In this document: positions 1 through 64,000 of the stretch, one piece after another
How positions within the stretch are numbered: position 1 is the first letter of the stretch
Layout of the letters: each line of letters begins with the position of its first letter
Assembly: GCA_012728075.1 (NCBI GenBank)
Contig: JAAYFV010000166.1
Coordinates: forward strand, 1-64,000
From: Tissierellia bacterium
GTDB lineage: Bacteria; Bacillota; Clostridia; Tissierellales; Tepidimicrobiaceae
Direction: 5' to 3'
DNA: 64,000 nucleotides
The notes under the pieces: model-generated
Seen by the model: the letters and a program-made list of their open reading frames with translations, nothing else
Database searches by the model: none
Told to the model about the DNA's origin: nothing
Position numbers and translations under genes: made by a program

Positions 1-317
1 TAAGGTTTATACCTACATTATTAGAAGAAACGGATAAGATAATGAAGGCACAGATGGCTAGAGGAGCAGATTTTGAATCGGGAAATATAATCAATCGAGC
101 GAAAAACTTAGTCCCTTTATTGGTTCCATTATTTATAAATGCTTTTAGAAGAGCAGATGAATTGGCTAATGCCATGGAAGCTAGATGCTATCGTGGAGGG
201 GAGAATAGAACTAGATTAAATGAATTAAAACTGGATAATCAGGATGTACTAGCAATTAGTATAGCAGCTTTATTTTTTGGATTTATAATATCTACAAAAT
301 ATATTGCTTATGTATAG
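1..317 (+). CDS. ecfT: Energy-coupling factor transporter transmembrane protein EcfT, C-terminal part (5' truncated by window)
   Basis: Reading frame open from window start; protein contains the EcfT-like C-terminal segment [13 protein letters not shown]...[20 protein letters not shown]; directly upstream of truA as in Firmicutes. Confidence 0.85.
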
Positions 318-326
318 AGGGATAAT

Positions 327-1061
327 ATGGCTAATATAAAATTAACAATACAATATGAAGGCACCAACTATATAGGATGGCAAAAACAACCAAAAGGAGA
401 TAGTATCCAAAGGGAAATAGAAAAAGCCATTAAACAGATTACTGGTGAAGAAGTAGATCTTATAGGATCTTGTAGGACTGATAGTGGAGTTCATGCTATA
501 GGACAGGTAGCTAATTTCCATACTAACTCATCTATTCCTCCAGATAGATTTATGTATGCTCTAAACAGTAAATTACCAGAAGATATATCCATAGTTAAAT
601 CCGAAGAAGTAGCCAAGGATTTTCATTCAAGATATGATGCTATTGGCAAGAGATATAAATATCTAATTTATAATCATCCCATAAGAAACCCTTTATATAG
701 GAGATTTGTCTATCATGTTTTTTATCCTTTGGATTACCACGAGATGAACAAAGGGATTAGGTATTTTATAGGTACCCATGACTTTACATCTTTTATGTCA
801 GCTAATAGCAATGTAGATAATCCCATTAGAAGGATTGATCAATCTTTTTTATCTAGAGAAGGAGATTTGATAATATTTTCCATAGAGGGAAATGGTTTTT
901 TATACAATATGATCAGGATAATAGTAGGAACATTGGTAGAAATTGGACGAGGAGTGATGAAACCTCATAATATTCCCCATATTATTGAATCAAAAAATAG
1001 AGAATTAGCAGGACCTACAGCCCCACCTCAAGGACTCTATTTAGAAAAAGTTTATTATTAA
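327..1061 (+). CDS. truA: tRNA pseudouridine(38-40) synthase TruA
   Basis: Protein with YEGTNYIGWQKQP, GSCRTDSGVHAIGQVANF and GNGFLYNMIRIIVGTL motifs. Confidence 0.95.
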   Translation: MANIKLTIQYEGTNYIGWQKQPKGDSIQREIEKAIKQITGEEVDLIGSCRTDSGVHAIGQVANFHTNSSIPPDRFMYALNSKLPEDISIVKSEEVAKDFHSRYDAIGKRYKYLIYNHPIRNPLYRRFVYHVFYPLDYHEMNKGIRYFIGTHDFTSFMSANSNVDNPIRRIDQSFLSREGDLIIFSIEGNGFLYNMIRIIVGTLVEIGRGVMKPHNIPHIIESKNRELAGPTAPPQGLYLEKVYY

Positions 1062-1070
1062 AAATACGTC

Positions 1071-1099
1071 TTGACATTGATAATACCTTGTATTAGAAT
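1071..1099 (+). promoter_or_regulatory. Sigma-A type promoter for rplM-rpsI
   Basis: TTGACA (1071-1076), 17-bp spacer, TAGAAT (1094-1099). Confidence 0.75.
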
Positions 1100-1104
1100 A
1101 TATA

Positions 1105-1160
1105 GGAGTGTTTAAAAGCCCCGGAACTTTGAGACACAACTCAATGCTGGATAAGGAGGG
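1105..1160 (+). ncRNA. Candidate L13 (rplM) 5' leader structure
   Basis: Structured-looking leader between the promoter and rplM including hairpin TTGAG-acacaa-CTCAA (1129-1144) and AGCCCCGGAAC...GCTGG; position fits the L13 leader family. No covariance search possible here. Confidence 0.35.
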
Positions 1161-1166
1161 AAAAAG

Positions 1167-1595
1167 ATGAAGAGCTATATGGCTAAGCCAAATGAAATTG
1201 ATAGAAAATGGTACGTAATAGATGCAGAAGGCAAAGTATTAGGTAGATTGGCATCAGAAGTAGCAACTATATTGAGAGGAAAACATAAACCTATATATAC
1301 TCCTCATGTAGATACTGGGGACTATGTAATAATTATAAATGCAGATAAAGTAAGATTAACTGGGAAGAAATTAGAGCAAAAAGAATATAGATATCATACA
1401 GGGTATCCAGGTGGATTAAGATCTATACCCTATAGTAGAATGATGAAAGAAAACCCAGAAAAAGCTATTCAACTAGCTGTTAAAGGGATGTTACCAAAGA
1501 ATAGATTGGGAAGACAGATGATTAAGAAGTTGAAAGTATATAGTGGACCGGAACATAATCATGAGGCACAAAAACCAGAATTATATGAATTCTAG
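1167..1595 (+). CDS. rplM: 50S ribosomal protein L13
   Basis: [30 protein letters not shown]...; followed by rpsI. Confidence 0.97.
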
Positions 1596-1620
1596 CTGTT
1601 ATTAGAAGGGAGGACTGTAA

Positions 1621-2013
1621 GTGGCTAATGTACAATATATTGGAACAGGAAGAAGAAAGACTTCAGTAGCAAGGGTTAGATTACTTCCTGGTTCTGGGAA
1701 AATTATTATAAATAAAAGAGATATAGACGATTACTTTGATTTTGATACATTAAAGGTTTTAGTTAGAGAACCTTTGGAAATAACGGATACTTTAGACAAA
1801 TATGATGTATTTGTAAATGTACAGGGCGGAGGATTTACAGGTCAAGCTGGAGCTATTAGACATGGTATATCTAGAGCCTTAATAGAATCTGACGAAGAAT
1901 TAAGACCTGTACTTAAAAAAGCAGGTTTCCTAACTAGGGATCCAAGAATGAAGGAAAGAAAGAAATATGGTTTAAAGAAAGCAAGAAAAGCACCACAATT
2001 CTCCAAGAGATAA
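1621..2013 (+). CDS. rpsI: 30S ribosomal protein S9 (GTG start)
   Basis: [21 protein letters not shown]...[17 protein letters not shown]. Confidence 0.97.
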
Positions 2014-2023
2014 TCAAATATAC

Positions 2024-2056
2024 AAACTGCCAAGAAGAACTTTGGCAGTTTTTTTG
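2024..2056 (+). terminator. Intrinsic terminator after rpsI
   Basis: Stem AAACTGCCAA/TTGGCAGTTT followed by a T-run. Confidence 0.85.
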
Positions 2057-2107
2057 TTGTATATAAACCCCCTTCTAGCCATATATTTCATTAGAGGGGG
2101 TATAATA

Positions 2108-2719
2108 TTGAAGGTAATATATATTAGGAAAAAACAACTATATATTTTTTTGTCAATAATATTTATTTTAATAATTTTATTGATTATTTCCTTTAAAAAC
2201 AAAGCTATACCTACCATGAACACTCTCATAAGCAATAAAACAATCGGCATAGACCCAGGCCACGGTGGCATAGACCCAGGTACTGTAAGTAAAAATGGAG
2301 TATTAGAAGCAGAAATCAATTTAAAAATAGGATTAAAATTAAAAGATATAATTCAATCCCATGGGGGAAAAGTAGTATTAACAAGGAAAAATAAAAATTC
2401 TCTATCGAAAGTAAAAAGGGAAGATTTAGAGAGGCGGAAAGGGATTATAGAAGAGGAAAATTGCGATATATTTTTAACAATCCACTTAAATAGTTTTACC
2501 GATTCTAGATATCATGGAGCCCAAATTTTCTATAAAAAGGGATCTCAAGAAAGTATGATTTTAGCAGATTGTATTCAGGAAGAATTACGTAAGGCATTAG
2601 ATGAAAACAATACTAGAGTGCCCCAGGAAAGGGAAGATATATATTTATTGAGTGAATTAAACATTCCATCGGTTTTAGTGGAGTGTGGATTTTTATCCAA
2701 TGAACAAGAAGAACAATAG
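2108..2719 (+). CDS. cwlD: N-acetylmuramoyl-L-alanine amidase CwlD, interrupted near the C-terminus by in-frame TAG; homologous frame continues to 2812
   Basis: IGIDPGHGGIDPGT, IFLTIHLNSF and VLVECGFLSN amidase_3 motifs; TTG start at 2108. After TAG 2717-2719 the same frame continues LQTDNYQEKIAQGIYNGIIKYFEKIEEKQN*. Confidence 0.85.
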   Translation: MKVIYIRKKQLYIFLSIIFILIILLIISFKNKAIPTMNTLISNKTIGIDPGHGGIDPGTVSKNGVLEAEINLKIGLKLKDIIQSHGGKVVLTRKNKNSLSKVKREDLERRKGIIEEENCDIFLTIHLNSFTDSRYHGAQIFYKKGSQESMILADCIQEELRKALDENNTRVPQEREDIYLLSELNIPSVLVECGFLSNEQEEQ

Positions 2720-2813
2720 CTACAGACTGATAACTATCAAGAGAAAATAGCCCAAGGAATATACAATGGTATAATTAAATATTTCGAAAAAATTGAAGAA
2801 AAACAGAATTAAA

Positions 2814-2964
2814 TGTGGATAAGCTCTGTGGATAACTATAAAAACTGTGGACAAACAAATATTATGTAAACATAACTATGCCTTATAGTGCATTTTCATG
2901 GCAGAATATAAGTTTACATAAGTTATCCACTTGTGAATGTGGATAATGTGGATAAAGTGGATAT
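2814..2964. promoter_or_regulatory. DnaA-box cluster
   Basis: TGTGGATAA at 2814-2822, 2827-2835, 2938-2946 and 2947-2955 (last two abutting); one-mismatch boxes TGTGGACAA 2846-2854 and TTATCCACT 2923-2931; degenerate AGTGGATAT 2956-2964. Confidence 0.75.
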
Positions 2965-3166
2965 TTTTTAGACAAGCTTTATTGGATAAAATACATCTTT
3001 GTATTTTTATTTTCGTTGCAAAAATAACAGTATTGCAATATTATCCCTTCTCTTGTATAATAAAATCGATGCTACTTTTAAATCCACCATTTAGTAAAAA
3101 ATACTATGTTTAAATCGTGGATTTTAGGGTATCATATTATGGATAAATTTAGGAAGGAGTGGTAAA

Positions 3167-4258
3167 ATGGTAGCAAAGAAAACTCCCCTTTATGATGAAC
3201 ATGTAAAACTTGGGGGAAATATAGTTGATTATGCAGGATGGTTCCTTCCAGTACAATATGAAGGTCTAATTCCAGAACACGAGGCAGTAAGAAATGCAGC
3301 AGGATTATTTGATGTATCTCATATGGGAGAAATAGTAGTTAAAGGTGAGGATGCTTTAGCATATTTACAATACTTAACAACAAACGATATAGCATCAATA
3401 GAAACTGACCAGATAATATATACAATGATGTGCTATCCTGATGGAGGAGTAGTAGATGATTTTTTAGTGTATAAGTATGCTGACGATGAGTATCTACTCG
3501 TTGTTAATGCTGCTAATACAGACAAGGATTTTAAATGGATGATAGACAATAAAAAGGACTTTAATATCATCATTGAAAACATTTCCGATCAAATTGGTGA
3601 AGTAGCTATTCAAGGACCTAAGTCTGAAAAAATATTACAAAAGTTAACAGATACAGACTTATCAAAGATCAAACCATTTCATTTTGATAGAAAAGTTAAT
3701 ATATCAGGTGTAGAGTGTATGGTATCTCGAACTGGCTATACTGGCGAAGATGGATTTGAAATATATACATCTAAGGATGATATAGTTAAAATTTGGAATG
3801 CTATACTAGAAGCCGGTAAAGACGAGGGAATTAAACCAGCAGGTTTAGGATGCAGGGATACCCTTAGATTTGAAGCAACTATGCCTTTATATGGAAATGA
3901 AATATCAAAAGATATTACTCCATTAGAAGGGGGATTGAAATTTGCCGTAAAATTAGATAAAGAAGAAGATTTTATAGGCAAAGAGGCCCTTAAGAAGCAA
4001 TGGGAAGAAGGATTGACTAGAAAAGTTGTTGGATTTGAAATGATAGAAAGAGGTATACCAAGAGAAGGCTATGAAGTATATAAAGATGGGAAAAAGATTG
4101 GCCATGTGACCACAGGATATATGTCACCAACTCTTAAAAAGAGTATAGGAAATGCACTAATAGATATTAACGAAGCTGAAATAGGCAAAGAAATAGATAT
4201 AATGATTAGGAAAAAACCTGTAAAAGCTAAAATCGTTAGTAGAAAATTTTTAAAATAA
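3167..4258 (+). CDS. gcvT: Aminomethyltransferase, glycine cleavage T protein
   Basis: KKTPLYDEHVKLGGNIVDYAGWFLPVQYEG, SHMGEI, GYTGEDGFEIY; followed by gcvH-gcvPA-gcvPB-lpd. Confidence 0.96.
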   Translation: MVAKKTPLYDEHVKLGGNIVDYAGWFLPVQYEGLIPEHEAVRNAAGLFDVSHMGEIVVKGEDALAYLQYLTTNDIASIETDQIIYTMMCYPDGGVVDDFLVYKYADDEYLLVVNAANTDKDFKWMIDNKKDFNIIIENISDQIGEVAIQGPKSEKILQKLTDTDLSKIKPFHFDRKVNISGVECMVSRTGYTGEDGFEIYTSKDDIVKIWNAILEAGKDEGIKPAGLGCRDTLRFEATMPLYGNEISKDITPLEGGLKFAVKLDKEEDFIGKEALKKQWEEGLTRKVVGFEMIERGIPREGYEVYKDGKKIGHVTTGYMSPTLKKSIGNALIDINEAEIGKEIDIMIRKKPVKAKIVSRKFLK

Positions 4259-4305
4259 TTAAATAAAATTAATATAAATTAATGATAATTAAGGAGGGCT
4301 AAACA

Positions 4306-4689
4306 ATGAAGGTTTTAAAAGATTTGTATTATACAGAAGATCATGAGTGGCTTAAAGTTGAAGGAGATGAGGCATATATAGGTCTTGCTGATTATGCACA
4401 AGATCAATTAGGGGATATTGTATATGTGGAACTTCCAGAAATTGATGATGAATATGAAAAAGAAGAAGCTTTTTCTGCAGTAGAATCAGTAAAGGCAGCA
4501 GCAGATGTTTATATGCCAGTAGATGGAAAGATAGTAGAAGTAAATGAAGAATTATTAGACGATCCTGGCTTATTAAACCAAGATCCTTATGAAAACTGGA
4601 TAGTAAAAATTGAAATAGCAGACAAATCTCAATTAGACGATTTAATGACAAGTGAGGAATATGAAAAGTTCTTAGATGAGGAGGTTTAA
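4306..4689 (+). CDS. gcvH: Glycine cleavage system H protein
   Basis: [36 protein letters not shown] and lipoylation motif [10 protein letters not shown]. Confidence 0.96.
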
Positions 4690-4691
4690 TT

Positions 4692-6038
4692 ATGTATCCT
4701 TACATCCCAAACACTAAAGAAGATGAACAGAGGATGTTGGAAGTTATAGGAGTTAATTCAATAGATGATCTATTTAGCGATATACCTGAGGATGTGAAAT
4801 TAAAAAGAGATTTAAATCTCAATCCCTCCATGTCAGAACTAGAAGCAGCCAAATATATGAAAAAATTAGCAGAATCCAACACCCCTATAGATGATTTAAC
4901 TTGTTTTTTGGGTGCAGGTGCATATGACCATTATATACCTTCAATAGTAGGGCATATCACCTCAAGAAGTGAATTTTATACTTCTTATACCCCATATCAA
5001 GCTGAAATAAGTCAAGGTACATTACAATATATATTTGAATATCAAACTCTCATATGTAATTTAACAGGAATGGATGTATCTAATGCTTCCTTATATGATG
5101 GGGGAACAGCTATTGCTGAGGCAGCTTTCATGGCATCTAATATAACTAGGAGAAATAAAGTAGTTATATCTAAGACAGTTAATCCAGAATACAGAAAAGT
5201 CCTAAAAACCTATGCTCATCTTCAGCAAATTGAAGTAGTTGAAATAGATGATAAAGAAGGAGTAACGGATTTAGACCAATTAAAAAATCATGTTGATAAC
5301 AAAACTGCAGCAGTAATAGTTCAAAGTCCAAACTTCTTTGGCATAATTGAAGATTTAGAAACCATTGGAGAGATAGCTCATAGCCAAAAGAGGACTATGT
5401 TTGTAACCTCTGTAGACCCAATATCTTTAGGAATTCTTAAAACTCCAGGTTCTCTAGGAGCAGATATAGTAGTAGGAGAAGGACAGTCTATGGGAATGCC
5501 CCTTGCTTTTGGTGGACCATATCTTGGATTTATGGCAACTAAAAAAGCTCATATGAGAAAATTGCCTGGTAGGATAGTGGGAGAAACTGTAGATGTAGAT
5601 GGAAATAGAGCTTTTGTACTTACACTACAAGCTAGGGAACAACATATTAGAAGGGAAAAAGCAACTTCCAATATATGCTCTAATCAAGGAGTCAATACAT
5701 TAGCAGCTACAGTATATCTTGTTACCTTAGGAAAAGAAGGATTAAGAGAAGTAGCAACTCAGGCAACTCAAAAAGCTCATTATGCATTTGAACAAATAAC
5801 TAAATCAGGCAAATACAAACCATTATTTGACAAACCTTTCTTTAAGGAGTTTGTAGTAACAAGTTCTGTAGATGCAGATGAAATAAACAAGAAGTTATTA
5901 GAAGAAAAAATACTTGGAGGTTACTCATTAGGAAGAGAATATCCCCAATATAAAAATGGAATACTCTATGCAGTCACTGAGAAGAGGACAAAAGAAGAAA
6001 TTGATACCTTAAGTTCTGTATTGGAGGGGATAATATGA
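4692..6038 (+). CDS. gcvPA: Glycine dehydrogenase (decarboxylating) subunit 1
   Basis: [21 protein letters not shown]..., [26 protein letters not shown]. Confidence 0.95.
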
Positions 6039-7489
6039 AAACATATAATAAATTAATATTCGAATTATCAAAGCCAGGAAGAACTGCCTATAGGTTACCA
6101 GAAAATGATGTAGATCAAGTAGCCCTTGAGGAGTTAATTCCTGAAGAATATTTGAATAAAGATGAGTTAGACCTTCCAGAATTAAGTGAAGTAGACATAA
6201 TAAGACATTACACTAATCTTTCCAATAAAAACTTTGGTGTAGATACAGGTTTTTATCCATTAGGCTCTTGTACTATGAAATATAATCCAAAGATAAATGA
6301 AAATATGGCAGCACTAGATGGATTTGCAAATATACATCCATTACAACCAGAAGAGACAGTACAAGGTGCTCTTAGATTGATGTATGAAATTGATAGAGCA
6401 TTATGTGAAATATCCGGTATGGATAAGATGACATTGCAACCAGCAGCTGGAGCTCACGGTGAGCTTACAGGCTTAACTTTAATAAAAGCTTATCATGAAA
6501 ATAGAGGAGATACTAAGAGAACCAAGATAATAGTTCCAGACTCAGCTCATGGTACTAATCCAGCATCAGCAGTAATGGCAGGATTTGATACAGTAGAGAT
6601 TAAATCCACAGAAGAAGGACTAGTGGATTTAGAAAGCTTAAAAGCTGTATTAAATGATGAAATTGCTGGCTTGATGCTTACAAATCCAAATACATTGGGA
6701 TTATTTGATAGAAATATTAAAGAAATAGCGGATTTAGTTCATGAAGCAGGAGGATTGGTTTATTACGATGGTGCTAATGCCAATGCTATACTAGGTAAAG
6801 CCCGTCCAGGAGATATGGGATTTGACGTAGTTCATTTTAACATACACAAAACTTTCTCCACACCTCATGGTGGCGGTGGACCAGGTTCAGGTCCTGTTGG
6901 AGTAAAGGAATGTTTGTTGGAATTTTTACCAGTACCAACAGTTGAAAAAGATGGAGATAGGTACTATTTAAACTATGATATTCCAAAATCCGTAGGTAAG
7001 ATGAAGGATTTCCACGGTCATTTCAATATATTGGTTAGGGCTTATACCTATATATTGACTATGGGTAGGGATGGATTGAAGAAAGCAAGTGAGATGGCAG
7101 TATTAAATTCTAACTATTTAGCCCATAGATTGAAAGATCATTATAATTTACAAGAAAATGCTATCTTTAAGCATGAATTTGTATTAGCTGGATTAAAAGG
7201 TGATTTTTTAGATGTAAGTACTTTAGACGTAGCAAAGAGGCTGTTAGACTATGGCTATCATCCACCAACAATATATTTCCCACTTATAGTAAATGAAGCA
7301 CTAATGCCAGAACCAACAGAGACAGAAAGCAAAGAAACTTTAGATGAATTTGCAGAGGCACTTATTAAGATAGCAGAAGAAGCAAAAGAAAATCCAGAAA
7401 TACTAAAAGAAGCACCCCATGATACTCCAGTAAGGAGAGTAGATGAAACAAGAGCAGCAAGGAATCCTATACTCAAATATGAAGGGTAG
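6035..7489 (+). CDS. gcvPB: Glycine dehydrogenase (decarboxylating) subunit 2
   Basis: [18 protein letters not shown]-lysine region [24 protein letters not shown]. Confidence 0.96.
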
Positions 7490-7501
7490 GTGTAATATTA
7501 G

Positions 7502-8917
7502 TTGAGCAAAAATATAGCAGTTATAGGAGCAGGTCCAGGAGGGTATGTAGCAGCTATAAGAGGAGCTCAACTAGGTGCTAATATCTATTTAATAGAGGAA
7601 AGGGAAGTAGGGGGTACATGCCTTAATAGAGGCTGTATCCCTACTAAAACTTATTTTAGAAACGCTGAAATAATGCGTACTCTAAGGCGTTCCAAAGAAT
7701 TTGGGATTACAGTAGATAACTTCAAATTAGATGGCAAAGCACTACAGGAGAGAAAAAAAGCTGTAGTTGGCCAACTAGTAGGTGGCATCGAAAAGTTGAT
7801 ATCCTCATATAATAATATTGAATTCATACCTGGAAGAGCTTCTATTAAGGATAAAAATACCATAGTTATAGATTTAAAAGATGGAAACACTCGTGAAATA
7901 TCTGTAGACAATATAGTCATAGCTACAGGCTCTAAGCCTACTATGACCGAAACCAAAGGAATAGATTTAGAAGGGGTAATCACAAGTGATGATCTTTTAG
8001 AGATGGAAGAGATACCAGAAACTCTAATAGTAGTAGGCGGTGGAGTAATAGGGCTGGAGTTTGCTAGCATATATCAGGAATTAGGTTCCCAAGTTATACT
8101 CCTTGCATCTAGAATATTAAAAAATGTGGACATGGAGTTAACAAGGAGATTGCCTATGTTCTTTAAGAAACAAGGCATGGAAACCTATGTAGATATAAGA
8201 GCAAAGGAAATAGTAAAAGAAGGAGACAAACTAAAGGTAATTGCTAGATATAAAAACAAAGATAAAGAAATAGAAGTAGTTGGAGATAAGGTACTTATAG
8301 CATCAGGCCGGGGCCCTGTAGTAGAAGGTTTAAATCTCGATGGTGTAGGAGTTGAATATGATCACAAGGGCATAAAGGTTAATGAACATTTTGAAACAAC
8401 AACAGAAGGTATATATGCTATAGGAGACGTAAATGATTTAGGGATTCAATTAGCTCATGTGGCTTCTAGTCAAGGTATATATGTAATGGAAAGATTGATG
8501 GGATTAACACCAGATATTAATTTGGATGTATATCCTAATTGTGTATTTACTTTACCAGAAGTGGCCTTTGTAGGATTAACTGAAGAACAGTTGAAGGAAA
8601 AGAATATTGATTATATTAGCAGTAAATTTATGTTTGCTGCCAATGGAAAAGCATTATCTTTAGGAGAAGGAGAAGGATTTATAAAGGTATTTGCTTCCAA
8701 GGAGGATAATAGGATTTTAGGTATTACCATAGTGGGCCCTCATGCCAATGATTTAATCCATGAAGGAGCTTTAGTTATAGCTAATGATTTGAAGTTAGAT
8801 GCTATAACTAGAACCATCCATGCTCATCCAACTTTAAGTGAGGCTTTCATGGAAGCAGTTCATGGCTTAGAGGATAAGGCAATCCACATGGCACCTCCAA
8901 GAAAGAAAAGAAAGTAA
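7502..8917 (+). CDS. lpdA: Dihydrolipoyl dehydrogenase (TTG start)
   Basis: IGAGPGGYVAAIRGAQLG, GGTCLNRGCIPTK, HAHPTLSEAFMEAVHG; last gene of gcv operon. Confidence 0.93.
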   Translation: MSKNIAVIGAGPGGYVAAIRGAQLGANIYLIEEREVGGTCLNRGCIPTKTYFRNAEIMRTLRRSKEFGITVDNFKLDGKALQERKKAVVGQLVGGIEKLISSYNNIEFIPGRASIKDKNTIVIDLKDGNTREISVDNIVIATGSKPTMTETKGIDLEGVITSDDLLEMEEIPETLIVVGGGVIGLEFASIYQELGSQVILLASRILKNVDMELTRRLPMFFKKQGMETYVDIRAKEIVKEGDKLKVIARYKNKDKEIEVVGDKVLIASGRGPVVEGLNLDGVGVEYDHKGIKVNEHFETTTEGIYAIGDVNDLGIQLAHVASSQGIYVMERLMGLTPDINLDVYPNCVFTLPEVAFVGLTEEQLKEKNIDYISSKFMFAANGKALSLGEGEGFIKVFASKEDNRILGITIVGPHANDLIHEGALVIANDLKLDAITRTIHAHPTLSEAFMEAVHGLEDKAIHMAPPRKKRK

Positions 8918-8919
8918 AT

Positions 8920-8956
8920 AAAAAAGAGTAAAATGAAAATCATTTTACTCTTTTTT
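8920..8956 (+). terminator. Intrinsic terminator after lpd
   Basis: AAAAAAGAGTAAAATG-aaaat-CATTTTACTCTTTTTT. Confidence 0.9.
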
Positions 8957-9079
8957 ATTTGGGTTTTTAAAAGGTAAATTAAGGAACAATGTAAAAACTT
9001 ATTTTGTATAAAAAGTGAAAATATTTTCAAAGTATTTTTTAGTTGATAAAATTTAAAGATTACTATATAATTATTTTTG

Positions 9080-9096
9080 TTGCAAATCATTTGCAA
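9080..9096. promoter_or_regulatory. Candidate Zur/Fur-family operator upstream of znuA
   Basis: 17-nt palindrome TTGCAAATCATTTGCAA about 65 bp upstream of the metal transporter operon, which ends in a Fur-family gene. Confidence 0.5.
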
Positions 9097-9159
9097 TTAT
9101 AATTAAAAAACATATAATAGGGTATAATCCATAGAGAATGAAAATATAGGAGGAAAAAT

Positions 9160-10101
9160 ATGAAACTAAATAGATTTTTTATTATAATAATTATATTGGC
9201 TCTAATAGTAATATTTATCACTGGATGTAATAGCTATGAATATGAAAAGGATTTATACAATGATAAAATAAAAATAATTACAACACTATTTCCCCAATAT
9301 GATTTTGCCAATGAAATAGTAAAGGATAAGGGAGAAGTAAAATTACTTCTTCCTCCTGGGGTAGAAGCCCATTCCTATGAACCTACGCCTAAGGATATAG
9401 TAGATATAAAAAAAGCAGATGTATTTATATATACGGGAAAATATATGGAACCTTGGGCAGAGAAGATGATAAAGGAGATAGATGATTCCACAATAGTCAT
9501 AGATATAAGTAAAGGAATAGAGCTTGTAGATGAAGAAGATTGGGAACATAATCATGAACACCATGGAAAGGATCCCCATATATGGTTAGATCCAGTATAT
9601 GCTCAAAAGATAGTAGATAATATATTAGAAGGGATAATAAAAGCAGACAGTAAAAATGAAAATTTTTATAGACAAAATGCAGAGAACTATAAGGAAAAAC
9701 TGGCGGAATTGGATAAAAAATTTGTCGAAACTTTTAGTAAAGTTAAGCACAAAACCATTATACATGGAGGCCATTTTGCCTTTGGTTATTTTGCAAAGCG
9801 CTATGGATTAGAATATATATCTCCTTATGATGGATTTAGTCCTAATGCAGAACCAACTCCTAAGAAAATATCAGAACTGATGAACAATATGAAATCTTTA
9901 GGACTTAATGTGATTTATTATGAGGAGCTTATCGATCCTAAAGTGGCTAAAATTATATCTGAGGAAACAGGAGGGAAGATGCTACTATTACATGGGGCTC
10001 ACAATATATCAAAGGAAGAGTTAGAATCAGGAATAAGCTATATAGAGATAATGGAATCCAATTTAGACAGATTAAAAGAAGGGCTGGGTTATGATGAATA
10101 A
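9160..10101 (+). CDS. znuA: Metal (zinc) ABC transporter substrate-binding lipoprotein
   Basis: Lipobox LIVIFITGC; LPPGVEAHSYEPTPKDI; His-rich EHNHEHHGKDPHIWLDP; IHGGHFAFGYFAKRYGL. Confidence 0.9.
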   Translation: MKLNRFFIIIIILALIVIFITGCNSYEYEKDLYNDKIKIITTLFPQYDFANEIVKDKGEVKLLLPPGVEAHSYEPTPKDIVDIKKADVFIYTGKYMEPWAEKMIKEIDDSTIVIDISKGIELVDEEDWEHNHEHHGKDPHIWLDPVYAQKIVDNILEGIIKADSKNENFYRQNAENYKEKLAELDKKFVETFSKVKHKTIIHGGHFAFGYFAKRYGLEYISPYDGFSPNAEPTPKKISELMNNMKSLGLNVIYYEELIDPKVAKIISEETGGKMLLLHGAHNISKEELESGISYIEIMESNLDRLKEGLGYDE

Positions 10102-10810
10102 CGTAATAACCGTAGAAAATTTAAACTTTAGTTTTGGGAAAAACCAAATATTAAAGGATATTAGTTTTCAAGTTGAAGAAGGGGATTATCTGGGGATAGT
10201 TGGTCCCAATGGTTCAGGGAAAACCACTTTGATAAAGATATTATTGGGACTAATTGGCCCCTATGAAGGAAAAATAATATTTAATGATGAAATAGGAAAC
10301 AAAAATTCAATAGGTTATGTGCCTCAAGGCGCTATAAAAAGGGATAGATTATTTCCAGCAACTGTAGAAGAAATAGTAGCTACTGGATTATTATCCCAAA
10401 AAAAAGGCATGAAATTTTATTCTAAAGAAGACTATAGAAAAGTAGAGAATATACTTAAAAAACTAGGAATATATGGCCTAAAGAATAGAAAAATAGGCAA
10501 TCTATCTGGGGGTCAAATTCAAAGAGCTTTACTAGCTAGGGCTATGGTGTCAAAGCCAAATATATTATTTTTAGATGAACCTACAAGTGCCTTAGATCCT
10601 AAAATAAGAGAGGATTTTTATAGCATATTAAAAGAAATAAATAGGGAAGGGGTAACAATAATACTAATATCCCATGATATTCTTTCCATAAAAAAGTATG
10701 TAAATAAAATACTATATTTAAATAGGGAAATAATATTTTATGGCCCTTATGACCAATTTAAAAATTCAAAAGAGATAGCCCAGTATTTTGGAATAACTTC
10801 AAGGGATTAA
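10091..10810 (+). CDS. znuC: Metal (zinc) ABC transporter ATP-binding protein
   Basis: Walker A GPNGSGKTT, LSGGQIQRALLARAM, LFLDEPTSALD. Confidence 0.88.
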   Translation: MMNNVITVENLNFSFGKNQILKDISFQVEEGDYLGIVGPNGSGKTTLIKILLGLIGPYEGKIIFNDEIGNKNSIGYVPQGAIKRDRLFPATVEEIVATGLLSQKKGMKFYSKEDYRKVENILKKLGIYGLKNRKIGNLSGGQIQRALLARAMVSKPNILFLDEPTSALDPKIREDFYSILKEINREGVTIILISHDILSIKKYVNKILYLNREIIFYGPYDQFKNSKEIAQYFGITSRD

Positions 10811-10829
10811 CAAATGGTGGTGATATGAG

Positions 10830-11660
10830 ATGAAAGAATTTTTGCCATTAATTATGGAGGCATTACAACAGGATTTTATATTAAGGGGAATAGTAGTAGG
10901 TTCTTTAATAGCTATTTCTTCATCTTTTTTAGGGATATTTCTAGTGCTTAAAAAGCATTCCATGATAGGAGATGGACTTGCTCATGTAAGTTTTGCCACT
11001 GTGGCTATTGCCTTATTATTAAATAAATCTCCTTTAATAATATCCATACCTTTAGTTATTCTTTCATCTTTTTTAATACTTAAATTAGATGAAAAAGCGG
11101 ATATACATGGGGATGCAGCTATAGGGCTTATTTCTTCATTGGCTATAGCAGTGGGGGTTTTAATATCAAGTATATCTAAAGGATTTAATGTGGACCTATT
11201 TTCCTATTTATTTGGTAGTATTTTGGTTATAAGCAAGATGGACTTGATATTATCCATAATATTATCTATTATAGTTATACTGATTATATGTATTTTCTAT
11301 AATAGTTTATTTGCTATAACCTATGATGAGGAATTTGCTAATGTATTAGGAATAAATTCTAAATTTATTAACTATTTAATATCTACTTTAACATCTATAA
11401 CCGTGGTTTTAGGGATTAGGATAGTAGGGACTATGCTTATATCCAGTATGATAATATTTCCTACGGTAACAGCCTTACAGGTATCTAATAGTTTTAATAG
11501 CACCATACTAATTTCTTCTATAGTGTCGATAATTAGTGTTATAATGGGAACCTTTATATCCTATATATTCAATTTGCCTACAGGAGCAACTATTGTAATT
11601 ATAAATGGAATGTTCTTCCTTTTATTCTTTCTCATAAGGAAGTTAAAAAATAATAATTAA
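10830..11660 (+). CDS. znuB: Metal (zinc) ABC transporter permease
   Basis: ABC-3 family: LKKHSMIGDGLAHVSFATVAIA, multi-TM. Confidence 0.88.
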   Translation: MKEFLPLIMEALQQDFILRGIVVGSLIAISSSFLGIFLVLKKHSMIGDGLAHVSFATVAIALLLNKSPLIISIPLVILSSFLILKLDEKADIHGDAAIGLISSLAIAVGVLISSISKGFNVDLFSYLFGSILVISKMDLILSIILSIIVILIICIFYNSLFAITYDEEFANVLGINSKFINYLISTLTSITVVLGIRIVGTMLISSMIIFPTVTALQVSNSFNSTILISSIVSIISVIMGTFISYIFNLPTGATIVIINGMFFLLFFLIRKLKNNN

Positions 11661-11688
11661 AATTAACCAAAACAAGGAGAAGGATAAA

Positions 11689-12123
11689 ATGCTTAAATAT
11701 ATTGATAATAAAGATATATTCAAAGAATGTGGAATTAAAAAAACAAAACAGAGAAACATCTTACTAAATATATTAAAGGAAGAAGAGGAACCATTGACTG
11801 CAGAGGAAATTTTTATAAAAGCTAGGGAAAGGGATAAGTATATTAATCTTTCAACTATATATAGGACACTTAATATATTTATATCAAAGGATATAGCGAT
11901 AAAATTAAATTTAGAAAAGGAAAACAAATCCATGTTTCAATTAAATATGATGGATCATCAACATCATATAAGATGTATATCCTGTAATAAAAAGATAAGA
12001 ATAGATAAATGTCCTATCATTGGATATGAATATTTTATAGAAGAGAATACAAATTTTCATATTATAGGACATAAGCTTGAGCTATATGGATACTGTTCTA
12101 AATGTAAAGATAAAAAACAATAG
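11689..12123 (+). CDS. Fur-family transcriptional regulator (Zur-like)
   Basis: KKTKQRNILLNILKEEEEPLTAEEIF, NLSTIYRTLNIF, HHIRCISCNKK, CSKC; linked to znuACB. Confidence 0.85.
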   Translation: MLKYIDNKDIFKECGIKKTKQRNILLNILKEEEEPLTAEEIFIKARERDKYINLSTIYRTLNIFISKDIAIKLNLEKENKSMFQLNMMDHQHHIRCISCNKKIRIDKCPIIGYEYFIEENTNFHIIGHKLELYGYCSKCKDKKQ

Positions 12124-12191
12124 ATATAATTAAAAATATTGTTAGCATTTTATATATTATAATGGATAAATACCATATATAGGAGGAAAAG

Positions 12192-12794
12192 ATGAATAGA
12201 AAAAGATTGCTTATTATAAGTATTATATCCATAGCAATATTTATAATATTAGGAATCAATATTAAAACTTCTCAAGAAGGGATTTTATTTGATGAAATAA
12301 TAATGGACTATGTCCATAGCAGAACAACTCCTCTAGGTACAAATATTATGAAAACAATTACTTATTTTGGGTCAGTATATTTTTTCTTACCCATTGGGAT
12401 AGTAATATTTATATATATGCTAAGGCAAAATAATACCCAGGGAATTCTTTTATTAATACTATCTACCTTAGGTTCCTATGGGTTAAATTTTATACTTAAG
12501 AATATATTTGTAAGGACTAGACCTTTAAAATACTTTTTAATAGAACAAGGGGGATATAGTTTTCCCAGTGGACATGCCATGGTATCTATGACCTTTTATA
12601 CTACAATGACTTATATATTTACAAGGGATTGTGAAAAAAGGGACAAAGAAAGTGTTATATGGTTTTTAAATGGATTAATCATATTTTTAATAGGATTTAG
12701 TAGAATCTATCTAGGAGTTCACTGGCCAACGGATATACTCATGGGGTACTTAATAGGCTATATATATTATAAGGGAATAATATATATAATTTAG
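12192..12794 (+). CDS. PAP2-superfamily phosphatase
   Basis: KNIFVRTRP, YSFPSGHAMVSM, SRIYLGVHWPTD signature. Confidence 0.9.
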   Translation: MNRKRLLIISIISIAIFIILGINIKTSQEGILFDEIIMDYVHSRTTPLGTNIMKTITYFGSVYFFLPIGIVIFIYMLRQNNTQGILLLILSTLGSYGLNFILKNIFVRTRPLKYFLIEQGGYSFPSGHAMVSMTFYTTMTYIFTRDCEKRDKESVIWFLNGLIIFLIGFSRIYLGVHWPTDILMGYLIGYIYYKGIIYII

Positions 12795-12854
12795 AAAAAC
12801 TACATGATCAAAAGAACTTTTTTAAAAGAAATACTTTATTTAAATTTTCAAAAG

Positions 12855-12870
12855 TGTTATTATTATAACA
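12855..12870. promoter_or_regulatory. Rex-like operator upstream of hydrogenase operon
   Basis: TGTTAT-TATT-ATAACA (GTTA-N6-TAAC) in the 197-bp upstream intergenic region. Confidence 0.45.
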
Positions 12871-12991
12871 ATAGTCTAACTAATCTACATAAAAAGTAAT
12901 TCAGCTTTTATATAAAAAATTCTTCCATTTTCCACTTCAGCGAACGTAATAGTGAGTAGTTTGTAAATTTTATTAGAAAGGAGTAAAAAAC

Positions 12992-14824
12992 ATGAGTAGA
13001 CTTAGTATTATTACCAAAGATAAAGCACAAGCCACTGTTGAAGTCCTATACAAAGACCTAGAACGTAGAATTATTGCAAGCCCTCCAGGATTATGCCCAA
13101 TAGATTTAGCCTCTTCTTTTTTAAAGATGTGTCATGCACAAACTTGTGGTAAGTGTGTTCCCTGTAGAATAGGCTTAGGTCAATTGGAAAGCTTACTAGA
13201 AAGTGTATTGGATGGAGAAGCAGATTTGGAAACTATCAACTTAATAGAAAAGACTGCAAAGGCCATTTATTATTCAGCAGACTGTGCCATAGGATATGAA
13301 GCAGCTAACATGGTATTAAAGGGAGTTGAAGGTTTCAGAGATGATTTTGAAGAGCATATATTACGTGGTAGATGTACTTTTGAACTATATCAGCCAGTTC
13401 CATGTGTATCCTTATGTCCTGCTGGAGTAGATGTACCAGGTTATATTGCATTGATATCTGAAGGAAGATACAAAGATGCTATTAGATTAATAAGGAAGGA
13501 CAACCCTATGCCTGCTACTTGTTCATTAGTCTGTGAACATCCTTGTGAAACTAGATGTAGAAGAAATATGATAGATGACTCTATCAATATTAGAGGCTTA
13601 AAGCGATTTGCAGTAGAGAATGCAGGCAAGGTACCTGTTGAGGAAAGGGCACCTTCTACTGGTAAAAAAGTAGCTATAGTTGGAGGGGGCCCTAGCGGAT
13701 TAAGTGCAGCTTATTATCTATCCATTATGGGACATGATGTAGAAATATTTGAGCAAAATCAGAAACTAGGTGGAATGTTAAGATATGGAATACCAAGCTA
13801 TAGACTTCCAAGAGAAGTATTAGATGAGGAGATTAATACTATTCTTTCTACAGGAATAAAAGTACACAAAGGTGTAAAAATTGGTAAGGATTTGACAGTA
13901 TCAGAACTAAAAGAGAAATTTGATGCCATTTATATAGCTATTGGAGCTCAGACAGATAAAAAACTAGGTATTGAAGGTCAGGAAGCAGAAGGTGTTGTTT
14001 CCGCAGTTGAAGTTTTACGTCAAATAGGAGATGAAAAATATCCTGATTTTACAGGTAAATCCGTTGTAGTTGTTGGTGGGGGAAATGTGGCAATAGATGT
14101 AGCCCGATTAGCAGTACGTTTAGGTGCTGAAAATGTTAAGATAGTTTATCGTAGGCGAAAGGTGGATATGCCTGCTATGGAAGTGGAAGTTGAAGGAGCA
14201 ATAGCAGAAGGCTGTGAAATATATGATTTATACGCACCAAGTAAAATAGAAACAGATGAAAAGGGTCATGTTAAAGCTATTTTAGTAAAACCTCAAATTG
14301 TAGGGCCTATAAGGGATGGTAGACCAGTACCAGTTGAATCAACAGATGGTATCCGGAGGATAGAATGCGATTCAGTTATCATAGCTATAGGGCAAGGCAT
14401 TGAATCCAAATCCTTTGAAACAGAAGGGATACCAGTAACTGAAGGGGCAATAGATGCACCTGATTGGCTAGGTATAGAGGATATTCCTGGAATATATGCT
14501 GGTGGAGATTGTGTATCAGGACCAGCAACAGTAATTAGAGCTATAGCAGCTGGAAAGGTGGCAGCCGCTAATATAGATAATTATTTAGGATACCATCATA
14601 TAATAGAAACAGATGTTAAGATACCAGAAGCTAGATTGGCAGATAGAATACCTTGTGGAAGGGTTAATATGAGGGAAAGAGATGCATCGGAGAGAATTAA
14701 GGACTTTGATTTAGTAGAATGTGGTATGACTTGTGAAGAAGCTAATCAAGAGTCTAGAAGATGCTTAAGATGTGATCACTTTGGATTTGGAGTATTTAAA
14801 GGGGGTAGGATTGAAAGATGGTAA
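12992..14824 (+). CDS. NAD(P)-binding, FAD-dependent oxidoreductase: NuoF-type C-terminal 4Fe-4S domain fused to GltD/NfnB-like module
   Basis: N-term QTCGKCVPCRIGLGQLESLLE (NuoF-type cluster motif), then CPAGVDVPGYIALISEGRYKDA and GGGPSGLSAAYYLSIMGHDVEIFE, GGGNVAIDVARLAVRLGA. Confidence 0.85.
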   Translation: MSRLSIITKDKAQATVEVLYKDLERRIIASPPGLCPIDLASSFLKMCHAQTCGKCVPCRIGLGQLESLLESVLDGEADLETINLIEKTAKAIYYSADCAIGYEAANMVLKGVEGFRDDFEEHILRGRCTFELYQPVPCVSLCPAGVDVPGYIALISEGRYKDAIRLIRKDNPMPATCSLVCEHPCETRCRRNMIDDSINIRGLKRFAVENAGKVPVEERAPSTGKKVAIVGGGPSGLSAAYYLSIMGHDVEIFEQNQKLGGMLRYGIPSYRLPREVLDEEINTILSTGIKVHKGVKIGKDLTVSELKEKFDAIYIAIGAQTDKKLGIEGQEAEGVVSAVEVLRQIGDEKYPDFTGKSVVVVGGGNVAIDVARLAVRLGAENVKIVYRRRKVDMPAMEVEVEGAIAEGCEIYDLYAPSKIETDEKGHVKAILVKPQIVGPIRDGRPVPVESTDGIRRIECDSVIIAIGQGIESKSFETEGIPVTEGAIDAPDWLGIEDIPGIYAGGDCVSGPATVIRAIAAGKVAAANIDNYLGYHHIIETDVKIPEARLADRIPCGRVNMRERDASERIKDFDLVECGMTCEEANQESRRCLRCDHFGFGVFKGGRIERW

Positions 14825-16560
14825 ATATAGTAATTGATAATAAAAAGATAAAAGTTCCAGAAGGAACAACTATATTAGATGCAGCTAAATTAAATGACAT
14901 ACCTATTCCCAATCTTTGCTATCTTAAGGAATTAAATGAAATTGGAGCATGTAGAGTTTGTGTAGTAGAAATAGAAGGAATTAATAGATTGGTTACAGCT
15001 TGTAATAATGTAGTAGAAGAAGGTATGGTCATCTATACCAATAGTCCAAAGGTAAGGGGAACCAGACGTATAAATGTGGAATTGATTCTTTCACAACACG
15101 ATGCTCGATGTGCTGCCTGTGTTAGAAGTGGAAATTGTAGTTTACAAACTATAGCCAATGATTTAGGAATTTTAGACATTCCTTATGAAGAGGATCTACC
15201 TCATGCAAGATGGACTAAAGGTTTTCCATTAGTACGTGAATATGAAAAATGTATAAAATGTATGCGCTGTATTCAAGTATGTGATAAAATTCAAGACTTA
15301 AATATATGGGATTTATCCAATACAGGTTCTAGAACCAATGTAGATGTTTCTTTAAATAGAAGAATAGAAGAATCTGACTGTTCCCTTTGTGGTCAATGTA
15401 TTACCCATTGTCCTGTTGGTGCTCTTCATGAAAGAGATGATACTCAAAAAGTATTTGAAGCATTAGCGGATGAGGATAAGATTACAGTAGTGCAAATTGC
15501 ACCAGCGGTAAGAGCAGCTTGGGGAGAAGAGCTAGGTTTGAGTAGAGAGTTTGCAACAGTAAATAGATTGGTAGCAGCATTAAGAAGAATGGGATTTGAC
15601 TATATATTTGACACTAACTTTACTGCTGATTTAACCATAATGGAAGAGGGAAGTGAATTTTTAGAGAAGTTGAAGAATAAAGAAAATGAGAAATTCCCTA
15701 TGTTTACTTCCTGTTGCCCAGGATGGATACGTTTTATGAAAACTCAATATCCTGATATGGTAGAGCAACTATCCACTGCTAAATCACCACAACAAATGTT
15801 TGGAGCCATAGCTAAATCCTATTATGCAGAATTATTAAATGTAGATCCTAGTAGGATTTTCTGTGTATCTATTATGCCTTGTACAGCTAAAAAATATGAA
15901 TGTGATGTATCTGTTTTAAATGATGCAGGTGCTGGGCAGGATGTAGATGTGGTGTTAACTACTAGAGAAGTAGTAAGAATGATAAGGGCTGAGCATATCG
16001 TACCAGAAACATTAGAAGAAGAAGAATTTGACACACCATTGGGCATTAGCTCTGGTGCTGCAGTTATATTTGGTGCAACTGGAGGAGTAATGGAAGCAGC
16101 TTTAAGATCAGCTTATTATTTGGTAACCAATGAAAATCCAGATCCAGACGCATTTAAGGAAGTAAGAGGTAAAGAAGGTTGGAAAGAAGCAACTTTTGAT
16201 TTAGCAGGAAATAATATTCGAGTAGCTGTTGCCAGTGGCTTAGGCAATACTAGAAGATTGATAGAAGCCATTAGAAATGGGGAAGTAGAATATGATTTTG
16301 TTGAAATAATGGCTTGCCCCGGTGGCTGTGCAGGTGGAGGAGGTCAACCTATTAAGGATGGAGTTGAATTAGCTGAGGAAAGGGCTGAAGTATTGTATGG
16401 ATTAGATAAGATAAGCAATATTCGATTCTCACATGAAAATCCAGCAATAATAAAATGTTATGAAGATTATTTAGGTAAGCCTTTATCACCTCGTTCCCAT
16501 AAGCTTCTTCATACAGACCAACACAAATGGGAATTAAACACACTTTCTAAAAAAATATAA
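14818..16560 (+). CDS. [FeFe] hydrogenase catalytic subunit, group A (2Fe-2S plus 4Fe-4S N-terminal domains)
   Basis: H-cluster motifs TSCCPGW, MPCTAKKYE, MACPGGCAGGGGQP; N-terminal 2Fe-2S ferredoxin and two CxxCxxCxxxC clusters. Confidence 0.93.
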   Translation: MVNIVIDNKKIKVPEGTTILDAAKLNDIPIPNLCYLKELNEIGACRVCVVEIEGINRLVTACNNVVEEGMVIYTNSPKVRGTRRINVELILSQHDARCAACVRSGNCSLQTIANDLGILDIPYEEDLPHARWTKGFPLVREYEKCIKCMRCIQVCDKIQDLNIWDLSNTGSRTNVDVSLNRRIEESDCSLCGQCITHCPVGALHERDDTQKVFEALADEDKITVVQIAPAVRAAWGEELGLSREFATVNRLVAALRRMGFDYIFDTNFTADLTIMEEGSEFLEKLKNKENEKFPMFTSCCPGWIRFMKTQYPDMVEQLSTAKSPQQMFGAIAKSYYAELLNVDPSRIFCVSIMPCTAKKYECDVSVLNDAGAGQDVDVVLTTREVVRMIRAEHIVPETLEEEEFDTPLGISSGAAVIFGATGGVMEAALRSAYYLVTNENPDPDAFKEVRGKEGWKEATFDLAGNNIRVAVASGLGNTRRLIEAIRNGEVEYDFVEIMACPGGCAGGGGQPIKDGVELAEERAEVLYGLDKISNIRFSHENPAIIKCYEDYLGKPLSPRSHKLLHTDQHKWELNTLSKKI

Positions 16561-16566
16561 TTTTGT

Positions 16567-16600
16567 AGGTCTCTAAGGATACAATATTCTTTAGAGGCCT
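16567..16600 (+). terminator. Candidate terminator after hydrogenase gene
   Basis: Inverted repeat AGGTCTCTAAGGAT / ATTCTTTAGAGGCCT with G-U pairs, followed by TATTT. Confidence 0.5.
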
Positions 16601-16617
16601 TATTTAGTGATATAATA

Positions 16618-17610
16618 TTGGTGGGAGGGATGGATAATATGAGTAAAATATATTTAATTATAGTATGCCTAATTATAATTTTATTTACCACTAGCTGTGG
16701 AACAAATAAAGCTGTGGAACCGATAACAGTTAATTTTTCTTTTGTAGATGGTATCCCTGCTCTTACGGTAGCTAAAATATTGAAGGAAAAACCTACCATA
16801 GATGAAAATATAACTATAAATTATGAAATACAAAAATCTCCAGATCTATTAGTTAGCAAGGTACTAAAGGAAGAAGCAGATATAGCAATAGTTCCTTCTA
16901 ATTTAGCAGCTCAAGCGTTTAATAAGGGGCTTCCTTACAAGCTAGTAGGAACAGCTACTTGGGGAACTATTTATTTAGTTGGTACAGAAGATATAAATAG
17001 TTTTGATGAATTGAAGGGAAAGGAAATATATGCTTTTGGGAAAGGACTTACACCAGATTTAGTACTTAGATTTGTACTTTCAGAAAATGGTATTGACCCA
17101 GATAAAGATATAAATATAAGTTATTTAAATGCTGCTTCAGAAGTAGCTCCTGCTTTATTGGGAGGTAAAGCTAAATTAGCCCTTCTTCCAGAACCATTGG
17201 TAACCAATATAATGATGAAAAAAGAAGATGTTAAAGTAGTACTTGATTTAAATGAAGAATGGAAAAATATTACAGGAACTAGTGGAGGATACCCTCAAGC
17301 TAGTTTAGTAATAAAAACAGATTTAATAGAAAACAATAGAGAGTTTGTTGATGAATTTATTAAACTATATGAGGAAAGCATAAAGTGGGCTAAAGAAAAT
17401 CCAGAAAAACTAGGGGATTATTCAGAAGAATTGGAATTAGGAGTCAATAAAGCTTCCATAGTGGAAGGGATAGAAAGGATTAACATAGGTCCTTTTTCCA
17501 TTGGAGAAAGCAAAGAAGAATATAAAATTTATTTTGAGACAATAATGGATTTTGCACCAGATTTCATAGGAGGAAAAATCCCTGATGAGGAAATATACTT
17601 TGAAAGATAA
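16618..17610 (+). CDS. SsuA/TauA/THI5-like ABC transporter substrate-binding lipoprotein (start may be 16639)
   Basis: Lipobox LFTTSC; NFSFVDGIPALTVAKILKEKPTI...; adjacent permease and ATPase. Confidence 0.8.
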   Translation: MVGGMDNMSKIYLIIVCLIIILFTTSCGTNKAVEPITVNFSFVDGIPALTVAKILKEKPTIDENITINYEIQKSPDLLVSKVLKEEADIAIVPSNLAAQAFNKGLPYKLVGTATWGTIYLVGTEDINSFDELKGKEIYAFGKGLTPDLVLRFVLSENGIDPDKDINISYLNAASEVAPALLGGKAKLALLPEPLVTNIMMKKEDVKVVLDLNEEWKNITGTSGGYPQASLVIKTDLIENNREFVDEFIKLYEESIKWAKENPEKLGDYSEELELGVNKASIVEGIERINIGPFSIGESKEEYKIYFETIMDFAPDFIGGKIPDEEIYFER

Positions 17611-18346
17611 AAGATTATCTATCATATCTAGGATAGTACTAATACTAATTTGGATAGTACTATCCCATTTAATAGATAACGAAGTAATATTTCCAACTAT
17701 TAACAGTACCATAAATAGTTTAATTGATATAGTAAAGGATCCTAAATTTATTATCATAATAAGCTATTCTTTGATGAAAGGCTTAATTGGCTTTTTTATA
17801 TCATTAATTATAGCTGTGATTATGGGAATTTTATCTAGTATATTTAAAATAGTTTATCATATTATGGCTCCTATCATAAATTTTTTAAGTTCGGTACCTA
17901 CTATGGCTATAATTATATTAGCACTTATATGGTTAAACAATGAAATTGTACCTATGTTTGTGGGATTTATAATGGTATTTCCTATATTGTATGAAACAGT
18001 TCTTAAAGGCATATTAAACATAGACAATAAAATAATAGAAATGGCACAAGTATATGATGTAGATAGACTTATTATCGTAAAGGATATATATTTACCTAGC
18101 ATATTTATTAATTTAAGCCATGTATTTGAATCTGCTCTAGGTCTTAATTTAAAGATGGTAATTGCAGGAGAAGTTTTAGCTCAGCCTAAATATGGTATAG
18201 GGAGCAGTCTTCAATTACAAAAAATGTATTTAAACACATCAGGAGTTTTTGCTTGGATTATAATAATACTTTTAATTGTTAAAATGATACAATGTTTATT
18301 AAGTAAAATGAAACATATACTTGGTGCAAATAAATGGAAGGGATAA
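17585..18346 (+). CDS. SsuC/TauC-like ABC transporter permease
   Basis: Multi-TM, MAQVYDVDRLIIVKDIYLPSIFINL (EAA-like loop), GLNLKMVIAGEVLAQPKYGIG. Confidence 0.85.
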   Translation: MRKYTLKDKRLSIISRIVLILIWIVLSHLIDNEVIFPTINSTINSLIDIVKDPKFIIIISYSLMKGLIGFFISLIIAVIMGILSSIFKIVYHIMAPIINFLSSVPTMAIIILALIWLNNEIVPMFVGFIMVFPILYETVLKGILNIDNKIIEMAQVYDVDRLIIVKDIYLPSIFINLSHVFESALGLNLKMVIAGEVLAQPKYGIGSSLQLQKMYLNTSGVFAWIIIILLIVKMIQCLLSKMKHILGANKWKG

Positions 18347-18347
18347 T

Positions 18348-18977
18348 ATGGAATATAAAGCAATAGATATAGTAAAATACTATGGAGATTTAAAGGTTTT
18401 AGATGGCATTACTATGGATTTTCAACCAAATAAAACTACTTGTATTTTAGGACCTTCTGGATGTGGAAAAACCACTTTTTTAAATATAATAGCAGGATTA
18501 ACAGATATGGATTCAGGAGAAATAATTGGATTTGAAAATCAATATATATCTTATGTTTTTCAAGAGGATAGATTAATTCCATGGAAAAATGTAAAGGAAA
18601 ATATTGGTTTTGTTTTAAAAGGCAAAATGGTTGAAAGTAAAATAGAAGCTACTATAGATAGATATTTAAAATTAGTTAATTTAGAGGAGTATAAATATTA
18701 TTATCCAAAAGAACTAAGTGGGGGTATGAGACAAAGAATAAGTATATTAAGGGCTTTTGCTTATCCTTCCAATGTACTTATAATGGATGAACCCTTTAAA
18801 TCCTTAGATATAAATAATAAACAAATTGTAATGGATTTTTTTAAAGAATTAATGGCAAAAAAAAATAGAACCTGTATAATGGTTACCCATGATATGGAAG
18901 AGGCTTTTACATTGGGAGATAGGATAGTAATTCTTACGGATAAACCTGCTAGGGTGAAAGAAATAATTGAAGTTTAG
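18348..18977 (+). CDS. SsuB/TauB-like ABC transporter ATPase (ORF track starts at upstream TTG 18321)
   Basis: GPSGCGKTTFLNIIAGL, LSGGMRQRISILRAF, LIMDEPFKSLD. Confidence 0.9.
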   Translation: MEYKAIDIVKYYGDLKVLDGITMDFQPNKTTCILGPSGCGKTTFLNIIAGLTDMDSGEIIGFENQYISYVFQEDRLIPWKNVKENIGFVLKGKMVESKIEATIDRYLKLVNLEEYKYYYPKELSGGMRQRISILRAFAYPSNVLIMDEPFKSLDINNKQIVMDFFKELMAKKNRTCIMVTHDMEEAFTLGDRIVILTDKPARVKEIIEV

Positions 18978-19014
18978 GGACAGTTGGAAGGATTTCTTTA
19001 CATAGATTAGAACC

Positions 19015-19347
19015 TTGCATATAATTTCTATGGAACCAGATGAAATATTACCAAATGGAGAAATAAGTCCACAAATGCTTTACATTACCAATGCAGATAG
19101 TAATGTTCAAATAAGTTCAAGTAGCAGGGCAACAGTTGAGGCCTATGTTATAGGGTATAGCAATACTGTAACAAAGACAAAAGTTGAGGCAGATTTACAG
19201 CAATTGAAAAATGGTAGATGGACATCTATTAAGACTTGGTCAGTATCAAAAAACAGTTATAAAGCAACTCTTGTAGAATCTATACAGGTATCAAAGGGAT
19301 ATTCATATCGAGTAGTTGCAACAGTTACCGCTTATATTAGTTATTGA
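19015..19347 (+). pseudogene. Fragment of a small exported protein (no signal peptide or start context)
   Basis: MEPDEILPNGEISPQMLYITNADSNVQISSSSRATVEAYV... resembles the mature part of secreted beta-rich proteins; no RBS or signal peptide upstream. Confidence 0.45.
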
Positions 19348-19400
19348 TGTCAGGGAATGAGGGGGTTTAAGGATTAACAAGATACAATATTAAATTTTAA

Positions 19401-19736
19401 GGAGGTTCAGCATTTAATTCAAGTAGCAATTCAGGAATAATGGGAGACAGTTATTGGTATTATAGAAATTCTAGCAACAGAAGTACGTCTTGGACAGCTG
19501 CAAAAATCTTATTAAGAAGTGAAAATACTTTAGGACCTAAAGCTAGAACAGTATCTAAATATGGAGATTTAGATGTTGGAAGTATAGTATTTTTAACTAG
19601 AAGTGGAACCCCCTATCATTCTGTTATAGTTGCAGAACCAGGTGGCGATCCTATGGTATCAGCCCATACTTCTGACTATTATGGAAGATATAGTAATAGG
19701 TATATAGTGGTATCAGTCATATCAAAGCACATGTAA
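19401..19736 (+). pseudogene. Amidase_6 (putative amidase domain)-like C-terminal fragment
   Basis: GGSAFNSSSNSGIMGDSYWYYRNSSNRSTSWTAAK...YGDLDVGSIVFL...HSVIVAE...AHTSDYYGR resembles the end of amidase_6 domains; in-frame TAA at 19398-19400 and the N-terminal catalytic part is absent. Confidence 0.5.
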
Positions 19737-19778
19737 GAGGATATTATGAATAGTATATTGTTAGGGATAATAATAAAA

Positions 19779-19805
19779 TAAGACGGGAATCAATACCCCG
19801 TCTTA
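19779..19805. terminator. Bidirectional intrinsic terminator
   Basis: TAAGACGGG...CCCGTCTTA between convergent genes. Confidence 0.8.
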
Positions 19806-19809
19806 TATC

Positions 19810-21633
19810 TTACCCCAAAACTTCCTTATTCTTCTCCTCTATAAACTGATTGGTATACAAATTATAATAATAACCCTTTTCTTTAATTAATTCCCTATGA
19901 TTACCCTCTTCAATAATTTTTCCATCTTTAATTACTAAAATCCTATCGGCATTTTTTATAGTAGATAATCTATGGGCTATTACAAAACTGGTTTTACCTT
20001 CTAGTACATTTTCTATGGTTTTTTGAATTATCATTTCTGTTTCTGTATCTATGGAGGATGTGGCTTCATCTAGTACAAATATTTTAGGGTTTTTGACGAT
20101 AGCCCTAGCAAAGGAGATCAGCTGTTTTTGGCCAGTGGATAATAAATTTCCTCCTTCGCCTACATTGGTATCATAGCCTTTTTCCATTTTCATAATAAAA
20201 TTATGACTATTGACTAATTTACTAGCTTTTATAATTTCTAAATCTGTGGCATCTAAATGACCATACTTTATATTGTCTTTTATGGTGCCACTAAATAAAT
20301 GGGGAGCTTGTAGCACATAACCTAGATTATCGTGAATCCAAATTTGAGGCATGGTTTTATAATCTATGCCATCTATTAATATTTCACCAGAGGTAGGTTC
20401 ATAAAATCTACAAAGTAAATTTACTATGGTGGATTTTCCTGAGCCAGTTTCTCCAACTAGAGCTATGGTTTCACCAGGTTTTACCTTAAGATTAAAATTC
20501 TCCAAAACCTTTTCTCCATTTTTATAGGCGAAATCTACATTTCTAAATTCAATTTCTCCCTTAATTTCTGGCCAATTTTCTTTTTTGGGGGTAAAGAAGT
20601 CCCCATATTCATTTACTACATCTTCACTATCTATAATATCTGGTACTTCATTTATAAGAGAAAATACTCTTTCAGCTGAGGCCTGTGCCCCTTGAATTTC
20701 TGCAAATACCACTGCTAATTGTCTTACAGGTTCAAAAAACTGAGCAGTATAAGCTATAAAGGCTGCCATAGTACCATAGCTTATGGTGCCTTGTATTACA
20801 TCTTTTCCACCAGAATTTAAAACTAAGGCAGTGCCAATGCTACCTAATACTAAAATTATAGGGAAATATAGAGAAGAAACAATAGTGGCCCTTATGGACT
20901 TTTGTTTCATTTCTTCAGTGATTTCCTTAAATTCCTCTAAATTTATTTCTTCTCGAACTAAAGTTTTAGTAGTCATGGCACCAGATATATCTTCATTATA
21001 AGCAGCAGTTATTTTAGAATTAACATTTCTAACTTCCCTTTGAGCCTTTAATATTTTATTTTGAAAATATGCTGAGGCTATGGCCAAAGGGGGTACTACT
21101 GTTAATGCTATTAAGGCTAATTTAGCATTAAGCCTAAACATGGCAATTACAACTGCCAACATCATGGCAAGCCCCCAGGCAAAGTCCACTATGCCCCAGG
21201 ATAGGGTTTCAGATATACCATTTATATCAGAGGTCATTCTAGCCATTAACCAACCTACAGCTTTTTCATCATAATAGGATAAGGGGAGGATTTGTAATTT
21301 TTCAAATCCTTTTTTTCTAATATCATAAGATACATTAGTTTCCACTTTTCCACCCATAGCTAAAAATAAATATACATTTATACCCTGGAATGCTATAACT
21401 ATAAAAAATAATTTTATAAATTTATTTAATCCTATTAGATTTTTTTCTACTATAAAATTGTCAATGGCATATTTAGTAAATAGGGGAAATACAGAGTCCA
21501 AAGCACCTACAAATACCATAATTATAGCTAGTAGAATAAAATCTCTTTTGTGATTCTTAACTAATTCTAAGAAATTTCTCCATATAGTAATATCAATTTT
21601 CTCATTTTCCAATACTACCACCTCACTAGGCAT
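19810..21633 (-). CDS. Heterodimeric ABC multidrug exporter subunit (BmrD/LmrD/YheH-like)
   Basis: ABC_membrane plus NBD: GETGSGKSTIV, divergent signature LSTGQKQ, Walker B VLDEATSSIDTET. Confidence 0.85.
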   Translation of the reverse strand: MPSEVVVLENEKIDITIWRNFLELVKNHKRDFILLAIIMVFVGALDSVFPLFTKYAIDNFIVEKNLIGLNKFIKLFFIVIAFQGINVYLFLAMGGKVETNVSYDIRKKGFEKLQILPLSYYDEKAVGWLMARMTSDINGISETLSWGIVDFAWGLAMMLAVVIAMFRLNAKLALIALTVVPPLAIASAYFQNKILKAQREVRNVNSKITAAYNEDISGAMTTKTLVREEINLEEFKEITEEMKQKSIRATIVSSLYFPIILVLGSIGTALVLNSGGKDVIQGTISYGTMAAFIAYTAQFFEPVRQLAVVFAEIQGAQASAERVFSLINEVPDIIDSEDVVNEYGDFFTPKKENWPEIKGEIEFRNVDFAYKNGEKVLENFNLKVKPGETIALVGETGSGKSTIVNLLCRFYEPTSGEILIDGIDYKTMPQIWIHDNLGYVLQAPHLFSGTIKDNIKYGHLDATDLEIIKASKLVNSHNFIMKMEKGYDTNVGEGGNLLSTGQKQLISFARAIVKNPKIFVLDEATSSIDTETEMIIQKTIENVLEGKTSFVIAHRLSTIKNADRILVIKDGKIIEEGNHRELIKEKGYYYNLYTNQFIEEKNKEVLG

Positions 21634-23431
21634 GTAATTTTATATCTTCTTCTAAATCCTTCATAGAATTTTGAATTTCATATAATCTTTGATACAATCC
21701 TTTTTCATTTATTAATTTTTCATGATTACCTCTTTGTATTATTCTTCCATTGTCTAAAACTATAATTTCATCGGCCTCAGATACTGTAGATATTCTATGG
21801 GATATTATTATAGTCGTAGATTTATTTTTTCTATTATTTAGGGCTTTCCTAATGGATATATCAGTTTCTGTATCTACAGCAGATAGAGAATCATCAAAGA
21901 CCACAATAGGGCAATCATTTATAATGGTTCTAGCAATGGCAACCCTTTGCTTTTGTCCACCAGATAGGGAAACTCCTCTTTCTCCCACATAGGTATCATA
22001 TCCTTTATCAAAGGATTTAATATCCTGATGGATACTGGCAATTTTAGCAGATTCATAAACCTTTTTATCTTGAATACTAGGATTAGCTAATTTTATATTA
22101 TCTCTAATGGTTTTGGCATATAGGAAAGGTTCTTGTAATACAATTCCTATATTTTTTCTAACCCAAGCCTTATCAATATCTTTTAATTCTTTTCCATCTA
22201 TTAATATGGAACCCCTATTATAATCATAAAGTCTTGCTAATAAATAGACTAAAGAAGATTTGCCAGAACCTGTTGGACCAATTATAGCCACTGTACTACC
22301 AGCCTTTACTGAAAAGGAAATATTGTCAATTACTGGAGTATTCTTTTCATATTCAAAATAAACATTTTCAAATTCAATATTACCTTTAATTTCTGGCTTT
22401 TCATTGTTTCCATTTAAAATTTCTATATTCTCATTAAAAATTTCATCAATTCTTCCTATGGATACTATGGCTTTTCCCATATCTGTTAAAGTTCTTCCCA
22501 TTTGTCTAATAGGCCACAATAACATATTTACATATGTAGAAAAGGCCATTACAGTACCTAGAGATATTTCTCCAGCTACAGCCCAAATACTTCCAAAGAC
22601 TATAGTTAATCCAATTTGTATAAAACAAATAAAATCAGAAGCTCCCCAATATAGAGCTAAATCTTGAATTAATTTATAGGTTTTATCCCTATAGTCTTTA
22701 TTTTTTTCATCAAACTTTTCTATTTCATATTTTTGATTAGCACAGGCCTTTACTACTCTTACACCTGTAAGATTTTCTTGTAGCACTGTAGTTAATTCTG
22801 CCTCTGCTTCATCAGAAGCCTCAAAGGCCTTTTTTACTTTAGAAAAAAATATAAATGCAAATATGAAAATTATAGGCATAGTAGCCATGGAAACTAAAGT
22901 CATTTTTACATTAAGTTTAAACATAGTATAAGATACAAATCCCAACATAAATAGTGAACCAGCCACTTCTACCAATTGTATAGACAAAAATCTTTTTATA
23001 GTATTTACATCTGAAGTACACCTTTGAATTAAATCTCCCGTCTCTGCTTTTACATGGTATTCATAAGGGAGTCTTTGAATTTGATCATATAGGGAATCCC
23101 TAATGTTTTTTGCAGTATTTTCAGCTGTTTTACTTGCTAAGGTATTTCTAAAATAAAGCAATATACCTCTTAAAATTGCAATAAATACTAATAGTACACC
23201 AATAATCCAAAGATTTTTTCTTAGATAAGCTCTACCTCCTATATATTGAATTAATCTTTCTAAAAAGTTAGAACCTATAGGTTCACTGCCAATAATAGAG
23301 TCTATAGTAGTTCTAATGATAAGAGGTGATACTATAGTGACCATCTGAGAAAGGATGATACATATCATAGCTAATACATAAATTCCTTTGTATCCGGTCA
23401 TAAACTTAAACAGTTTTTTAATTTCTTTCAT
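21626..23431 (-). CDS. Heterodimeric ABC multidrug exporter subunit (BmrC/LmrC/YheI-like)
   Basis: GPTGSGKSSLV, canonical LSGGQKQR, degenerate Walker B VVFDDSLSAVDTET; overlaps partner gene by 8 bp. Confidence 0.85.
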   Translation of the reverse strand: MKEIKKLFKFMTGYKGIYVLAMICIILSQMVTIVSPLIIRTTIDSIIGSEPIGSNFLERLIQYIGGRAYLRKNLWIIGVLLVFIAILRGILLYFRNTLASKTAENTAKNIRDSLYDQIQRLPYEYHVKAETGDLIQRCTSDVNTIKRFLSIQLVEVAGSLFMLGFVSYTMFKLNVKMTLVSMATMPIIFIFAFIFFSKVKKAFEASDEAEAELTTVLQENLTGVRVVKACANQKYEIEKFDEKNKDYRDKTYKLIQDLALYWGASDFICFIQIGLTIVFGSIWAVAGEISLGTVMAFSTYVNMLLWPIRQMGRTLTDMGKAIVSIGRIDEIFNENIEILNGNNEKPEIKGNIEFENVYFEYEKNTPVIDNISFSVKAGSTVAIIGPTGSGKSSLVYLLARLYDYNRGSILIDGKELKDIDKAWVRKNIGIVLQEPFLYAKTIRDNIKLANPSIQDKKVYESAKIASIHQDIKSFDKGYDTYVGERGVSLSGGQKQRVAIARTIINDCPIVVFDDSLSAVDTETDISIRKALNNRKNKSTTIIISHRISTVSEADEIIVLDNGRIIQRGNHEKLINEKGLYQRLYEIQNSMKDLEEDIKLHA

Positions 23432-23456
23432 TTTATTTCCTCCTCATTTTGAATAT

Positions 23457-23500
23457 AAAAAAACCATAAGATGTGACAAAAAGTCTACAATCCTACGGTT
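23457..23500 (-). terminator. Second leader terminator (T2) upstream of ABC exporter
   Basis: Minus strand AACCGTAGGATTGTAGAC-ttttt-GTCACATCTTATGGTT followed by a seven-T run; G-U pairs and bulges. Confidence 0.65.
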
Positions 23501-23566
23501 TTTATACCATGATAGCATTATAGGCATAGCTATCCTTTGGCATATAAATAAAGCAATTATTAGAAT

Positions 23567-23597
23567 AAAAAAACCATAGGCAAGCACGCCTATGGTT
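23567..23597 (-). terminator. First leader terminator (T1)
   Basis: Minus strand perfect 10-bp stem AACCATAGGC-gtgctt-GCCTATGGTT followed by T-run. Confidence 0.85.
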
Positions 23598-23614
23598 ATA
23601 TAGACAAAAATTAA

Positions 23615-23695
23615 TTATACTAAGGTATTCATAGGTCGTGCCATTGTTTTTATATAGTTTTCTTTAGCTTGTAATAGATTTGTTATTATGATCAT
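23615..23695 (-). CDS. Unannotated 26-aa leader peptide MIIITNLLQAKENYIKTMARPMNTLV of ABC exporter operon
   Basis: Minus strand AAGGAGG RBS 8 nt before ATG; preceded by TTGTAT-N16-TATAAT; followed by T1 and T2. Not in ORF track because of its length. Confidence 0.7.
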   Translation of the reverse strand: MIIITNLLQAKENYIKTMARPMNTLV

Positions 23696-23798
23696 CTTCA
23701 CGACCTCCTTACTAAACTATCAATATGATTATATTATATATGGTATTTACAAAAATACAACAATATTCATACTTTTGTAATACAATTGTAATAATTAT

Positions 23799-25178
23799 CT
23801 AACTTAAACTTCTTCCCAATACTACTCCATTTACACTAGCTTGCATAAGTCCCCTTGTAATTCCTGCCCCATCTCCTCCAACATATAAACCTTTTATATT
23901 AGTTTCAAAATTATTATTGGTGATTACCTTGTTAGAATAAAATTTAACTTCCACACCATATAAGAGGGTTTCATCACTAGCAAGTCCAGGAGCCACGTTA
24001 TCTAAGGCTATTAACATCTCATCTACATCTTTCATAATTCTATAGGGAAGTACCAAACTTAAATCTCCTGGCACAGCATCTTTTAAAGTGGGTATTATAT
24101 TGTTTCGATATAATCTTTCATCATTAGTTCTTCTACCTCTTTTAAAATCCCCATATCTTTGAATTAACACTTTGTTTCCAGAGAGCATATTTCCAAGTTT
24201 TGCAATATGCATACCATATTCTATAGGAGAATTAAAAGGCTTTGTAAAATGTTTGGTAACCAATAGTGCAAAATTGGTATTTTCAGATTTTAAACTTTCA
24301 GATTTGTAACTATGACCATTAACAACTGCTAAGTTACCATCATAGTATTCGGTAGATACTTCACCTGATGGATTAGTGCAGAAGGTTCGTACTTTATCAT
24401 CAAAGGTGGGAGTATAATATATTAATTTACTTTCATACATGGCATTATTCAATTCTTCCATTATTTCATTTCTAGTTTCTACCCTAACGCCTATGTCCAC
24501 ATCTCCTGTTTCTGTATTTATACCATGTTTAATACACAAATCTTTTAACCAATCAGAGCCATCTCTTCCAACTGCTATTACCACTTGGTCTGAATAGTAT
24601 TCTTTATCAGCTATAACACCTTTTATATTTCTATTTTCATCTAATATTATGTCCTTTACTGGATTTTTAAAGCTTAAATTTACTTCAATTTCCTTTAGAT
24701 ATTTTTCTATACGCGTATATATAGCATAACCTTCTTCTGTACCCATATGCCTAATAGGACATTCTACCAATTTTAGATTACTTCTAATTGCTTTTTTTCT
24801 TATTTCCTCAATTTCCTTTTCTTTATCTATTCCATATATGGTAGTATCAGCACCAAATTTTAAATATATATTATCTACATAATCAATTAATTCTTGAGTT
24901 TCTTCATAACCTAAATATTTAGGTAAGTTTCCTCCCACATCAGGAGAAAGGGATAATTTACCATCGGAATAAGCTCCAGCTCCTGCAAAGCCAGTGGTTA
25001 TATTACAGGGTTTACAATGTGCACATACTCCCCTTCTTCTTTTAGGGCATATCCTTTTTTCAATGGGATTACCTTTTTCTAGCATTAAAACCTTTTTGTT
25101 AGGATTGTGCTTTTTTATCTCCAGTGCTGTAAATATACCACAAGGTCCAGCACCTACAATTATAACATCATAGTCCAT
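23799..25178 (-). CDS. NAD(P)/FAD-dependent dehydrogenase, COG2509 type
   Basis: DVIIVGAGPCGIFTALEIKK, CPKRRRGVCAHCKPCNITTGFAGAGAYSDGKLSL, GLYVGGDGAGITRGLMQA. Confidence 0.85.
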   Translation of the reverse strand: MDYDVIIVGAGPCGIFTALEIKKHNPNKKVLMLEKGNPIEKRICPKRRRGVCAHCKPCNITTGFAGAGAYSDGKLSLSPDVGGNLPKYLGYEETQELIDYVDNIYLKFGADTTIYGIDKEKEIEEIRKKAIRSNLKLVECPIRHMGTEEGYAIYTRIEKYLKEIEVNLSFKNPVKDIILDENRNIKGVIADKEYYSDQVVIAVGRDGSDWLKDLCIKHGINTETGDVDIGVRVETRNEIMEELNNAMYESKLIYYTPTFDDKVRTFCTNPSGEVSTEYYDGNLAVVNGHSYKSESLKSENTNFALLVTKHFTKPFNSPIEYGMHIAKLGNMLSGNKVLIQRYGDFKRGRRTNDERLYRNNIIPTLKDAVPGDLSLVLPYRIMKDVDEMLIALDNVAPGLASDETLLYGVEVKFYSNKVITNNNFETNIKGLYVGGDGAGITRGLMQASVNGVVLGRSLS

Positions 25179-25264
25179 CTTTTTACCTCCTTAACTTGGT
25201 GCCAATGTATATAATACACTATATTATAATAAAAAACCACTATTTTGTTTTAAACTATTAGAAA

Positions 25265-25307
25265 ACCGCTTATATTATGGGAAACAATCTACCATAATAT
25301 AAGCGGT
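25265..25307. terminator. Long perfect hairpin, probable terminator
   Basis: 16-bp perfect stem ACCGCTTATATTATGG / CCATAATATAAGCGGT, 11-nt loop, downstream of DUF3343 gene. Confidence 0.7.
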
Positions 25308-25316
25308 AAAAATATA

Positions 25317-25568
25317 TTAAAACCAATATTTCTTCTTTTTATGTTCTATCCTATAAAATCCTTCAATGGGAAGTGCTTTTTCTTTACATAAATTTAATAT
25401 TTCCTCCTTTTTATCACAAGGAATTTTTGCAGCAGTACCACAACTGGAACTGACTTGTCTTGGTACTGGCATTAGTTTTATTGGGTACTGAGCTTCCTTC
25501 ATAGCTTTCTCAAATATTAAAGCATGTTGGGTAACATGAAAAGTAACAACACAATAAACATCATCCAT
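25317..25568 (-). CDS. DUF3343 family protein
   Basis: VVTFHVTQHALIFEKAMKEAQYPIKLMPVPRQVSSSCGTAAKIPC; next to tusA/yedE. Confidence 0.8.
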   Translation of the reverse strand: MDDVYCVVTFHVTQHALIFEKAMKEAQYPIKLMPVPRQVSSSCGTAAKIPCDKKEEILNLCKEKALPIEGFYRIEHKKKKYWF

Positions 25569-25576
25569 TTTTTCAC

Positions 25577-25789
25577 CTATTTCCTAATATTGAGGGTATA
25601 TTCTCCAGCATTTTCTTCTACTTCTACCTTATATCCTTTTCCCTTAGCAAATCTTTTAATATTTTCTACAGCTACATGGGCATCCACTAATACTTGAATA
25701 GGTTCACTAGGATTGGATTCCATAGCGTTTTTCGTCATTATAACTGGTTCTGGACAAGAACGACCTCTTGCATCTATTACATTAGGCAT
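25577..25789 (-). CDS. TusA/YedF-like sulfurtransferase
   Basis: IDARGRSCPEPVIMTKNAMES (CPxP motif). Confidence 0.88.
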   Translation of the reverse strand: MPNVIDARGRSCPEPVIMTKNAMESNPSEPIQVLVDAHVAVENIKRFAKGKGYKVEVEENAGEYTLNIRK

Positions 25790-26876
25790 TTCTTACACCC
25801 TCCTTTTTTTGTTTATTCTTTAGATTTGCTTCTTTAACTACACTATAAGCTATGACTAAAACTACTATAATACCTATAATCACGGCAACTTTTCCATTGT
25901 TTGTTACCCCTTTTGGACTAGAAGCCAATCCAAAGTTATGAGCAAAGGCTGCCCCTATAGTAATTCCAAGTACAGTTATTCCAGCATCAGCATCTCCTTC
26001 ACTAGCAAGAATAGTCTGTCTTACAGGGCAACCTCCTAAAAGTACAGAACATATTCCTGTCAAAACCATGCCCATGAAATTCCATATATGGACAGGATGA
26101 GCTACTGGTTGATTTTCAAAACCTAAATTAAATGTATCAAAATTTAGAATTAAATTTGCTATTAAATTCACCACAAATATTCCTAATATTCCCCAAAAGA
26201 AGTGATAATCCTTTATCAACATAATATCTCTAAAAGACCCTGCAGTACATATTCTACTCTTTTGAAGAATTCCTCCAACTATCATTCCCAGGATTAAGGA
26301 CAATAGGATAGGAGCTCTCATAGAGCCAGGTCCTTCTTCACTAAAGAATATAAAATCAGGTTTTACAATTAAGAATATGAGTAATACTATAGCTACTATA
26401 GGCATAATATATCCAGAAAATTTAGGTTGCTCAATATTTCTACCTAGAGTGTAGCCTCTCTTTAAAAATTGAATACCAATAAATATTCCCACTAGATAAC
26501 CTAAAAGTCCAATTAAAGCATTTAAATCTCCATTAGCAAGTCTTAGTATCATCCTCAAAGGACATCCTAAAAATACTAAAGCACCAATAACTAAAAAGAA
26601 ACCTAAAAAGAATCTAATTAAAGGTGAGGAGCCTCCTCTAGATTTAAAATCCCCATTGGCTATGGAAATGATAAAAGCTCCTAAAATGAATCCAATAATT
26701 TCAGGCCTTATATACTGTACAATCTCTGCTCTATGAAGTCCTAATGCACCAGCAATATCCCTATAGAAACAGGCAACACATATCCCCATATTTCCAGGAT
26801 TGCCAAATTTCAGTAAAAGGGCACCAATAAGGCCAATGATGCCTCCATAGATAAACATTTTACGTTTATCATTCAT
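25782..26876 (-). CDS. yedE: YedE/YeeE-family putative selenium/sulfur transporter
   Basis: Multi-TM with conserved Cys: GICVACFYRD, LGCPLRMILRLANGD, SRICTAGSFRDIM, GGCPVRQTILASEGD. Confidence 0.85.
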   Translation of the reverse strand: MNDKRKMFIYGGIIGLIGALLLKFGNPGNMGICVACFYRDIAGALGLHRAEIVQYIRPEIIGFILGAFIISIANGDFKSRGGSSPLIRFFLGFFLVIGALVFLGCPLRMILRLANGDLNALIGLLGYLVGIFIGIQFLKRGYTLGRNIEQPKFSGYIMPIVAIVLLIFLIVKPDFIFFSEEGPGSMRAPILLSLILGMIVGGILQKSRICTAGSFRDIMLIKDYHFFWGILGIFVVNLIANLILNFDTFNLGFENQPVAHPVHIWNFMGMVLTGICSVLLGGCPVRQTILASEGDADAGITVLGITIGAAFAHNFGLASSPKGVTNNGKVAVIIGIIVVLVIAYSVVKEANLKNKQKKEGVRNA

Positions 26877-26992
26877 TATTAAAACCTCCTTGTCTATTTT
26901 TTATCATTACATATATGATTATATAAGACTTAAGAAGGTTTAAAAAATAATAAATATCTATAGTTTTCATTATAATATTGATACAATTTATA

Positions 26993-27673
26993 CTAACCAA
27001 ATAGAGATTCTTCTAGCAATTGAATATCCAATATCTTTATTGTATTCTTATCAAAATCTATGATCCCCTCTGCTTTCATGTGGCTTAATTCTCTAGATAG
27101 GGAAGGTCTAGGAACATTTAAAAGTTCAGCCATCCTTTTTCTTGTATAGGGTATATTCAATATAAATGTTTTTTGTTTTTTATATTCGTGTAAAAGATAA
27201 CTTGATATTTTTTTTCTAATGGTATCCTGACTTAAATTGGCAATCCTATTGTTTAACATTAAAATTCTTTGGGACAGTATAGATACAAAATTAGTCAGCA
27301 CCTTTGAATTTAGCATAGATAATTTTATTATATCTTCCTTTTTAATAAACATTATTTCACTATACTCTATAGGGGTTATAGTTGCAGGATAGACATGTTC
27401 CCTTGAAAACACTAAGGATTCCCCAAATATATTTCCTTCATTAAATATATTTATGGTCATAACTTGCCCTGAAGGAAATATTTTTTGAATTTCTACTTTC
27501 CCTTTAAGAATAATCCCTAAGCTATGACAATCTTCTCCCTCAATGGCTATTACTTCATTATTGTTGTATATCATAATTTTAAAATCAATTTTATCCAATA
27601 TTTGGATAATATCCTCCTCGTCAATATCTTTAAATAATAGGCATTTTGATAATTGAACAATATAGTCCTTCAT
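26993..27673 (-). CDS. Crp/Fnr-family transcriptional regulator
   Basis: cNMP domain plus HTH YTRKRMAELLNVPRPSLSRELSHMKAEGII. Confidence 0.9.
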   Translation of the reverse strand: MKDYIVQLSKCLLFKDIDEEDIIQILDKIDFKIMIYNNNEVIAIEGEDCHSLGIILKGKVEIQKIFPSGQVMTINIFNEGNIFGESLVFSREHVYPATITPIEYSEIMFIKKEDIIKLSMLNSKVLTNFVSILSQRILMLNNRIANLSQDTIRKKISSYLLHEYKKQKTFILNIPYTRKRMAELLNVPRPSLSRELSHMKAEGIIDFDKNTIKILDIQLLEESLFG

Positions 27674-27921
27674 GGCTACCTCCTATAGTTTAATTTTAAT
27701 ATACTTAAAATACTCAATCAATAGTGATATAATATATAGAGCATAAAAAAACAAAAAAATATAAAAATATGTGACTATTCTATTTAAAATGGGTAAGTAT
27801 AAAAATGAAGGTTTATTGTGCTTTTTTAGAGGGAGTGGTCCATATATGAGTGAATAAGCTTACACATGGAGTGCATATAGTAATATCATGATAGCATATA
27901 TTATATAAAGGAGATCGTATT

Positions 27922-28206
27922 ATGAATAAGATATTATTGATTAATAGAATTAATCCTCAAAATTATTCAAATACTAAAAATAAGGTTTTTTTTATGATTG
28001 GTGGGATGAATATCCCCACTGTGGAAAATAGGCTTATGGATGTAATAAATGACTCTAATATGGTTAAACCAGAAGATATGGTATTAAAATACAATGGTAT
28101 TGAATTAAACATAACTGTACAACAGATACCAGCCATTGTAAAATTGTTATGTGATGAAAGCTTTTCCATATATGGCATATATCAATTATATAATCCAGAT
28201 GAATAA
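27922..28206 (+). CDS. Hypothetical protein (94 aa)
   Basis: ATG with AAGGAG RBS, own terminator at 28212-28240; no recognised family. Confidence 0.65.
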   Translation: MNKILLINRINPQNYSNTKNKVFFMIGGMNIPTVENRLMDVINDSNMVKPEDMVLKYNGIELNITVQQIPAIVKLLCDESFSIYGIYQLYNPDE

Positions 28207-28211
28207 ATGCT

Positions 28212-28240
28212 TAACTCCCTTTTACGGAATAAGGGAGTTA
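28212..28240 (+). terminator. Intrinsic terminator
   Basis: TAACTCCCTT / AAGGGAGTTA. Confidence 0.75.
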
Positions 28241-28308
28241 TATTATTTACAAAACTAGTATGGGAATGGTATGATTAATGGAACTAAATATTTTCGAGGT
28301 GATTTTAT

Positions 28309-28893
28309 ATGAAAAGATGGAAAAGAAAGGGTATAATAATATCTATAATTGTGGTTATAGTATTTAGCCTTTTTATGTATTTTAAATTTTCTATAAAAAA
28401 GGAGACAGTCAAATTATCGGATACAATAGAAGAAAAACTAGCCAAGATATTGGAAGTGGCCACAGTTAAGTACAATTATACCAATGTAGTAACCTATAAG
28501 GACAATATGAAAGTTAGTGGATTAAATGTACCTTTTACAAACAAGAGCTTTATCATAAAATATAGTGGCTATATAAAAGCGGGAGTAGATTTAAATGGAA
28601 TTGAAACCCAAGTAATAGATCCTAAGACAGTTAAAATTATATTGGACAAGCCAAAAGTATTTGATAATGTAATAATGGAAGAAGATGTATATGTATATGA
28701 TGAAAGGGATTCGGTTTTTAATAAGCTAAGTTTTAATGATTTATATGATGTGCTAGTAGAGGAGAAAAAGAGTATGGAGGAAGAAGTAATAGAAAAAGGA
28801 CTTTTAAATGATGCAGAAAAAAATGCGAAGGATGTATTAATGTCTTTGTTGGAAAGTATGGGATTTGAAAATATTGAGATAGTATTTAGATAG
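28309..28893 (+). CDS. DUF4230-like membrane-anchored protein
   Basis: N-terminal TM, ILEVATVKYNYTNVVTYKDN..., KSFIIKYSGYIKAGVDLNGIE. Confidence 0.75.
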   Translation: MKRWKRKGIIISIIVVIVFSLFMYFKFSIKKETVKLSDTIEEKLAKILEVATVKYNYTNVVTYKDNMKVSGLNVPFTNKSFIIKYSGYIKAGVDLNGIETQVIDPKTVKIILDKPKVFDNVIMEEDVYVYDERDSVFNKLSFNDLYDVLVEEKKSMEEEVIEKGLLNDAEKNAKDVLMSLLESMGFENIEIVFR

Positions 28894-28951
28894 AAATATA
28901 ACTCCCTAATGGATTGGTTTTAAATATAAACTATCAGCATATAAATATTAT

Positions 28952-29692
28952 ATGGGAGGGATAGGGATGAATAGGAAATTCAATATTATCCTACTCTTAT
29001 TTATATTAGTGCTGATGGTTATAATAATAGGAAACTATATACATCTTTTTTTCACCAAAAAAGGTATAGATTATGAAAATAAGGGTACCTATTTAAAAGT
29101 AGACAAGAATAATATAGCTCTATTAATAGAGGTTGATAAGAAGCAACTTCATATTTTAGATATTTCCTCCAATAAAATAGTTAAAAGCTATGTGGTAGCT
29201 ACTGGAAAGGTAGATACTCCAACTCCATTAGGTAGTTTTAAAATAGTAGAAAAAGCCAAATGGGGGGGAGAATTTGGTTCTAGATGGTTAGGTTTAAATG
29301 TACCTTGGGGGAAATATGGTATCCATGGTACAAACCAGCCAAGCTCTATAGGCTTTAATGCTTCTGCTGGTTGTATTAGGATGAGGAATAAAGATATAGA
29401 AGAATTATACAATATAGTGGAATACAATACCAGGGTTAATATAGTCAATGGACAATATGGCCCTTTTGCCTATGGATTTAGAAAATTGTCTCCAGGGGAT
29501 AGAGGTGCAGATGTATTAGAGGTTCAGAAAAGATTGAAATTACTAGGCTATTATGATGGTGCCCTTGATGGTATATATGGAGAAGGAATGAAAAGCTCCT
29601 TAATACAATATTTAAAGGATAATAATATGCCCTTGACAGATACAATAGATTTTAATATATATACTAAGTTGGGGATAATACTTATGGAGTGA
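28952..29692 (+). CDS. L,D-transpeptidase (YkuD) with peptidoglycan-binding domain
   Basis: IHGTNQPSSIGFNASAGCIRMRNKDIEELY active site; C-terminal GDRGADVLEVQKRLKLLGYYDG. Confidence 0.9.
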   Translation: MGGIGMNRKFNIILLLFILVLMVIIIGNYIHLFFTKKGIDYENKGTYLKVDKNNIALLIEVDKKQLHILDISSNKIVKSYVVATGKVDTPTPLGSFKIVEKAKWGGEFGSRWLGLNVPWGKYGIHGTNQPSSIGFNASAGCIRMRNKDIEELYNIVEYNTRVNIVNGQYGPFAYGFRKLSPGDRGADVLEVQKRLKLLGYYDGALDGIYGEGMKSSLIQYLKDNNMPLTDTIDFNIYTKLGIILME

Positions 29693-29778
29693 AATTACAT
29701 ATGGTTAATATTTTATCTATTGGGTATAAATATATGGCAAAGAAAAAATTCGAATAATTAAATTTAAGGAGGTTTATT

Positions 29779-30282
29779 ATGGCGTCTGAAAAATTATTAA
29801 AAGAACTAAACGATCAATTTAATTTTGAATTAGAATCAGGGTATTATTATATGGCAATGGCAGCCTACTGTGCTGAAGAGAACTTGGATGGTTTTGCTAA
29901 CTTTTTCATAATTCAAGGTCAAGAAGAGTATCTTCATGCTATGAAATTTTTTGATTTTATAAACGATATGGATGGAAGAGTTATCATGAAGGCTATAGGG
30001 GAACCCCAAAATGAATTTGAATCCCTAGTCCATGTATTTGAAACAGCTTTAAAACATGAGGAATTGGTAACTAGTAGGATAAACAAATTGATGGATTTGG
30101 CAAAAGAAGAAAAAGATTATGCAACTATTAGTTTTCTACAATGGTTTGTAGATGAACAATTAGAGGAAGAAAACAGCATGAAAGATATACTAGTAAAATT
30201 AAAGAGGATGGATGGACATTTCCAAGGTATATATATGTTAGATAGAGAATTAGCAGGAAGAACTTTGGAACCTATTGAATAA
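29779..30282 (+). CDS. Ferritin
   Basis: LNDQFNFELESGYYYMAMAAYCAEENLDGFANFFIIQGQEEYLHAMKFFDFI. Confidence 0.93.
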   Translation: MASEKLLKELNDQFNFELESGYYYMAMAAYCAEENLDGFANFFIIQGQEEYLHAMKFFDFINDMDGRVIMKAIGEPQNEFESLVHVFETALKHEELVTSRINKLMDLAKEEKDYATISFLQWFVDEQLEEENSMKDILVKLKRMDGHFQGIYMLDRELAGRTLEPIE

Positions 30283-30290
30283 TGAATATT

Positions 30291-30322
30291 AAAAAAGACA
30301 GGCATTTTGACCTGTCTTTTTT
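30291..30322. terminator. Bidirectional intrinsic terminator
   Basis: AAAAAAGACAGG / CCTGTCTTTTTT between convergent genes. Confidence 0.88.
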
Positions 30323-30332
30323 TGTAGACGTA

Positions 30333-30563
30333 CTATCTAGTTGTAGTACCTCCACCCATACTTCTTTGTGCCATTTCAACTAGTCTTTTAGTCATATATC
30401 CACCAACATATCCATTTTGCCTAGATGGTAAATTACCTTTATCTATTGAGTTGTAGTCTGACATACCCAATTCAGAAGCTATTTCTAACTTCATTTGATC
30501 TAGTGCTTGACGAGCTTCTGGTACTAGGATGTTATTTGAACCTGTTTTGTTATTAGTAGCCAT
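30333..30563 (-). CDS. Alpha/beta-type small acid-soluble spore protein
   Basis: EARQALDQMKLEIASELG...GNLPSRQNGYVGGYMTKRLVEMAQ. Confidence 0.93.
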   Translation of the reverse strand: MATNNKTGSNNILVPEARQALDQMKLEIASELGMSDYNSIDKGNLPSRQNGYVGGYMTKRLVEMAQRSMGGGTTTR

Positions 30564-30920
30564 TAATTTCAACTCCTTTCTTAGGTAATTATTTTTTTAT
30601 ATTTATAAGATTTTGTAATAGTATTATGTGTAGAAAAGACTAAGATAAACCATGTAATTTTATCTACTATTAGAGCCATTTTCTAATATAACCAAAAAAT
30701 GAGATTTAAAAAAACAGAGCTATTAGTCCGGGGAAAAGGAAAAAAGTACGCAAATACGTAATTTACTTAATAAGCAGTATTGGAGATGTTTTTTTTAAAA
30801 AAAGTACGAAAAACAGGAAAACATTGATTCTCTTTTATTTCATCTCTAGTAAATTCAATTGATATATATTGGCATGAATATTGCTAATTAATTATAGTTA
30901 GCAATATTTTATATGAAAGG

Positions 30921-32189
30921 ATGAAAACCATGTCAAATTTTCACTTTGCTGGTTGTGATACAGTATATTTAACAGAAAAATACGGAACACCTTTATATGT
31001 TATCTCCGAGGATTTCATAATAGATAGAATTGATGAAATAAAGGAGAATTTTGTAAAAAAATATAATCATGTAGAGGCTGTTTATGCAAGTAAGGCTTTT
31101 CTTACCAAGGAGATGGCTAGGATAATAAAAAGGGAAGGAATAGGTATAGATGTGGTATCTGGTGGAGAGCTATATACAGCAATACAGGTAGATTTTCCTC
31201 CAGAAAAAATAGTTTTTCATGGTAATAACAAAAGCTATGAGGAACTTGAGATGGCTGTAGACTATGGAGTAGGTAGAATAGTAGTGGACAACCTCTATGA
31301 ACTTAAAAACTTAAATCATATTGGGAAACAATATGGAAAAAAAATAGACATGCTATATAGAGTTACTCCAGGAGTAAATAGCCATACCCATAGATATATT
31401 CAAACAGGACAAGTAGATTCTAAATTTGGAATTCCCATGGCAGATGACATTATATATAATGCTATTGAAAAAGCTATGAATCTATCTAATATAAATCTAT
31501 TGGGTTTTCATTTTCATATAGGATCTCAGATTTTAGATAATATTACCTATCTAGAAGCTGTAGGAAATATAATGAAACTTATGAAGGAATCTAAGGATAG
31601 ATTTAATTTTGAAACCAAGGAATTAAATACAGGTGGAGGTTATGGAATACAATATGGAGGAGGAGAAGGAAAATCTATAAACTTTTATACTGATGCCATA
31701 ATGGATGAAGTATATAAAGGGTGTAAGAAATATAAACTAGAAGTTCCAAAGGTAGTTATAGAACCTGGTCGATGGATTATAGGGGAAGCTGGCATTACAC
31801 TATATACTATAGGTTCAATAAAGGAGATTCCCAATGTAAGGACCTATGTAAGTGTAGATGGAGGTATGACGGATAATCCCCGTCCTAGTTTATACGAAGC
31901 CAAATATAATGCTCTAGTAGCAAATAAAATAGATGAAGAACCAGCTCAAAAGGTAACTATTGCTGGCAAATGTTGTGAATCTGGAGATATACTAATATGG
32001 GATCTTAAAGTACCAAAAGTGGAACCAGGAGATATATTAGCGGTTTTATCTACAGGGGCATACAATTATTCTATGGCTAGTAATTATAACAAAATTCCCA
32101 AGCCTGCAGTAGTAATGATAAAAGATAGTATAGATAGGCTAATAGTAAAAAGGGAGAGTTATGAAGATATGTTAAAAAATGAGGTTTAA
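30921..32189 (+). CDS. lysA: Diaminopimelate decarboxylase
   Basis: EAVYASKAFLTKEMARI, ELNTGGGYGIQYGGG, EPGRWIIGEAG, CCESGDIL. Confidence 0.95.
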   Translation: MKTMSNFHFAGCDTVYLTEKYGTPLYVISEDFIIDRIDEIKENFVKKYNHVEAVYASKAFLTKEMARIIKREGIGIDVVSGGELYTAIQVDFPPEKIVFHGNNKSYEELEMAVDYGVGRIVVDNLYELKNLNHIGKQYGKKIDMLYRVTPGVNSHTHRYIQTGQVDSKFGIPMADDIIYNAIEKAMNLSNINLLGFHFHIGSQILDNITYLEAVGNIMKLMKESKDRFNFETKELNTGGGYGIQYGGGEGKSINFYTDAIMDEVYKGCKKYKLEVPKVVIEPGRWIIGEAGITLYTIGSIKEIPNVRTYVSVDGGMTDNPRPSLYEAKYNALVANKIDEEPAQKVTIAGKCCESGDILIWDLKVPKVEPGDILAVLSTGAYNYSMASNYNKIPKPAVVMIKDSIDRLIVKRESYEDMLKNEV

Positions 32190-32224
32190 TTATCTCATGA
32201 ATAAATTTTTATTTCTATTATATT

Positions 32225-32262
32225 AAAAATTGGGTGACTTTTAGTTACCCAATTTTTTACTT
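32225..32262 (+). terminator. Intrinsic terminator after lysA
   Basis: AAAAATTGGGTGAC...GTTACCCAATTTTTT. Confidence 0.85.
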
Positions 32263-32350
32263 TATTAATCAACAAATTATTGGAACCATTATTAAAAATA
32301 TACGTATTATGATTATAAATAAAAAATATTCAAATTGGGAGGTCTAGCCT

Positions 32351-32536
32351 ATGAATGGAGATTTTTATGCTGAAAGAAATCAAAAAGGTTTAGCTAGAGT
32401 TTATATACCTTTTCAAATTATGAATGGAGTTTTTAGCCCTAGTGAAGCTCTTAAAAAAGGTACTTTGTTCCCTGAACTATATAAACCCTACAAAGAAAAT
32501 GGAGCTAATTTATATGGAGGTGAATTTAATGGATAG
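32351..32536 (+). CDS. cotJA: Spore coat-associated protein CotJA
   Basis: GLARVYIPFQIMNGVFSPSEALKKGTLFPELYKPY; cotJABC order. Confidence 0.88.
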   Translation: MNGDFYAERNQKGLARVYIPFQIMNGVFSPSEALKKGTLFPELYKPYKENGANLYGGEFNG

Positions 32537-32789
32537 GGAACAGAAGATATTATTAAAGGAAATAATGGAAGTTGGATTTGTATTAGTGGAAACTAATCTT
32601 TATTTAGACATTCAACCAAATGACGAAAGAGCCTTAAGGCTTCATAATAGTTATTCACAAAAATATAAAGAGTTAGAGTCTTTATACCAAGCCAAATATG
32701 GGCCTTTAAGATATACAGAAATGAGTAGCTATCCATGGGCATATATCAATGGACCTTGGCCTTGGGAAATAAACTTTGATATACCTTAA
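32529..32789 (+). CDS. cotJB: Spore coat protein CotJB (ORF track start 32424 too long)
   Basis: MDREQKILLKEIMEVGFVLVETNLYLDIQPND...WPWEINF. Confidence 0.9.
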   Translation: MDREQKILLKEIMEVGFVLVETNLYLDIQPNDERALRLHNSYSQKYKELESLYQAKYGPLRYTEMSSYPWAYINGPWPWEINFDIP

Positions 32790-32801
32790 GGAGGTTTTAA
32801 T

Positions 32802-33374
32802 ATGTGGATATATGAAAAAAGATTACAATATCCTGTAAGAGTGGATACTACAAATCCTACACTTGCAGCTATGATAATCGAACAATTTGGTGGTGCTGAT
32901 GGGGAATTATCAGCAGGGATTAGATACTTAACTCAAAGATGGACTATGCCCACCAATCAAACAAAGGCATTGCTTACAGATATAGGAACAGAGGAATTAG
33001 CCCATTGGGAAATCATAGGGACTTTAGTGTGGAAACTGGTAAAGGATGCCCCAGTAGATGAAATAAAAGGAACTCCCTTTGAAGCCCATTATGTAAATCA
33101 TGGCAAAAGCCCTTTTCCTCATAGTGCAGCTGGTGAAGCTTGGACTGCTGCATATATTCAATCAAAAGGGGATCCAATAGCAGATCTTCATGAGGATATG
33201 GCAGCAGAGCAAAAGGCAAGAGCCACTTATGAATGGCTAATTAACATCAGTGATGACCCAGGAGTTAAAGATACGTTAAGATTTCTAAGGGAAAGAGAAA
33301 TAGTCCATTTTCAAAGATTTGGCGAAGCTCTTATGATATTACAAGATGAATTAAATAGCAAGAAGTTTTTTTAA
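32802..33374 (+). CDS. cotJC: Manganese catalase-like spore coat protein CotJC
   Basis: MWIYEKRLQYPVRVDTTNPTLAAMIIEQFGGADGELSAGIRYLTQRW...ELAHWEIIGTL. Confidence 0.93.
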   Translation: MWIYEKRLQYPVRVDTTNPTLAAMIIEQFGGADGELSAGIRYLTQRWTMPTNQTKALLTDIGTEELAHWEIIGTLVWKLVKDAPVDEIKGTPFEAHYVNHGKSPFPHSAAGEAWTAAYIQSKGDPIADLHEDMAAEQKARATYEWLINISDDPGVKDTLRFLREREIVHFQRFGEALMILQDELNSKKFF

Positions 33375-33516
33375 AAAAACAGGGTTTTCCTGTTTTTTTA
33401 ATTGGACTAGACATATGAATTAAAAAAGGGTAAAATATAAGGGACAAGTATAATTTAATTGATATAATAAGTGTAAGGTAATGTATTGTTAAAAATATAG
33501 CAAAGGGGGAATATCT

Positions 33517-34062
33517 ATGAAAGCAATGACAGCTCAAAATTTGAGATCAGCTTTTGGAGGAGAGAGCCAAGCCCATATGAGATATAGAATTTGGGGCGAT
33601 AAGGCTGATGAAGATGGATTTCCAACAGTAGCTAGATTATTTAGAGCAACCTCTGATGCAGAGGAAATACATGCTACATTGCATTTTAAAGCCTTAAAAG
33701 ATGAAAAAGGAGATTTTTCAGTTACTTCAGGAGCAGGATTTGGTTTTAGTACTACATCAGAAAATCTTCAAGGGGCTATTGATGGAGAGTTGTTTGAAGT
33801 AAATGAAATGTACCCAGCTTACATAGCAGTAGCTGAAATGCAAGAGGAAAAAGCAGCCCTATCTGCTATGAGGTTTGCTATTGAAGCAGAAAAAGTCCAT
33901 GCAGATCTGTTTACAAAGGCCAAGGAAGCGGTAGACAATGGCAAGGATTTAGAAGCAGAAAAGGTATTATTATGCCCAGTATGTGGTTTTATAAGTATAA
34001 CTGGTGAAGAAGATAATTGTCCTATATGTAAAGCAAAAAAAGAATTATTCATAGAATATTAA
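33517..34062 (+). CDS. Rubrerythrin
   Basis: AFGGESQAHMRYRIWGDKAD, C-terminal rubredoxin CPVCGFI...CPICKAKK. Confidence 0.93.
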   Translation: MKAMTAQNLRSAFGGESQAHMRYRIWGDKADEDGFPTVARLFRATSDAEEIHATLHFKALKDEKGDFSVTSGAGFGFSTTSENLQGAIDGELFEVNEMYPAYIAVAEMQEEKAALSAMRFAIEAEKVHADLFTKAKEAVDNGKDLEAEKVLLCPVCGFISITGEEDNCPICKAKKELFIEY

Positions 34063-34090
34063 TAAGGCACCTATTGGTGCCTTAGTTTTT
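34063..34090 (+). terminator. Intrinsic terminator after rubrerythrin
   Basis: TAAGGCACC / GGTGCCTTA then TTTTTT. Confidence 0.85.
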
Positions 34091-34180
34091 TATGAAAAGG
34101 TTTTCAAAGTTTAAATTATCAACTAAATATAGGAAGATTAGGGGGAAATAGCCATATAGGTATCAAGGATGTGAACAAAT

Positions 34181-34789
34181 ATGATCATAGAAACCCTGGT
34201 TTTTTCATTACTAATTGGGAAACTACGAGGGGGCAAAATAAAAAACCTTGGGAAACTTCATATTAGAGGAGGACATCTGCTTATAATTGGTTTATTATTG
34301 GAGATGTTTAGTTTAATAATAGTTAAAAAATCTCAAGGGAAAGTATCCCAATTTATAATAGAGTATTTTAGAATAATTCGTGGTATTACATTTTTGTTGG
34401 TAATTATAGCTTTGATATTTAATATTAAACAAAAATGGTTAGGATTGACTTTAATTGGAATCATAATGAATTTTATCCCCATATGGGCAAATAATGGGAA
34501 GATGCCTGTATCCATTTATGGATTGGTAAATTCCCATATGTATGAGCAATTAGATCTATTAAAGAAGGATATAATATTGACTCATACAATTGGAGATAAA
34601 AACACTAAATTCTATTATCTATCGGATATAATACCTATACCAAAACCTTACCCACTACCAAAGGTTATAAGTTTTGGAGATATATTAATATCTATAAGCT
34701 TATTCTTATTGATTCAACATTTTATGAAATCAAATTATAAAAGAGGTAAGGGTATAAAACTTATAGGCAATAGGTATTTTAAGCTATAG
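34181..34789 (+). CDS. DUF5317-like membrane protein
   Basis: RGGHLLIIGLLLEMFSLII, MNFIPIWANNGKMPVS. Confidence 0.7.
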   Translation: MIIETLVFSLLIGKLRGGKIKNLGKLHIRGGHLLIIGLLLEMFSLIIVKKSQGKVSQFIIEYFRIIRGITFLLVIIALIFNIKQKWLGLTLIGIIMNFIPIWANNGKMPVSIYGLVNSHMYEQLDLLKKDIILTHTIGDKNTKFYYLSDIIPIPKPYPLPKVISFGDILISISLFLLIQHFMKSNYKRGKGIKLIGNRYFKL

Positions 34790-34881
34790 ATGTTTTAAAA
34801 ATTATTTTACGATTAATATAATTAAAAAGCCATTAAATTTTTAAAATTAATATAAAGAAATATTATTTAGGAGGTAATATT

Positions 34882-35145
34882 ATGTATAAACAAGAAGTTA
34901 CTTTGCAAAATGAAACAGGTCTTCATGCTAGACCAGCAAGCTTATTTGTTAAGGAAGCATCTAGATTTTCAGCAGATGTAAAGGTATTAAAGGATGGAAA
35001 AGAATATAATGCAAAAAGCATCATGGGTATACTTAGCATGGGAGCTGGTAAAGGAGACACAATATTGATTCAAGCTGAAGGCGATGATGCCAAAGATGCT
35101 GTAGAGGCTCTCGTAAAGCTTGTAAACGATAATTTTAACGAATAA
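34882..35145 (+). CDS. ptsH: Phosphocarrier protein HPr
   Basis: NETGLHARPASLFVKEASRF, KSIMGILSMG. Confidence 0.95.
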   Translation: MYKQEVTLQNETGLHARPASLFVKEASRFSADVKVLKDGKEYNAKSIMGILSMGAGKGDTILIQAEGDDAKDAVEALVKLVNDNFNE

Positions 35146-35157
35146 GGAGGATTTTCC

Positions 35158-36864
35158 ATGAAAGGAATAGGAACATCACCAGGAATTGCTTTAGGCCATG
35201 TTATAGTATATAAAGAACCAGAAATAGCTGTAACTAAAGAACAAGTTCAAGATATTGATAAAGAAATAGATAGATTGGAAAAAGCTATAAAAATAGGAAT
35301 CAAACAAATTGAAAATCTATATGAAAAAACCCTAAAAAATGTTGGAAAAGAAGAAGCAGAGATATTTAATGCTCATAAAATGATGATAGAGGATCCAGAG
35401 TTTATCGGTGATGTTAAAGAGACGATAAAAAGTCAAGAAGTAAATGCAGAATGGGCAGTAAAAAACACCGCCGACAAGTATATAGAAATGTTTGAAAATA
35501 TTGAAGATGAATATCTAAGAGAAAGAGCTTTAGATTTAAAAGATGTATCCAAAAGGTTATTGAGAATACTATTGGATATTGAAACCATGGATCTTGGTTC
35601 CCTAGAAGAAGAAAGTATTATAGTGGCTGAAGATTTAACACCGTCGGATACAGCTCAAATGAATAAAGATATGGTATTAGGTTTTGTAACTGAACTAGGA
35701 GGGAAGACCTCCCATACATCTATTATGGCAAGAACATTGGAAATACCAGCTGTATCTGGATTAAAGGATATAACTAACAAAGTAAAAAATGGAGATTTTA
35801 TAATAATCGATGGTAAAGAAGGCATAGTACTATTAAACCCTTCAGAAGAAGAAATAAAAACTTATGAACAAAAGAAAAAAGATTATAAGGAATTCCAACT
35901 GAAACTAGAGGATATGAAAGGAAAAGAGAGCATATCTAAGGATGGAGTTAAGGTGGAAATAGCAGCTAATATTGGTACTCCTAAGGATGTAGATAAGGTT
36001 ATAGAAAATGATGGGGAAGGCATAGGACTATATAGGACAGAATTTCTATATATGGATAGCAAAACATTGCCAACAGAAGAAGAACAATTTGAAGCATATA
36101 AGATAGTAGCTGAAAGACTAGAGGGAAAACCAGTTGTGATTAGGACTTTAGATGTAGGTGGAGATAAGGATATTCCTTATTTAGATTTACCAGAAGAGAT
36201 GAACCCTTTCCTAGGATATAGAGCTATTAGGCTTTGCTTAGATAGGACGGATATATTTAAGACACAACTAAGGGCTTTGTTAAGGGCTTCGGCTTTTGGG
36301 AATGTAAAGATAATGTTTCCCATGATATCCAGCATACAGGAAATTAGAGATGCTAAAAAAATACTAGAAGAAGCAAAAGAAGAGTTGAGAAAAGAAAACA
36401 TCCCCTTTGATGAAAATATAGAAGTGGGTATAATGGTGGAAATTCCAGCTGCAGCAGTCCATTCAGATATATTTGCAAAAGAAGTAGATTTCTTTAGCAT
36501 TGGAACCAATGATTTAATCCAATATACTTTAGCTGTAGACAGAGGTAATCAAGATATATCGTATCTATACAATCAATATCACCCAGGGGTACTAAAATTA
36601 ATTAAGATGACCATAGAAAATGGACACAAGGAAGGCATATGGGTAGGAATGTGTGGAGAAGCAGCAGGAGATGAGAAATTAATACCTCTACTACTAGGTA
36701 TGGGATTAGATGAATTTAGCATGAGTTCTTCCTCTATGCTAAGGGCTCGATGGATAATAAACAATACATCTAAAAGAGAAATTGAATCCATGTTAGACGA
36801 AATACTAAGTTTACCTACAGCAGAAGATGTAGAAAAATTCATAGACGAAAAGATATTAGGATAG
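35158..36864 (+). CDS. ptsI: PTS enzyme I
   Basis: GGKTSHTSIMARTLEIPAVSG, DIPYLDLPEEMNPFLGYRAIR, SIGTNDLIQYTLAVDRGN. Confidence 0.96.
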   Translation: MKGIGTSPGIALGHVIVYKEPEIAVTKEQVQDIDKEIDRLEKAIKIGIKQIENLYEKTLKNVGKEEAEIFNAHKMMIEDPEFIGDVKETIKSQEVNAEWAVKNTADKYIEMFENIEDEYLRERALDLKDVSKRLLRILLDIETMDLGSLEEESIIVAEDLTPSDTAQMNKDMVLGFVTELGGKTSHTSIMARTLEIPAVSGLKDITNKVKNGDFIIIDGKEGIVLLNPSEEEIKTYEQKKKDYKEFQLKLEDMKGKESISKDGVKVEIAANIGTPKDVDKVIENDGEGIGLYRTEFLYMDSKTLPTEEEQFEAYKIVAERLEGKPVVIRTLDVGGDKDIPYLDLPEEMNPFLGYRAIRLCLDRTDIFKTQLRALLRASAFGNVKIMFPMISSIQEIRDAKKILEEAKEELRKENIPFDENIEVGIMVEIPAAAVHSDIFAKEVDFFSIGTNDLIQYTLAVDRGNQDISYLYNQYHPGVLKLIKMTIENGHKEGIWVGMCGEAAGDEKLIPLLLGMGLDEFSMSSSSMLRARWIINNTSKREIESMLDEILSLPTAEDVEKFIDEKILG

Positions 36865-36870
36865 TATTTT

Positions 36871-36904
36871 AAGGGATTGTCTTATAATAAGACAGTCCCT
36901 TTTA
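36871..36904 (+). terminator. Intrinsic terminator after ptsI
   Basis: AAGGGATTGTCTTAT...ATAAGACAGTCCCTTTT. Confidence 0.88.
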
Positions 36905-36942
36905 TAAAAATTCATACAAATAAAATCTTATATTTGAATACA

Positions 36943-36998
36943 GTTTTTCATTTTAACCAATAATATAGTTAACTATATTATTGGTTAAAATGAAAAAC
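36943..36998. repeat. Core of palindrome axis (centre 36970/36971)
   Basis: TTTTTCATTTTAACCAATAATATAGTT|AACTATATTATTGGTTAAAATGAAAAA, no spacer. Confidence 0.95.
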
Positions 36999-37076
36999 TG
37001 TATTCAAATATAAGATTTTATTTGTATGAATTTTTATAAAAGGGACTGTCTTATTATAAGACAATCCCTTAAAATA

Positions 37077-38783
37077 CTATCCTAATATCTTTTCGTCTAT
37101 GAATTTTTCTACATCTTCTGCTGTAGGTAAACTTAGTATTTCGTCTAACATGGATTCAATTTCTCTTTTAGATGTATTGTTTATTATCCATCGAGCCCTT
37201 AGCATAGAGGAAGAACTCATGCTAAATTCATCTAATCCCATACCTAGTAGTAGAGGTATTAATTTCTCATCTCCTGCTGCTTCTCCACACATTCCTACCC
37301 ATATGCCTTCCTTGTGTCCATTTTCTATGGTCATCTTAATTAATTTTAGTACCCCTGGGTGATATTGATTGTATAGATACGATATATCTTGATTACCTCT
37401 GTCTACAGCTAAAGTATATTGGATTAAATCATTGGTTCCAATGCTAAAGAAATCTACTTCTTTTGCAAATATATCTGAATGGACTGCTGCAGCTGGAATT
37501 TCCACCATTATACCCACTTCTATATTTTCATCAAAGGGGATGTTTTCTTTTCTCAACTCTTCTTTTGCTTCTTCTAGTATTTTTTTAGCATCTCTAATTT
37601 CCTGTATGCTGGATATCATGGGAAACATTATCTTTACATTCCCAAAAGCCGAAGCCCTTAACAAAGCCCTTAGTTGTGTCTTAAATATATCCGTCCTATC
37701 TAAGCAAAGCCTAATAGCTCTATATCCTAGGAAAGGGTTCATCTCTTCTGGTAAATCTAAATAAGGAATATCCTTATCTCCACCTACATCTAAAGTCCTA
37801 ATCACAACTGGTTTTCCCTCTAGTCTTTCAGCTACTATCTTATATGCTTCAAATTGTTCTTCTTCTGTTGGCAATGTTTTGCTATCCATATATAGAAATT
37901 CTGTCCTATATAGTCCTATGCCTTCCCCATCATTTTCTATAACCTTATCTACATCCTTAGGAGTACCAATATTAGCTGCTATTTCCACCTTAACTCCATC
38001 CTTAGATATGCTCTCTTTTCCTTTCATATCCTCTAGTTTCAGTTGGAATTCCTTATAATCTTTTTTCTTTTGTTCATAAGTTTTTATTTCTTCTTCTGAA
38101 GGGTTTAATAGTACTATGCCTTCTTTACCATCGATTATTATAAAATCTCCATTTTTTACTTTGTTAGTTATATCCTTTAATCCAGATACAGCTGGTATTT
38201 CCAATGTTCTTGCCATAATAGATGTATGGGAGGTCTTCCCTCCTAGTTCAGTTACAAAACCTAATACCATATCTTTATTCATTTGAGCTGTATCCGACGG
38301 TGTTAAATCTTCAGCCACTATAATACTTTCTTCTTCTAGGGAACCAAGATCCATGGTTTCAATATCCAATAGTATTCTCAATAACCTTTTGGATACATCT
38401 TTTAAATCTAAAGCTCTTTCTCTTAGATATTCATCTTCAATATTTTCAAACATTTCTATATACTTGTCGGCGGTGTTTTTTACTGCCCATTCTGCATTTA
38501 CTTCTTGACTTTTTATCGTCTCTTTAACATCACCGATAAACTCTGGATCCTCTATCATCATTTTATGAGCATTAAATATCTCTGCTTCTTCTTTTCCAAC
38601 ATTTTTTAGGGTTTTTTCATATAGATTTTCAATTTGTTTGATTCCTATTTTTATAGCTTTTTCCAATCTATCTATTTCTTTATCAATATCTTGAACTTGT
38701 TCTTTAGTTACAGCTATTTCTGGTTCTTTATATACTATAACATGGCCTAAAGCAATTCCTGGTGATGTTCCTATTCCTTTCAT
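37077..38783 (-). CDS. ptsI: PTS enzyme I (mirror copy)
   Basis: Identical protein to 35158-36864. Confidence 0.9.
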   Translation of the reverse strand: MKGIGTSPGIALGHVIVYKEPEIAVTKEQVQDIDKEIDRLEKAIKIGIKQIENLYEKTLKNVGKEEAEIFNAHKMMIEDPEFIGDVKETIKSQEVNAEWAVKNTADKYIEMFENIEDEYLRERALDLKDVSKRLLRILLDIETMDLGSLEEESIIVAEDLTPSDTAQMNKDMVLGFVTELGGKTSHTSIMARTLEIPAVSGLKDITNKVKNGDFIIIDGKEGIVLLNPSEEEIKTYEQKKKDYKEFQLKLEDMKGKESISKDGVKVEIAANIGTPKDVDKVIENDGEGIGLYRTEFLYMDSKTLPTEEEQFEAYKIVAERLEGKPVVIRTLDVGGDKDIPYLDLPEEMNPFLGYRAIRLCLDRTDIFKTQLRALLRASAFGNVKIMFPMISSIQEIRDAKKILEEAKEELRKENIPFDENIEVGIMVEIPAAAVHSDIFAKEVDFFSIGTNDLIQYTLAVDRGNQDISYLYNQYHPGVLKLIKMTIENGHKEGIWVGMCGEAAGDEKLIPLLLGMGLDEFSMSSSSMLRARWIINNTSKREIESMLDEILSLPTAEDVEKFIDEKILG

Positions 38784-38795
38784 GGAAAATCCTCC

Positions 38796-39059
38796 TTATT
38801 CGTTAAAATTATCGTTTACAAGCTTTACGAGAGCCTCTACAGCATCTTTGGCATCATCGCCTTCAGCTTGAATCAATATTGTGTCTCCTTTACCAGCTCC
38901 CATGCTAAGTATACCCATGATGCTTTTTGCATTATATTCTTTTCCATCCTTTAATACCTTTACATCTGCTGAAAATCTAGATGCTTCCTTAACAAATAAG
39001 CTTGCTGGTCTAGCATGAAGACCTGTTTCATTTTGCAAAGTAACTTCTTGTTTATACAT
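38796..39059 (-). CDS. ptsH: HPr (mirror copy)
   Basis: Identical to 34882-35145. Confidence 0.9.
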   Translation of the reverse strand: MYKQEVTLQNETGLHARPASLFVKEASRFSADVKVLKDGKEYNAKSIMGILSMGAGKGDTILIQAEGDDAKDAVEALVKLVNDNFNE

Positions 39060-39151
39060 AATATTACCTCCTAAATAATATTTCTTTATATTAATTTTAA
39101 AAATTTAATGGCTTTTTAATTATATTAATCGTAAAATAATTTTTAAAACAT

Positions 39152-39760
39152 CTATAGCTTAAAATACCTATTGCCTATAAGTTTTATACCCTTACCTCTT
39201 TTATAATTTGATTTCATAAAATGTTGAATCAATAAGAATAAGCTTATAGATATTAATATATCTCCAAAACTTATAACCTTTGGTAGTGGGTAAGGTTTTG
39301 GTATAGGTATTATATCCGATAGATAATAGAATTTAGTGTTTTTATCTCCAATTGTATGAGTCAATATTATATCCTTCTTTAATAGATCTAATTGCTCATA
39401 CATATGGGAATTTACCAATCCATAAATGGATACAGGCATCTTCCCATTATTTGCCCATATGGGGATAAAATTCATTATGATTCCAATTAAAGTCAATCCT
39501 AACCATTTTTGTTTAATATTAAATATCAAAGCTATAATTACCAACAAAAATGTAATACCACGAATTATTCTAAAATACTCTATTATAAATTGGGATACTT
39601 TCCCTTGAGATTTTTTAACTATTATTAAACTAAACATCTCCAATAATAAACCAATTATAAGCAGATGTCCTCCTCTAATATGAAGTTTCCCAAGGTTTTT
39701 TATTTTGCCCCCTCGTAGTTTCCCAATTAGTAATGAAAAAACCAGGGTTTCTATGATCAT
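39152..39760 (-). CDS. DUF5317-like membrane protein (mirror copy)
   Basis: Identical to 34181-34789. Confidence 0.68.
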   Translation of the reverse strand: MIIETLVFSLLIGKLRGGKIKNLGKLHIRGGHLLIIGLLLEMFSLIIVKKSQGKVSQFIIEYFRIIRGITFLLVIIALIFNIKQKWLGLTLIGIIMNFIPIWANNGKMPVSIYGLVNSHMYEQLDLLKKDIILTHTIGDKNTKFYYLSDIIPIPKPYPLPKVISFGDILISISLFLLIQHFMKSNYKRGKGIKLIGNRYFKL

Positions 39761-39878
39761 ATTTGTTCACATCCTTGATACCTATATGGCTATTTCCCCC
39801 TAATCTTCCTATATTTAGTTGATAATTTAAACTTTGAAAACCTTTTCATAAAAAACTAAGGCACCAATAGGTGCCTTA

Positions 39879-40424
39879 TTAATATTCTATGAATAATTCT
39901 TTTTTTGCTTTACATATAGGACAATTATCTTCTTCACCAGTTATACTTATAAAACCACATACTGGGCATAATAATACCTTTTCTGCTTCTAAATCCTTGC
40001 CATTGTCTACCGCTTCCTTGGCCTTTGTAAACAGATCTGCATGGACTTTTTCTGCTTCAATAGCAAACCTCATAGCAGATAGGGCTGCTTTTTCCTCTTG
40101 CATTTCAGCTACTGCTATGTAAGCTGGGTACATTTCATTTACTTCAAACAACTCTCCATCAATAGCCCCTTGAAGATTTTCTGATGTAGTACTAAAACCA
40201 AATCCTGCTCCTGAAGTAACTGAAAAATCTCCTTTTTCATCTTTTAAGGCTTTAAAATGCAATGTAGCATGTATTTCCTCTGCATCAGAGGTTGCTCTAA
40301 ATAATCTAGCTACTGTTGGAAATCCATCTTCATCAGCCTTATCGCCCCAAATTCTATATCTCATATGGGCTTGGCTCTCTCCTCCAAAAGCTGATCTCAA
40401 ATTTTGAGCTGTCATTGCTTTCAT
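39879..40424 (-). CDS. Rubrerythrin (mirror copy)
   Basis: Identical to 33517-34062. Confidence 0.9.
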   Translation of the reverse strand: MKAMTAQNLRSAFGGESQAHMRYRIWGDKADEDGFPTVARLFRATSDAEEIHATLHFKALKDEKGDFSVTSGAGFGFSTTSENLQGAIDGELFEVNEMYPAYIAVAEMQEEKAALSAMRFAIEAEKVHADLFTKAKEAVDNGKDLEAEKVLLCPVCGFISITGEEDNCPICKAKKELFIEY

Positions 40425-40566
40425 AGATATTCCCCCTTTGCTATATTTTTAACAATACATTACCTTACACTTATTATATCAATTAAATTATACTTGTCCC
40501 TTATATTTTACCCTTTTTTAATTCATATGTCTAGTCCAATTAAAAAAACAGGAAAACCCTGTTTTT

Positions 40567-41139
40567 TTAAAAAAACTTCTTGCTATTTAATTCATCTTGT
40601 AATATCATAAGAGCTTCGCCAAATCTTTGAAAATGGACTATTTCTCTTTCCCTTAGAAATCTTAACGTATCTTTAACTCCTGGGTCATCACTGATGTTAA
40701 TTAGCCATTCATAAGTGGCTCTTGCCTTTTGCTCTGCTGCCATATCCTCATGAAGATCTGCTATTGGATCCCCTTTTGATTGAATATATGCAGCAGTCCA
40801 AGCTTCACCAGCTGCACTATGAGGAAAAGGGCTTTTGCCATGATTTACATAATGGGCTTCAAAGGGAGTTCCTTTTATTTCATCTACTGGGGCATCCTTT
40901 ACCAGTTTCCACACTAAAGTCCCTATGATTTCCCAATGGGCTAATTCCTCTGTTCCTATATCTGTAAGCAATGCCTTTGTTTGATTGGTGGGCATAGTCC
41001 ATCTTTGAGTTAAGTATCTAATCCCTGCTGATAATTCCCCATCAGCACCACCAAATTGTTCGATTATCATAGCTGCAAGTGTAGGATTTGTAGTATCCAC
41101 TCTTACAGGATATTGTAATCTTTTTTCATATATCCACAT
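40567..41139 (-). CDS. cotJC: CotJC (mirror copy)
   Basis: Identical to 32802-33374. Confidence 0.9.
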   Translation of the reverse strand: MWIYEKRLQYPVRVDTTNPTLAAMIIEQFGGADGELSAGIRYLTQRWTMPTNQTKALLTDIGTEELAHWEIIGTLVWKLVKDAPVDEIKGTPFEAHYVNHGKSPFPHSAAGEAWTAAYIQSKGDPIADLHEDMAAEQKARATYEWLINISDDPGVKDTLRFLREREIVHFQRFGEALMILQDELNSKKFF

Positions 41140-41151
41140 ATTAAAACCTCC

Positions 41152-41412
41152 TTAAGGTATATCAAAGTTTATTTCCCAAGGCCAAGGTCCATTGATATAT
41201 GCCCATGGATAGCTACTCATTTCTGTATATCTTAAAGGCCCATATTTGGCTTGGTATAAAGACTCTAACTCTTTATATTTTTGTGAATAACTATTATGAA
41301 GCCTTAAGGCTCTTTCGTCATTTGGTTGAATGTCTAAATAAAGATTAGTTTCCACTAATACAAATCCAACTTCCATTATTTCCTTTAATAATATCTTCTG
41401 TTCCCTATCCAT
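41152..41412 (-). CDS. cotJB: CotJB (mirror copy)
   Basis: Mirror of 32529-32789. Confidence 0.88.
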   Translation of the reverse strand: MDREQKILLKEIMEVGFVLVETNLYLDIQPNDERALRLHNSYSQKYKELESLYQAKYGPLRYTEMSSYPWAYINGPWPWEINFDIP

Positions 41413-41590
41413 TAAATTCACCTCCATATAAATTAGCTCCATTTTCTTTGTAGGGTTTATATAGTTCAGGGAACAAAGTACCTTTTTTAAGAGCTTCACT
41501 AGGGCTAAAAACTCCATTCATAATTTGAAAAGGTATATAAACTCTAGCTAAACCTTTTTGATTTCTTTCAGCATAAAAATCTCCATTCAT
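41405..41590 (-). CDS. cotJA: CotJA (mirror copy)
   Basis: Identical to 32351-32536. Confidence 0.86.
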   Translation of the reverse strand: MNGDFYAERNQKGLARVYIPFQIMNGVFSPSEALKKGTLFPELYKPYKENGANLYGGEFNG

Positions 41591-41751
41591 AGGCTAGACC
41601 TCCCAATTTGAATATTTTTTATTTATAATCATAATACGTATATTTTTAATAATGGTTCCAATAATTTGTTGATTAATAAAGTAAAAAATTGGGTAACTAA
41701 AAGTCACCCAATTTTTAATATAATAGAAATAAAAATTTATTCATGAGATAA

Positions 41752-43020
41752 TTAAACCTCATTTTTTAACATATCTTCATAACTCTCCCTTTTTACTATT
41801 AGCCTATCTATACTATCTTTTATCATTACTACTGCAGGCTTGGGAATTTTGTTATAATTACTAGCCATAGAATAATTGTATGCCCCTGTAGATAAAACCG
41901 CTAATATATCTCCTGGTTCCACTTTTGGTACTTTAAGATCCCATATTAGTATATCTCCAGATTCACAACATTTGCCAGCAATAGTTACCTTTTGAGCTGG
42001 TTCTTCATCTATTTTATTTGCTACTAGAGCATTATATTTGGCTTCGTATAAACTAGGACGGGGATTATCCGTCATACCTCCATCTACACTTACATAGGTC
42101 CTTACATTGGGAATCTCCTTTATTGAACCTATAGTATATAGTGTAATGCCAGCTTCCCCTATAATCCATCGACCAGGTTCTATAACTACCTTTGGAACTT
42201 CTAGTTTATATTTCTTACACCCTTTATATACTTCATCCATTATGGCATCAGTATAAAAGTTTATAGATTTTCCTTCTCCTCCTCCATATTGTATTCCATA
42301 ACCTCCACCTGTATTTAATTCCTTGGTTTCAAAATTAAATCTATCCTTAGATTCCTTCATAAGTTTCATTATATTTCCTACAGCTTCTAGATAGGTAATA
42401 TTATCTAAAATCTGAGATCCTATATGAAAATGAAAACCCAATAGATTTATATTAGATAGATTCATAGCTTTTTCAATAGCATTATATATAATGTCATCTG
42501 CCATGGGAATTCCAAATTTAGAATCTACTTGTCCTGTTTGAATATATCTATGGGTATGGCTATTTACTCCTGGAGTAACTCTATATAGCATGTCTATTTT
42601 TTTTCCATATTGTTTCCCAATATGATTTAAGTTTTTAAGTTCATAGAGGTTGTCCACTACTATTCTACCTACTCCATAGTCTACAGCCATCTCAAGTTCC
42701 TCATAGCTTTTGTTATTACCATGAAAAACTATTTTTTCTGGAGGAAAATCTACCTGTATTGCTGTATATAGCTCTCCACCAGATACCACATCTATACCTA
42801 TTCCTTCCCTTTTTATTATCCTAGCCATCTCCTTGGTAAGAAAAGCCTTACTTGCATAAACAGCCTCTACATGATTATATTTTTTTACAAAATTCTCCTT
42901 TATTTCATCAATTCTATCTATTATGAAATCCTCGGAGATAACATATAAAGGTGTTCCGTATTTTTCTGTTAAATATACTGTATCACAACCAGCAAAGTGA
43001 AAATTTGACATGGTTTTCAT
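41752..43020 (-). CDS. lysA: Diaminopimelate decarboxylase (mirror copy)
   Basis: Identical to 30921-32189. Confidence 0.9.
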   Translation of the reverse strand: MKTMSNFHFAGCDTVYLTEKYGTPLYVISEDFIIDRIDEIKENFVKKYNHVEAVYASKAFLTKEMARIIKREGIGIDVVSGGELYTAIQVDFPPEKIVFHGNNKSYEELEMAVDYGVGRIVVDNLYELKNLNHIGKQYGKKIDMLYRVTPGVNSHTHRYIQTGQVDSKFGIPMADDIIYNAIEKAMNLSNINLLGFHFHIGSQILDNITYLEAVGNIMKLMKESKDRFNFETKELNTGGGYGIQYGGGEGKSINFYTDAIMDEVYKGCKKYKLEVPKVVIEPGRWIIGEAGITLYTIGSIKEIPNVRTYVSVDGGMTDNPRPSLYEAKYNALVANKIDEEPAQKVTIAGKCCESGDILIWDLKVPKVEPGDILAVLSTGAYNYSMASNYNKIPKPAVVMIKDSIDRLIVKRESYEDMLKNEV

Positions 43021-43377
43021 CCTTTCATATAAAATATTGCTAACTATAATTAATTAGCAATATTCATGCCAATATATATCAATTGAATTTACTAGAGATG
43101 AAATAAAAGAGAATCAATGTTTTCCTGTTTTTCGTACTTTTTTTAAAAAAAACATCTCCAATACTGCTTATTAAGTAAATTACGTATTTGCGTACTTTTT
43201 TCCTTTTCCCCGGACTAATAGCTCTGTTTTTTTAAATCTCATTTTTTGGTTATATTAGAAAATGGCTCTAATAGTAGATAAAATTACATGGTTTATCTTA
43301 GTCTTTTCTACACATAATACTATTACAAAATCTTATAAATATAAAAAAATAATTACCTAAGAAAGGAGTTGAAATTA

Positions 43378-43608
43378 ATGGCTACTAATAACAAAACAGG
43401 TTCAAATAACATCCTAGTACCAGAAGCTCGTCAAGCACTAGATCAAATGAAGTTAGAAATAGCTTCTGAATTGGGTATGTCAGACTACAACTCAATAGAT
43501 AAAGGTAATTTACCATCTAGGCAAAATGGATATGTTGGTGGATATATGACTAAAAGACTAGTTGAAATGGCACAAAGAAGTATGGGTGGAGGTACTACAA
43601 CTAGATAG
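43378..43608 (+). CDS. Alpha/beta-type SASP (mirror copy)
   Basis: Mirror of 30333-30563. Confidence 0.9.
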   Translation: MATNNKTGSNNILVPEARQALDQMKLEIASELGMSDYNSIDKGNLPSRQNGYVGGYMTKRLVEMAQRSMGGGTTTR

Positions 43609-43658
43609 TACGTCTACAAAAAAAGACAGGTCAAAATGCCTGTCTTTTTTAATATTCA

Positions 43659-44162
43659 TTATTCAATAGGTTCCAAAGTTCTTCCTGCTAATTCTCTATC
43701 TAACATATATATACCTTGGAAATGTCCATCCATCCTCTTTAATTTTACTAGTATATCTTTCATGCTGTTTTCTTCCTCTAATTGTTCATCTACAAACCAT
43801 TGTAGAAAACTAATAGTTGCATAATCTTTTTCTTCTTTTGCCAAATCCATCAATTTGTTTATCCTACTAGTTACCAATTCCTCATGTTTTAAAGCTGTTT
43901 CAAATACATGGACTAGGGATTCAAATTCATTTTGGGGTTCCCCTATAGCCTTCATGATAACTCTTCCATCCATATCGTTTATAAAATCAAAAAATTTCAT
44001 AGCATGAAGATACTCTTCTTGACCTTGAATTATGAAAAAGTTAGCAAAACCATCCAAGTTCTCTTCAGCACAGTAGGCTGCCATTGCCATATAATAATAC
44101 CCTGATTCTAATTCAAAATTAAATTGATCGTTTAGTTCTTTTAATAATTTTTCAGACGCCAT
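43659..44162 (-). CDS. Ferritin (mirror copy)
   Basis: Identical to 29779-30282. Confidence 0.9.
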   Translation of the reverse strand: MASEKLLKELNDQFNFELESGYYYMAMAAYCAEENLDGFANFFIIQGQEEYLHAMKFFDFINDMDGRVIMKAIGEPQNEFESLVHVFETALKHEELVTSRINKLMDLAKEEKDYATISFLQWFVDEQLEEENSMKDILVKLKRMDGHFQGIYMLDRELAGRTLEPIE

Positions 44163-44248
44163 AATAAACCTCCTTAAATTTAATTATTCGAATTTTTTCT
44201 TTGCCATATATTTATACCCAATAGATAAAATATTAACCATATGTAATT

Positions 44249-44989
44249 TCACTCCATAAGTATTATCCCCAACTTAGTATATATATTAAAATCTATTGTA
44301 TCTGTCAAGGGCATATTATTATCCTTTAAATATTGTATTAAGGAGCTTTTCATTCCTTCTCCATATATACCATCAAGGGCACCATCATAATAGCCTAGTA
44401 ATTTCAATCTTTTCTGAACCTCTAATACATCTGCACCTCTATCCCCTGGAGACAATTTTCTAAATCCATAGGCAAAAGGGCCATATTGTCCATTGACTAT
44501 ATTAACCCTGGTATTGTATTCCACTATATTGTATAATTCTTCTATATCTTTATTCCTCATCCTAATACAACCAGCAGAAGCATTAAAGCCTATAGAGCTT
44601 GGCTGGTTTGTACCATGGATACCATATTTCCCCCAAGGTACATTTAAACCTAACCATCTAGAACCAAATTCTCCCCCCCATTTGGCTTTTTCTACTATTT
44701 TAAAACTACCTAATGGAGTTGGAGTATCTACCTTTCCAGTAGCTACCACATAGCTTTTAACTATTTTATTGGAGGAAATATCTAAAATATGAAGTTGCTT
44801 CTTATCAACCTCTATTAATAGAGCTATATTATTCTTGTCTACTTTTAAATAGGTACCCTTATTTTCATAATCTATACCTTTTTTGGTGAAAAAAAGATGT
44901 ATATAGTTTCCTATTATTATAACCATCAGCACTAATATAAATAAGAGTAGGATAATATTGAATTTCCTATTCATCCCTATCCCTCCCAT
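44249..44989 (-). CDS. L,D-transpeptidase (mirror copy)
   Basis: Identical to 28952-29692. Confidence 0.88.
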   Translation of the reverse strand: MGGIGMNRKFNIILLLFILVLMVIIIGNYIHLFFTKKGIDYENKGTYLKVDKNNIALLIEVDKKQLHILDISSNKIVKSYVVATGKVDTPTPLGSFKIVEKAKWGGEFGSRWLGLNVPWGKYGIHGTNQPSSIGFNASAGCIRMRNKDIEELYNIVEYNTRVNIVNGQYGPFAYGFRKLSPGDRGADVLEVQKRLKLLGYYDGALDGIYGEGMKSSLIQYLKDNNMPLTDTIDFNIYTKLGIILME

Positions 44990-45047
44990 ATAATATTTAT
45001 ATGCTGATAGTTTATATTTAAAACCAATCCATTAGGGAGTTATATTT

Positions 45048-45632
45048 CTATCTAAATACTATCTCAATATTTTCAAATCCCATACTTTCCAACAAAGACA
45101 TTAATACATCCTTCGCATTTTTTTCTGCATCATTTAAAAGTCCTTTTTCTATTACTTCTTCCTCCATACTCTTTTTCTCCTCTACTAGCACATCATATAA
45201 ATCATTAAAACTTAGCTTATTAAAAACCGAATCCCTTTCATCATATACATATACATCTTCTTCCATTATTACATTATCAAATACTTTTGGCTTGTCCAAT
45301 ATAATTTTAACTGTCTTAGGATCTATTACTTGGGTTTCAATTCCATTTAAATCTACTCCCGCTTTTATATAGCCACTATATTTTATGATAAAGCTCTTGT
45401 TTGTAAAAGGTACATTTAATCCACTAACTTTCATATTGTCCTTATAGGTTACTACATTGGTATAATTGTACTTAACTGTGGCCACTTCCAATATCTTGGC
45501 TAGTTTTTCTTCTATTGTATCCGATAATTTGACTGTCTCCTTTTTTATAGAAAATTTAAAATACATAAAAAGGCTAAATACTATAACCACAATTATAGAT
45601 ATTATTATACCCTTTCTTTTCCATCTTTTCAT
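45048..45632 (-). CDS. DUF4230-like protein (mirror copy)
   Basis: Identical to 28309-28893. Confidence 0.72.
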   Translation of the reverse strand: MKRWKRKGIIISIIVVIVFSLFMYFKFSIKKETVKLSDTIEEKLAKILEVATVKYNYTNVVTYKDNMKVSGLNVPFTNKSFIIKYSGYIKAGVDLNGIETQVIDPKTVKIILDKPKVFDNVIMEEDVYVYDERDSVFNKLSFNDLYDVLVEEKKSMEEEVIEKGLLNDAEKNAKDVLMSLLESMGFENIEIVFR

Positions 45633-45734
45633 ATAAAATCACCTCGAAAATATTTAGTTCCATTAATCATACCATTCCCATACTAGTTTTGTAAATAATA
45701 TAACTCCCTTATTCCGTAAAAGGGAGTTAAGCAT

Positions 45735-46019
45735 TTATTCATCTGGATTATATAATTGATATATGCCATATATGGAAAAGCTTTCATCACATAACAATTT
45801 TACAATGGCTGGTATCTGTTGTACAGTTATGTTTAATTCAATACCATTGTATTTTAATACCATATCTTCTGGTTTAACCATATTAGAGTCATTTATTACA
45901 TCCATAAGCCTATTTTCCACAGTGGGGATATTCATCCCACCAATCATAAAAAAAACCTTATTTTTAGTATTTGAATAATTTTGAGGATTAATTCTATTAA
46001 TCAATAATATCTTATTCAT
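45735..46019 (-). CDS. Hypothetical protein (mirror copy)
   Basis: Identical to 27922-28206. Confidence 0.6.
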   Translation of the reverse strand: MNKILLINRINPQNYSNTKNKVFFMIGGMNIPTVENRLMDVINDSNMVKPEDMVLKYNGIELNITVQQIPAIVKLLCDESFSIYGIYQLYNPDE

Positions 46020-46267
46020 AATACGATCTCCTTTATATAATATATGCTATCATGATATTACTATATGCACTCCATGTGTAAGCTTATTCACTCATATATG
46101 GACCACTCCCTCTAAAAAAGCACAATAAACCTTCATTTTTATACTTACCCATTTTAAATAGAATAGTCACATATTTTTATATTTTTTTGTTTTTTTATGC
46201 TCTATATATTATATCACTATTGATTGAGTATTTTAAGTATATTAAAATTAAACTATAGGAGGTAGCC

Positions 46268-46948
46268 ATGAAGGACTATATTGTTCAATTATCAAAATGC
46301 CTATTATTTAAAGATATTGACGAGGAGGATATTATCCAAATATTGGATAAAATTGATTTTAAAATTATGATATACAACAATAATGAAGTAATAGCCATTG
46401 AGGGAGAAGATTGTCATAGCTTAGGGATTATTCTTAAAGGGAAAGTAGAAATTCAAAAAATATTTCCTTCAGGGCAAGTTATGACCATAAATATATTTAA
46501 TGAAGGAAATATATTTGGGGAATCCTTAGTGTTTTCAAGGGAACATGTCTATCCTGCAACTATAACCCCTATAGAGTATAGTGAAATAATGTTTATTAAA
46601 AAGGAAGATATAATAAAATTATCTATGCTAAATTCAAAGGTGCTGACTAATTTTGTATCTATACTGTCCCAAAGAATTTTAATGTTAAACAATAGGATTG
46701 CCAATTTAAGTCAGGATACCATTAGAAAAAAAATATCAAGTTATCTTTTACACGAATATAAAAAACAAAAAACATTTATATTGAATATACCCTATACAAG
46801 AAAAAGGATGGCTGAACTTTTAAATGTTCCTAGACCTTCCCTATCTAGAGAATTAAGCCACATGAAAGCAGAGGGGATCATAGATTTTGATAAGAATACA
46901 ATAAAGATATTGGATATTCAATTGCTAGAAGAATCTCTATTTGGTTAG
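46268..46948 (+). CDS. Crp/Fnr-family regulator (mirror copy)
   Basis: Identical to 26993-27673. Confidence 0.88.
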   Translation: MKDYIVQLSKCLLFKDIDEEDIIQILDKIDFKIMIYNNNEVIAIEGEDCHSLGIILKGKVEIQKIFPSGQVMTINIFNEGNIFGESLVFSREHVYPATITPIEYSEIMFIKKEDIIKLSMLNSKVLTNFVSILSQRILMLNNRIANLSQDTIRKKISSYLLHEYKKQKTFILNIPYTRKRMAELLNVPRPSLSRELSHMKAEGIIDFDKNTIKILDIQLLEESLFG

Positions 46949-47064
46949 TATAAATTGTATCAATATTATAATGAAAACTATAGATATTTATTATTTTTTA
47001 AACCTTCTTAAGTCTTATATAATCATATATGTAATGATAAAAAATAGACAAGGAGGTTTTAATA

Positions 47065-48159
47065 ATGAATGATAAACGTAAAATGTTTATCTATGGAGGC
47101 ATCATTGGCCTTATTGGTGCCCTTTTACTGAAATTTGGCAATCCTGGAAATATGGGGATATGTGTTGCCTGTTTCTATAGGGATATTGCTGGTGCATTAG
47201 GACTTCATAGAGCAGAGATTGTACAGTATATAAGGCCTGAAATTATTGGATTCATTTTAGGAGCTTTTATCATTTCCATAGCCAATGGGGATTTTAAATC
47301 TAGAGGAGGCTCCTCACCTTTAATTAGATTCTTTTTAGGTTTCTTTTTAGTTATTGGTGCTTTAGTATTTTTAGGATGTCCTTTGAGGATGATACTAAGA
47401 CTTGCTAATGGAGATTTAAATGCTTTAATTGGACTTTTAGGTTATCTAGTGGGAATATTTATTGGTATTCAATTTTTAAAGAGAGGCTACACTCTAGGTA
47501 GAAATATTGAGCAACCTAAATTTTCTGGATATATTATGCCTATAGTAGCTATAGTATTACTCATATTCTTAATTGTAAAACCTGATTTTATATTCTTTAG
47601 TGAAGAAGGACCTGGCTCTATGAGAGCTCCTATCCTATTGTCCTTAATCCTGGGAATGATAGTTGGAGGAATTCTTCAAAAGAGTAGAATATGTACTGCA
47701 GGGTCTTTTAGAGATATTATGTTGATAAAGGATTATCACTTCTTTTGGGGAATATTAGGAATATTTGTGGTGAATTTAATAGCAAATTTAATTCTAAATT
47801 TTGATACATTTAATTTAGGTTTTGAAAATCAACCAGTAGCTCATCCTGTCCATATATGGAATTTCATGGGCATGGTTTTGACAGGAATATGTTCTGTACT
47901 TTTAGGAGGTTGCCCTGTAAGACAGACTATTCTTGCTAGTGAAGGAGATGCTGATGCTGGAATAACTGTACTTGGAATTACTATAGGGGCAGCCTTTGCT
48001 CATAACTTTGGATTGGCTTCTAGTCCAAAAGGGGTAACAAACAATGGAAAAGTTGCCGTGATTATAGGTATTATAGTAGTTTTAGTCATAGCTTATAGTG
48101 TAGTTAAAGAAGCAAATCTAAAGAATAAACAAAAAAAGGAGGGTGTAAGAAATGCCTAA
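47065..48159 (+). CDS. yedE: YedE-family transporter (mirror copy)
   Basis: Identical to 25782-26876. Confidence 0.83.
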   Translation: MNDKRKMFIYGGIIGLIGALLLKFGNPGNMGICVACFYRDIAGALGLHRAEIVQYIRPEIIGFILGAFIISIANGDFKSRGGSSPLIRFFLGFFLVIGALVFLGCPLRMILRLANGDLNALIGLLGYLVGIFIGIQFLKRGYTLGRNIEQPKFSGYIMPIVAIVLLIFLIVKPDFIFFSEEGPGSMRAPILLSLILGMIVGGILQKSRICTAGSFRDIMLIKDYHFFWGILGIFVVNLIANLILNFDTFNLGFENQPVAHPVHIWNFMGMVLTGICSVLLGGCPVRQTILASEGDADAGITVLGITIGAAFAHNFGLASSPKGVTNNGKVAVIIGIIVVLVIAYSVVKEANLKNKQKKEGVRNA

Positions 48160-48364
48160 TGTAATAGATGCAAGAGGTCGTTCTTGTCCAGAACCAGTTA
48201 TAATGACGAAAAACGCTATGGAATCCAATCCTAGTGAACCTATTCAAGTATTAGTGGATGCCCATGTAGCTGTAGAAAATATTAAAAGATTTGCTAAGGG
48301 AAAAGGATATAAGGTAGAAGTAGAAGAAAATGCTGGAGAATATACCCTCAATATTAGGAAATAG
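48152..48364 (+). CDS. TusA/YedF-like protein (mirror copy)
   Basis: Identical to 25577-25789. Confidence 0.86.
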   Translation: MPNVIDARGRSCPEPVIMTKNAMESNPSEPIQVLVDAHVAVENIKRFAKGKGYKVEVEENAGEYTLNIRK

Positions 48365-48372
48365 GTGAAAAA

Positions 48373-48624
48373 ATGGATGATGTTTATTGTGTTGTTACTT
48401 TTCATGTTACCCAACATGCTTTAATATTTGAGAAAGCTATGAAGGAAGCTCAGTACCCAATAAAACTAATGCCAGTACCAAGACAAGTCAGTTCCAGTTG
48501 TGGTACTGCTGCAAAAATTCCTTGTGATAAAAAGGAGGAAATATTAAATTTATGTAAAGAAAAAGCACTTCCCATTGAAGGATTTTATAGGATAGAACAT
48601 AAAAAGAAGAAATATTGGTTTTAA
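48373..48624 (+). CDS. DUF3343 protein (mirror copy)
   Basis: Identical to 25317-25568. Confidence 0.78.
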   Translation: MDDVYCVVTFHVTQHALIFEKAMKEAQYPIKLMPVPRQVSSSCGTAAKIPCDKKEEILNLCKEKALPIEGFYRIEHKKKKYWF

Positions 48625-48762
48625 TATATTTTTACCGCTTATATTATGGTAGATTGTTTCCCATAATATAAGCGGTTTTCTAATAGTTTAAAACAAAATA
48701 GTGGTTTTTTATTATAATATAGTGTATTATATACATTGGCACCAAGTTAAGGAGGTAAAAAG

Positions 48763-50142
48763 ATGGACTATGATGTTATAATTGTAGGTGCTGGACCTTG
48801 TGGTATATTTACAGCACTGGAGATAAAAAAGCACAATCCTAACAAAAAGGTTTTAATGCTAGAAAAAGGTAATCCCATTGAAAAAAGGATATGCCCTAAA
48901 AGAAGAAGGGGAGTATGTGCACATTGTAAACCCTGTAATATAACCACTGGCTTTGCAGGAGCTGGAGCTTATTCCGATGGTAAATTATCCCTTTCTCCTG
49001 ATGTGGGAGGAAACTTACCTAAATATTTAGGTTATGAAGAAACTCAAGAATTAATTGATTATGTAGATAATATATATTTAAAATTTGGTGCTGATACTAC
49101 CATATATGGAATAGATAAAGAAAAGGAAATTGAGGAAATAAGAAAAAAAGCAATTAGAAGTAATCTAAAATTGGTAGAATGTCCTATTAGGCATATGGGT
49201 ACAGAAGAAGGTTATGCTATATATACGCGTATAGAAAAATATCTAAAGGAAATTGAAGTAAATTTAAGCTTTAAAAATCCAGTAAAGGACATAATATTAG
49301 ATGAAAATAGAAATATAAAAGGTGTTATAGCTGATAAAGAATACTATTCAGACCAAGTGGTAATAGCAGTTGGAAGAGATGGCTCTGATTGGTTAAAAGA
49401 TTTGTGTATTAAACATGGTATAAATACAGAAACAGGAGATGTGGACATAGGCGTTAGGGTAGAAACTAGAAATGAAATAATGGAAGAATTGAATAATGCC
49501 ATGTATGAAAGTAAATTAATATATTATACTCCCACCTTTGATGATAAAGTACGAACCTTCTGCACTAATCCATCAGGTGAAGTATCTACCGAATACTATG
49601 ATGGTAACTTAGCAGTTGTTAATGGTCATAGTTACAAATCTGAAAGTTTAAAATCTGAAAATACCAATTTTGCACTATTGGTTACCAAACATTTTACAAA
49701 GCCTTTTAATTCTCCTATAGAATATGGTATGCATATTGCAAAACTTGGAAATATGCTCTCTGGAAACAAAGTGTTAATTCAAAGATATGGGGATTTTAAA
49801 AGAGGTAGAAGAACTAATGATGAAAGATTATATCGAAACAATATAATACCCACTTTAAAAGATGCTGTGCCAGGAGATTTAAGTTTGGTACTTCCCTATA
49901 GAATTATGAAAGATGTAGATGAGATGTTAATAGCCTTAGATAACGTGGCTCCTGGACTTGCTAGTGATGAAACCCTCTTATATGGTGTGGAAGTTAAATT
50001 TTATTCTAACAAGGTAATCACCAATAATAATTTTGAAACTAATATAAAAGGTTTATATGTTGGAGGAGATGGGGCAGGAATTACAAGGGGACTTATGCAA
50101 GCTAGTGTAAATGGAGTAGTATTGGGAAGAAGTTTAAGTTAG
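48763..50142 (+). CDS. COG2509 FAD-dependent dehydrogenase (mirror copy)
   Basis: Identical to 23799-25178. Confidence 0.83.
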   Translation: MDYDVIIVGAGPCGIFTALEIKKHNPNKKVLMLEKGNPIEKRICPKRRRGVCAHCKPCNITTGFAGAGAYSDGKLSLSPDVGGNLPKYLGYEETQELIDYVDNIYLKFGADTTIYGIDKEKEIEEIRKKAIRSNLKLVECPIRHMGTEEGYAIYTRIEKYLKEIEVNLSFKNPVKDIILDENRNIKGVIADKEYYSDQVVIAVGRDGSDWLKDLCIKHGINTETGDVDIGVRVETRNEIMEELNNAMYESKLIYYTPTFDDKVRTFCTNPSGEVSTEYYDGNLAVVNGHSYKSESLKSENTNFALLVTKHFTKPFNSPIEYGMHIAKLGNMLSGNKVLIQRYGDFKRGRRTNDERLYRNNIIPTLKDAVPGDLSLVLPYRIMKDVDEMLIALDNVAPGLASDETLLYGVEVKFYSNKVITNNNFETNIKGLYVGGDGAGITRGLMQASVNGVVLGRSLS

Positions 50143-50245
50143 ATAATTATTACAATTGTATTACAAAAGTATGAATATTGTTGTATTTTTGTAAATACCA
50201 TATATAATATAATCATATTGATAGTTTAGTAAGGAGGTCGTGAAG

Positions 50246-50326
50246 ATGATCATAATAACAAATCTATTACAAGCTAAAGAAAACTATATAAAAACAATGG
50301 CACGACCTATGAATACCTTAGTATAA
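50246..50326 (+). CDS. Leader peptide MIIITNLLQAKENYIKTMARPMNTLV (mirror copy)
   Basis: Mirror of 23615-23695; promoter TTGTAT 50181-50186 / TATAAT 50203-50208, RBS AAGGAGG 50231-50237. Confidence 0.7.
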   Translation: MIIITNLLQAKENYIKTMARPMNTLV

Positions 50327-50343
50327 TTAATTTTTGTCTATAT

Positions 50344-50374
50344 AACCATAGGCGTGCTTGCCTATGGTTTTTTT
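50344..50374 (+). terminator. Leader terminator T1 (mirror copy)
   Basis: AACCATAGGC-gtgctt-GCCTATGGTT plus T-run. Confidence 0.85.
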
Positions 50375-50440
50375 ATTCTAATAATTGCTTTATTTATATG
50401 CCAAAGGATAGCTATGCCTATAATGCTATCATGGTATAAA

Positions 50441-50484
50441 AACCGTAGGATTGTAGACTTTTTGTCACATCTTATGGTTTTTTT
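50441..50484 (+). terminator. Leader terminator T2 (mirror copy)
   Basis: AACCGTAGGAT...ATCTTATGGTT plus T-run, 25 bp before the exporter ATG. Confidence 0.65.
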
Positions 50485-50509
50485 ATATTCAAAATGAGGA
50501 GGAAATAAA

Positions 50510-52315
50510 ATGAAAGAAATTAAAAAACTGTTTAAGTTTATGACCGGATACAAAGGAATTTATGTATTAGCTATGATATGTATCATCCTTTCTCAGATGG
50601 TCACTATAGTATCACCTCTTATCATTAGAACTACTATAGACTCTATTATTGGCAGTGAACCTATAGGTTCTAACTTTTTAGAAAGATTAATTCAATATAT
50701 AGGAGGTAGAGCTTATCTAAGAAAAAATCTTTGGATTATTGGTGTACTATTAGTATTTATTGCAATTTTAAGAGGTATATTGCTTTATTTTAGAAATACC
50801 TTAGCAAGTAAAACAGCTGAAAATACTGCAAAAAACATTAGGGATTCCCTATATGATCAAATTCAAAGACTCCCTTATGAATACCATGTAAAAGCAGAGA
50901 CGGGAGATTTAATTCAAAGGTGTACTTCAGATGTAAATACTATAAAAAGATTTTTGTCTATACAATTGGTAGAAGTGGCTGGTTCACTATTTATGTTGGG
51001 ATTTGTATCTTATACTATGTTTAAACTTAATGTAAAAATGACTTTAGTTTCCATGGCTACTATGCCTATAATTTTCATATTTGCATTTATATTTTTTTCT
51101 AAAGTAAAAAAGGCCTTTGAGGCTTCTGATGAAGCAGAGGCAGAATTAACTACAGTGCTACAAGAAAATCTTACAGGTGTAAGAGTAGTAAAGGCCTGTG
51201 CTAATCAAAAATATGAAATAGAAAAGTTTGATGAAAAAAATAAAGACTATAGGGATAAAACCTATAAATTAATTCAAGATTTAGCTCTATATTGGGGAGC
51301 TTCTGATTTTATTTGTTTTATACAAATTGGATTAACTATAGTCTTTGGAAGTATTTGGGCTGTAGCTGGAGAAATATCTCTAGGTACTGTAATGGCCTTT
51401 TCTACATATGTAAATATGTTATTGTGGCCTATTAGACAAATGGGAAGAACTTTAACAGATATGGGAAAAGCCATAGTATCCATAGGAAGAATTGATGAAA
51501 TTTTTAATGAGAATATAGAAATTTTAAATGGAAACAATGAAAAGCCAGAAATTAAAGGTAATATTGAATTTGAAAATGTTTATTTTGAATATGAAAAGAA
51601 TACTCCAGTAATTGACAATATTTCCTTTTCAGTAAAGGCTGGTAGTACAGTGGCTATAATTGGTCCAACAGGTTCTGGCAAATCTTCTTTAGTCTATTTA
51701 TTAGCAAGACTTTATGATTATAATAGGGGTTCCATATTAATAGATGGAAAAGAATTAAAAGATATTGATAAGGCTTGGGTTAGAAAAAATATAGGAATTG
51801 TATTACAAGAACCTTTCCTATATGCCAAAACCATTAGAGATAATATAAAATTAGCTAATCCTAGTATTCAAGATAAAAAGGTTTATGAATCTGCTAAAAT
51901 TGCCAGTATCCATCAGGATATTAAATCCTTTGATAAAGGATATGATACCTATGTGGGAGAAAGAGGAGTTTCCCTATCTGGTGGACAAAAGCAAAGGGTT
52001 GCCATTGCTAGAACCATTATAAATGATTGCCCTATTGTGGTCTTTGATGATTCTCTATCTGCTGTAGATACAGAAACTGATATATCCATTAGGAAAGCCC
52101 TAAATAATAGAAAAAATAAATCTACGACTATAATAATATCCCATAGAATATCTACAGTATCTGAGGCCGATGAAATTATAGTTTTAGACAATGGAAGAAT
52201 AATACAAAGAGGTAATCATGAAAAATTAATAAATGAAAAAGGATTGTATCAAAGATTATATGAAATTCAAAATTCTATGAAGGATTTAGAAGAAGATATA
52301 AAATTACATGCCTAG
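50510..52315 (+). CDS. BmrC/LmrC-like ABC exporter subunit (mirror copy)
   Basis: Identical to 21626-23431. Confidence 0.83.
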   Translation: MKEIKKLFKFMTGYKGIYVLAMICIILSQMVTIVSPLIIRTTIDSIIGSEPIGSNFLERLIQYIGGRAYLRKNLWIIGVLLVFIAILRGILLYFRNTLASKTAENTAKNIRDSLYDQIQRLPYEYHVKAETGDLIQRCTSDVNTIKRFLSIQLVEVAGSLFMLGFVSYTMFKLNVKMTLVSMATMPIIFIFAFIFFSKVKKAFEASDEAEAELTTVLQENLTGVRVVKACANQKYEIEKFDEKNKDYRDKTYKLIQDLALYWGASDFICFIQIGLTIVFGSIWAVAGEISLGTVMAFSTYVNMLLWPIRQMGRTLTDMGKAIVSIGRIDEIFNENIEILNGNNEKPEIKGNIEFENVYFEYEKNTPVIDNISFSVKAGSTVAIIGPTGSGKSSLVYLLARLYDYNRGSILIDGKELKDIDKAWVRKNIGIVLQEPFLYAKTIRDNIKLANPSIQDKKVYESAKIASIHQDIKSFDKGYDTYVGERGVSLSGGQKQRVAIARTIINDCPIVVFDDSLSAVDTETDISIRKALNNRKNKSTTIIISHRISTVSEADEIIVLDNGRIIQRGNHEKLINEKGLYQRLYEIQNSMKDLEEDIKLHA

Positions 52316-54131
52316 TGAGGTGGTAGTATTGGAAAATGAGAAAATTGATATTACTATATGGAGAAATTTCTTAGAATTAGTTAAGAATCACAAAAGAGAT
52401 TTTATTCTACTAGCTATAATTATGGTATTTGTAGGTGCTTTGGACTCTGTATTTCCCCTATTTACTAAATATGCCATTGACAATTTTATAGTAGAAAAAA
52501 ATCTAATAGGATTAAATAAATTTATAAAATTATTTTTTATAGTTATAGCATTCCAGGGTATAAATGTATATTTATTTTTAGCTATGGGTGGAAAAGTGGA
52601 AACTAATGTATCTTATGATATTAGAAAAAAAGGATTTGAAAAATTACAAATCCTCCCCTTATCCTATTATGATGAAAAAGCTGTAGGTTGGTTAATGGCT
52701 AGAATGACCTCTGATATAAATGGTATATCTGAAACCCTATCCTGGGGCATAGTGGACTTTGCCTGGGGGCTTGCCATGATGTTGGCAGTTGTAATTGCCA
52801 TGTTTAGGCTTAATGCTAAATTAGCCTTAATAGCATTAACAGTAGTACCCCCTTTGGCCATAGCCTCAGCATATTTTCAAAATAAAATATTAAAGGCTCA
52901 AAGGGAAGTTAGAAATGTTAATTCTAAAATAACTGCTGCTTATAATGAAGATATATCTGGTGCCATGACTACTAAAACTTTAGTTCGAGAAGAAATAAAT
53001 TTAGAGGAATTTAAGGAAATCACTGAAGAAATGAAACAAAAGTCCATAAGGGCCACTATTGTTTCTTCTCTATATTTCCCTATAATTTTAGTATTAGGTA
53101 GCATTGGCACTGCCTTAGTTTTAAATTCTGGTGGAAAAGATGTAATACAAGGCACCATAAGCTATGGTACTATGGCAGCCTTTATAGCTTATACTGCTCA
53201 GTTTTTTGAACCTGTAAGACAATTAGCAGTGGTATTTGCAGAAATTCAAGGGGCACAGGCCTCAGCTGAAAGAGTATTTTCTCTTATAAATGAAGTACCA
53301 GATATTATAGATAGTGAAGATGTAGTAAATGAATATGGGGACTTCTTTACCCCCAAAAAAGAAAATTGGCCAGAAATTAAGGGAGAAATTGAATTTAGAA
53401 ATGTAGATTTCGCCTATAAAAATGGAGAAAAGGTTTTGGAGAATTTTAATCTTAAGGTAAAACCTGGTGAAACCATAGCTCTAGTTGGAGAAACTGGCTC
53501 AGGAAAATCCACCATAGTAAATTTACTTTGTAGATTTTATGAACCTACCTCTGGTGAAATATTAATAGATGGCATAGATTATAAAACCATGCCTCAAATT
53601 TGGATTCACGATAATCTAGGTTATGTGCTACAAGCTCCCCATTTATTTAGTGGCACCATAAAAGACAATATAAAGTATGGTCATTTAGATGCCACAGATT
53701 TAGAAATTATAAAAGCTAGTAAATTAGTCAATAGTCATAATTTTATTATGAAAATGGAAAAAGGCTATGATACCAATGTAGGCGAAGGAGGAAATTTATT
53801 ATCCACTGGCCAAAAACAGCTGATCTCCTTTGCTAGGGCTATCGTCAAAAACCCTAAAATATTTGTACTAGATGAAGCCACATCCTCCATAGATACAGAA
53901 ACAGAAATGATAATTCAAAAAACCATAGAAAATGTACTAGAAGGTAAAACCAGTTTTGTAATAGCCCATAGATTATCTACTATAAAAAATGCCGATAGGA
54001 TTTTAGTAATTAAAGATGGAAAAATTATTGAAGAGGGTAATCATAGGGAATTAATTAAAGAAAAGGGTTATTATTATAATTTGTATACCAATCAGTTTAT
54101 AGAGGAGAAGAATAAGGAAGTTTTGGGGTAA
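52308..54131 (+). CDS. BmrD/LmrD-like ABC exporter subunit (mirror copy)
   Basis: Identical to 19810-21633. Confidence 0.83.
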   Translation: MPSEVVVLENEKIDITIWRNFLELVKNHKRDFILLAIIMVFVGALDSVFPLFTKYAIDNFIVEKNLIGLNKFIKLFFIVIAFQGINVYLFLAMGGKVETNVSYDIRKKGFEKLQILPLSYYDEKAVGWLMARMTSDINGISETLSWGIVDFAWGLAMMLAVVIAMFRLNAKLALIALTVVPPLAIASAYFQNKILKAQREVRNVNSKITAAYNEDISGAMTTKTLVREEINLEEFKEITEEMKQKSIRATIVSSLYFPIILVLGSIGTALVLNSGGKDVIQGTISYGTMAAFIAYTAQFFEPVRQLAVVFAEIQGAQASAERVFSLINEVPDIIDSEDVVNEYGDFFTPKKENWPEIKGEIEFRNVDFAYKNGEKVLENFNLKVKPGETIALVGETGSGKSTIVNLLCRFYEPTSGEILIDGIDYKTMPQIWIHDNLGYVLQAPHLFSGTIKDNIKYGHLDATDLEIIKASKLVNSHNFIMKMEKGYDTNVGEGGNLLSTGQKQLISFARAIVKNPKIFVLDEATSSIDTETEMIIQKTIENVLEGKTSFVIAHRLSTIKNADRILVIKDGKIIEEGNHRELIKEKGYYYNLYTNQFIEEKNKEVLG

Positions 54132-54204
54132 GATATAAGACGGGGTATTGATTCCCGTCTTATTTTATTATTATCCCTAACAATATACTATTCATAATAT
54201 CCTC

Positions 54205-54540
54205 TTACATGTGCTTTGATATGACTGATACCACTATATACCTATTACTATATCTTCCATAATAGTCAGAAGTATGGGCTGATACCATAGGATCGCCACC
54301 TGGTTCTGCAACTATAACAGAATGATAGGGGGTTCCACTTCTAGTTAAAAATACTATACTTCCAACATCTAAATCTCCATATTTAGATACTGTTCTAGCT
54401 TTAGGTCCTAAAGTATTTTCACTTCTTAATAAGATTTTTGCAGCTGTCCAAGACGTACTTCTGTTGCTAGAATTTCTATAATACCAATAACTGTCTCCCA
54501 TTATTCCTGAATTGCTACTTGAATTAAATGCTGAACCTCC
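54205..54540 (-). pseudogene. Amidase_6-like fragment (mirror copy)
   Basis: Mirror of 19401-19736. Confidence 0.48.
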
Positions 54541-54593
54541 TTAAAATTTAATATTGTATCTTGTTAATCCTTAAACCCCCTCATTCCCTGACA

Positions 54594-54926
54594 TCAATAA
54601 CTAATATAAGCGGTAACTGTTGCAACTACTCGATATGAATATCCCTTTGATACCTGTATAGATTCTACAAGAGTTGCTTTATAACTGTTTTTTGATACTG
54701 ACCAAGTCTTAATAGATGTCCATCTACCATTTTTCAATTGCTGTAAATCTGCCTCAACTTTTGTCTTTGTTACAGTATTGCTATACCCTATAACATAGGC
54801 CTCAACTGTTGCCCTGCTACTTGAACTTATTTGAACATTACTATCTGCATTGGTAATGTAAAGCATTTGTGGACTTATTTCTCCATTTGGTAATATTTCA
54901 TCTGGTTCCATAGAAATTATATGCAA
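54594..54926 (-). pseudogene. Exported-protein fragment (mirror copy)
   Basis: Mirror of 19015-19347. Confidence 0.43.
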
Positions 54927-54963
54927 GGTTCTAATCTATGTAAAGAAATCCTTCCAACTGTCC

Positions 54964-55593
54964 CTAAACTTCAATTATTTCTTTCACCCTAGCAGGTTTA
55001 TCCGTAAGAATTACTATCCTATCTCCCAATGTAAAAGCCTCTTCCATATCATGGGTAACCATTATACAGGTTCTATTTTTTTTTGCCATTAATTCTTTAA
55101 AAAAATCCATTACAATTTGTTTATTATTTATATCTAAGGATTTAAAGGGTTCATCCATTATAAGTACATTGGAAGGATAAGCAAAAGCCCTTAATATACT
55201 TATTCTTTGTCTCATACCCCCACTTAGTTCTTTTGGATAATAATATTTATACTCCTCTAAATTAACTAATTTTAAATATCTATCTATAGTAGCTTCTATT
55301 TTACTTTCAACCATTTTGCCTTTTAAAACAAAACCAATATTTTCCTTTACATTTTTCCATGGAATTAATCTATCCTCTTGAAAAACATAAGATATATATT
55401 GATTTTCAAATCCAATTATTTCTCCTGAATCCATATCTGTTAATCCTGCTATTATATTTAAAAAAGTGGTTTTTCCACATCCAGAAGGTCCTAAAATACA
55501 AGTAGTTTTATTTGGTTGAAAATCCATAGTAATGCCATCTAAAACCTTTAAATCTCCATAGTATTTTACTATATCTATTGCTTTATATTCCAT
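54964..55593 (-). CDS. SsuB/TauB-like ATPase (mirror copy)
   Basis: Mirror of 18348-18977. Confidence 0.87.
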   Translation of the reverse strand: MEYKAIDIVKYYGDLKVLDGITMDFQPNKTTCILGPSGCGKTTFLNIIAGLTDMDSGEIIGFENQYISYVFQEDRLIPWKNVKENIGFVLKGKMVESKIEATIDRYLKLVNLEEYKYYYPKELSGGMRQRISILRAFAYPSNVLIMDEPFKSLDINNKQIVMDFFKELMAKKNRTCIMVTHDMEEAFTLGDRIVILTDKPARVKEIIEV

Positions 55594-55594
55594 A

Positions 55595-56356
55595 TTATCC
55601 CTTCCATTTATTTGCACCAAGTATATGTTTCATTTTACTTAATAAACATTGTATCATTTTAACAATTAAAAGTATTATTATAATCCAAGCAAAAACTCCT
55701 GATGTGTTTAAATACATTTTTTGTAATTGAAGACTGCTCCCTATACCATATTTAGGCTGAGCTAAAACTTCTCCTGCAATTACCATCTTTAAATTAAGAC
55801 CTAGAGCAGATTCAAATACATGGCTTAAATTAATAAATATGCTAGGTAAATATATATCCTTTACGATAATAAGTCTATCTACATCATATACTTGTGCCAT
55901 TTCTATTATTTTATTGTCTATGTTTAATATGCCTTTAAGAACTGTTTCATACAATATAGGAAATACCATTATAAATCCCACAAACATAGGTACAATTTCA
56001 TTGTTTAACCATATAAGTGCTAATATAATTATAGCCATAGTAGGTACCGAACTTAAAAAATTTATGATAGGAGCCATAATATGATAAACTATTTTAAATA
56101 TACTAGATAAAATTCCCATAATCACAGCTATAATTAATGATATAAAAAAGCCAATTAAGCCTTTCATCAAAGAATAGCTTATTATGATAATAAATTTAGG
56201 ATCCTTTACTATATCAATTAAACTATTTATGGTACTGTTAATAGTTGGAAATATTACTTCGTTATCTATTAAATGGGATAGTACTATCCAAATTAGTATT
56301 AGTACTATCCTAGATATGATAGATAATCTTTTATCTTTCAAAGTATATTTCCTCAT
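55595..56356 (-). CDS. SsuC/TauC-like permease (mirror copy)
   Basis: Identical to 17585-18346. Confidence 0.83.
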   Translation of the reverse strand: MRKYTLKDKRLSIISRIVLILIWIVLSHLIDNEVIFPTINSTINSLIDIVKDPKFIIIISYSLMKGLIGFFISLIIAVIMGILSSIFKIVYHIMAPIINFLSSVPTMAIIILALIWLNNEIVPMFVGFIMVFPILYETVLKGILNIDNKIIEMAQVYDVDRLIIVKDIYLPSIFINLSHVFESALGLNLKMVIAGEVLAQPKYGIGSSLQLQKMYLNTSGVFAWIIIILLIVKMIQCLLSKMKHILGANKWKG

Positions 56357-57323
56357 CAGGGATTTTTCCTCCTATGAAATCTGGTGCAAAATCCATTATT
56401 GTCTCAAAATAAATTTTATATTCTTCTTTGCTTTCTCCAATGGAAAAAGGACCTATGTTAATCCTTTCTATCCCTTCCACTATGGAAGCTTTATTGACTC
56501 CTAATTCCAATTCTTCTGAATAATCCCCTAGTTTTTCTGGATTTTCTTTAGCCCACTTTATGCTTTCCTCATATAGTTTAATAAATTCATCAACAAACTC
56601 TCTATTGTTTTCTATTAAATCTGTTTTTATTACTAAACTAGCTTGAGGGTATCCTCCACTAGTTCCTGTAATATTTTTCCATTCTTCATTTAAATCAAGT
56701 ACTACTTTAACATCTTCTTTTTTCATCATTATATTGGTTACCAATGGTTCTGGAAGAAGGGCTAATTTAGCTTTACCTCCCAATAAAGCAGGAGCTACTT
56801 CTGAAGCAGCATTTAAATAACTTATATTTATATCTTTATCTGGGTCAATACCATTTTCTGAAAGTACAAATCTAAGTACTAAATCTGGTGTAAGTCCTTT
56901 CCCAAAAGCATATATTTCCTTTCCCTTCAATTCATCAAAACTATTTATATCTTCTGTACCAACTAAATAAATAGTTCCCCAAGTAGCTGTTCCTACTAGC
57001 TTGTAAGGAAGCCCCTTATTAAACGCTTGAGCTGCTAAATTAGAAGGAACTATTGCTATATCTGCTTCTTCCTTTAGTACCTTGCTAACTAATAGATCTG
57101 GAGATTTTTGTATTTCATAATTTATAGTTATATTTTCATCTATGGTAGGTTTTTCCTTCAATATTTTAGCTACCGTAAGAGCAGGGATACCATCTACAAA
57201 AGAAAAATTAACTGTTATCGGTTCCACAGCTTTATTTGTTCCACAGCTAGTGGTAAATAAAATTATAATTAGGCATACTATAATTAAATATATTTTACTC
57301 ATATTATCCATCCCTCCCACCAA
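56331..57323 (-). CDS. SsuA/TauA-like lipoprotein (mirror copy)
   Basis: Identical to 16618-17610. Confidence 0.78.
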   Translation of the reverse strand: MVGGMDNMSKIYLIIVCLIIILFTTSCGTNKAVEPITVNFSFVDGIPALTVAKILKEKPTIDENITINYEIQKSPDLLVSKVLKEEADIAIVPSNLAAQAFNKGLPYKLVGTATWGTIYLVGTEDINSFDELKGKEIYAFGKGLTPDLVLRFVLSENGIDPDKDINISYLNAASEVAPALLGGKAKLALLPEPLVTNIMMKKEDVKVVLDLNEEWKNITGTSGGYPQASLVIKTDLIENNREFVDEFIKLYEESIKWAKENPEKLGDYSEELELGVNKASIVEGIERINIGPFSIGESKEEYKIYFETIMDFAPDFIGGKIPDEEIYFER

Positions 57324-57380
57324 TATTATATCACTAAATAAGGCCTCTAAAGAATATTGTATCCTTAGAGACCTACAAAA

Positions 57381-59123
57381 TTATATTTTTTTAGAAAGTG
57401 TGTTTAATTCCCATTTGTGTTGGTCTGTATGAAGAAGCTTATGGGAACGAGGTGATAAAGGCTTACCTAAATAATCTTCATAACATTTTATTATTGCTGG
57501 ATTTTCATGTGAGAATCGAATATTGCTTATCTTATCTAATCCATACAATACTTCAGCCCTTTCCTCAGCTAATTCAACTCCATCCTTAATAGGTTGACCT
57601 CCTCCACCTGCACAGCCACCGGGGCAAGCCATTATTTCAACAAAATCATATTCTACTTCCCCATTTCTAATGGCTTCTATCAATCTTCTAGTATTGCCTA
57701 AGCCACTGGCAACAGCTACTCGAATATTATTTCCTGCTAAATCAAAAGTTGCTTCTTTCCAACCTTCTTTACCTCTTACTTCCTTAAATGCGTCTGGATC
57801 TGGATTTTCATTGGTTACCAAATAATAAGCTGATCTTAAAGCTGCTTCCATTACTCCTCCAGTTGCACCAAATATAACTGCAGCACCAGAGCTAATGCCC
57901 AATGGTGTGTCAAATTCTTCTTCTTCTAATGTTTCTGGTACGATATGCTCAGCCCTTATCATTCTTACTACTTCTCTAGTAGTTAACACCACATCTACAT
58001 CCTGCCCAGCACCTGCATCATTTAAAACAGATACATCACATTCATATTTTTTAGCTGTACAAGGCATAATAGATACACAGAAAATCCTACTAGGATCTAC
58101 ATTTAATAATTCTGCATAATAGGATTTAGCTATGGCTCCAAACATTTGTTGTGGTGATTTAGCAGTGGATAGTTGCTCTACCATATCAGGATATTGAGTT
58201 TTCATAAAACGTATCCATCCTGGGCAACAGGAAGTAAACATAGGGAATTTCTCATTTTCTTTATTCTTCAACTTCTCTAAAAATTCACTTCCCTCTTCCA
58301 TTATGGTTAAATCAGCAGTAAAGTTAGTGTCAAATATATAGTCAAATCCCATTCTTCTTAATGCTGCTACCAATCTATTTACTGTTGCAAACTCTCTACT
58401 CAAACCTAGCTCTTCTCCCCAAGCTGCTCTTACCGCTGGTGCAATTTGCACTACTGTAATCTTATCCTCATCCGCTAATGCTTCAAATACTTTTTGAGTA
58501 TCATCTCTTTCATGAAGAGCACCAACAGGACAATGGGTAATACATTGACCACAAAGGGAACAGTCAGATTCTTCTATTCTTCTATTTAAAGAAACATCTA
58601 CATTGGTTCTAGAACCTGTATTGGATAAATCCCATATATTTAAGTCTTGAATTTTATCACATACTTGAATACAGCGCATACATTTTATACATTTTTCATA
58701 TTCACGTACTAATGGAAAACCTTTAGTCCATCTTGCATGAGGTAGATCCTCTTCATAAGGAATGTCTAAAATTCCTAAATCATTGGCTATAGTTTGTAAA
58801 CTACAATTTCCACTTCTAACACAGGCAGCACATCGAGCATCGTGTTGTGAAAGAATCAATTCCACATTTATACGTCTGGTTCCCCTTACCTTTGGACTAT
58901 TGGTATAGATGACCATACCTTCTTCTACTACATTATTACAAGCTGTAACCAATCTATTAATTCCTTCTATTTCTACTACACAAACTCTACATGCTCCAAT
59001 TTCATTTAATTCCTTAAGATAGCAAAGATTGGGAATAGGTATGTCATTTAATTTAGCTGCATCTAATATAGTTGTTCCTTCTGGAACTTTTATCTTTTTA
59101 TTATCAATTACTATATTTACCAT
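57381..59123 (-). CDS. [FeFe] hydrogenase (mirror copy)
   Basis: Identical to 14818-16560. Confidence 0.9.
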   Translation of the reverse strand: MVNIVIDNKKIKVPEGTTILDAAKLNDIPIPNLCYLKELNEIGACRVCVVEIEGINRLVTACNNVVEEGMVIYTNSPKVRGTRRINVELILSQHDARCAACVRSGNCSLQTIANDLGILDIPYEEDLPHARWTKGFPLVREYEKCIKCMRCIQVCDKIQDLNIWDLSNTGSRTNVDVSLNRRIEESDCSLCGQCITHCPVGALHERDDTQKVFEALADEDKITVVQIAPAVRAAWGEELGLSREFATVNRLVAALRRMGFDYIFDTNFTADLTIMEEGSEFLEKLKNKENEKFPMFTSCCPGWIRFMKTQYPDMVEQLSTAKSPQQMFGAIAKSYYAELLNVDPSRIFCVSIMPCTAKKYECDVSVLNDAGAGQDVDVVLTTREVVRMIRAEHIVPETLEEEEFDTPLGISSGAAVIFGATGGVMEAALRSAYYLVTNENPDPDAFKEVRGKEGWKEATFDLAGNNIRVAVASGLGNTRRLIEAIRNGEVEYDFVEIMACPGGCAGGGGQPIKDGVELAEERAEVLYGLDKISNIRFSHENPAIIKCYEDYLGKPLSPRSHKLLHTDQHKWELNTLSKKI

Positions 59124-60949
59124 CTTTCAATCCTACCCCCTTTAAATACTCCAAATCCAAAGTGATCACATCTTAAGCATCTTCTAGACTCTTGATTAGC
59201 TTCTTCACAAGTCATACCACATTCTACTAAATCAAAGTCCTTAATTCTCTCCGATGCATCTCTTTCCCTCATATTAACCCTTCCACAAGGTATTCTATCT
59301 GCCAATCTAGCTTCTGGTATCTTAACATCTGTTTCTATTATATGATGGTATCCTAAATAATTATCTATATTAGCGGCTGCCACCTTTCCAGCTGCTATAG
59401 CTCTAATTACTGTTGCTGGTCCTGATACACAATCTCCACCAGCATATATTCCAGGAATATCCTCTATACCTAGCCAATCAGGTGCATCTATTGCCCCTTC
59501 AGTTACTGGTATCCCTTCTGTTTCAAAGGATTTGGATTCAATGCCTTGCCCTATAGCTATGATAACTGAATCGCATTCTATCCTCCGGATACCATCTGTT
59601 GATTCAACTGGTACTGGTCTACCATCCCTTATAGGCCCTACAATTTGAGGTTTTACTAAAATAGCTTTAACATGACCCTTTTCATCTGTTTCTATTTTAC
59701 TTGGTGCGTATAAATCATATATTTCACAGCCTTCTGCTATTGCTCCTTCAACTTCCACTTCCATAGCAGGCATATCCACCTTTCGCCTACGATAAACTAT
59801 CTTAACATTTTCAGCACCTAAACGTACTGCTAATCGGGCTACATCTATTGCCACATTTCCCCCACCAACAACTACAACGGATTTACCTGTAAAATCAGGA
59901 TATTTTTCATCTCCTATTTGACGTAAAACTTCAACTGCGGAAACAACACCTTCTGCTTCCTGACCTTCAATACCTAGTTTTTTATCTGTCTGAGCTCCAA
60001 TAGCTATATAAATGGCATCAAATTTCTCTTTTAGTTCTGATACTGTCAAATCCTTACCAATTTTTACACCTTTGTGTACTTTTATTCCTGTAGAAAGAAT
60101 AGTATTAATCTCCTCATCTAATACTTCTCTTGGAAGTCTATAGCTTGGTATTCCATATCTTAACATTCCACCTAGTTTCTGATTTTGCTCAAATATTTCT
60201 ACATCATGTCCCATAATGGATAGATAATAAGCTGCACTTAATCCGCTAGGGCCCCCTCCAACTATAGCTACTTTTTTACCAGTAGAAGGTGCCCTTTCCT
60301 CAACAGGTACCTTGCCTGCATTCTCTACTGCAAATCGCTTTAAGCCTCTAATATTGATAGAGTCATCTATCATATTTCTTCTACATCTAGTTTCACAAGG
60401 ATGTTCACAGACTAATGAACAAGTAGCAGGCATAGGGTTGTCCTTCCTTATTAATCTAATAGCATCTTTGTATCTTCCTTCAGATATCAATGCAATATAA
60501 CCTGGTACATCTACTCCAGCAGGACATAAGGATACACATGGAACTGGCTGATATAGTTCAAAAGTACATCTACCACGTAATATATGCTCTTCAAAATCAT
60601 CTCTGAAACCTTCAACTCCCTTTAATACCATGTTAGCTGCTTCATATCCTATGGCACAGTCTGCTGAATAATAAATGGCCTTTGCAGTCTTTTCTATTAA
60701 GTTGATAGTTTCCAAATCTGCTTCTCCATCCAATACACTTTCTAGTAAGCTTTCCAATTGACCTAAGCCTATTCTACAGGGAACACACTTACCACAAGTT
60801 TGTGCATGACACATCTTTAAAAAAGAAGAGGCTAAATCTATTGGGCATAATCCTGGAGGGCTTGCAATAATTCTACGTTCTAGGTCTTTGTATAGGACTT
60901 CAACAGTGGCTTGTGCTTTATCTTTGGTAATAATACTAAGTCTACTCAT
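59117..60949 (-). CDS. NuoF-4Fe4S/GltD-like fusion (mirror copy)
   Basis: Identical to 12992-14824. Confidence 0.83.
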   Translation of the reverse strand: MSRLSIITKDKAQATVEVLYKDLERRIIASPPGLCPIDLASSFLKMCHAQTCGKCVPCRIGLGQLESLLESVLDGEADLETINLIEKTAKAIYYSADCAIGYEAANMVLKGVEGFRDDFEEHILRGRCTFELYQPVPCVSLCPAGVDVPGYIALISEGRYKDAIRLIRKDNPMPATCSLVCEHPCETRCRRNMIDDSINIRGLKRFAVENAGKVPVEERAPSTGKKVAIVGGGPSGLSAAYYLSIMGHDVEIFEQNQKLGGMLRYGIPSYRLPREVLDEEINTILSTGIKVHKGVKIGKDLTVSELKEKFDAIYIAIGAQTDKKLGIEGQEAEGVVSAVEVLRQIGDEKYPDFTGKSVVVVGGGNVAIDVARLAVRLGAENVKIVYRRRKVDMPAMEVEVEGAIAEGCEIYDLYAPSKIETDEKGHVKAILVKPQIVGPIRDGRPVPVESTDGIRRIECDSVIIAIGQGIESKSFETEGIPVTEGAIDAPDWLGIEDIPGIYAGGDCVSGPATVIRAIAAGKVAAANIDNYLGYHHIIETDVKIPEARLADRIPCGRVNMRERDASERIKDFDLVECGMTCEEANQESRRCLRCDHFGFGVFKGGRIERW

Positions 60950-61146
60950 GTTTTTTACTCCTTTCTAATAAAATTTACAAACTACTCACTATTACGTTCG
61001 CTGAAGTGGAAAATGGAAGAATTTTTTATATAAAAGCTGAATTACTTTTTATGTAGATTAGTTAGACTATTGTTATAATAATAACACTTTTGAAAATTTA
61101 AATAAAGTATTTCTTTTAAAAAAGTTCTTTTGATCATGTAGTTTTT

Positions 61147-61749
61147 CTAAATTATATATATTATTCCCTTATAATATATATAGCCTATTAAGTACCCCAT
61201 GAGTATATCCGTTGGCCAGTGAACTCCTAGATAGATTCTACTAAATCCTATTAAAAATATGATTAATCCATTTAAAAACCATATAACACTTTCTTTGTCC
61301 CTTTTTTCACAATCCCTTGTAAATATATAAGTCATTGTAGTATAAAAGGTCATAGATACCATGGCATGTCCACTGGGAAAACTATATCCCCCTTGTTCTA
61401 TTAAAAAGTATTTTAAAGGTCTAGTCCTTACAAATATATTCTTAAGTATAAAATTTAACCCATAGGAACCTAAGGTAGATAGTATTAATAAAAGAATTCC
61501 CTGGGTATTATTTTGCCTTAGCATATATATAAATATTACTATCCCAATGGGTAAGAAAAAATATACTGACCCAAAATAAGTAATTGTTTTCATAATATTT
61601 GTACCTAGAGGAGTTGTTCTGCTATGGACATAGTCCATTATTATTTCATCAAATAAAATCCCTTCTTGAGAAGTTTTAATATTGATTCCTAATATTATAA
61701 ATATTGCTATGGATATAATACTTATAATAAGCAATCTTTTTCTATTCAT
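61147..61749 (-). CDS. PAP2 phosphatase (mirror copy)
   Basis: Identical to 12192-12794. Confidence 0.88.
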   Translation of the reverse strand: MNRKRLLIISIISIAIFIILGINIKTSQEGILFDEIIMDYVHSRTTPLGTNIMKTITYFGSVYFFLPIGIVIFIYMLRQNNTQGILLLILSTLGSYGLNFILKNIFVRTRPLKYFLIEQGGYSFPSGHAMVSMTFYTTMTYIFTRDCEKRDKESVIWFLNGLIIFLIGFSRIYLGVHWPTDILMGYLIGYIYYKGIIYII

Positions 61750-61817
61750 CTTTTCCTCCTATATATGGTATTTATCCATTATAATATATAAAATGCTAAC
61801 AATATTTTTAATTATAT

Positions 61818-62252
61818 CTATTGTTTTTTATCTTTACATTTAGAACAGTATCCATATAGCTCAAGCTTATGTCCTATAATATGAAAATTTGTATTCTCTT
61901 CTATAAAATATTCATATCCAATGATAGGACATTTATCTATTCTTATCTTTTTATTACAGGATATACATCTTATATGATGTTGATGATCCATCATATTTAA
62001 TTGAAACATGGATTTGTTTTCCTTTTCTAAATTTAATTTTATCGCTATATCCTTTGATATAAATATATTAAGTGTCCTATATATAGTTGAAAGATTAATA
62101 TACTTATCCCTTTCCCTAGCTTTTATAAAAATTTCCTCTGCAGTCAATGGTTCCTCTTCTTCCTTTAATATATTTAGTAAGATGTTTCTCTGTTTTGTTT
62201 TTTTAATTCCACATTCTTTGAATATATCTTTATTATCAATATATTTAAGCAT
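61818..62252 (-). CDS. Fur-family regulator (mirror copy)
   Basis: Identical to 11689-12123. Confidence 0.83.
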   Translation of the reverse strand: MLKYIDNKDIFKECGIKKTKQRNILLNILKEEEEPLTAEEIFIKARERDKYINLSTIYRTLNIFISKDIAIKLNLEKENKSMFQLNMMDHQHHIRCISCNKKIRIDKCPIIGYEYFIEENTNFHIIGHKLELYGYCSKCKDKKQ

Positions 62253-62280
62253 TTTATCCTTCTCCTTGTTTTGGTTAATT

Positions 62281-63111
62281 TTAATTATTATTTTTTAACT
62301 TCCTTATGAGAAAGAATAAAAGGAAGAACATTCCATTTATAATTACAATAGTTGCTCCTGTAGGCAAATTGAATATATAGGATATAAAGGTTCCCATTAT
62401 AACACTAATTATCGACACTATAGAAGAAATTAGTATGGTGCTATTAAAACTATTAGATACCTGTAAGGCTGTTACCGTAGGAAATATTATCATACTGGAT
62501 ATAAGCATAGTCCCTACTATCCTAATCCCTAAAACCACGGTTATAGATGTTAAAGTAGATATTAAATAGTTAATAAATTTAGAATTTATTCCTAATACAT
62601 TAGCAAATTCCTCATCATAGGTTATAGCAAATAAACTATTATAGAAAATACATATAATCAGTATAACTATAATAGATAATATTATGGATAATATCAAGTC
62701 CATCTTGCTTATAACCAAAATACTACCAAATAAATAGGAAAATAGGTCCACATTAAATCCTTTAGATATACTTGATATTAAAACCCCCACTGCTATAGCC
62801 AATGAAGAAATAAGCCCTATAGCTGCATCCCCATGTATATCCGCTTTTTCATCTAATTTAAGTATTAAAAAAGATGAAAGAATAACTAAAGGTATGGATA
62901 TTATTAAAGGAGATTTATTTAATAATAAGGCAATAGCCACAGTGGCAAAACTTACATGAGCAAGTCCATCTCCTATCATGGAATGCTTTTTAAGCACTAG
63001 AAATATCCCTAAAAAAGATGAAGAAATAGCTATTAAAGAACCTACTACTATTCCCCTTAATATAAAATCCTGTTGTAATGCCTCCATAATTAATGGCAAA
63101 AATTCTTTCAT
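62281..63111 (-). CDS. znuB: Zinc ABC permease (mirror copy)
   Basis: Identical to 10830-11660. Confidence 0.86.
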   Translation of the reverse strand: MKEFLPLIMEALQQDFILRGIVVGSLIAISSSFLGIFLVLKKHSMIGDGLAHVSFATVAIALLLNKSPLIISIPLVILSSFLILKLDEKADIHGDAAIGLISSLAIAVGVLISSISKGFNVDLFSYLFGSILVISKMDLILSIILSIIVILIICIFYNSLFAITYDEEFANVLGINSKFINYLISTLTSITVVLGIRIVGTMLISSMIIFPTVTALQVSNSFNSTILISSIVSIISVIMGTFISYIFNLPTGATIVIINGMFFLLFFLIRKLKNNN

Positions 63112-63130
63112 CTCATATCACCACCATTTG

Positions 63131-63850
63131 TTAATCCCTTGAAGTTATTCCAAAATACTGGGCTATCTCTTTTGAATTTTTAAATTGGTCATAAGGGCCA
63201 TAAAATATTATTTCCCTATTTAAATATAGTATTTTATTTACATACTTTTTTATGGAAAGAATATCATGGGATATTAGTATTATTGTTACCCCTTCCCTAT
63301 TTATTTCTTTTAATATGCTATAAAAATCCTCTCTTATTTTAGGATCTAAGGCACTTGTAGGTTCATCTAAAAATAATATATTTGGCTTTGACACCATAGC
63401 CCTAGCTAGTAAAGCTCTTTGAATTTGACCCCCAGATAGATTGCCTATTTTTCTATTCTTTAGGCCATATATTCCTAGTTTTTTAAGTATATTCTCTACT
63501 TTTCTATAGTCTTCTTTAGAATAAAATTTCATGCCTTTTTTTTGGGATAATAATCCAGTAGCTACTATTTCTTCTACAGTTGCTGGAAATAATCTATCCC
63601 TTTTTATAGCGCCTTGAGGCACATAACCTATTGAATTTTTGTTTCCTATTTCATCATTAAATATTATTTTTCCTTCATAGGGGCCAATTAGTCCCAATAA
63701 TATCTTTATCAAAGTGGTTTTCCCTGAACCATTGGGACCAACTATCCCCAGATAATCCCCTTCTTCAACTTGAAAACTAATATCCTTTAATATTTGGTTT
63801 TTCCCAAAACTAAAGTTTAAATTTTCTACGGTTATTACGTTATTCATCAT
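63131..63850 (-). CDS. znuC: Zinc ABC ATPase (mirror copy)
   Basis: Identical to 10091-10810. Confidence 0.86.
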   Translation of the reverse strand: MMNNVITVENLNFSFGKNQILKDISFQVEEGDYLGIVGPNGSGKTTLIKILLGLIGPYEGKIIFNDEIGNKNSIGYVPQGAIKRDRLFPATVEEIVATGLLSQKKGMKFYSKEDYRKVENILKKLGIYGLKNRKIGNLSGGQIQRALLARAMVSKPNILFLDEPTSALDPKIREDFYSILKEINREGVTIILISHDILSIKKYVNKILYLNREIIFYGPYDQFKNSKEIAQYFGITSRD

Positions 63851-64000
63851 AACCCAGCCCTTCTTTTAATCTGTCTAAATTGGATTCCATTATCTCTATA
63901 TAGCTTATTCCTGATTCTAACTCTTCCTTTGATATATTGTGAGCCCCATGTAATAGTAGCATCTTCCCTCCTGTTTCCTCAGATATAATTTTAGCCACTT
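63840..64000 (-). CDS. znuA: ZnuA C-terminal part (mirror copy, cut by window end)
   Basis: Mirror of 9941-10101; rest lies beyond the window. Confidence 0.85.
   Translation of the reverse strand, partial: VAKIISEETGGKMLLLHGAHNISKEELESGISYIEIMESNLDRLKEGLGYDE

Follow-up and report, generated by a model that had tools for sequence, protein, structure and literature searches.

The window analysed here, a stretch of 64,000 nucleotides from a contig of a Tissierellia bacterium (JAAYFV010000166.1), carries on its minus strand the genes for the two halves of an ABC exporter, preceded by a short leader open reading frame (ORF) and two terminators, T1 and T2. Within the leader region we distinguish six segments, numbered in the order of transcription. 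The features of the locus are as follows.

23733-23760, minus strand: promoter TTGTAT-N16-TATAAT (by sequence; -10 region kept in relatives)
23710-23704, minus strand: leader Shine-Dalgarno (SD) sequence AAGGAGG (by sequence)
23699-23706, minus strand: segment 1, AGGUCGUG, overlapping and extending past the leader SD
23615-23695 including the stop codon, minus strand: leader ORF of 26 codons, MIIITNLLQAKENYIKTMARPMNTLV* (ATG at 23695, stop codon at 23617-23615)
23630-23640, minus strand: segment 2, CACGACCUAUG, the anti-SD, codons 19-22 (ARPM); partner of segment 1 or 3
23585-23594, minus strand: segment 3, CAUAGGCGUG, the T1 5' arm and loop GUG; partner of segment 2 (ON) or 4 (OFF)
23572-23597, minus strand: terminator T1, 10-bp perfect stem (U-tract at 23571-23565)
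23566-23581, minus strand: segment 4, the T1 3' arm and U-tract; can pair with the T2 5' arm
23459-23503, minus strand: terminator T2, in which segments 5, AAAAACCGUAGG, and 6, UCUUAUGGUUUUU, flank a conserved inner stem
21626-23431, minus strand: exporter half 1, 601 aa, ABC_membrane and ABC_tran domains, Walker-B D, signature LSGGQ
19810-21633, minus strand: exporter half 2, 607 aa, ABC_membrane and ABC_tran domains, Walker-B E, signature LSTGQ; 8-nt overlap with half 1

The leader ORF, both terminators and the exporter lie where the original prediction had placed them, and the promoter, the SD sequence, the perfect 10-bp stem of T1 and the position of T2 were likewise found as predicted. 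The -10 hexamer TATAAT (23738-23733) is strong, while the -35-like hexamer TTGTAT (23760-23755), at a spacing of 16 nt, is weak and was missing from the promoter-scan list because it shares only three of six bases with the consensus. Promoter-like sites in the region did not exceed the number expected by chance; terminator-like sites numbered four, compared to 0.6 expected. The stem of T2 is imperfect, with G-U pairs and a bulged inner stem, and its U-tract ends approximately 25 nt 5' of the exporter ATG (23431), with the exporter ribosome binding site (RBS) in between. The inner part of T2, GAUUGUAGACUUUUUGUCACAUC (23492-23470), for which a bulged inner stem is possible, is conserved among near relatives beyond what a terminator needs.

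The motifs read from the two exporter halves yield one degenerate ATP site (D; LSTGQ) and one canonical site, which is the usual arrangement in heterodimeric ABC exporters. The domains and motifs bear out the predicted target of the leader. In NCBIfam no model named the exporter, all matches being far below the cut-offs.

An identical copy of the leader, overlooked in the original prediction, is present at 50246-50323 on the plus strand. The contig (73,940 bp) is, however, identical to its reverse complement: comparison of 54,060 window positions gave 0 mismatches, the palindrome covering window positions 9941-64000 with its centre near 36,970. Genes to the right of the centre are mirror copies, the second leader and exporter, at 50-54 kb, represent the same locus, and gene counts from this contig are therefore doubled. 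We consider the palindrome most likely an assembly artefact and rejected the copy at 50,246 as independent evidence.

Segment 1, AGGUCGUG (23706-23699), is perfectly complementary to CACGACCU (23640-23633), a stretch close to the 3' end of the leader ORF that codes for ARP. Extended by AUG, this second segment is also complementary to segment 3, CAUAGGCGUG, i.e. to the T1 5' arm together with the loop GUG, and segment 4 is complementary to segment 5 over 15 nt (87%). The segments can thus combine either as 1:2, 3:4 and 5:6, with both terminators formed (OFF), or as 2:3 and 4:5, with neither terminator formed and read-through (ON). The energies of these pairings are balanced in the window (1:2, -14.5; 2:3, -17.0; T1, -16.0; 4:5, -15.8; T2, -18.7 kcal/mol), and, judged by both sequence and energy, the leader ORF and a terminator arm can form a mutually exclusive antiterminator pairing. 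A perfect 8-bp anti-SD arose in 5 of 20,000 dinucleotide shuffles of the leader, and the SD/anti-SD pattern did not occur in 100 shuffles of the whole window. The original prediction had noticed none of these alternatives, neither the SD:anti-SD pairing nor the pairing with the T1 loop nor the cross-pairing of T1 with T2. When viral contigs were scanned for the SD/anti-SD pattern, many candidates were found among the matches listed, and these carry no weight here.

The original prediction had called for a check on conservation in relatives, and leader and terminators proved to be conserved, by the relatives' sequences and by covariation. A peptide search of 61 relatives added four genomes in which the leader lies 5' of this exporter. 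We then used a covariance model spanning the SD to T1 (R1) to search 250 genomes of the order. Matches were obtained in many families of the order, the best with E-values of 1e-33 to 1e-8, and nearly all lay directly 5' of the orthologous exporter; two of the loci belong to Tissierellia metagenome assemblies. In 39 aligned leaders, helix 1:2 had 97.7% of its cells paired, and 4 of its 8 pairs had changed on both sides; its covariation score was reached in 0 of 500 shuffles. For the T1 stem, the corresponding values were 97.4% and 7 of 9 pairs. Pairing 2:3 was found in 94.3% of cells for its core and 86.5% overall, with little covariation beyond complementarity. The T1 loop GUG, though outside the terminator stem, is kept in the nearest leaders.

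A refined model (R2; threshold E<=1e-3) was applied to class and phylum genomes, and matched 30 of 392 and 15 of 399, respectively, including the window's own genome and a few members of the order. A minority of the weak R2 matches were terminators only, and weak matches with terminators lacking an SD leader were not counted as members (loci L068, L075, L083, L114, L117, L124, L126 and L130). No Rfam 15 family matched at its gathering threshold; at E<=10, all matches were below threshold.

Since R1 and R2 both contain helix 1:2, most of these matches were picked with a bias for that helix. We therefore assembled a set of exporter orthologues from protein search alone (71 of 120 genomes at E<=1e-120), took the upstream DNA and scanned it for any SD-led ORF of 18-60 codons; p-values for the complementarity of the SD segment were determined against dinucleotide shuffles and corrected for the number of candidate ORFs. 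An SD-led leader was present in 45 of the 47 genomes outside family f19. Complementarity between the SD segment and the late ORF was significant (p<=0.05) in 39 of these 45 leaders (median z -3.7), and 2:3 complementarity in 35 of 45. T2 was detected at 37 of the 45 loci, 34 of which showed 4:5 complementarity at p<=0.05. The divergent exporters of f19 (n = 12, 43-48% identity) had no leader except for genome G220, whose SD GGUGAAAAG is matched by CUUUUUGCC; genome G196, placed in f19 by the table, encodes an exporter that is 58% identical and carries the leader. Although the combined p-values are very small, these genomes are relatives of one another and not independent, and for this reason we put the weight on compensatory changes. 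Helix 1:2 occurs as GGUCGUG:CACGACC, GGUAGGG:CCCUGCC, GGUAAGG:CCUUGCC, GGUCAUG:CAUGGCC, GGCCGUG:CACGGCC, GGAGGUU:AACCUCC, GGAGGA:UCCUCC and GGUGAAAAG:CUUUUUGCC, and the cores of T1 and T2 vary in step (CCAUAGG, CCGUAGG, CCACAGG, CCGCAGG). Together, these data establish the anatomy of the leader, its complementarities, their conservation and covariation, and their thermodynamic consistency.

In a single-contig genome of the same genus, a deletion (near 1899740-1899835 of G001:C1; L002/L041) joins the T2 U-tract to approximately codon 27 of exporter half 1. It removes the RBS, start codon and N-terminus of half 1 and leaves the leader intact; the gene is either a pseudogene or has acquired a new start.

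Similar leaders were found 5' of other genes, for which domains were tested on one example each. The genes encode GNAT-domain proteins with a long C-terminal part (L072, L109, L119, L122, L123, L127 and L133), EamA transporters (L103, L105 and L112), an MFS transporter (L121), an ABC ATPase (L128), a GyrI-like protein (L110) and, following several terminators and a small ORF, SpoU rRNA methylases (L077 and L078). Judged by its predicted functions, this gene set fits with resistance to translation-targeting compounds. The C-terminal part of the GNAT family has no assigned domain (473 aa tested, L123), and its open frames extend up to 677 aa. This protein family recurs behind the attenuator in several families; it is possibly an unrecognised drug-modifying or protective enzyme. 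At L067/L086, L077, L078 and L088, three or four tandem terminators with a common CGCAG/CUGCG-type core precede the next gene.

To evaluate the effect of ribosome position, the transcript up to the T1 loop was folded repeatedly, with the ribosome footprint on each codon in turn; masking of segment 1 depends on the footprint assumed (-15 to +15). With the P-site on codons 1-4, the probability of 2:3 was near 1 in nearly all of 36 leaders, and with the ribosome over segment 2 it was about 0. At mid-leader positions the outcome differed between leaders, ribosomes at approximately codons 12-15 also freeing segment 2 in many of them. Folded with no ribosome, the truncated transcript of the window thermodynamically prefers 2:3 over 1:2, so that an OFF state in the absence of translation would rely on 1:2 forming first during transcription, or else on a ribosome that completes the ORF.

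Based on these data, we propose that the leader is probably a cis-acting, ribosome-sensing transcription attenuator of a heterodimeric multidrug-type ABC exporter, operated by a six-segment switch with early arrest as the trigger. An SD-led ORF, predicted to be translated, stands ahead of an intrinsic terminator, and this arrangement is conserved in relatives. If ribosomes translate freely or are absent, segment 2 would be covered by the finishing ribosome or paired with segment 1; segment 3 would then be free, T1 (3:4) would form, and any read-through would meet T2 (5:6). A ribosome arrested at the start codon or the first few codons would instead cover segment 1, and segment 2 would capture segment 3 along with the T1 loop, the pairing of loop GUG with CAC of segment 2 hindering nucleation of T1. 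With nucleation blocked, the 3' arm of T1 would be taken up by the 5' arm of T2 (4:5), neither terminator would work and the exporter would be made. Such arrest may be caused by drugs that target the peptidyl transferase centre or initiation, or by generally slow early elongation. We infer that these pairings form in cells and that transcription terminates at T1 and T2; early arrest is the presumed trigger, drugs that provoke it the predicted inducers, and drugs the presumed substrates of the exporter. Induction by early-arrest drugs is predicted on the precedent of E. coli toiL (PMC12121999). T2 may have originated by duplication of T1, in which case pairing 4:5 could simply have come along with it. 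The original reading of the leader ORF as part of a transcription attenuator is thus well supported by the conserved leader, T1 and T2 and by covariation, and was incomplete in that it missed the SD-based switch.

The leader peptide bears directly on the other ways in which such a locus could work. The original prediction had made conservation of the peptide a test as well, and the leader and terminators are indeed kept in relatives; the peptide sequence, however, drifts beyond close relatives, and peptide conservation as the signal was rejected beyond these. When 29 leader peptides are aligned, every column varies and the N-terminus drifts. Just two residues recur, RP, and these are the anti-SD RNA read in one frame; elsewhere it is read as TTY, RDL or HDL (STTYDRF, YRDLCII or GHDLC), all three frames occurring among the leaders. 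Drift and three-frame reading speak for the sensing of ribosome position and against an arrest specific to the peptide. It is thus unlikely that, as in ermC or ermK, a ribosome with a bound macrolide, lincosamide or phenicol is halted at one particular codon by a peptide motif; neither RLR nor another known arrest motif was present in the leader peptides compared. In favour of such drug-specific arrest, the nearer families repeatedly have an MIII start and a KEN(L/F/Y)I stretch, and the ribosomes at codons 12-15 that free segment 2 would suit it too. The KEN(L/F/Y)I-like stretch lies at approximately codons 11-15 in families f1, f2, f5 and f13, and is maintained through synonymous changes in the nearer families. 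The three consecutive Ile codons of the window's leader, and the 1:2/2:3/3:4 logic shared with trp, would also suit an attenuator of the trp/his type that senses charged tRNA, e.g. Ile scarcity at codons 2-4. This we regard as extremely improbable, given that most members have IRI, MKL, LKI or MMN in place of the Ile run and that the genes downstream are exporters, GNAT, MFS and EamA genes rather than biosynthetic ones.

Two further explanations dispense with the ribosome as the signal. The leader could be a small protein gene followed by ordinary insulating terminators, the exporter being transcribed from a promoter of its own without regulation; a promoter-like site, TTGTCA-16-TATATT (23479-23452), does overlap T2, but such sites are about as frequent by chance. 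Insulation would account neither for alternative pairings that are conserved with compensatory changes and for the common T1/T2 cores, nor for leaders that, in many families, immediately precede this exporter, and we hold it to be very improbable. The unusual conservation of the inner T2 loop GAUUGUAGACUUUUUGUCACAUC in the nearest relatives would suit a ligand-binding riboswitch or a protein-binding attenuator that uses the same terminators. The conserved elements are, however, the SD and its complement around an open ORF, with no conserved aptamer-like core, and the Rfam result likewise speaks against it, making this the least probable of the explanations considered.

Returning to the switch driven by early ribosome arrest, we think it somewhat better than an even chance that it represents a new and widespread class of attenuator in Clostridia-like bacteria, in which the leader SD serves as an arm of the switch, the signal is an arrested ribosome sitting on that SD and not the peptide, the tandem terminators are interchangeable, and orthologous exporter genes are joined with GNAT, EamA, MFS, ABC and possibly rRNA-methylase genes in a translation-stress resistance regulon. 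The proposal provides a testable sequence rule: the SD of a leader complements the end of its own ORF, and this complement also complements the next terminator. With this rule, genes that probably respond to antibiotics can be picked out in Clostridia, cultured or not, at places where annotation shows nothing. If true, the proposal would tie an otherwise unassigned exporter family and a large family of GNAT-containing proteins to translation stress, and it points to a general way of sensing arrest at the start codon or soon after that needs no stalling peptide.

Literature searches, which covered the open-access literature, did not find a description of this attenuator; several known systems resemble parts of it. 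As proposed for our leader, the trp attenuator of E. coli switches among 1:2, 2:3 and 3:4 according to where the ribosome stands; there, however, the signal is scarcity of a codon-specific tRNA, segment 1 lies within the peptide and there is one terminator, while the leader described here differs in signal, location of segment 1 and number of terminators. The kinship implied by the original term bmrB-like could not be upheld. The bmrB-bmrCD system shares a translated leader, a heterodimeric multidrug ABC exporter and a terminator/antiterminator pair, with induction by ribosome-targeting drugs shown there and predicted here (PMC4191407). The single terminator of bmrB, however, lies within a 53-codon ORF (PMC4191407), whereas our leader has two, both located past the stop codon, and its SD is an arm of the switch through the SD:anti-SD helix; there is no evidence of common descent. 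Among Clostridia, arrest on a short upstream ORF (uORF) also controls termination ahead of the resistance gene cplR of Clostridioides difficile, where, in difference to our leader, the uORF has 3 codons (MR[I/M]), the terminator hairpin sequesters the SD of the main gene and the target is an ABC-F protein (PMC10201436). Naville and Gautheret predicted attenuators (ABC-leaders) ahead of ABC transporter operons, including a Lactobacillus multidrug exporter; these came from other taxa and from terminator/antiterminator prediction, and the parts of the report consulted describe no SD-based leader (PMC2965389).

ermK (ermD class) combines a short leader with two adjacent intrinsic terminators (PMC4335068, citing Kwak 1991), a tandem arrangement also found here; it differs by its MTHxMRLR-type macrolide arrest peptide and its rRNA methylase target (PMC4335068), in place of which our locus has a leader with no RLR-type or other arrest motif and an exporter. 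In vmlR of Bacillus subtilis, a ribosome arrested at initiation by retapamulin or lincomycin blocks the first hairpin (PMC9226507), and in our computation a P-site on codons 1-4 would similarly free the antiterminator strand. Both have a series of anti-antiterminator, antiterminator and intrinsic terminator, with a leader ORF ahead of an antibiotic-resistance gene, a putative one in our case (PMC9226507). In vmlR, a tripeptide uORF lies inside the first hairpin, the SD is single-stranded and upstream, and one terminator is combined with a hairpin that sequesters the vmlR SD (PMC9226507). Here, the ORF has 26 codons and the SD is inside the helix as its first arm, with its partner approximately 20 codons away near the ORF end, two cross-pairing terminators and an ABC exporter as the target. 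Of these systems, vmlR is the closest mechanistic parallel to the proposed switch, with ermK alongside for its two terminators.

Follow-up and report, generated by a model that had tools for sequence, protein, structure and literature searches.

The exporter locus and its leader

The minus strand of the window (the whole 64,000-nucleotide stretch of DNA that was analysed) carries, in order, a FAD-dependent oxidoreductase-like gene, a candidate promoter, a short leader ORF, two terminators (T1 and T2) and two overlapping genes for ABC half-exporters (Table 1). Both terminators lie upstream of the exporter ribosome-binding site (RBS). P-glycoprotein, Sav1866, TM_0288 and B. subtilis YheH (BmrD) are among the structurally solved relatives of the two half-exporters. 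The candidate promoter, which is absent from a consensus promoter scan of the window, was read by eye, and a TTG-rich hexamer with a TATAAT-like box was seen in the same manner at the corresponding place in homologues. Upstream of it, TACAATTGTA (23781-23790) lies inside a conserved ATTACAATTGTATTACAAA in most close homologues and looks like a BlaI/MecI-type operator (TACA-N2-TGTA).

The contig as a whole (73,940 bp) is exactly its own reverse complement, with the centre of the palindrome at 36970/36971; within the window this produces a perfect 27-kb inverted repeat (9941-36970 versus 36971-64000). The palindrome is probably an assembly artefact. Anything past 36970 repeats the first part of the contig and should not be counted twice. 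This bears on the mirror copy of the leader pairing (50300-50311 with 50347-50357) listed in a first-pass annotation of the same DNA: it is identical letter for letter, but it is not independent, since the contig is palindromic and G001, a relative assembled as one contig, has a single copy. In the nearest relative (L077, G001:C1, about 1899578-1899843) the leader, T1 and T2 are intact, and a deletion after T2 seems to take out the exporter RBS and the first 29 codons.

Table 1. Features of the exporter locus and its leader in the window
Feature	Coordinates	Strand	Remarks
FAD-dependent oxidoreductase-like gene	23799-25178	-	upstream of leader; stop at 23799
Candidate promoter	23733..23760	-	TTGTAT, 16 nt, TATAAT; putative, read by eye
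Leader RBS	23699..23708	-	GGAGGTCGTG; from sequence
Segment 1	23699-23705	-	GGUCGUG, within leader RBS; complementary to CACGACC; covariation
Leader ORF	23615..23695	-	26 codons, MIIITNLLQAKENYIKTMARPMNTLV*; from sequence
Segment 2	23630..23641	-	GCACGACCTATG; partner of segment 1 (via 23634-23640) or segment 3
Terminator T1	23572..23597	-	11 pairs then U tract, -16.0 kcal/mol; strong intrinsic terminator by sequence
Segment 3	23584..23594	-	CATAGGCGTGC; T1 5' arm plus loop; antiterminator partner of segment 2
Segment 4	23572-23582	-	T1 3' arm; complementary to segment 5
Terminator T2	23459..23503	-	intrinsic, with U tract
Segment 5	23490-23503	-	T2 5' arm; complementary to segment 4
Segment 6		-	T2 3' arm
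First putatively regulated gene	21626..23431	-	ABC half-exporter (ABC_membrane + ABC_tran), 601 aa; BmrC-like position
Second putatively regulated gene	19810..21633	-	ABC half-exporter, 607 aa; BmrD-like position
Mirror copy, leader to T1	50230..50373	+	same DNA re-read through palindromic contig

The segments of the leader and terminators can pair in two exclusive sets, 1:2, 3:4 and 5:6 versus 2:3 and 4:5. The first-pass annotation had proposed the pairing of segment 2 (also written GCACGACCUAUG) with the 5' arm and loop of T1. We recovered it on the minus strand as 11 pairs with one bulged A and an RNAduplex energy of -15.5 kcal/mol. Between the leader and the T1 arm the duplex energy is -19.1 kcal/mol; 5000 dinucleotide-shuffled leaders averaged -8.0, and not one was as strong. 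The region folds with z = -5.1, and its minimum free energy structure includes the proposed antiterminator. Also as annotated, 2:3 and T1 exclude each other, both using 23584-23594. Segment 1, which faces the in-leader CACGACC of segment 2, lies in the leader RBS, a feature of which the annotation made no use. The locus has a translatable short leader ORF with an RBS ahead of an intrinsic terminator, an antiterminator (2:3) exclusive with that terminator, and an anti-antiterminator (1:2) that overlaps the antiterminator, excludes it and covaries.

Homologous leaders and covariation of three helices

Related leaders turned up in several genera when the family was searched at the DNA level. We then used two covariance models, R1 (the T1 hairpin only) and R2 (R1 plus 1:2), the E-values of both being rough. 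Within the order, 46 of the 249 genomes had R1 matches. R2, whose leaders are selected partly for 1:2, matched in 56 of 248 genomes in the order, 28 of 391 in the class, 15 of 399 in the phylum and 48 of 101 genomes of a Bacillaceae-like family. A pattern scan of named genomes pointed to Geosporobacter ferrireducens, Alkaliphilus transvaalensis, Tissierella sp., a Halanaerobiales MAG and others; among its 64 matches the high-G+C ones were presumed to be chance, and the lower-G+C L036 and L064 were without the terminator or leader layout. R1 matches L103, L114, L115b, L119, L120 and L122 were excluded as relics, partial or false, and L138, L144-L146, L149 and L158 fit the architecture poorly. 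The resulting set comprises 85 loci, 82 of them distinct. Leader ORFs of 20-37 codons occupy the corresponding place in the homologues, and in 65 of 79 a second terminator follows T1 by no more than 130 nt.

One of the excluded matches, L103 (G012), is a relic that keeps T1 and part of segment 2 behind apparently the same upstream gene; it has lost the RBS and has no exporter ORF that we could find downstream. In the Bacillaceae-like family, the ABC exporters found with the window protein (33-37% identity) had no recognisable copy of the attenuator, and 20 exporter loci from this family gave no significant R2 match. Rfam 15 had zero matches at the gathering score in the window and 20 homologue loci; relaxed thresholds yielded only sub-threshold sRNA chance matches.

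Covariation was scored in an alignment of 48 sequences fitted to R1, with neither helix modelled. Standard pairs fill 97.6% of cells for 1:2 and 93.3% for 2:3, and each helix has a covariation score higher than all 500 shuffles. Sliding the 1:2 partner by one to three columns left 5-64% of cells paired. Comparison by class gave the same picture: with 82 loci sorted by RBS into 17 classes, the fit of each RBS is better to its own leader than to those of others (0 of 20,000 permutations), as is that of the partners in 2:3 (15 T1 classes) and 4:5 (13 classes), again with 0 of 20,000 in either case, although permutations and shuffles alike remove shared ancestry only incompletely. A strong 4:5 helix is present in 60 of the 65 homologues having T2, and in 75 of 79 the helices 1:2 and 2:3 share nucleotides.

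The replacements in 1:2 are diverse; the RBS/leader pairs include GGUCGUG/CACGACC, GGCCGUG/CGCGGCC, GGUCGUU/AACGACC, GGCCGUA/UACGGCC, GGUAGGG/CCCUGCC, GGUCGAAU/AUUCGGCC and GGUCAUGA/UCAUGACC. The terminator arms CAUAGG, CGCAGG, CACGGG and CAUCGG are each matched by their own leader, and in L104 and L116 several tandem terminators share the altered core. The pairing claimed at the outset, and its exclusion of T1, are thus kept across homologues with compensatory changes.

Segment 2 is conserved as RNA

The first-pass annotation described the antiterminator strand as leader codons for Ala-Arg-Pro-Met. Of the 74 loci whose 1:2 helix is clear, 51 have the paired CC at codon positions 1-2 (Arg-Pro), and the other two frames account for 11 and 12. 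The latter encode HDL, GL, TA, TT and others, in several lineages, and Met is often replaced. Since segment 2 occurs in all three frames, it is the RNA pairing, and not an Arg-Pro-Met peptide, that is conserved; the annotated codons matter mainly as RNA. A preference for the Arg-Pro frame remains, for which we offer no explanation beyond ancestry.

The frames also bear on an arrest-peptide attenuator, in which nascent ...Arg-Pro-Met would itself halt translation, whether or not a drug is present, and the halted ribosome would set the RNA fold. Arg-Pro is indeed in frame more often than the one third expected if frame were irrelevant. However, the remaining 23 homologues keep these paired nucleotides while reading them in one or other of the two alternative frames, and the Met of the supposed peptide is variable. 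Moreover, a stall at RPM would place the ribosome on segment 2, which favours T1 and not read-through. We dropped this reading once the other frames of segment 2 had appeared and consider it unlikely.

The position of segment 2 is fixed relative to the end of the leader. The distance from the paired CC to the leader stop has a median of 14 nt (range 7-31), whereas that from the leader start is variable (42 to 96 nt). Given the usual footprint, the short distance to the stop implies that a terminating ribosome would cover segment 2. T1 starts after the stop, at a median of 21 nt in the homologues.

Folding with a ribosome on the leader

We modelled the ribosome as an assumed 32-nt footprint moved codon by codon over RNA at folding equilibrium, a model that leaves kinetic folding, pausing and RNA-binding proteins outside. 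For the window transcript through T1, the probability of T1 was 0.00-0.03 with the ribosome at codons 1-4, about 0.95 elsewhere and 0.85 without a ribosome. In RNAs of 79 homologues cut before the T1 3' arm, the probability of the antiterminator was 0.98 at codons 1-3, 0.70 at codons 7-9 and 0.12 at the last three; without a ribosome it was 0.68, rising to 0.95 with segment 1 removed in silico. For the second step, the probability of 4:5 was 0.62 for an early versus 0.20 for a late ribosome in the 65 homologues with T2, and 0.99 versus 0.003 in the window.

According to the first-pass annotation, a ribosome completing the leader would mask segment 2 so that T1 forms, and one stalled earlier would leave it free. 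The former agrees with the low antiterminator probability at the last codons. The latter applies to codons 1-4, but "earlier" is too loose, as in the finished T1 transcript of the window T1 dominates at all other positions. The complementarity and covariation of segment 1 with segment 2 carry a further implication, namely that the RBS must be covered for read-through. Overall, the folding model predicts read-through to be favoured with a ribosome on codons 1-3 and termination once the leader is finished.

Two results qualify this prediction. In finished T1 transcripts the early-ribosome effect was clear in only 33 of 79 homologues, so in many of them the antiterminator must win by forming first. 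In addition, the window RNA cut before the T1 3' arm favours the antiterminator even without a ribosome (0.99), and basal repression would therefore need either 1:2 forming first or translating ribosomes.

A probable ribosome-position-sensing attenuator

As read from the sequence, the segments with their complementarity and covariation, together with their constant position relative to start and stop, point to a ribosome-position-sensing transcription attenuator that controls a two-gene multidrug ABC exporter. We put the probability of this reading at about 0.8. From it we infer how the switch would work in the cell, what would induce it and what the exporter would carry. In the terminating fold, segment 1 would pair with segment 2, both T1 (3:4) and T2 (5:6) would form, and polymerase would stop. 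In the read-through fold, segment 2 would pair with the T1 5' arm, and the freed segment 4 would pair with the T2 5' arm, so that both terminators would fail in domino fashion. A ribosome held at the start or on the first three or four codons would cover segment 1 and leave segment 2 free, giving read-through. A ribosome finishing the leader would cover segment 2 and allow T1, and a free RBS would make 1:2 possible.

The signal is probably inhibited initiation or early elongation, caused for example by a ribosome-targeting drug that the exporter might remove. The switch appears to turn on the exporter operon when a ribosome stalls at the start of the short leader gene, and matched base changes appear to keep it across many Bacillota, ahead of exporters and other apparent stress genes. 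The originally annotated pairing is right and, with the homologues, well supported; the mechanism additionally needs the RBS, T2 and the early-stall rule.

Could the RNA act mainly on translation instead, with 1:2 hiding the leader RBS or the terminators hiding downstream sites, and with termination hardly affected? Part of the Shine-Dalgarno sequence falls within segment 1, so 1:2 must lower leader initiation, and the regulation of cplR in C. difficile is largely translational (PMC10201436). On the other hand, both T1 and T2 have the U tract of an intrinsic terminator and lie upstream of the exporter RBS, and most homologues retain a second terminator whose arm matches. We therefore regard a mainly translational role as quite unlikely.

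Comparison with known attenuators

In the E. coli trp attenuator, the ribosome chooses among exclusive 1:2, 2:3 and 3:4 pairings. The proposed attenuator shares exclusive pairings among which the ribosome would choose, but segment 1 is the RBS and not a run of sensing codons, no sensing codon is repeated, and there is an extra 4:5 step to a second terminator.

Closer parallels are found among leaders that respond to antibiotics. The B. subtilis vmlR leader, with the uORF MIN, has an anti-antiterminator, an antiterminator and a terminator and is induced by 50S drugs; an early stall blocks the anti-antiterminator, the antiterminator forms and the intrinsic terminator fails (PMC9226507). We propose the same course here by analogy. 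In vmlR, however, the three-codon uORF lies inside SL-1 and the Shine-Dalgarno sequence is described as single-stranded, whereas here the RBS itself supplies one anti-antiterminator strand, segment 2 lies close to the stop of a leader of 20-37 codons, and both terminators have the same stem. vmlR also encodes an ABC-F protein, while the genes downstream here are mostly ABC half-exporters.

The B. subtilis bmrB-bmrCD operon is subject to ribosome-mediated attenuation that needs leader translation and is induced by 50S drugs (PMC4191407). The same three structures precede a heterodimeric multidrug ABC exporter, as in our case, but in bmrB the terminator is inside the 53-codon ORF, whose nt 60-162 include all three structures (PMC4191407). 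Here T1 and T2 come after the leader stop and the RBS participates. As the terminator is not inside the leader ORF, we do not class the leader as a bmrB leader, from which it is set apart by the published bmrB layout.

The third parallel is clostridial. The cplR leader of Clostridioides difficile, with the uORF MRI, is induced by lincomycin and retapamulin, and the uORF lies within a 5' hairpin accompanied by a terminator and an antiterminator (PMC10201436). It differs in its three-codon uORF, in a terminator hairpin that also hides the Shine-Dalgarno sequence of the main gene, and in controlling an ABC-F protein. By analogy, we would place the proposed attenuator within ribosome-mediated attenuation of the vmlR/bmrB kind, distinguished by the RBS strand, the control segment at the leader end and two linked terminators.

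Genes behind the proposed attenuator

At about 49 of the 85 loci, the leader is followed by an ABC exporter that shares at least 40% identity with the first one in the window. Other loci are followed by genes for EamA transporters, MFS transporters, ABC ATPases, other ABC exporters, GNAT-domain proteins and YrzI-family peptides. Of the ten loci that we read in the Bacillaceae-like family, most lie ahead of YrzI-like genes, with an RBS of the GGUCGAAU type and a segment 2 of the AUUCGACC type.

Such a range of genes speaks against a trp/his-type attenuator that reads the supply of Arg, Pro or Met. What would suit it is the layout, with a leader ORF and then mutually exclusive hairpins upstream of an operon. 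Nevertheless, the downstream genes are not biosynthetic, the leader peptides contain no run of codons for a single amino acid, and the codons of homologues differ or shift frame, which makes amino-acid sensing very unlikely. It is scarcely credible that T1 and T2, although they come after the stop of the FAD gene, are merely its ordinary tandem terminators with an accidental leader ORF and pairings, given the covariation of three helices, the conserved RBS and leader ORF, and recurrence ahead of unrelated genes.

For the ribosome-position-sensing attenuator, the wider proposal is an undescribed, Bacillota-wide class in which the RBS is the anti-antiterminator strand, the control segment lies near the leader stop, and at least two same-stem terminators act in domino. 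It would serve exporters, EamA and MFS transporters, GNAT-domain proteins and YrzI peptides as a common translation-stress regulon. We think that such a class probably exists, though with less assurance than for the attenuator itself. A literature search, with most subscription journals outside its reach, found no description of this architecture. If the proposal is right, one sequence-defined RNA element predicts which uncharacterised genes of Clostridia and Bacilli answer stalled ribosomes. It also makes specific mechanistic predictions: the RBS as sensing strand, the report of early stalls only and a coupled terminator pair. In B. subtilis, yrzI and bmrCD mRNAs both rise upon tRNA maturase depletion, when tRNA maturation fails (PMC10100781), an only suggestive pointer to ribosome-targeted induction.

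Loci L171-L190 of the Bacillaceae-like family show the same attenuator architecture on YrzI-type small-peptide operons. Behind the attenuator at L038, L104, L115 and L116 are clusters of short ORFs (about 25-60 codons), several of which have a common G-[LF]-[DE]-[EQ]-Y-x-[KR]-[IL]-E motif. GNAT-domain proteins of up to 843 aa follow it at L110, L115, L147, L155, L161 and L167, in different genomes, with the recurring N-terminus IKIVE..YA.S.A.MWN.S. Finally, at L117 (G041) the attenuator and an MFS transporter gene are present as two copies side by side.
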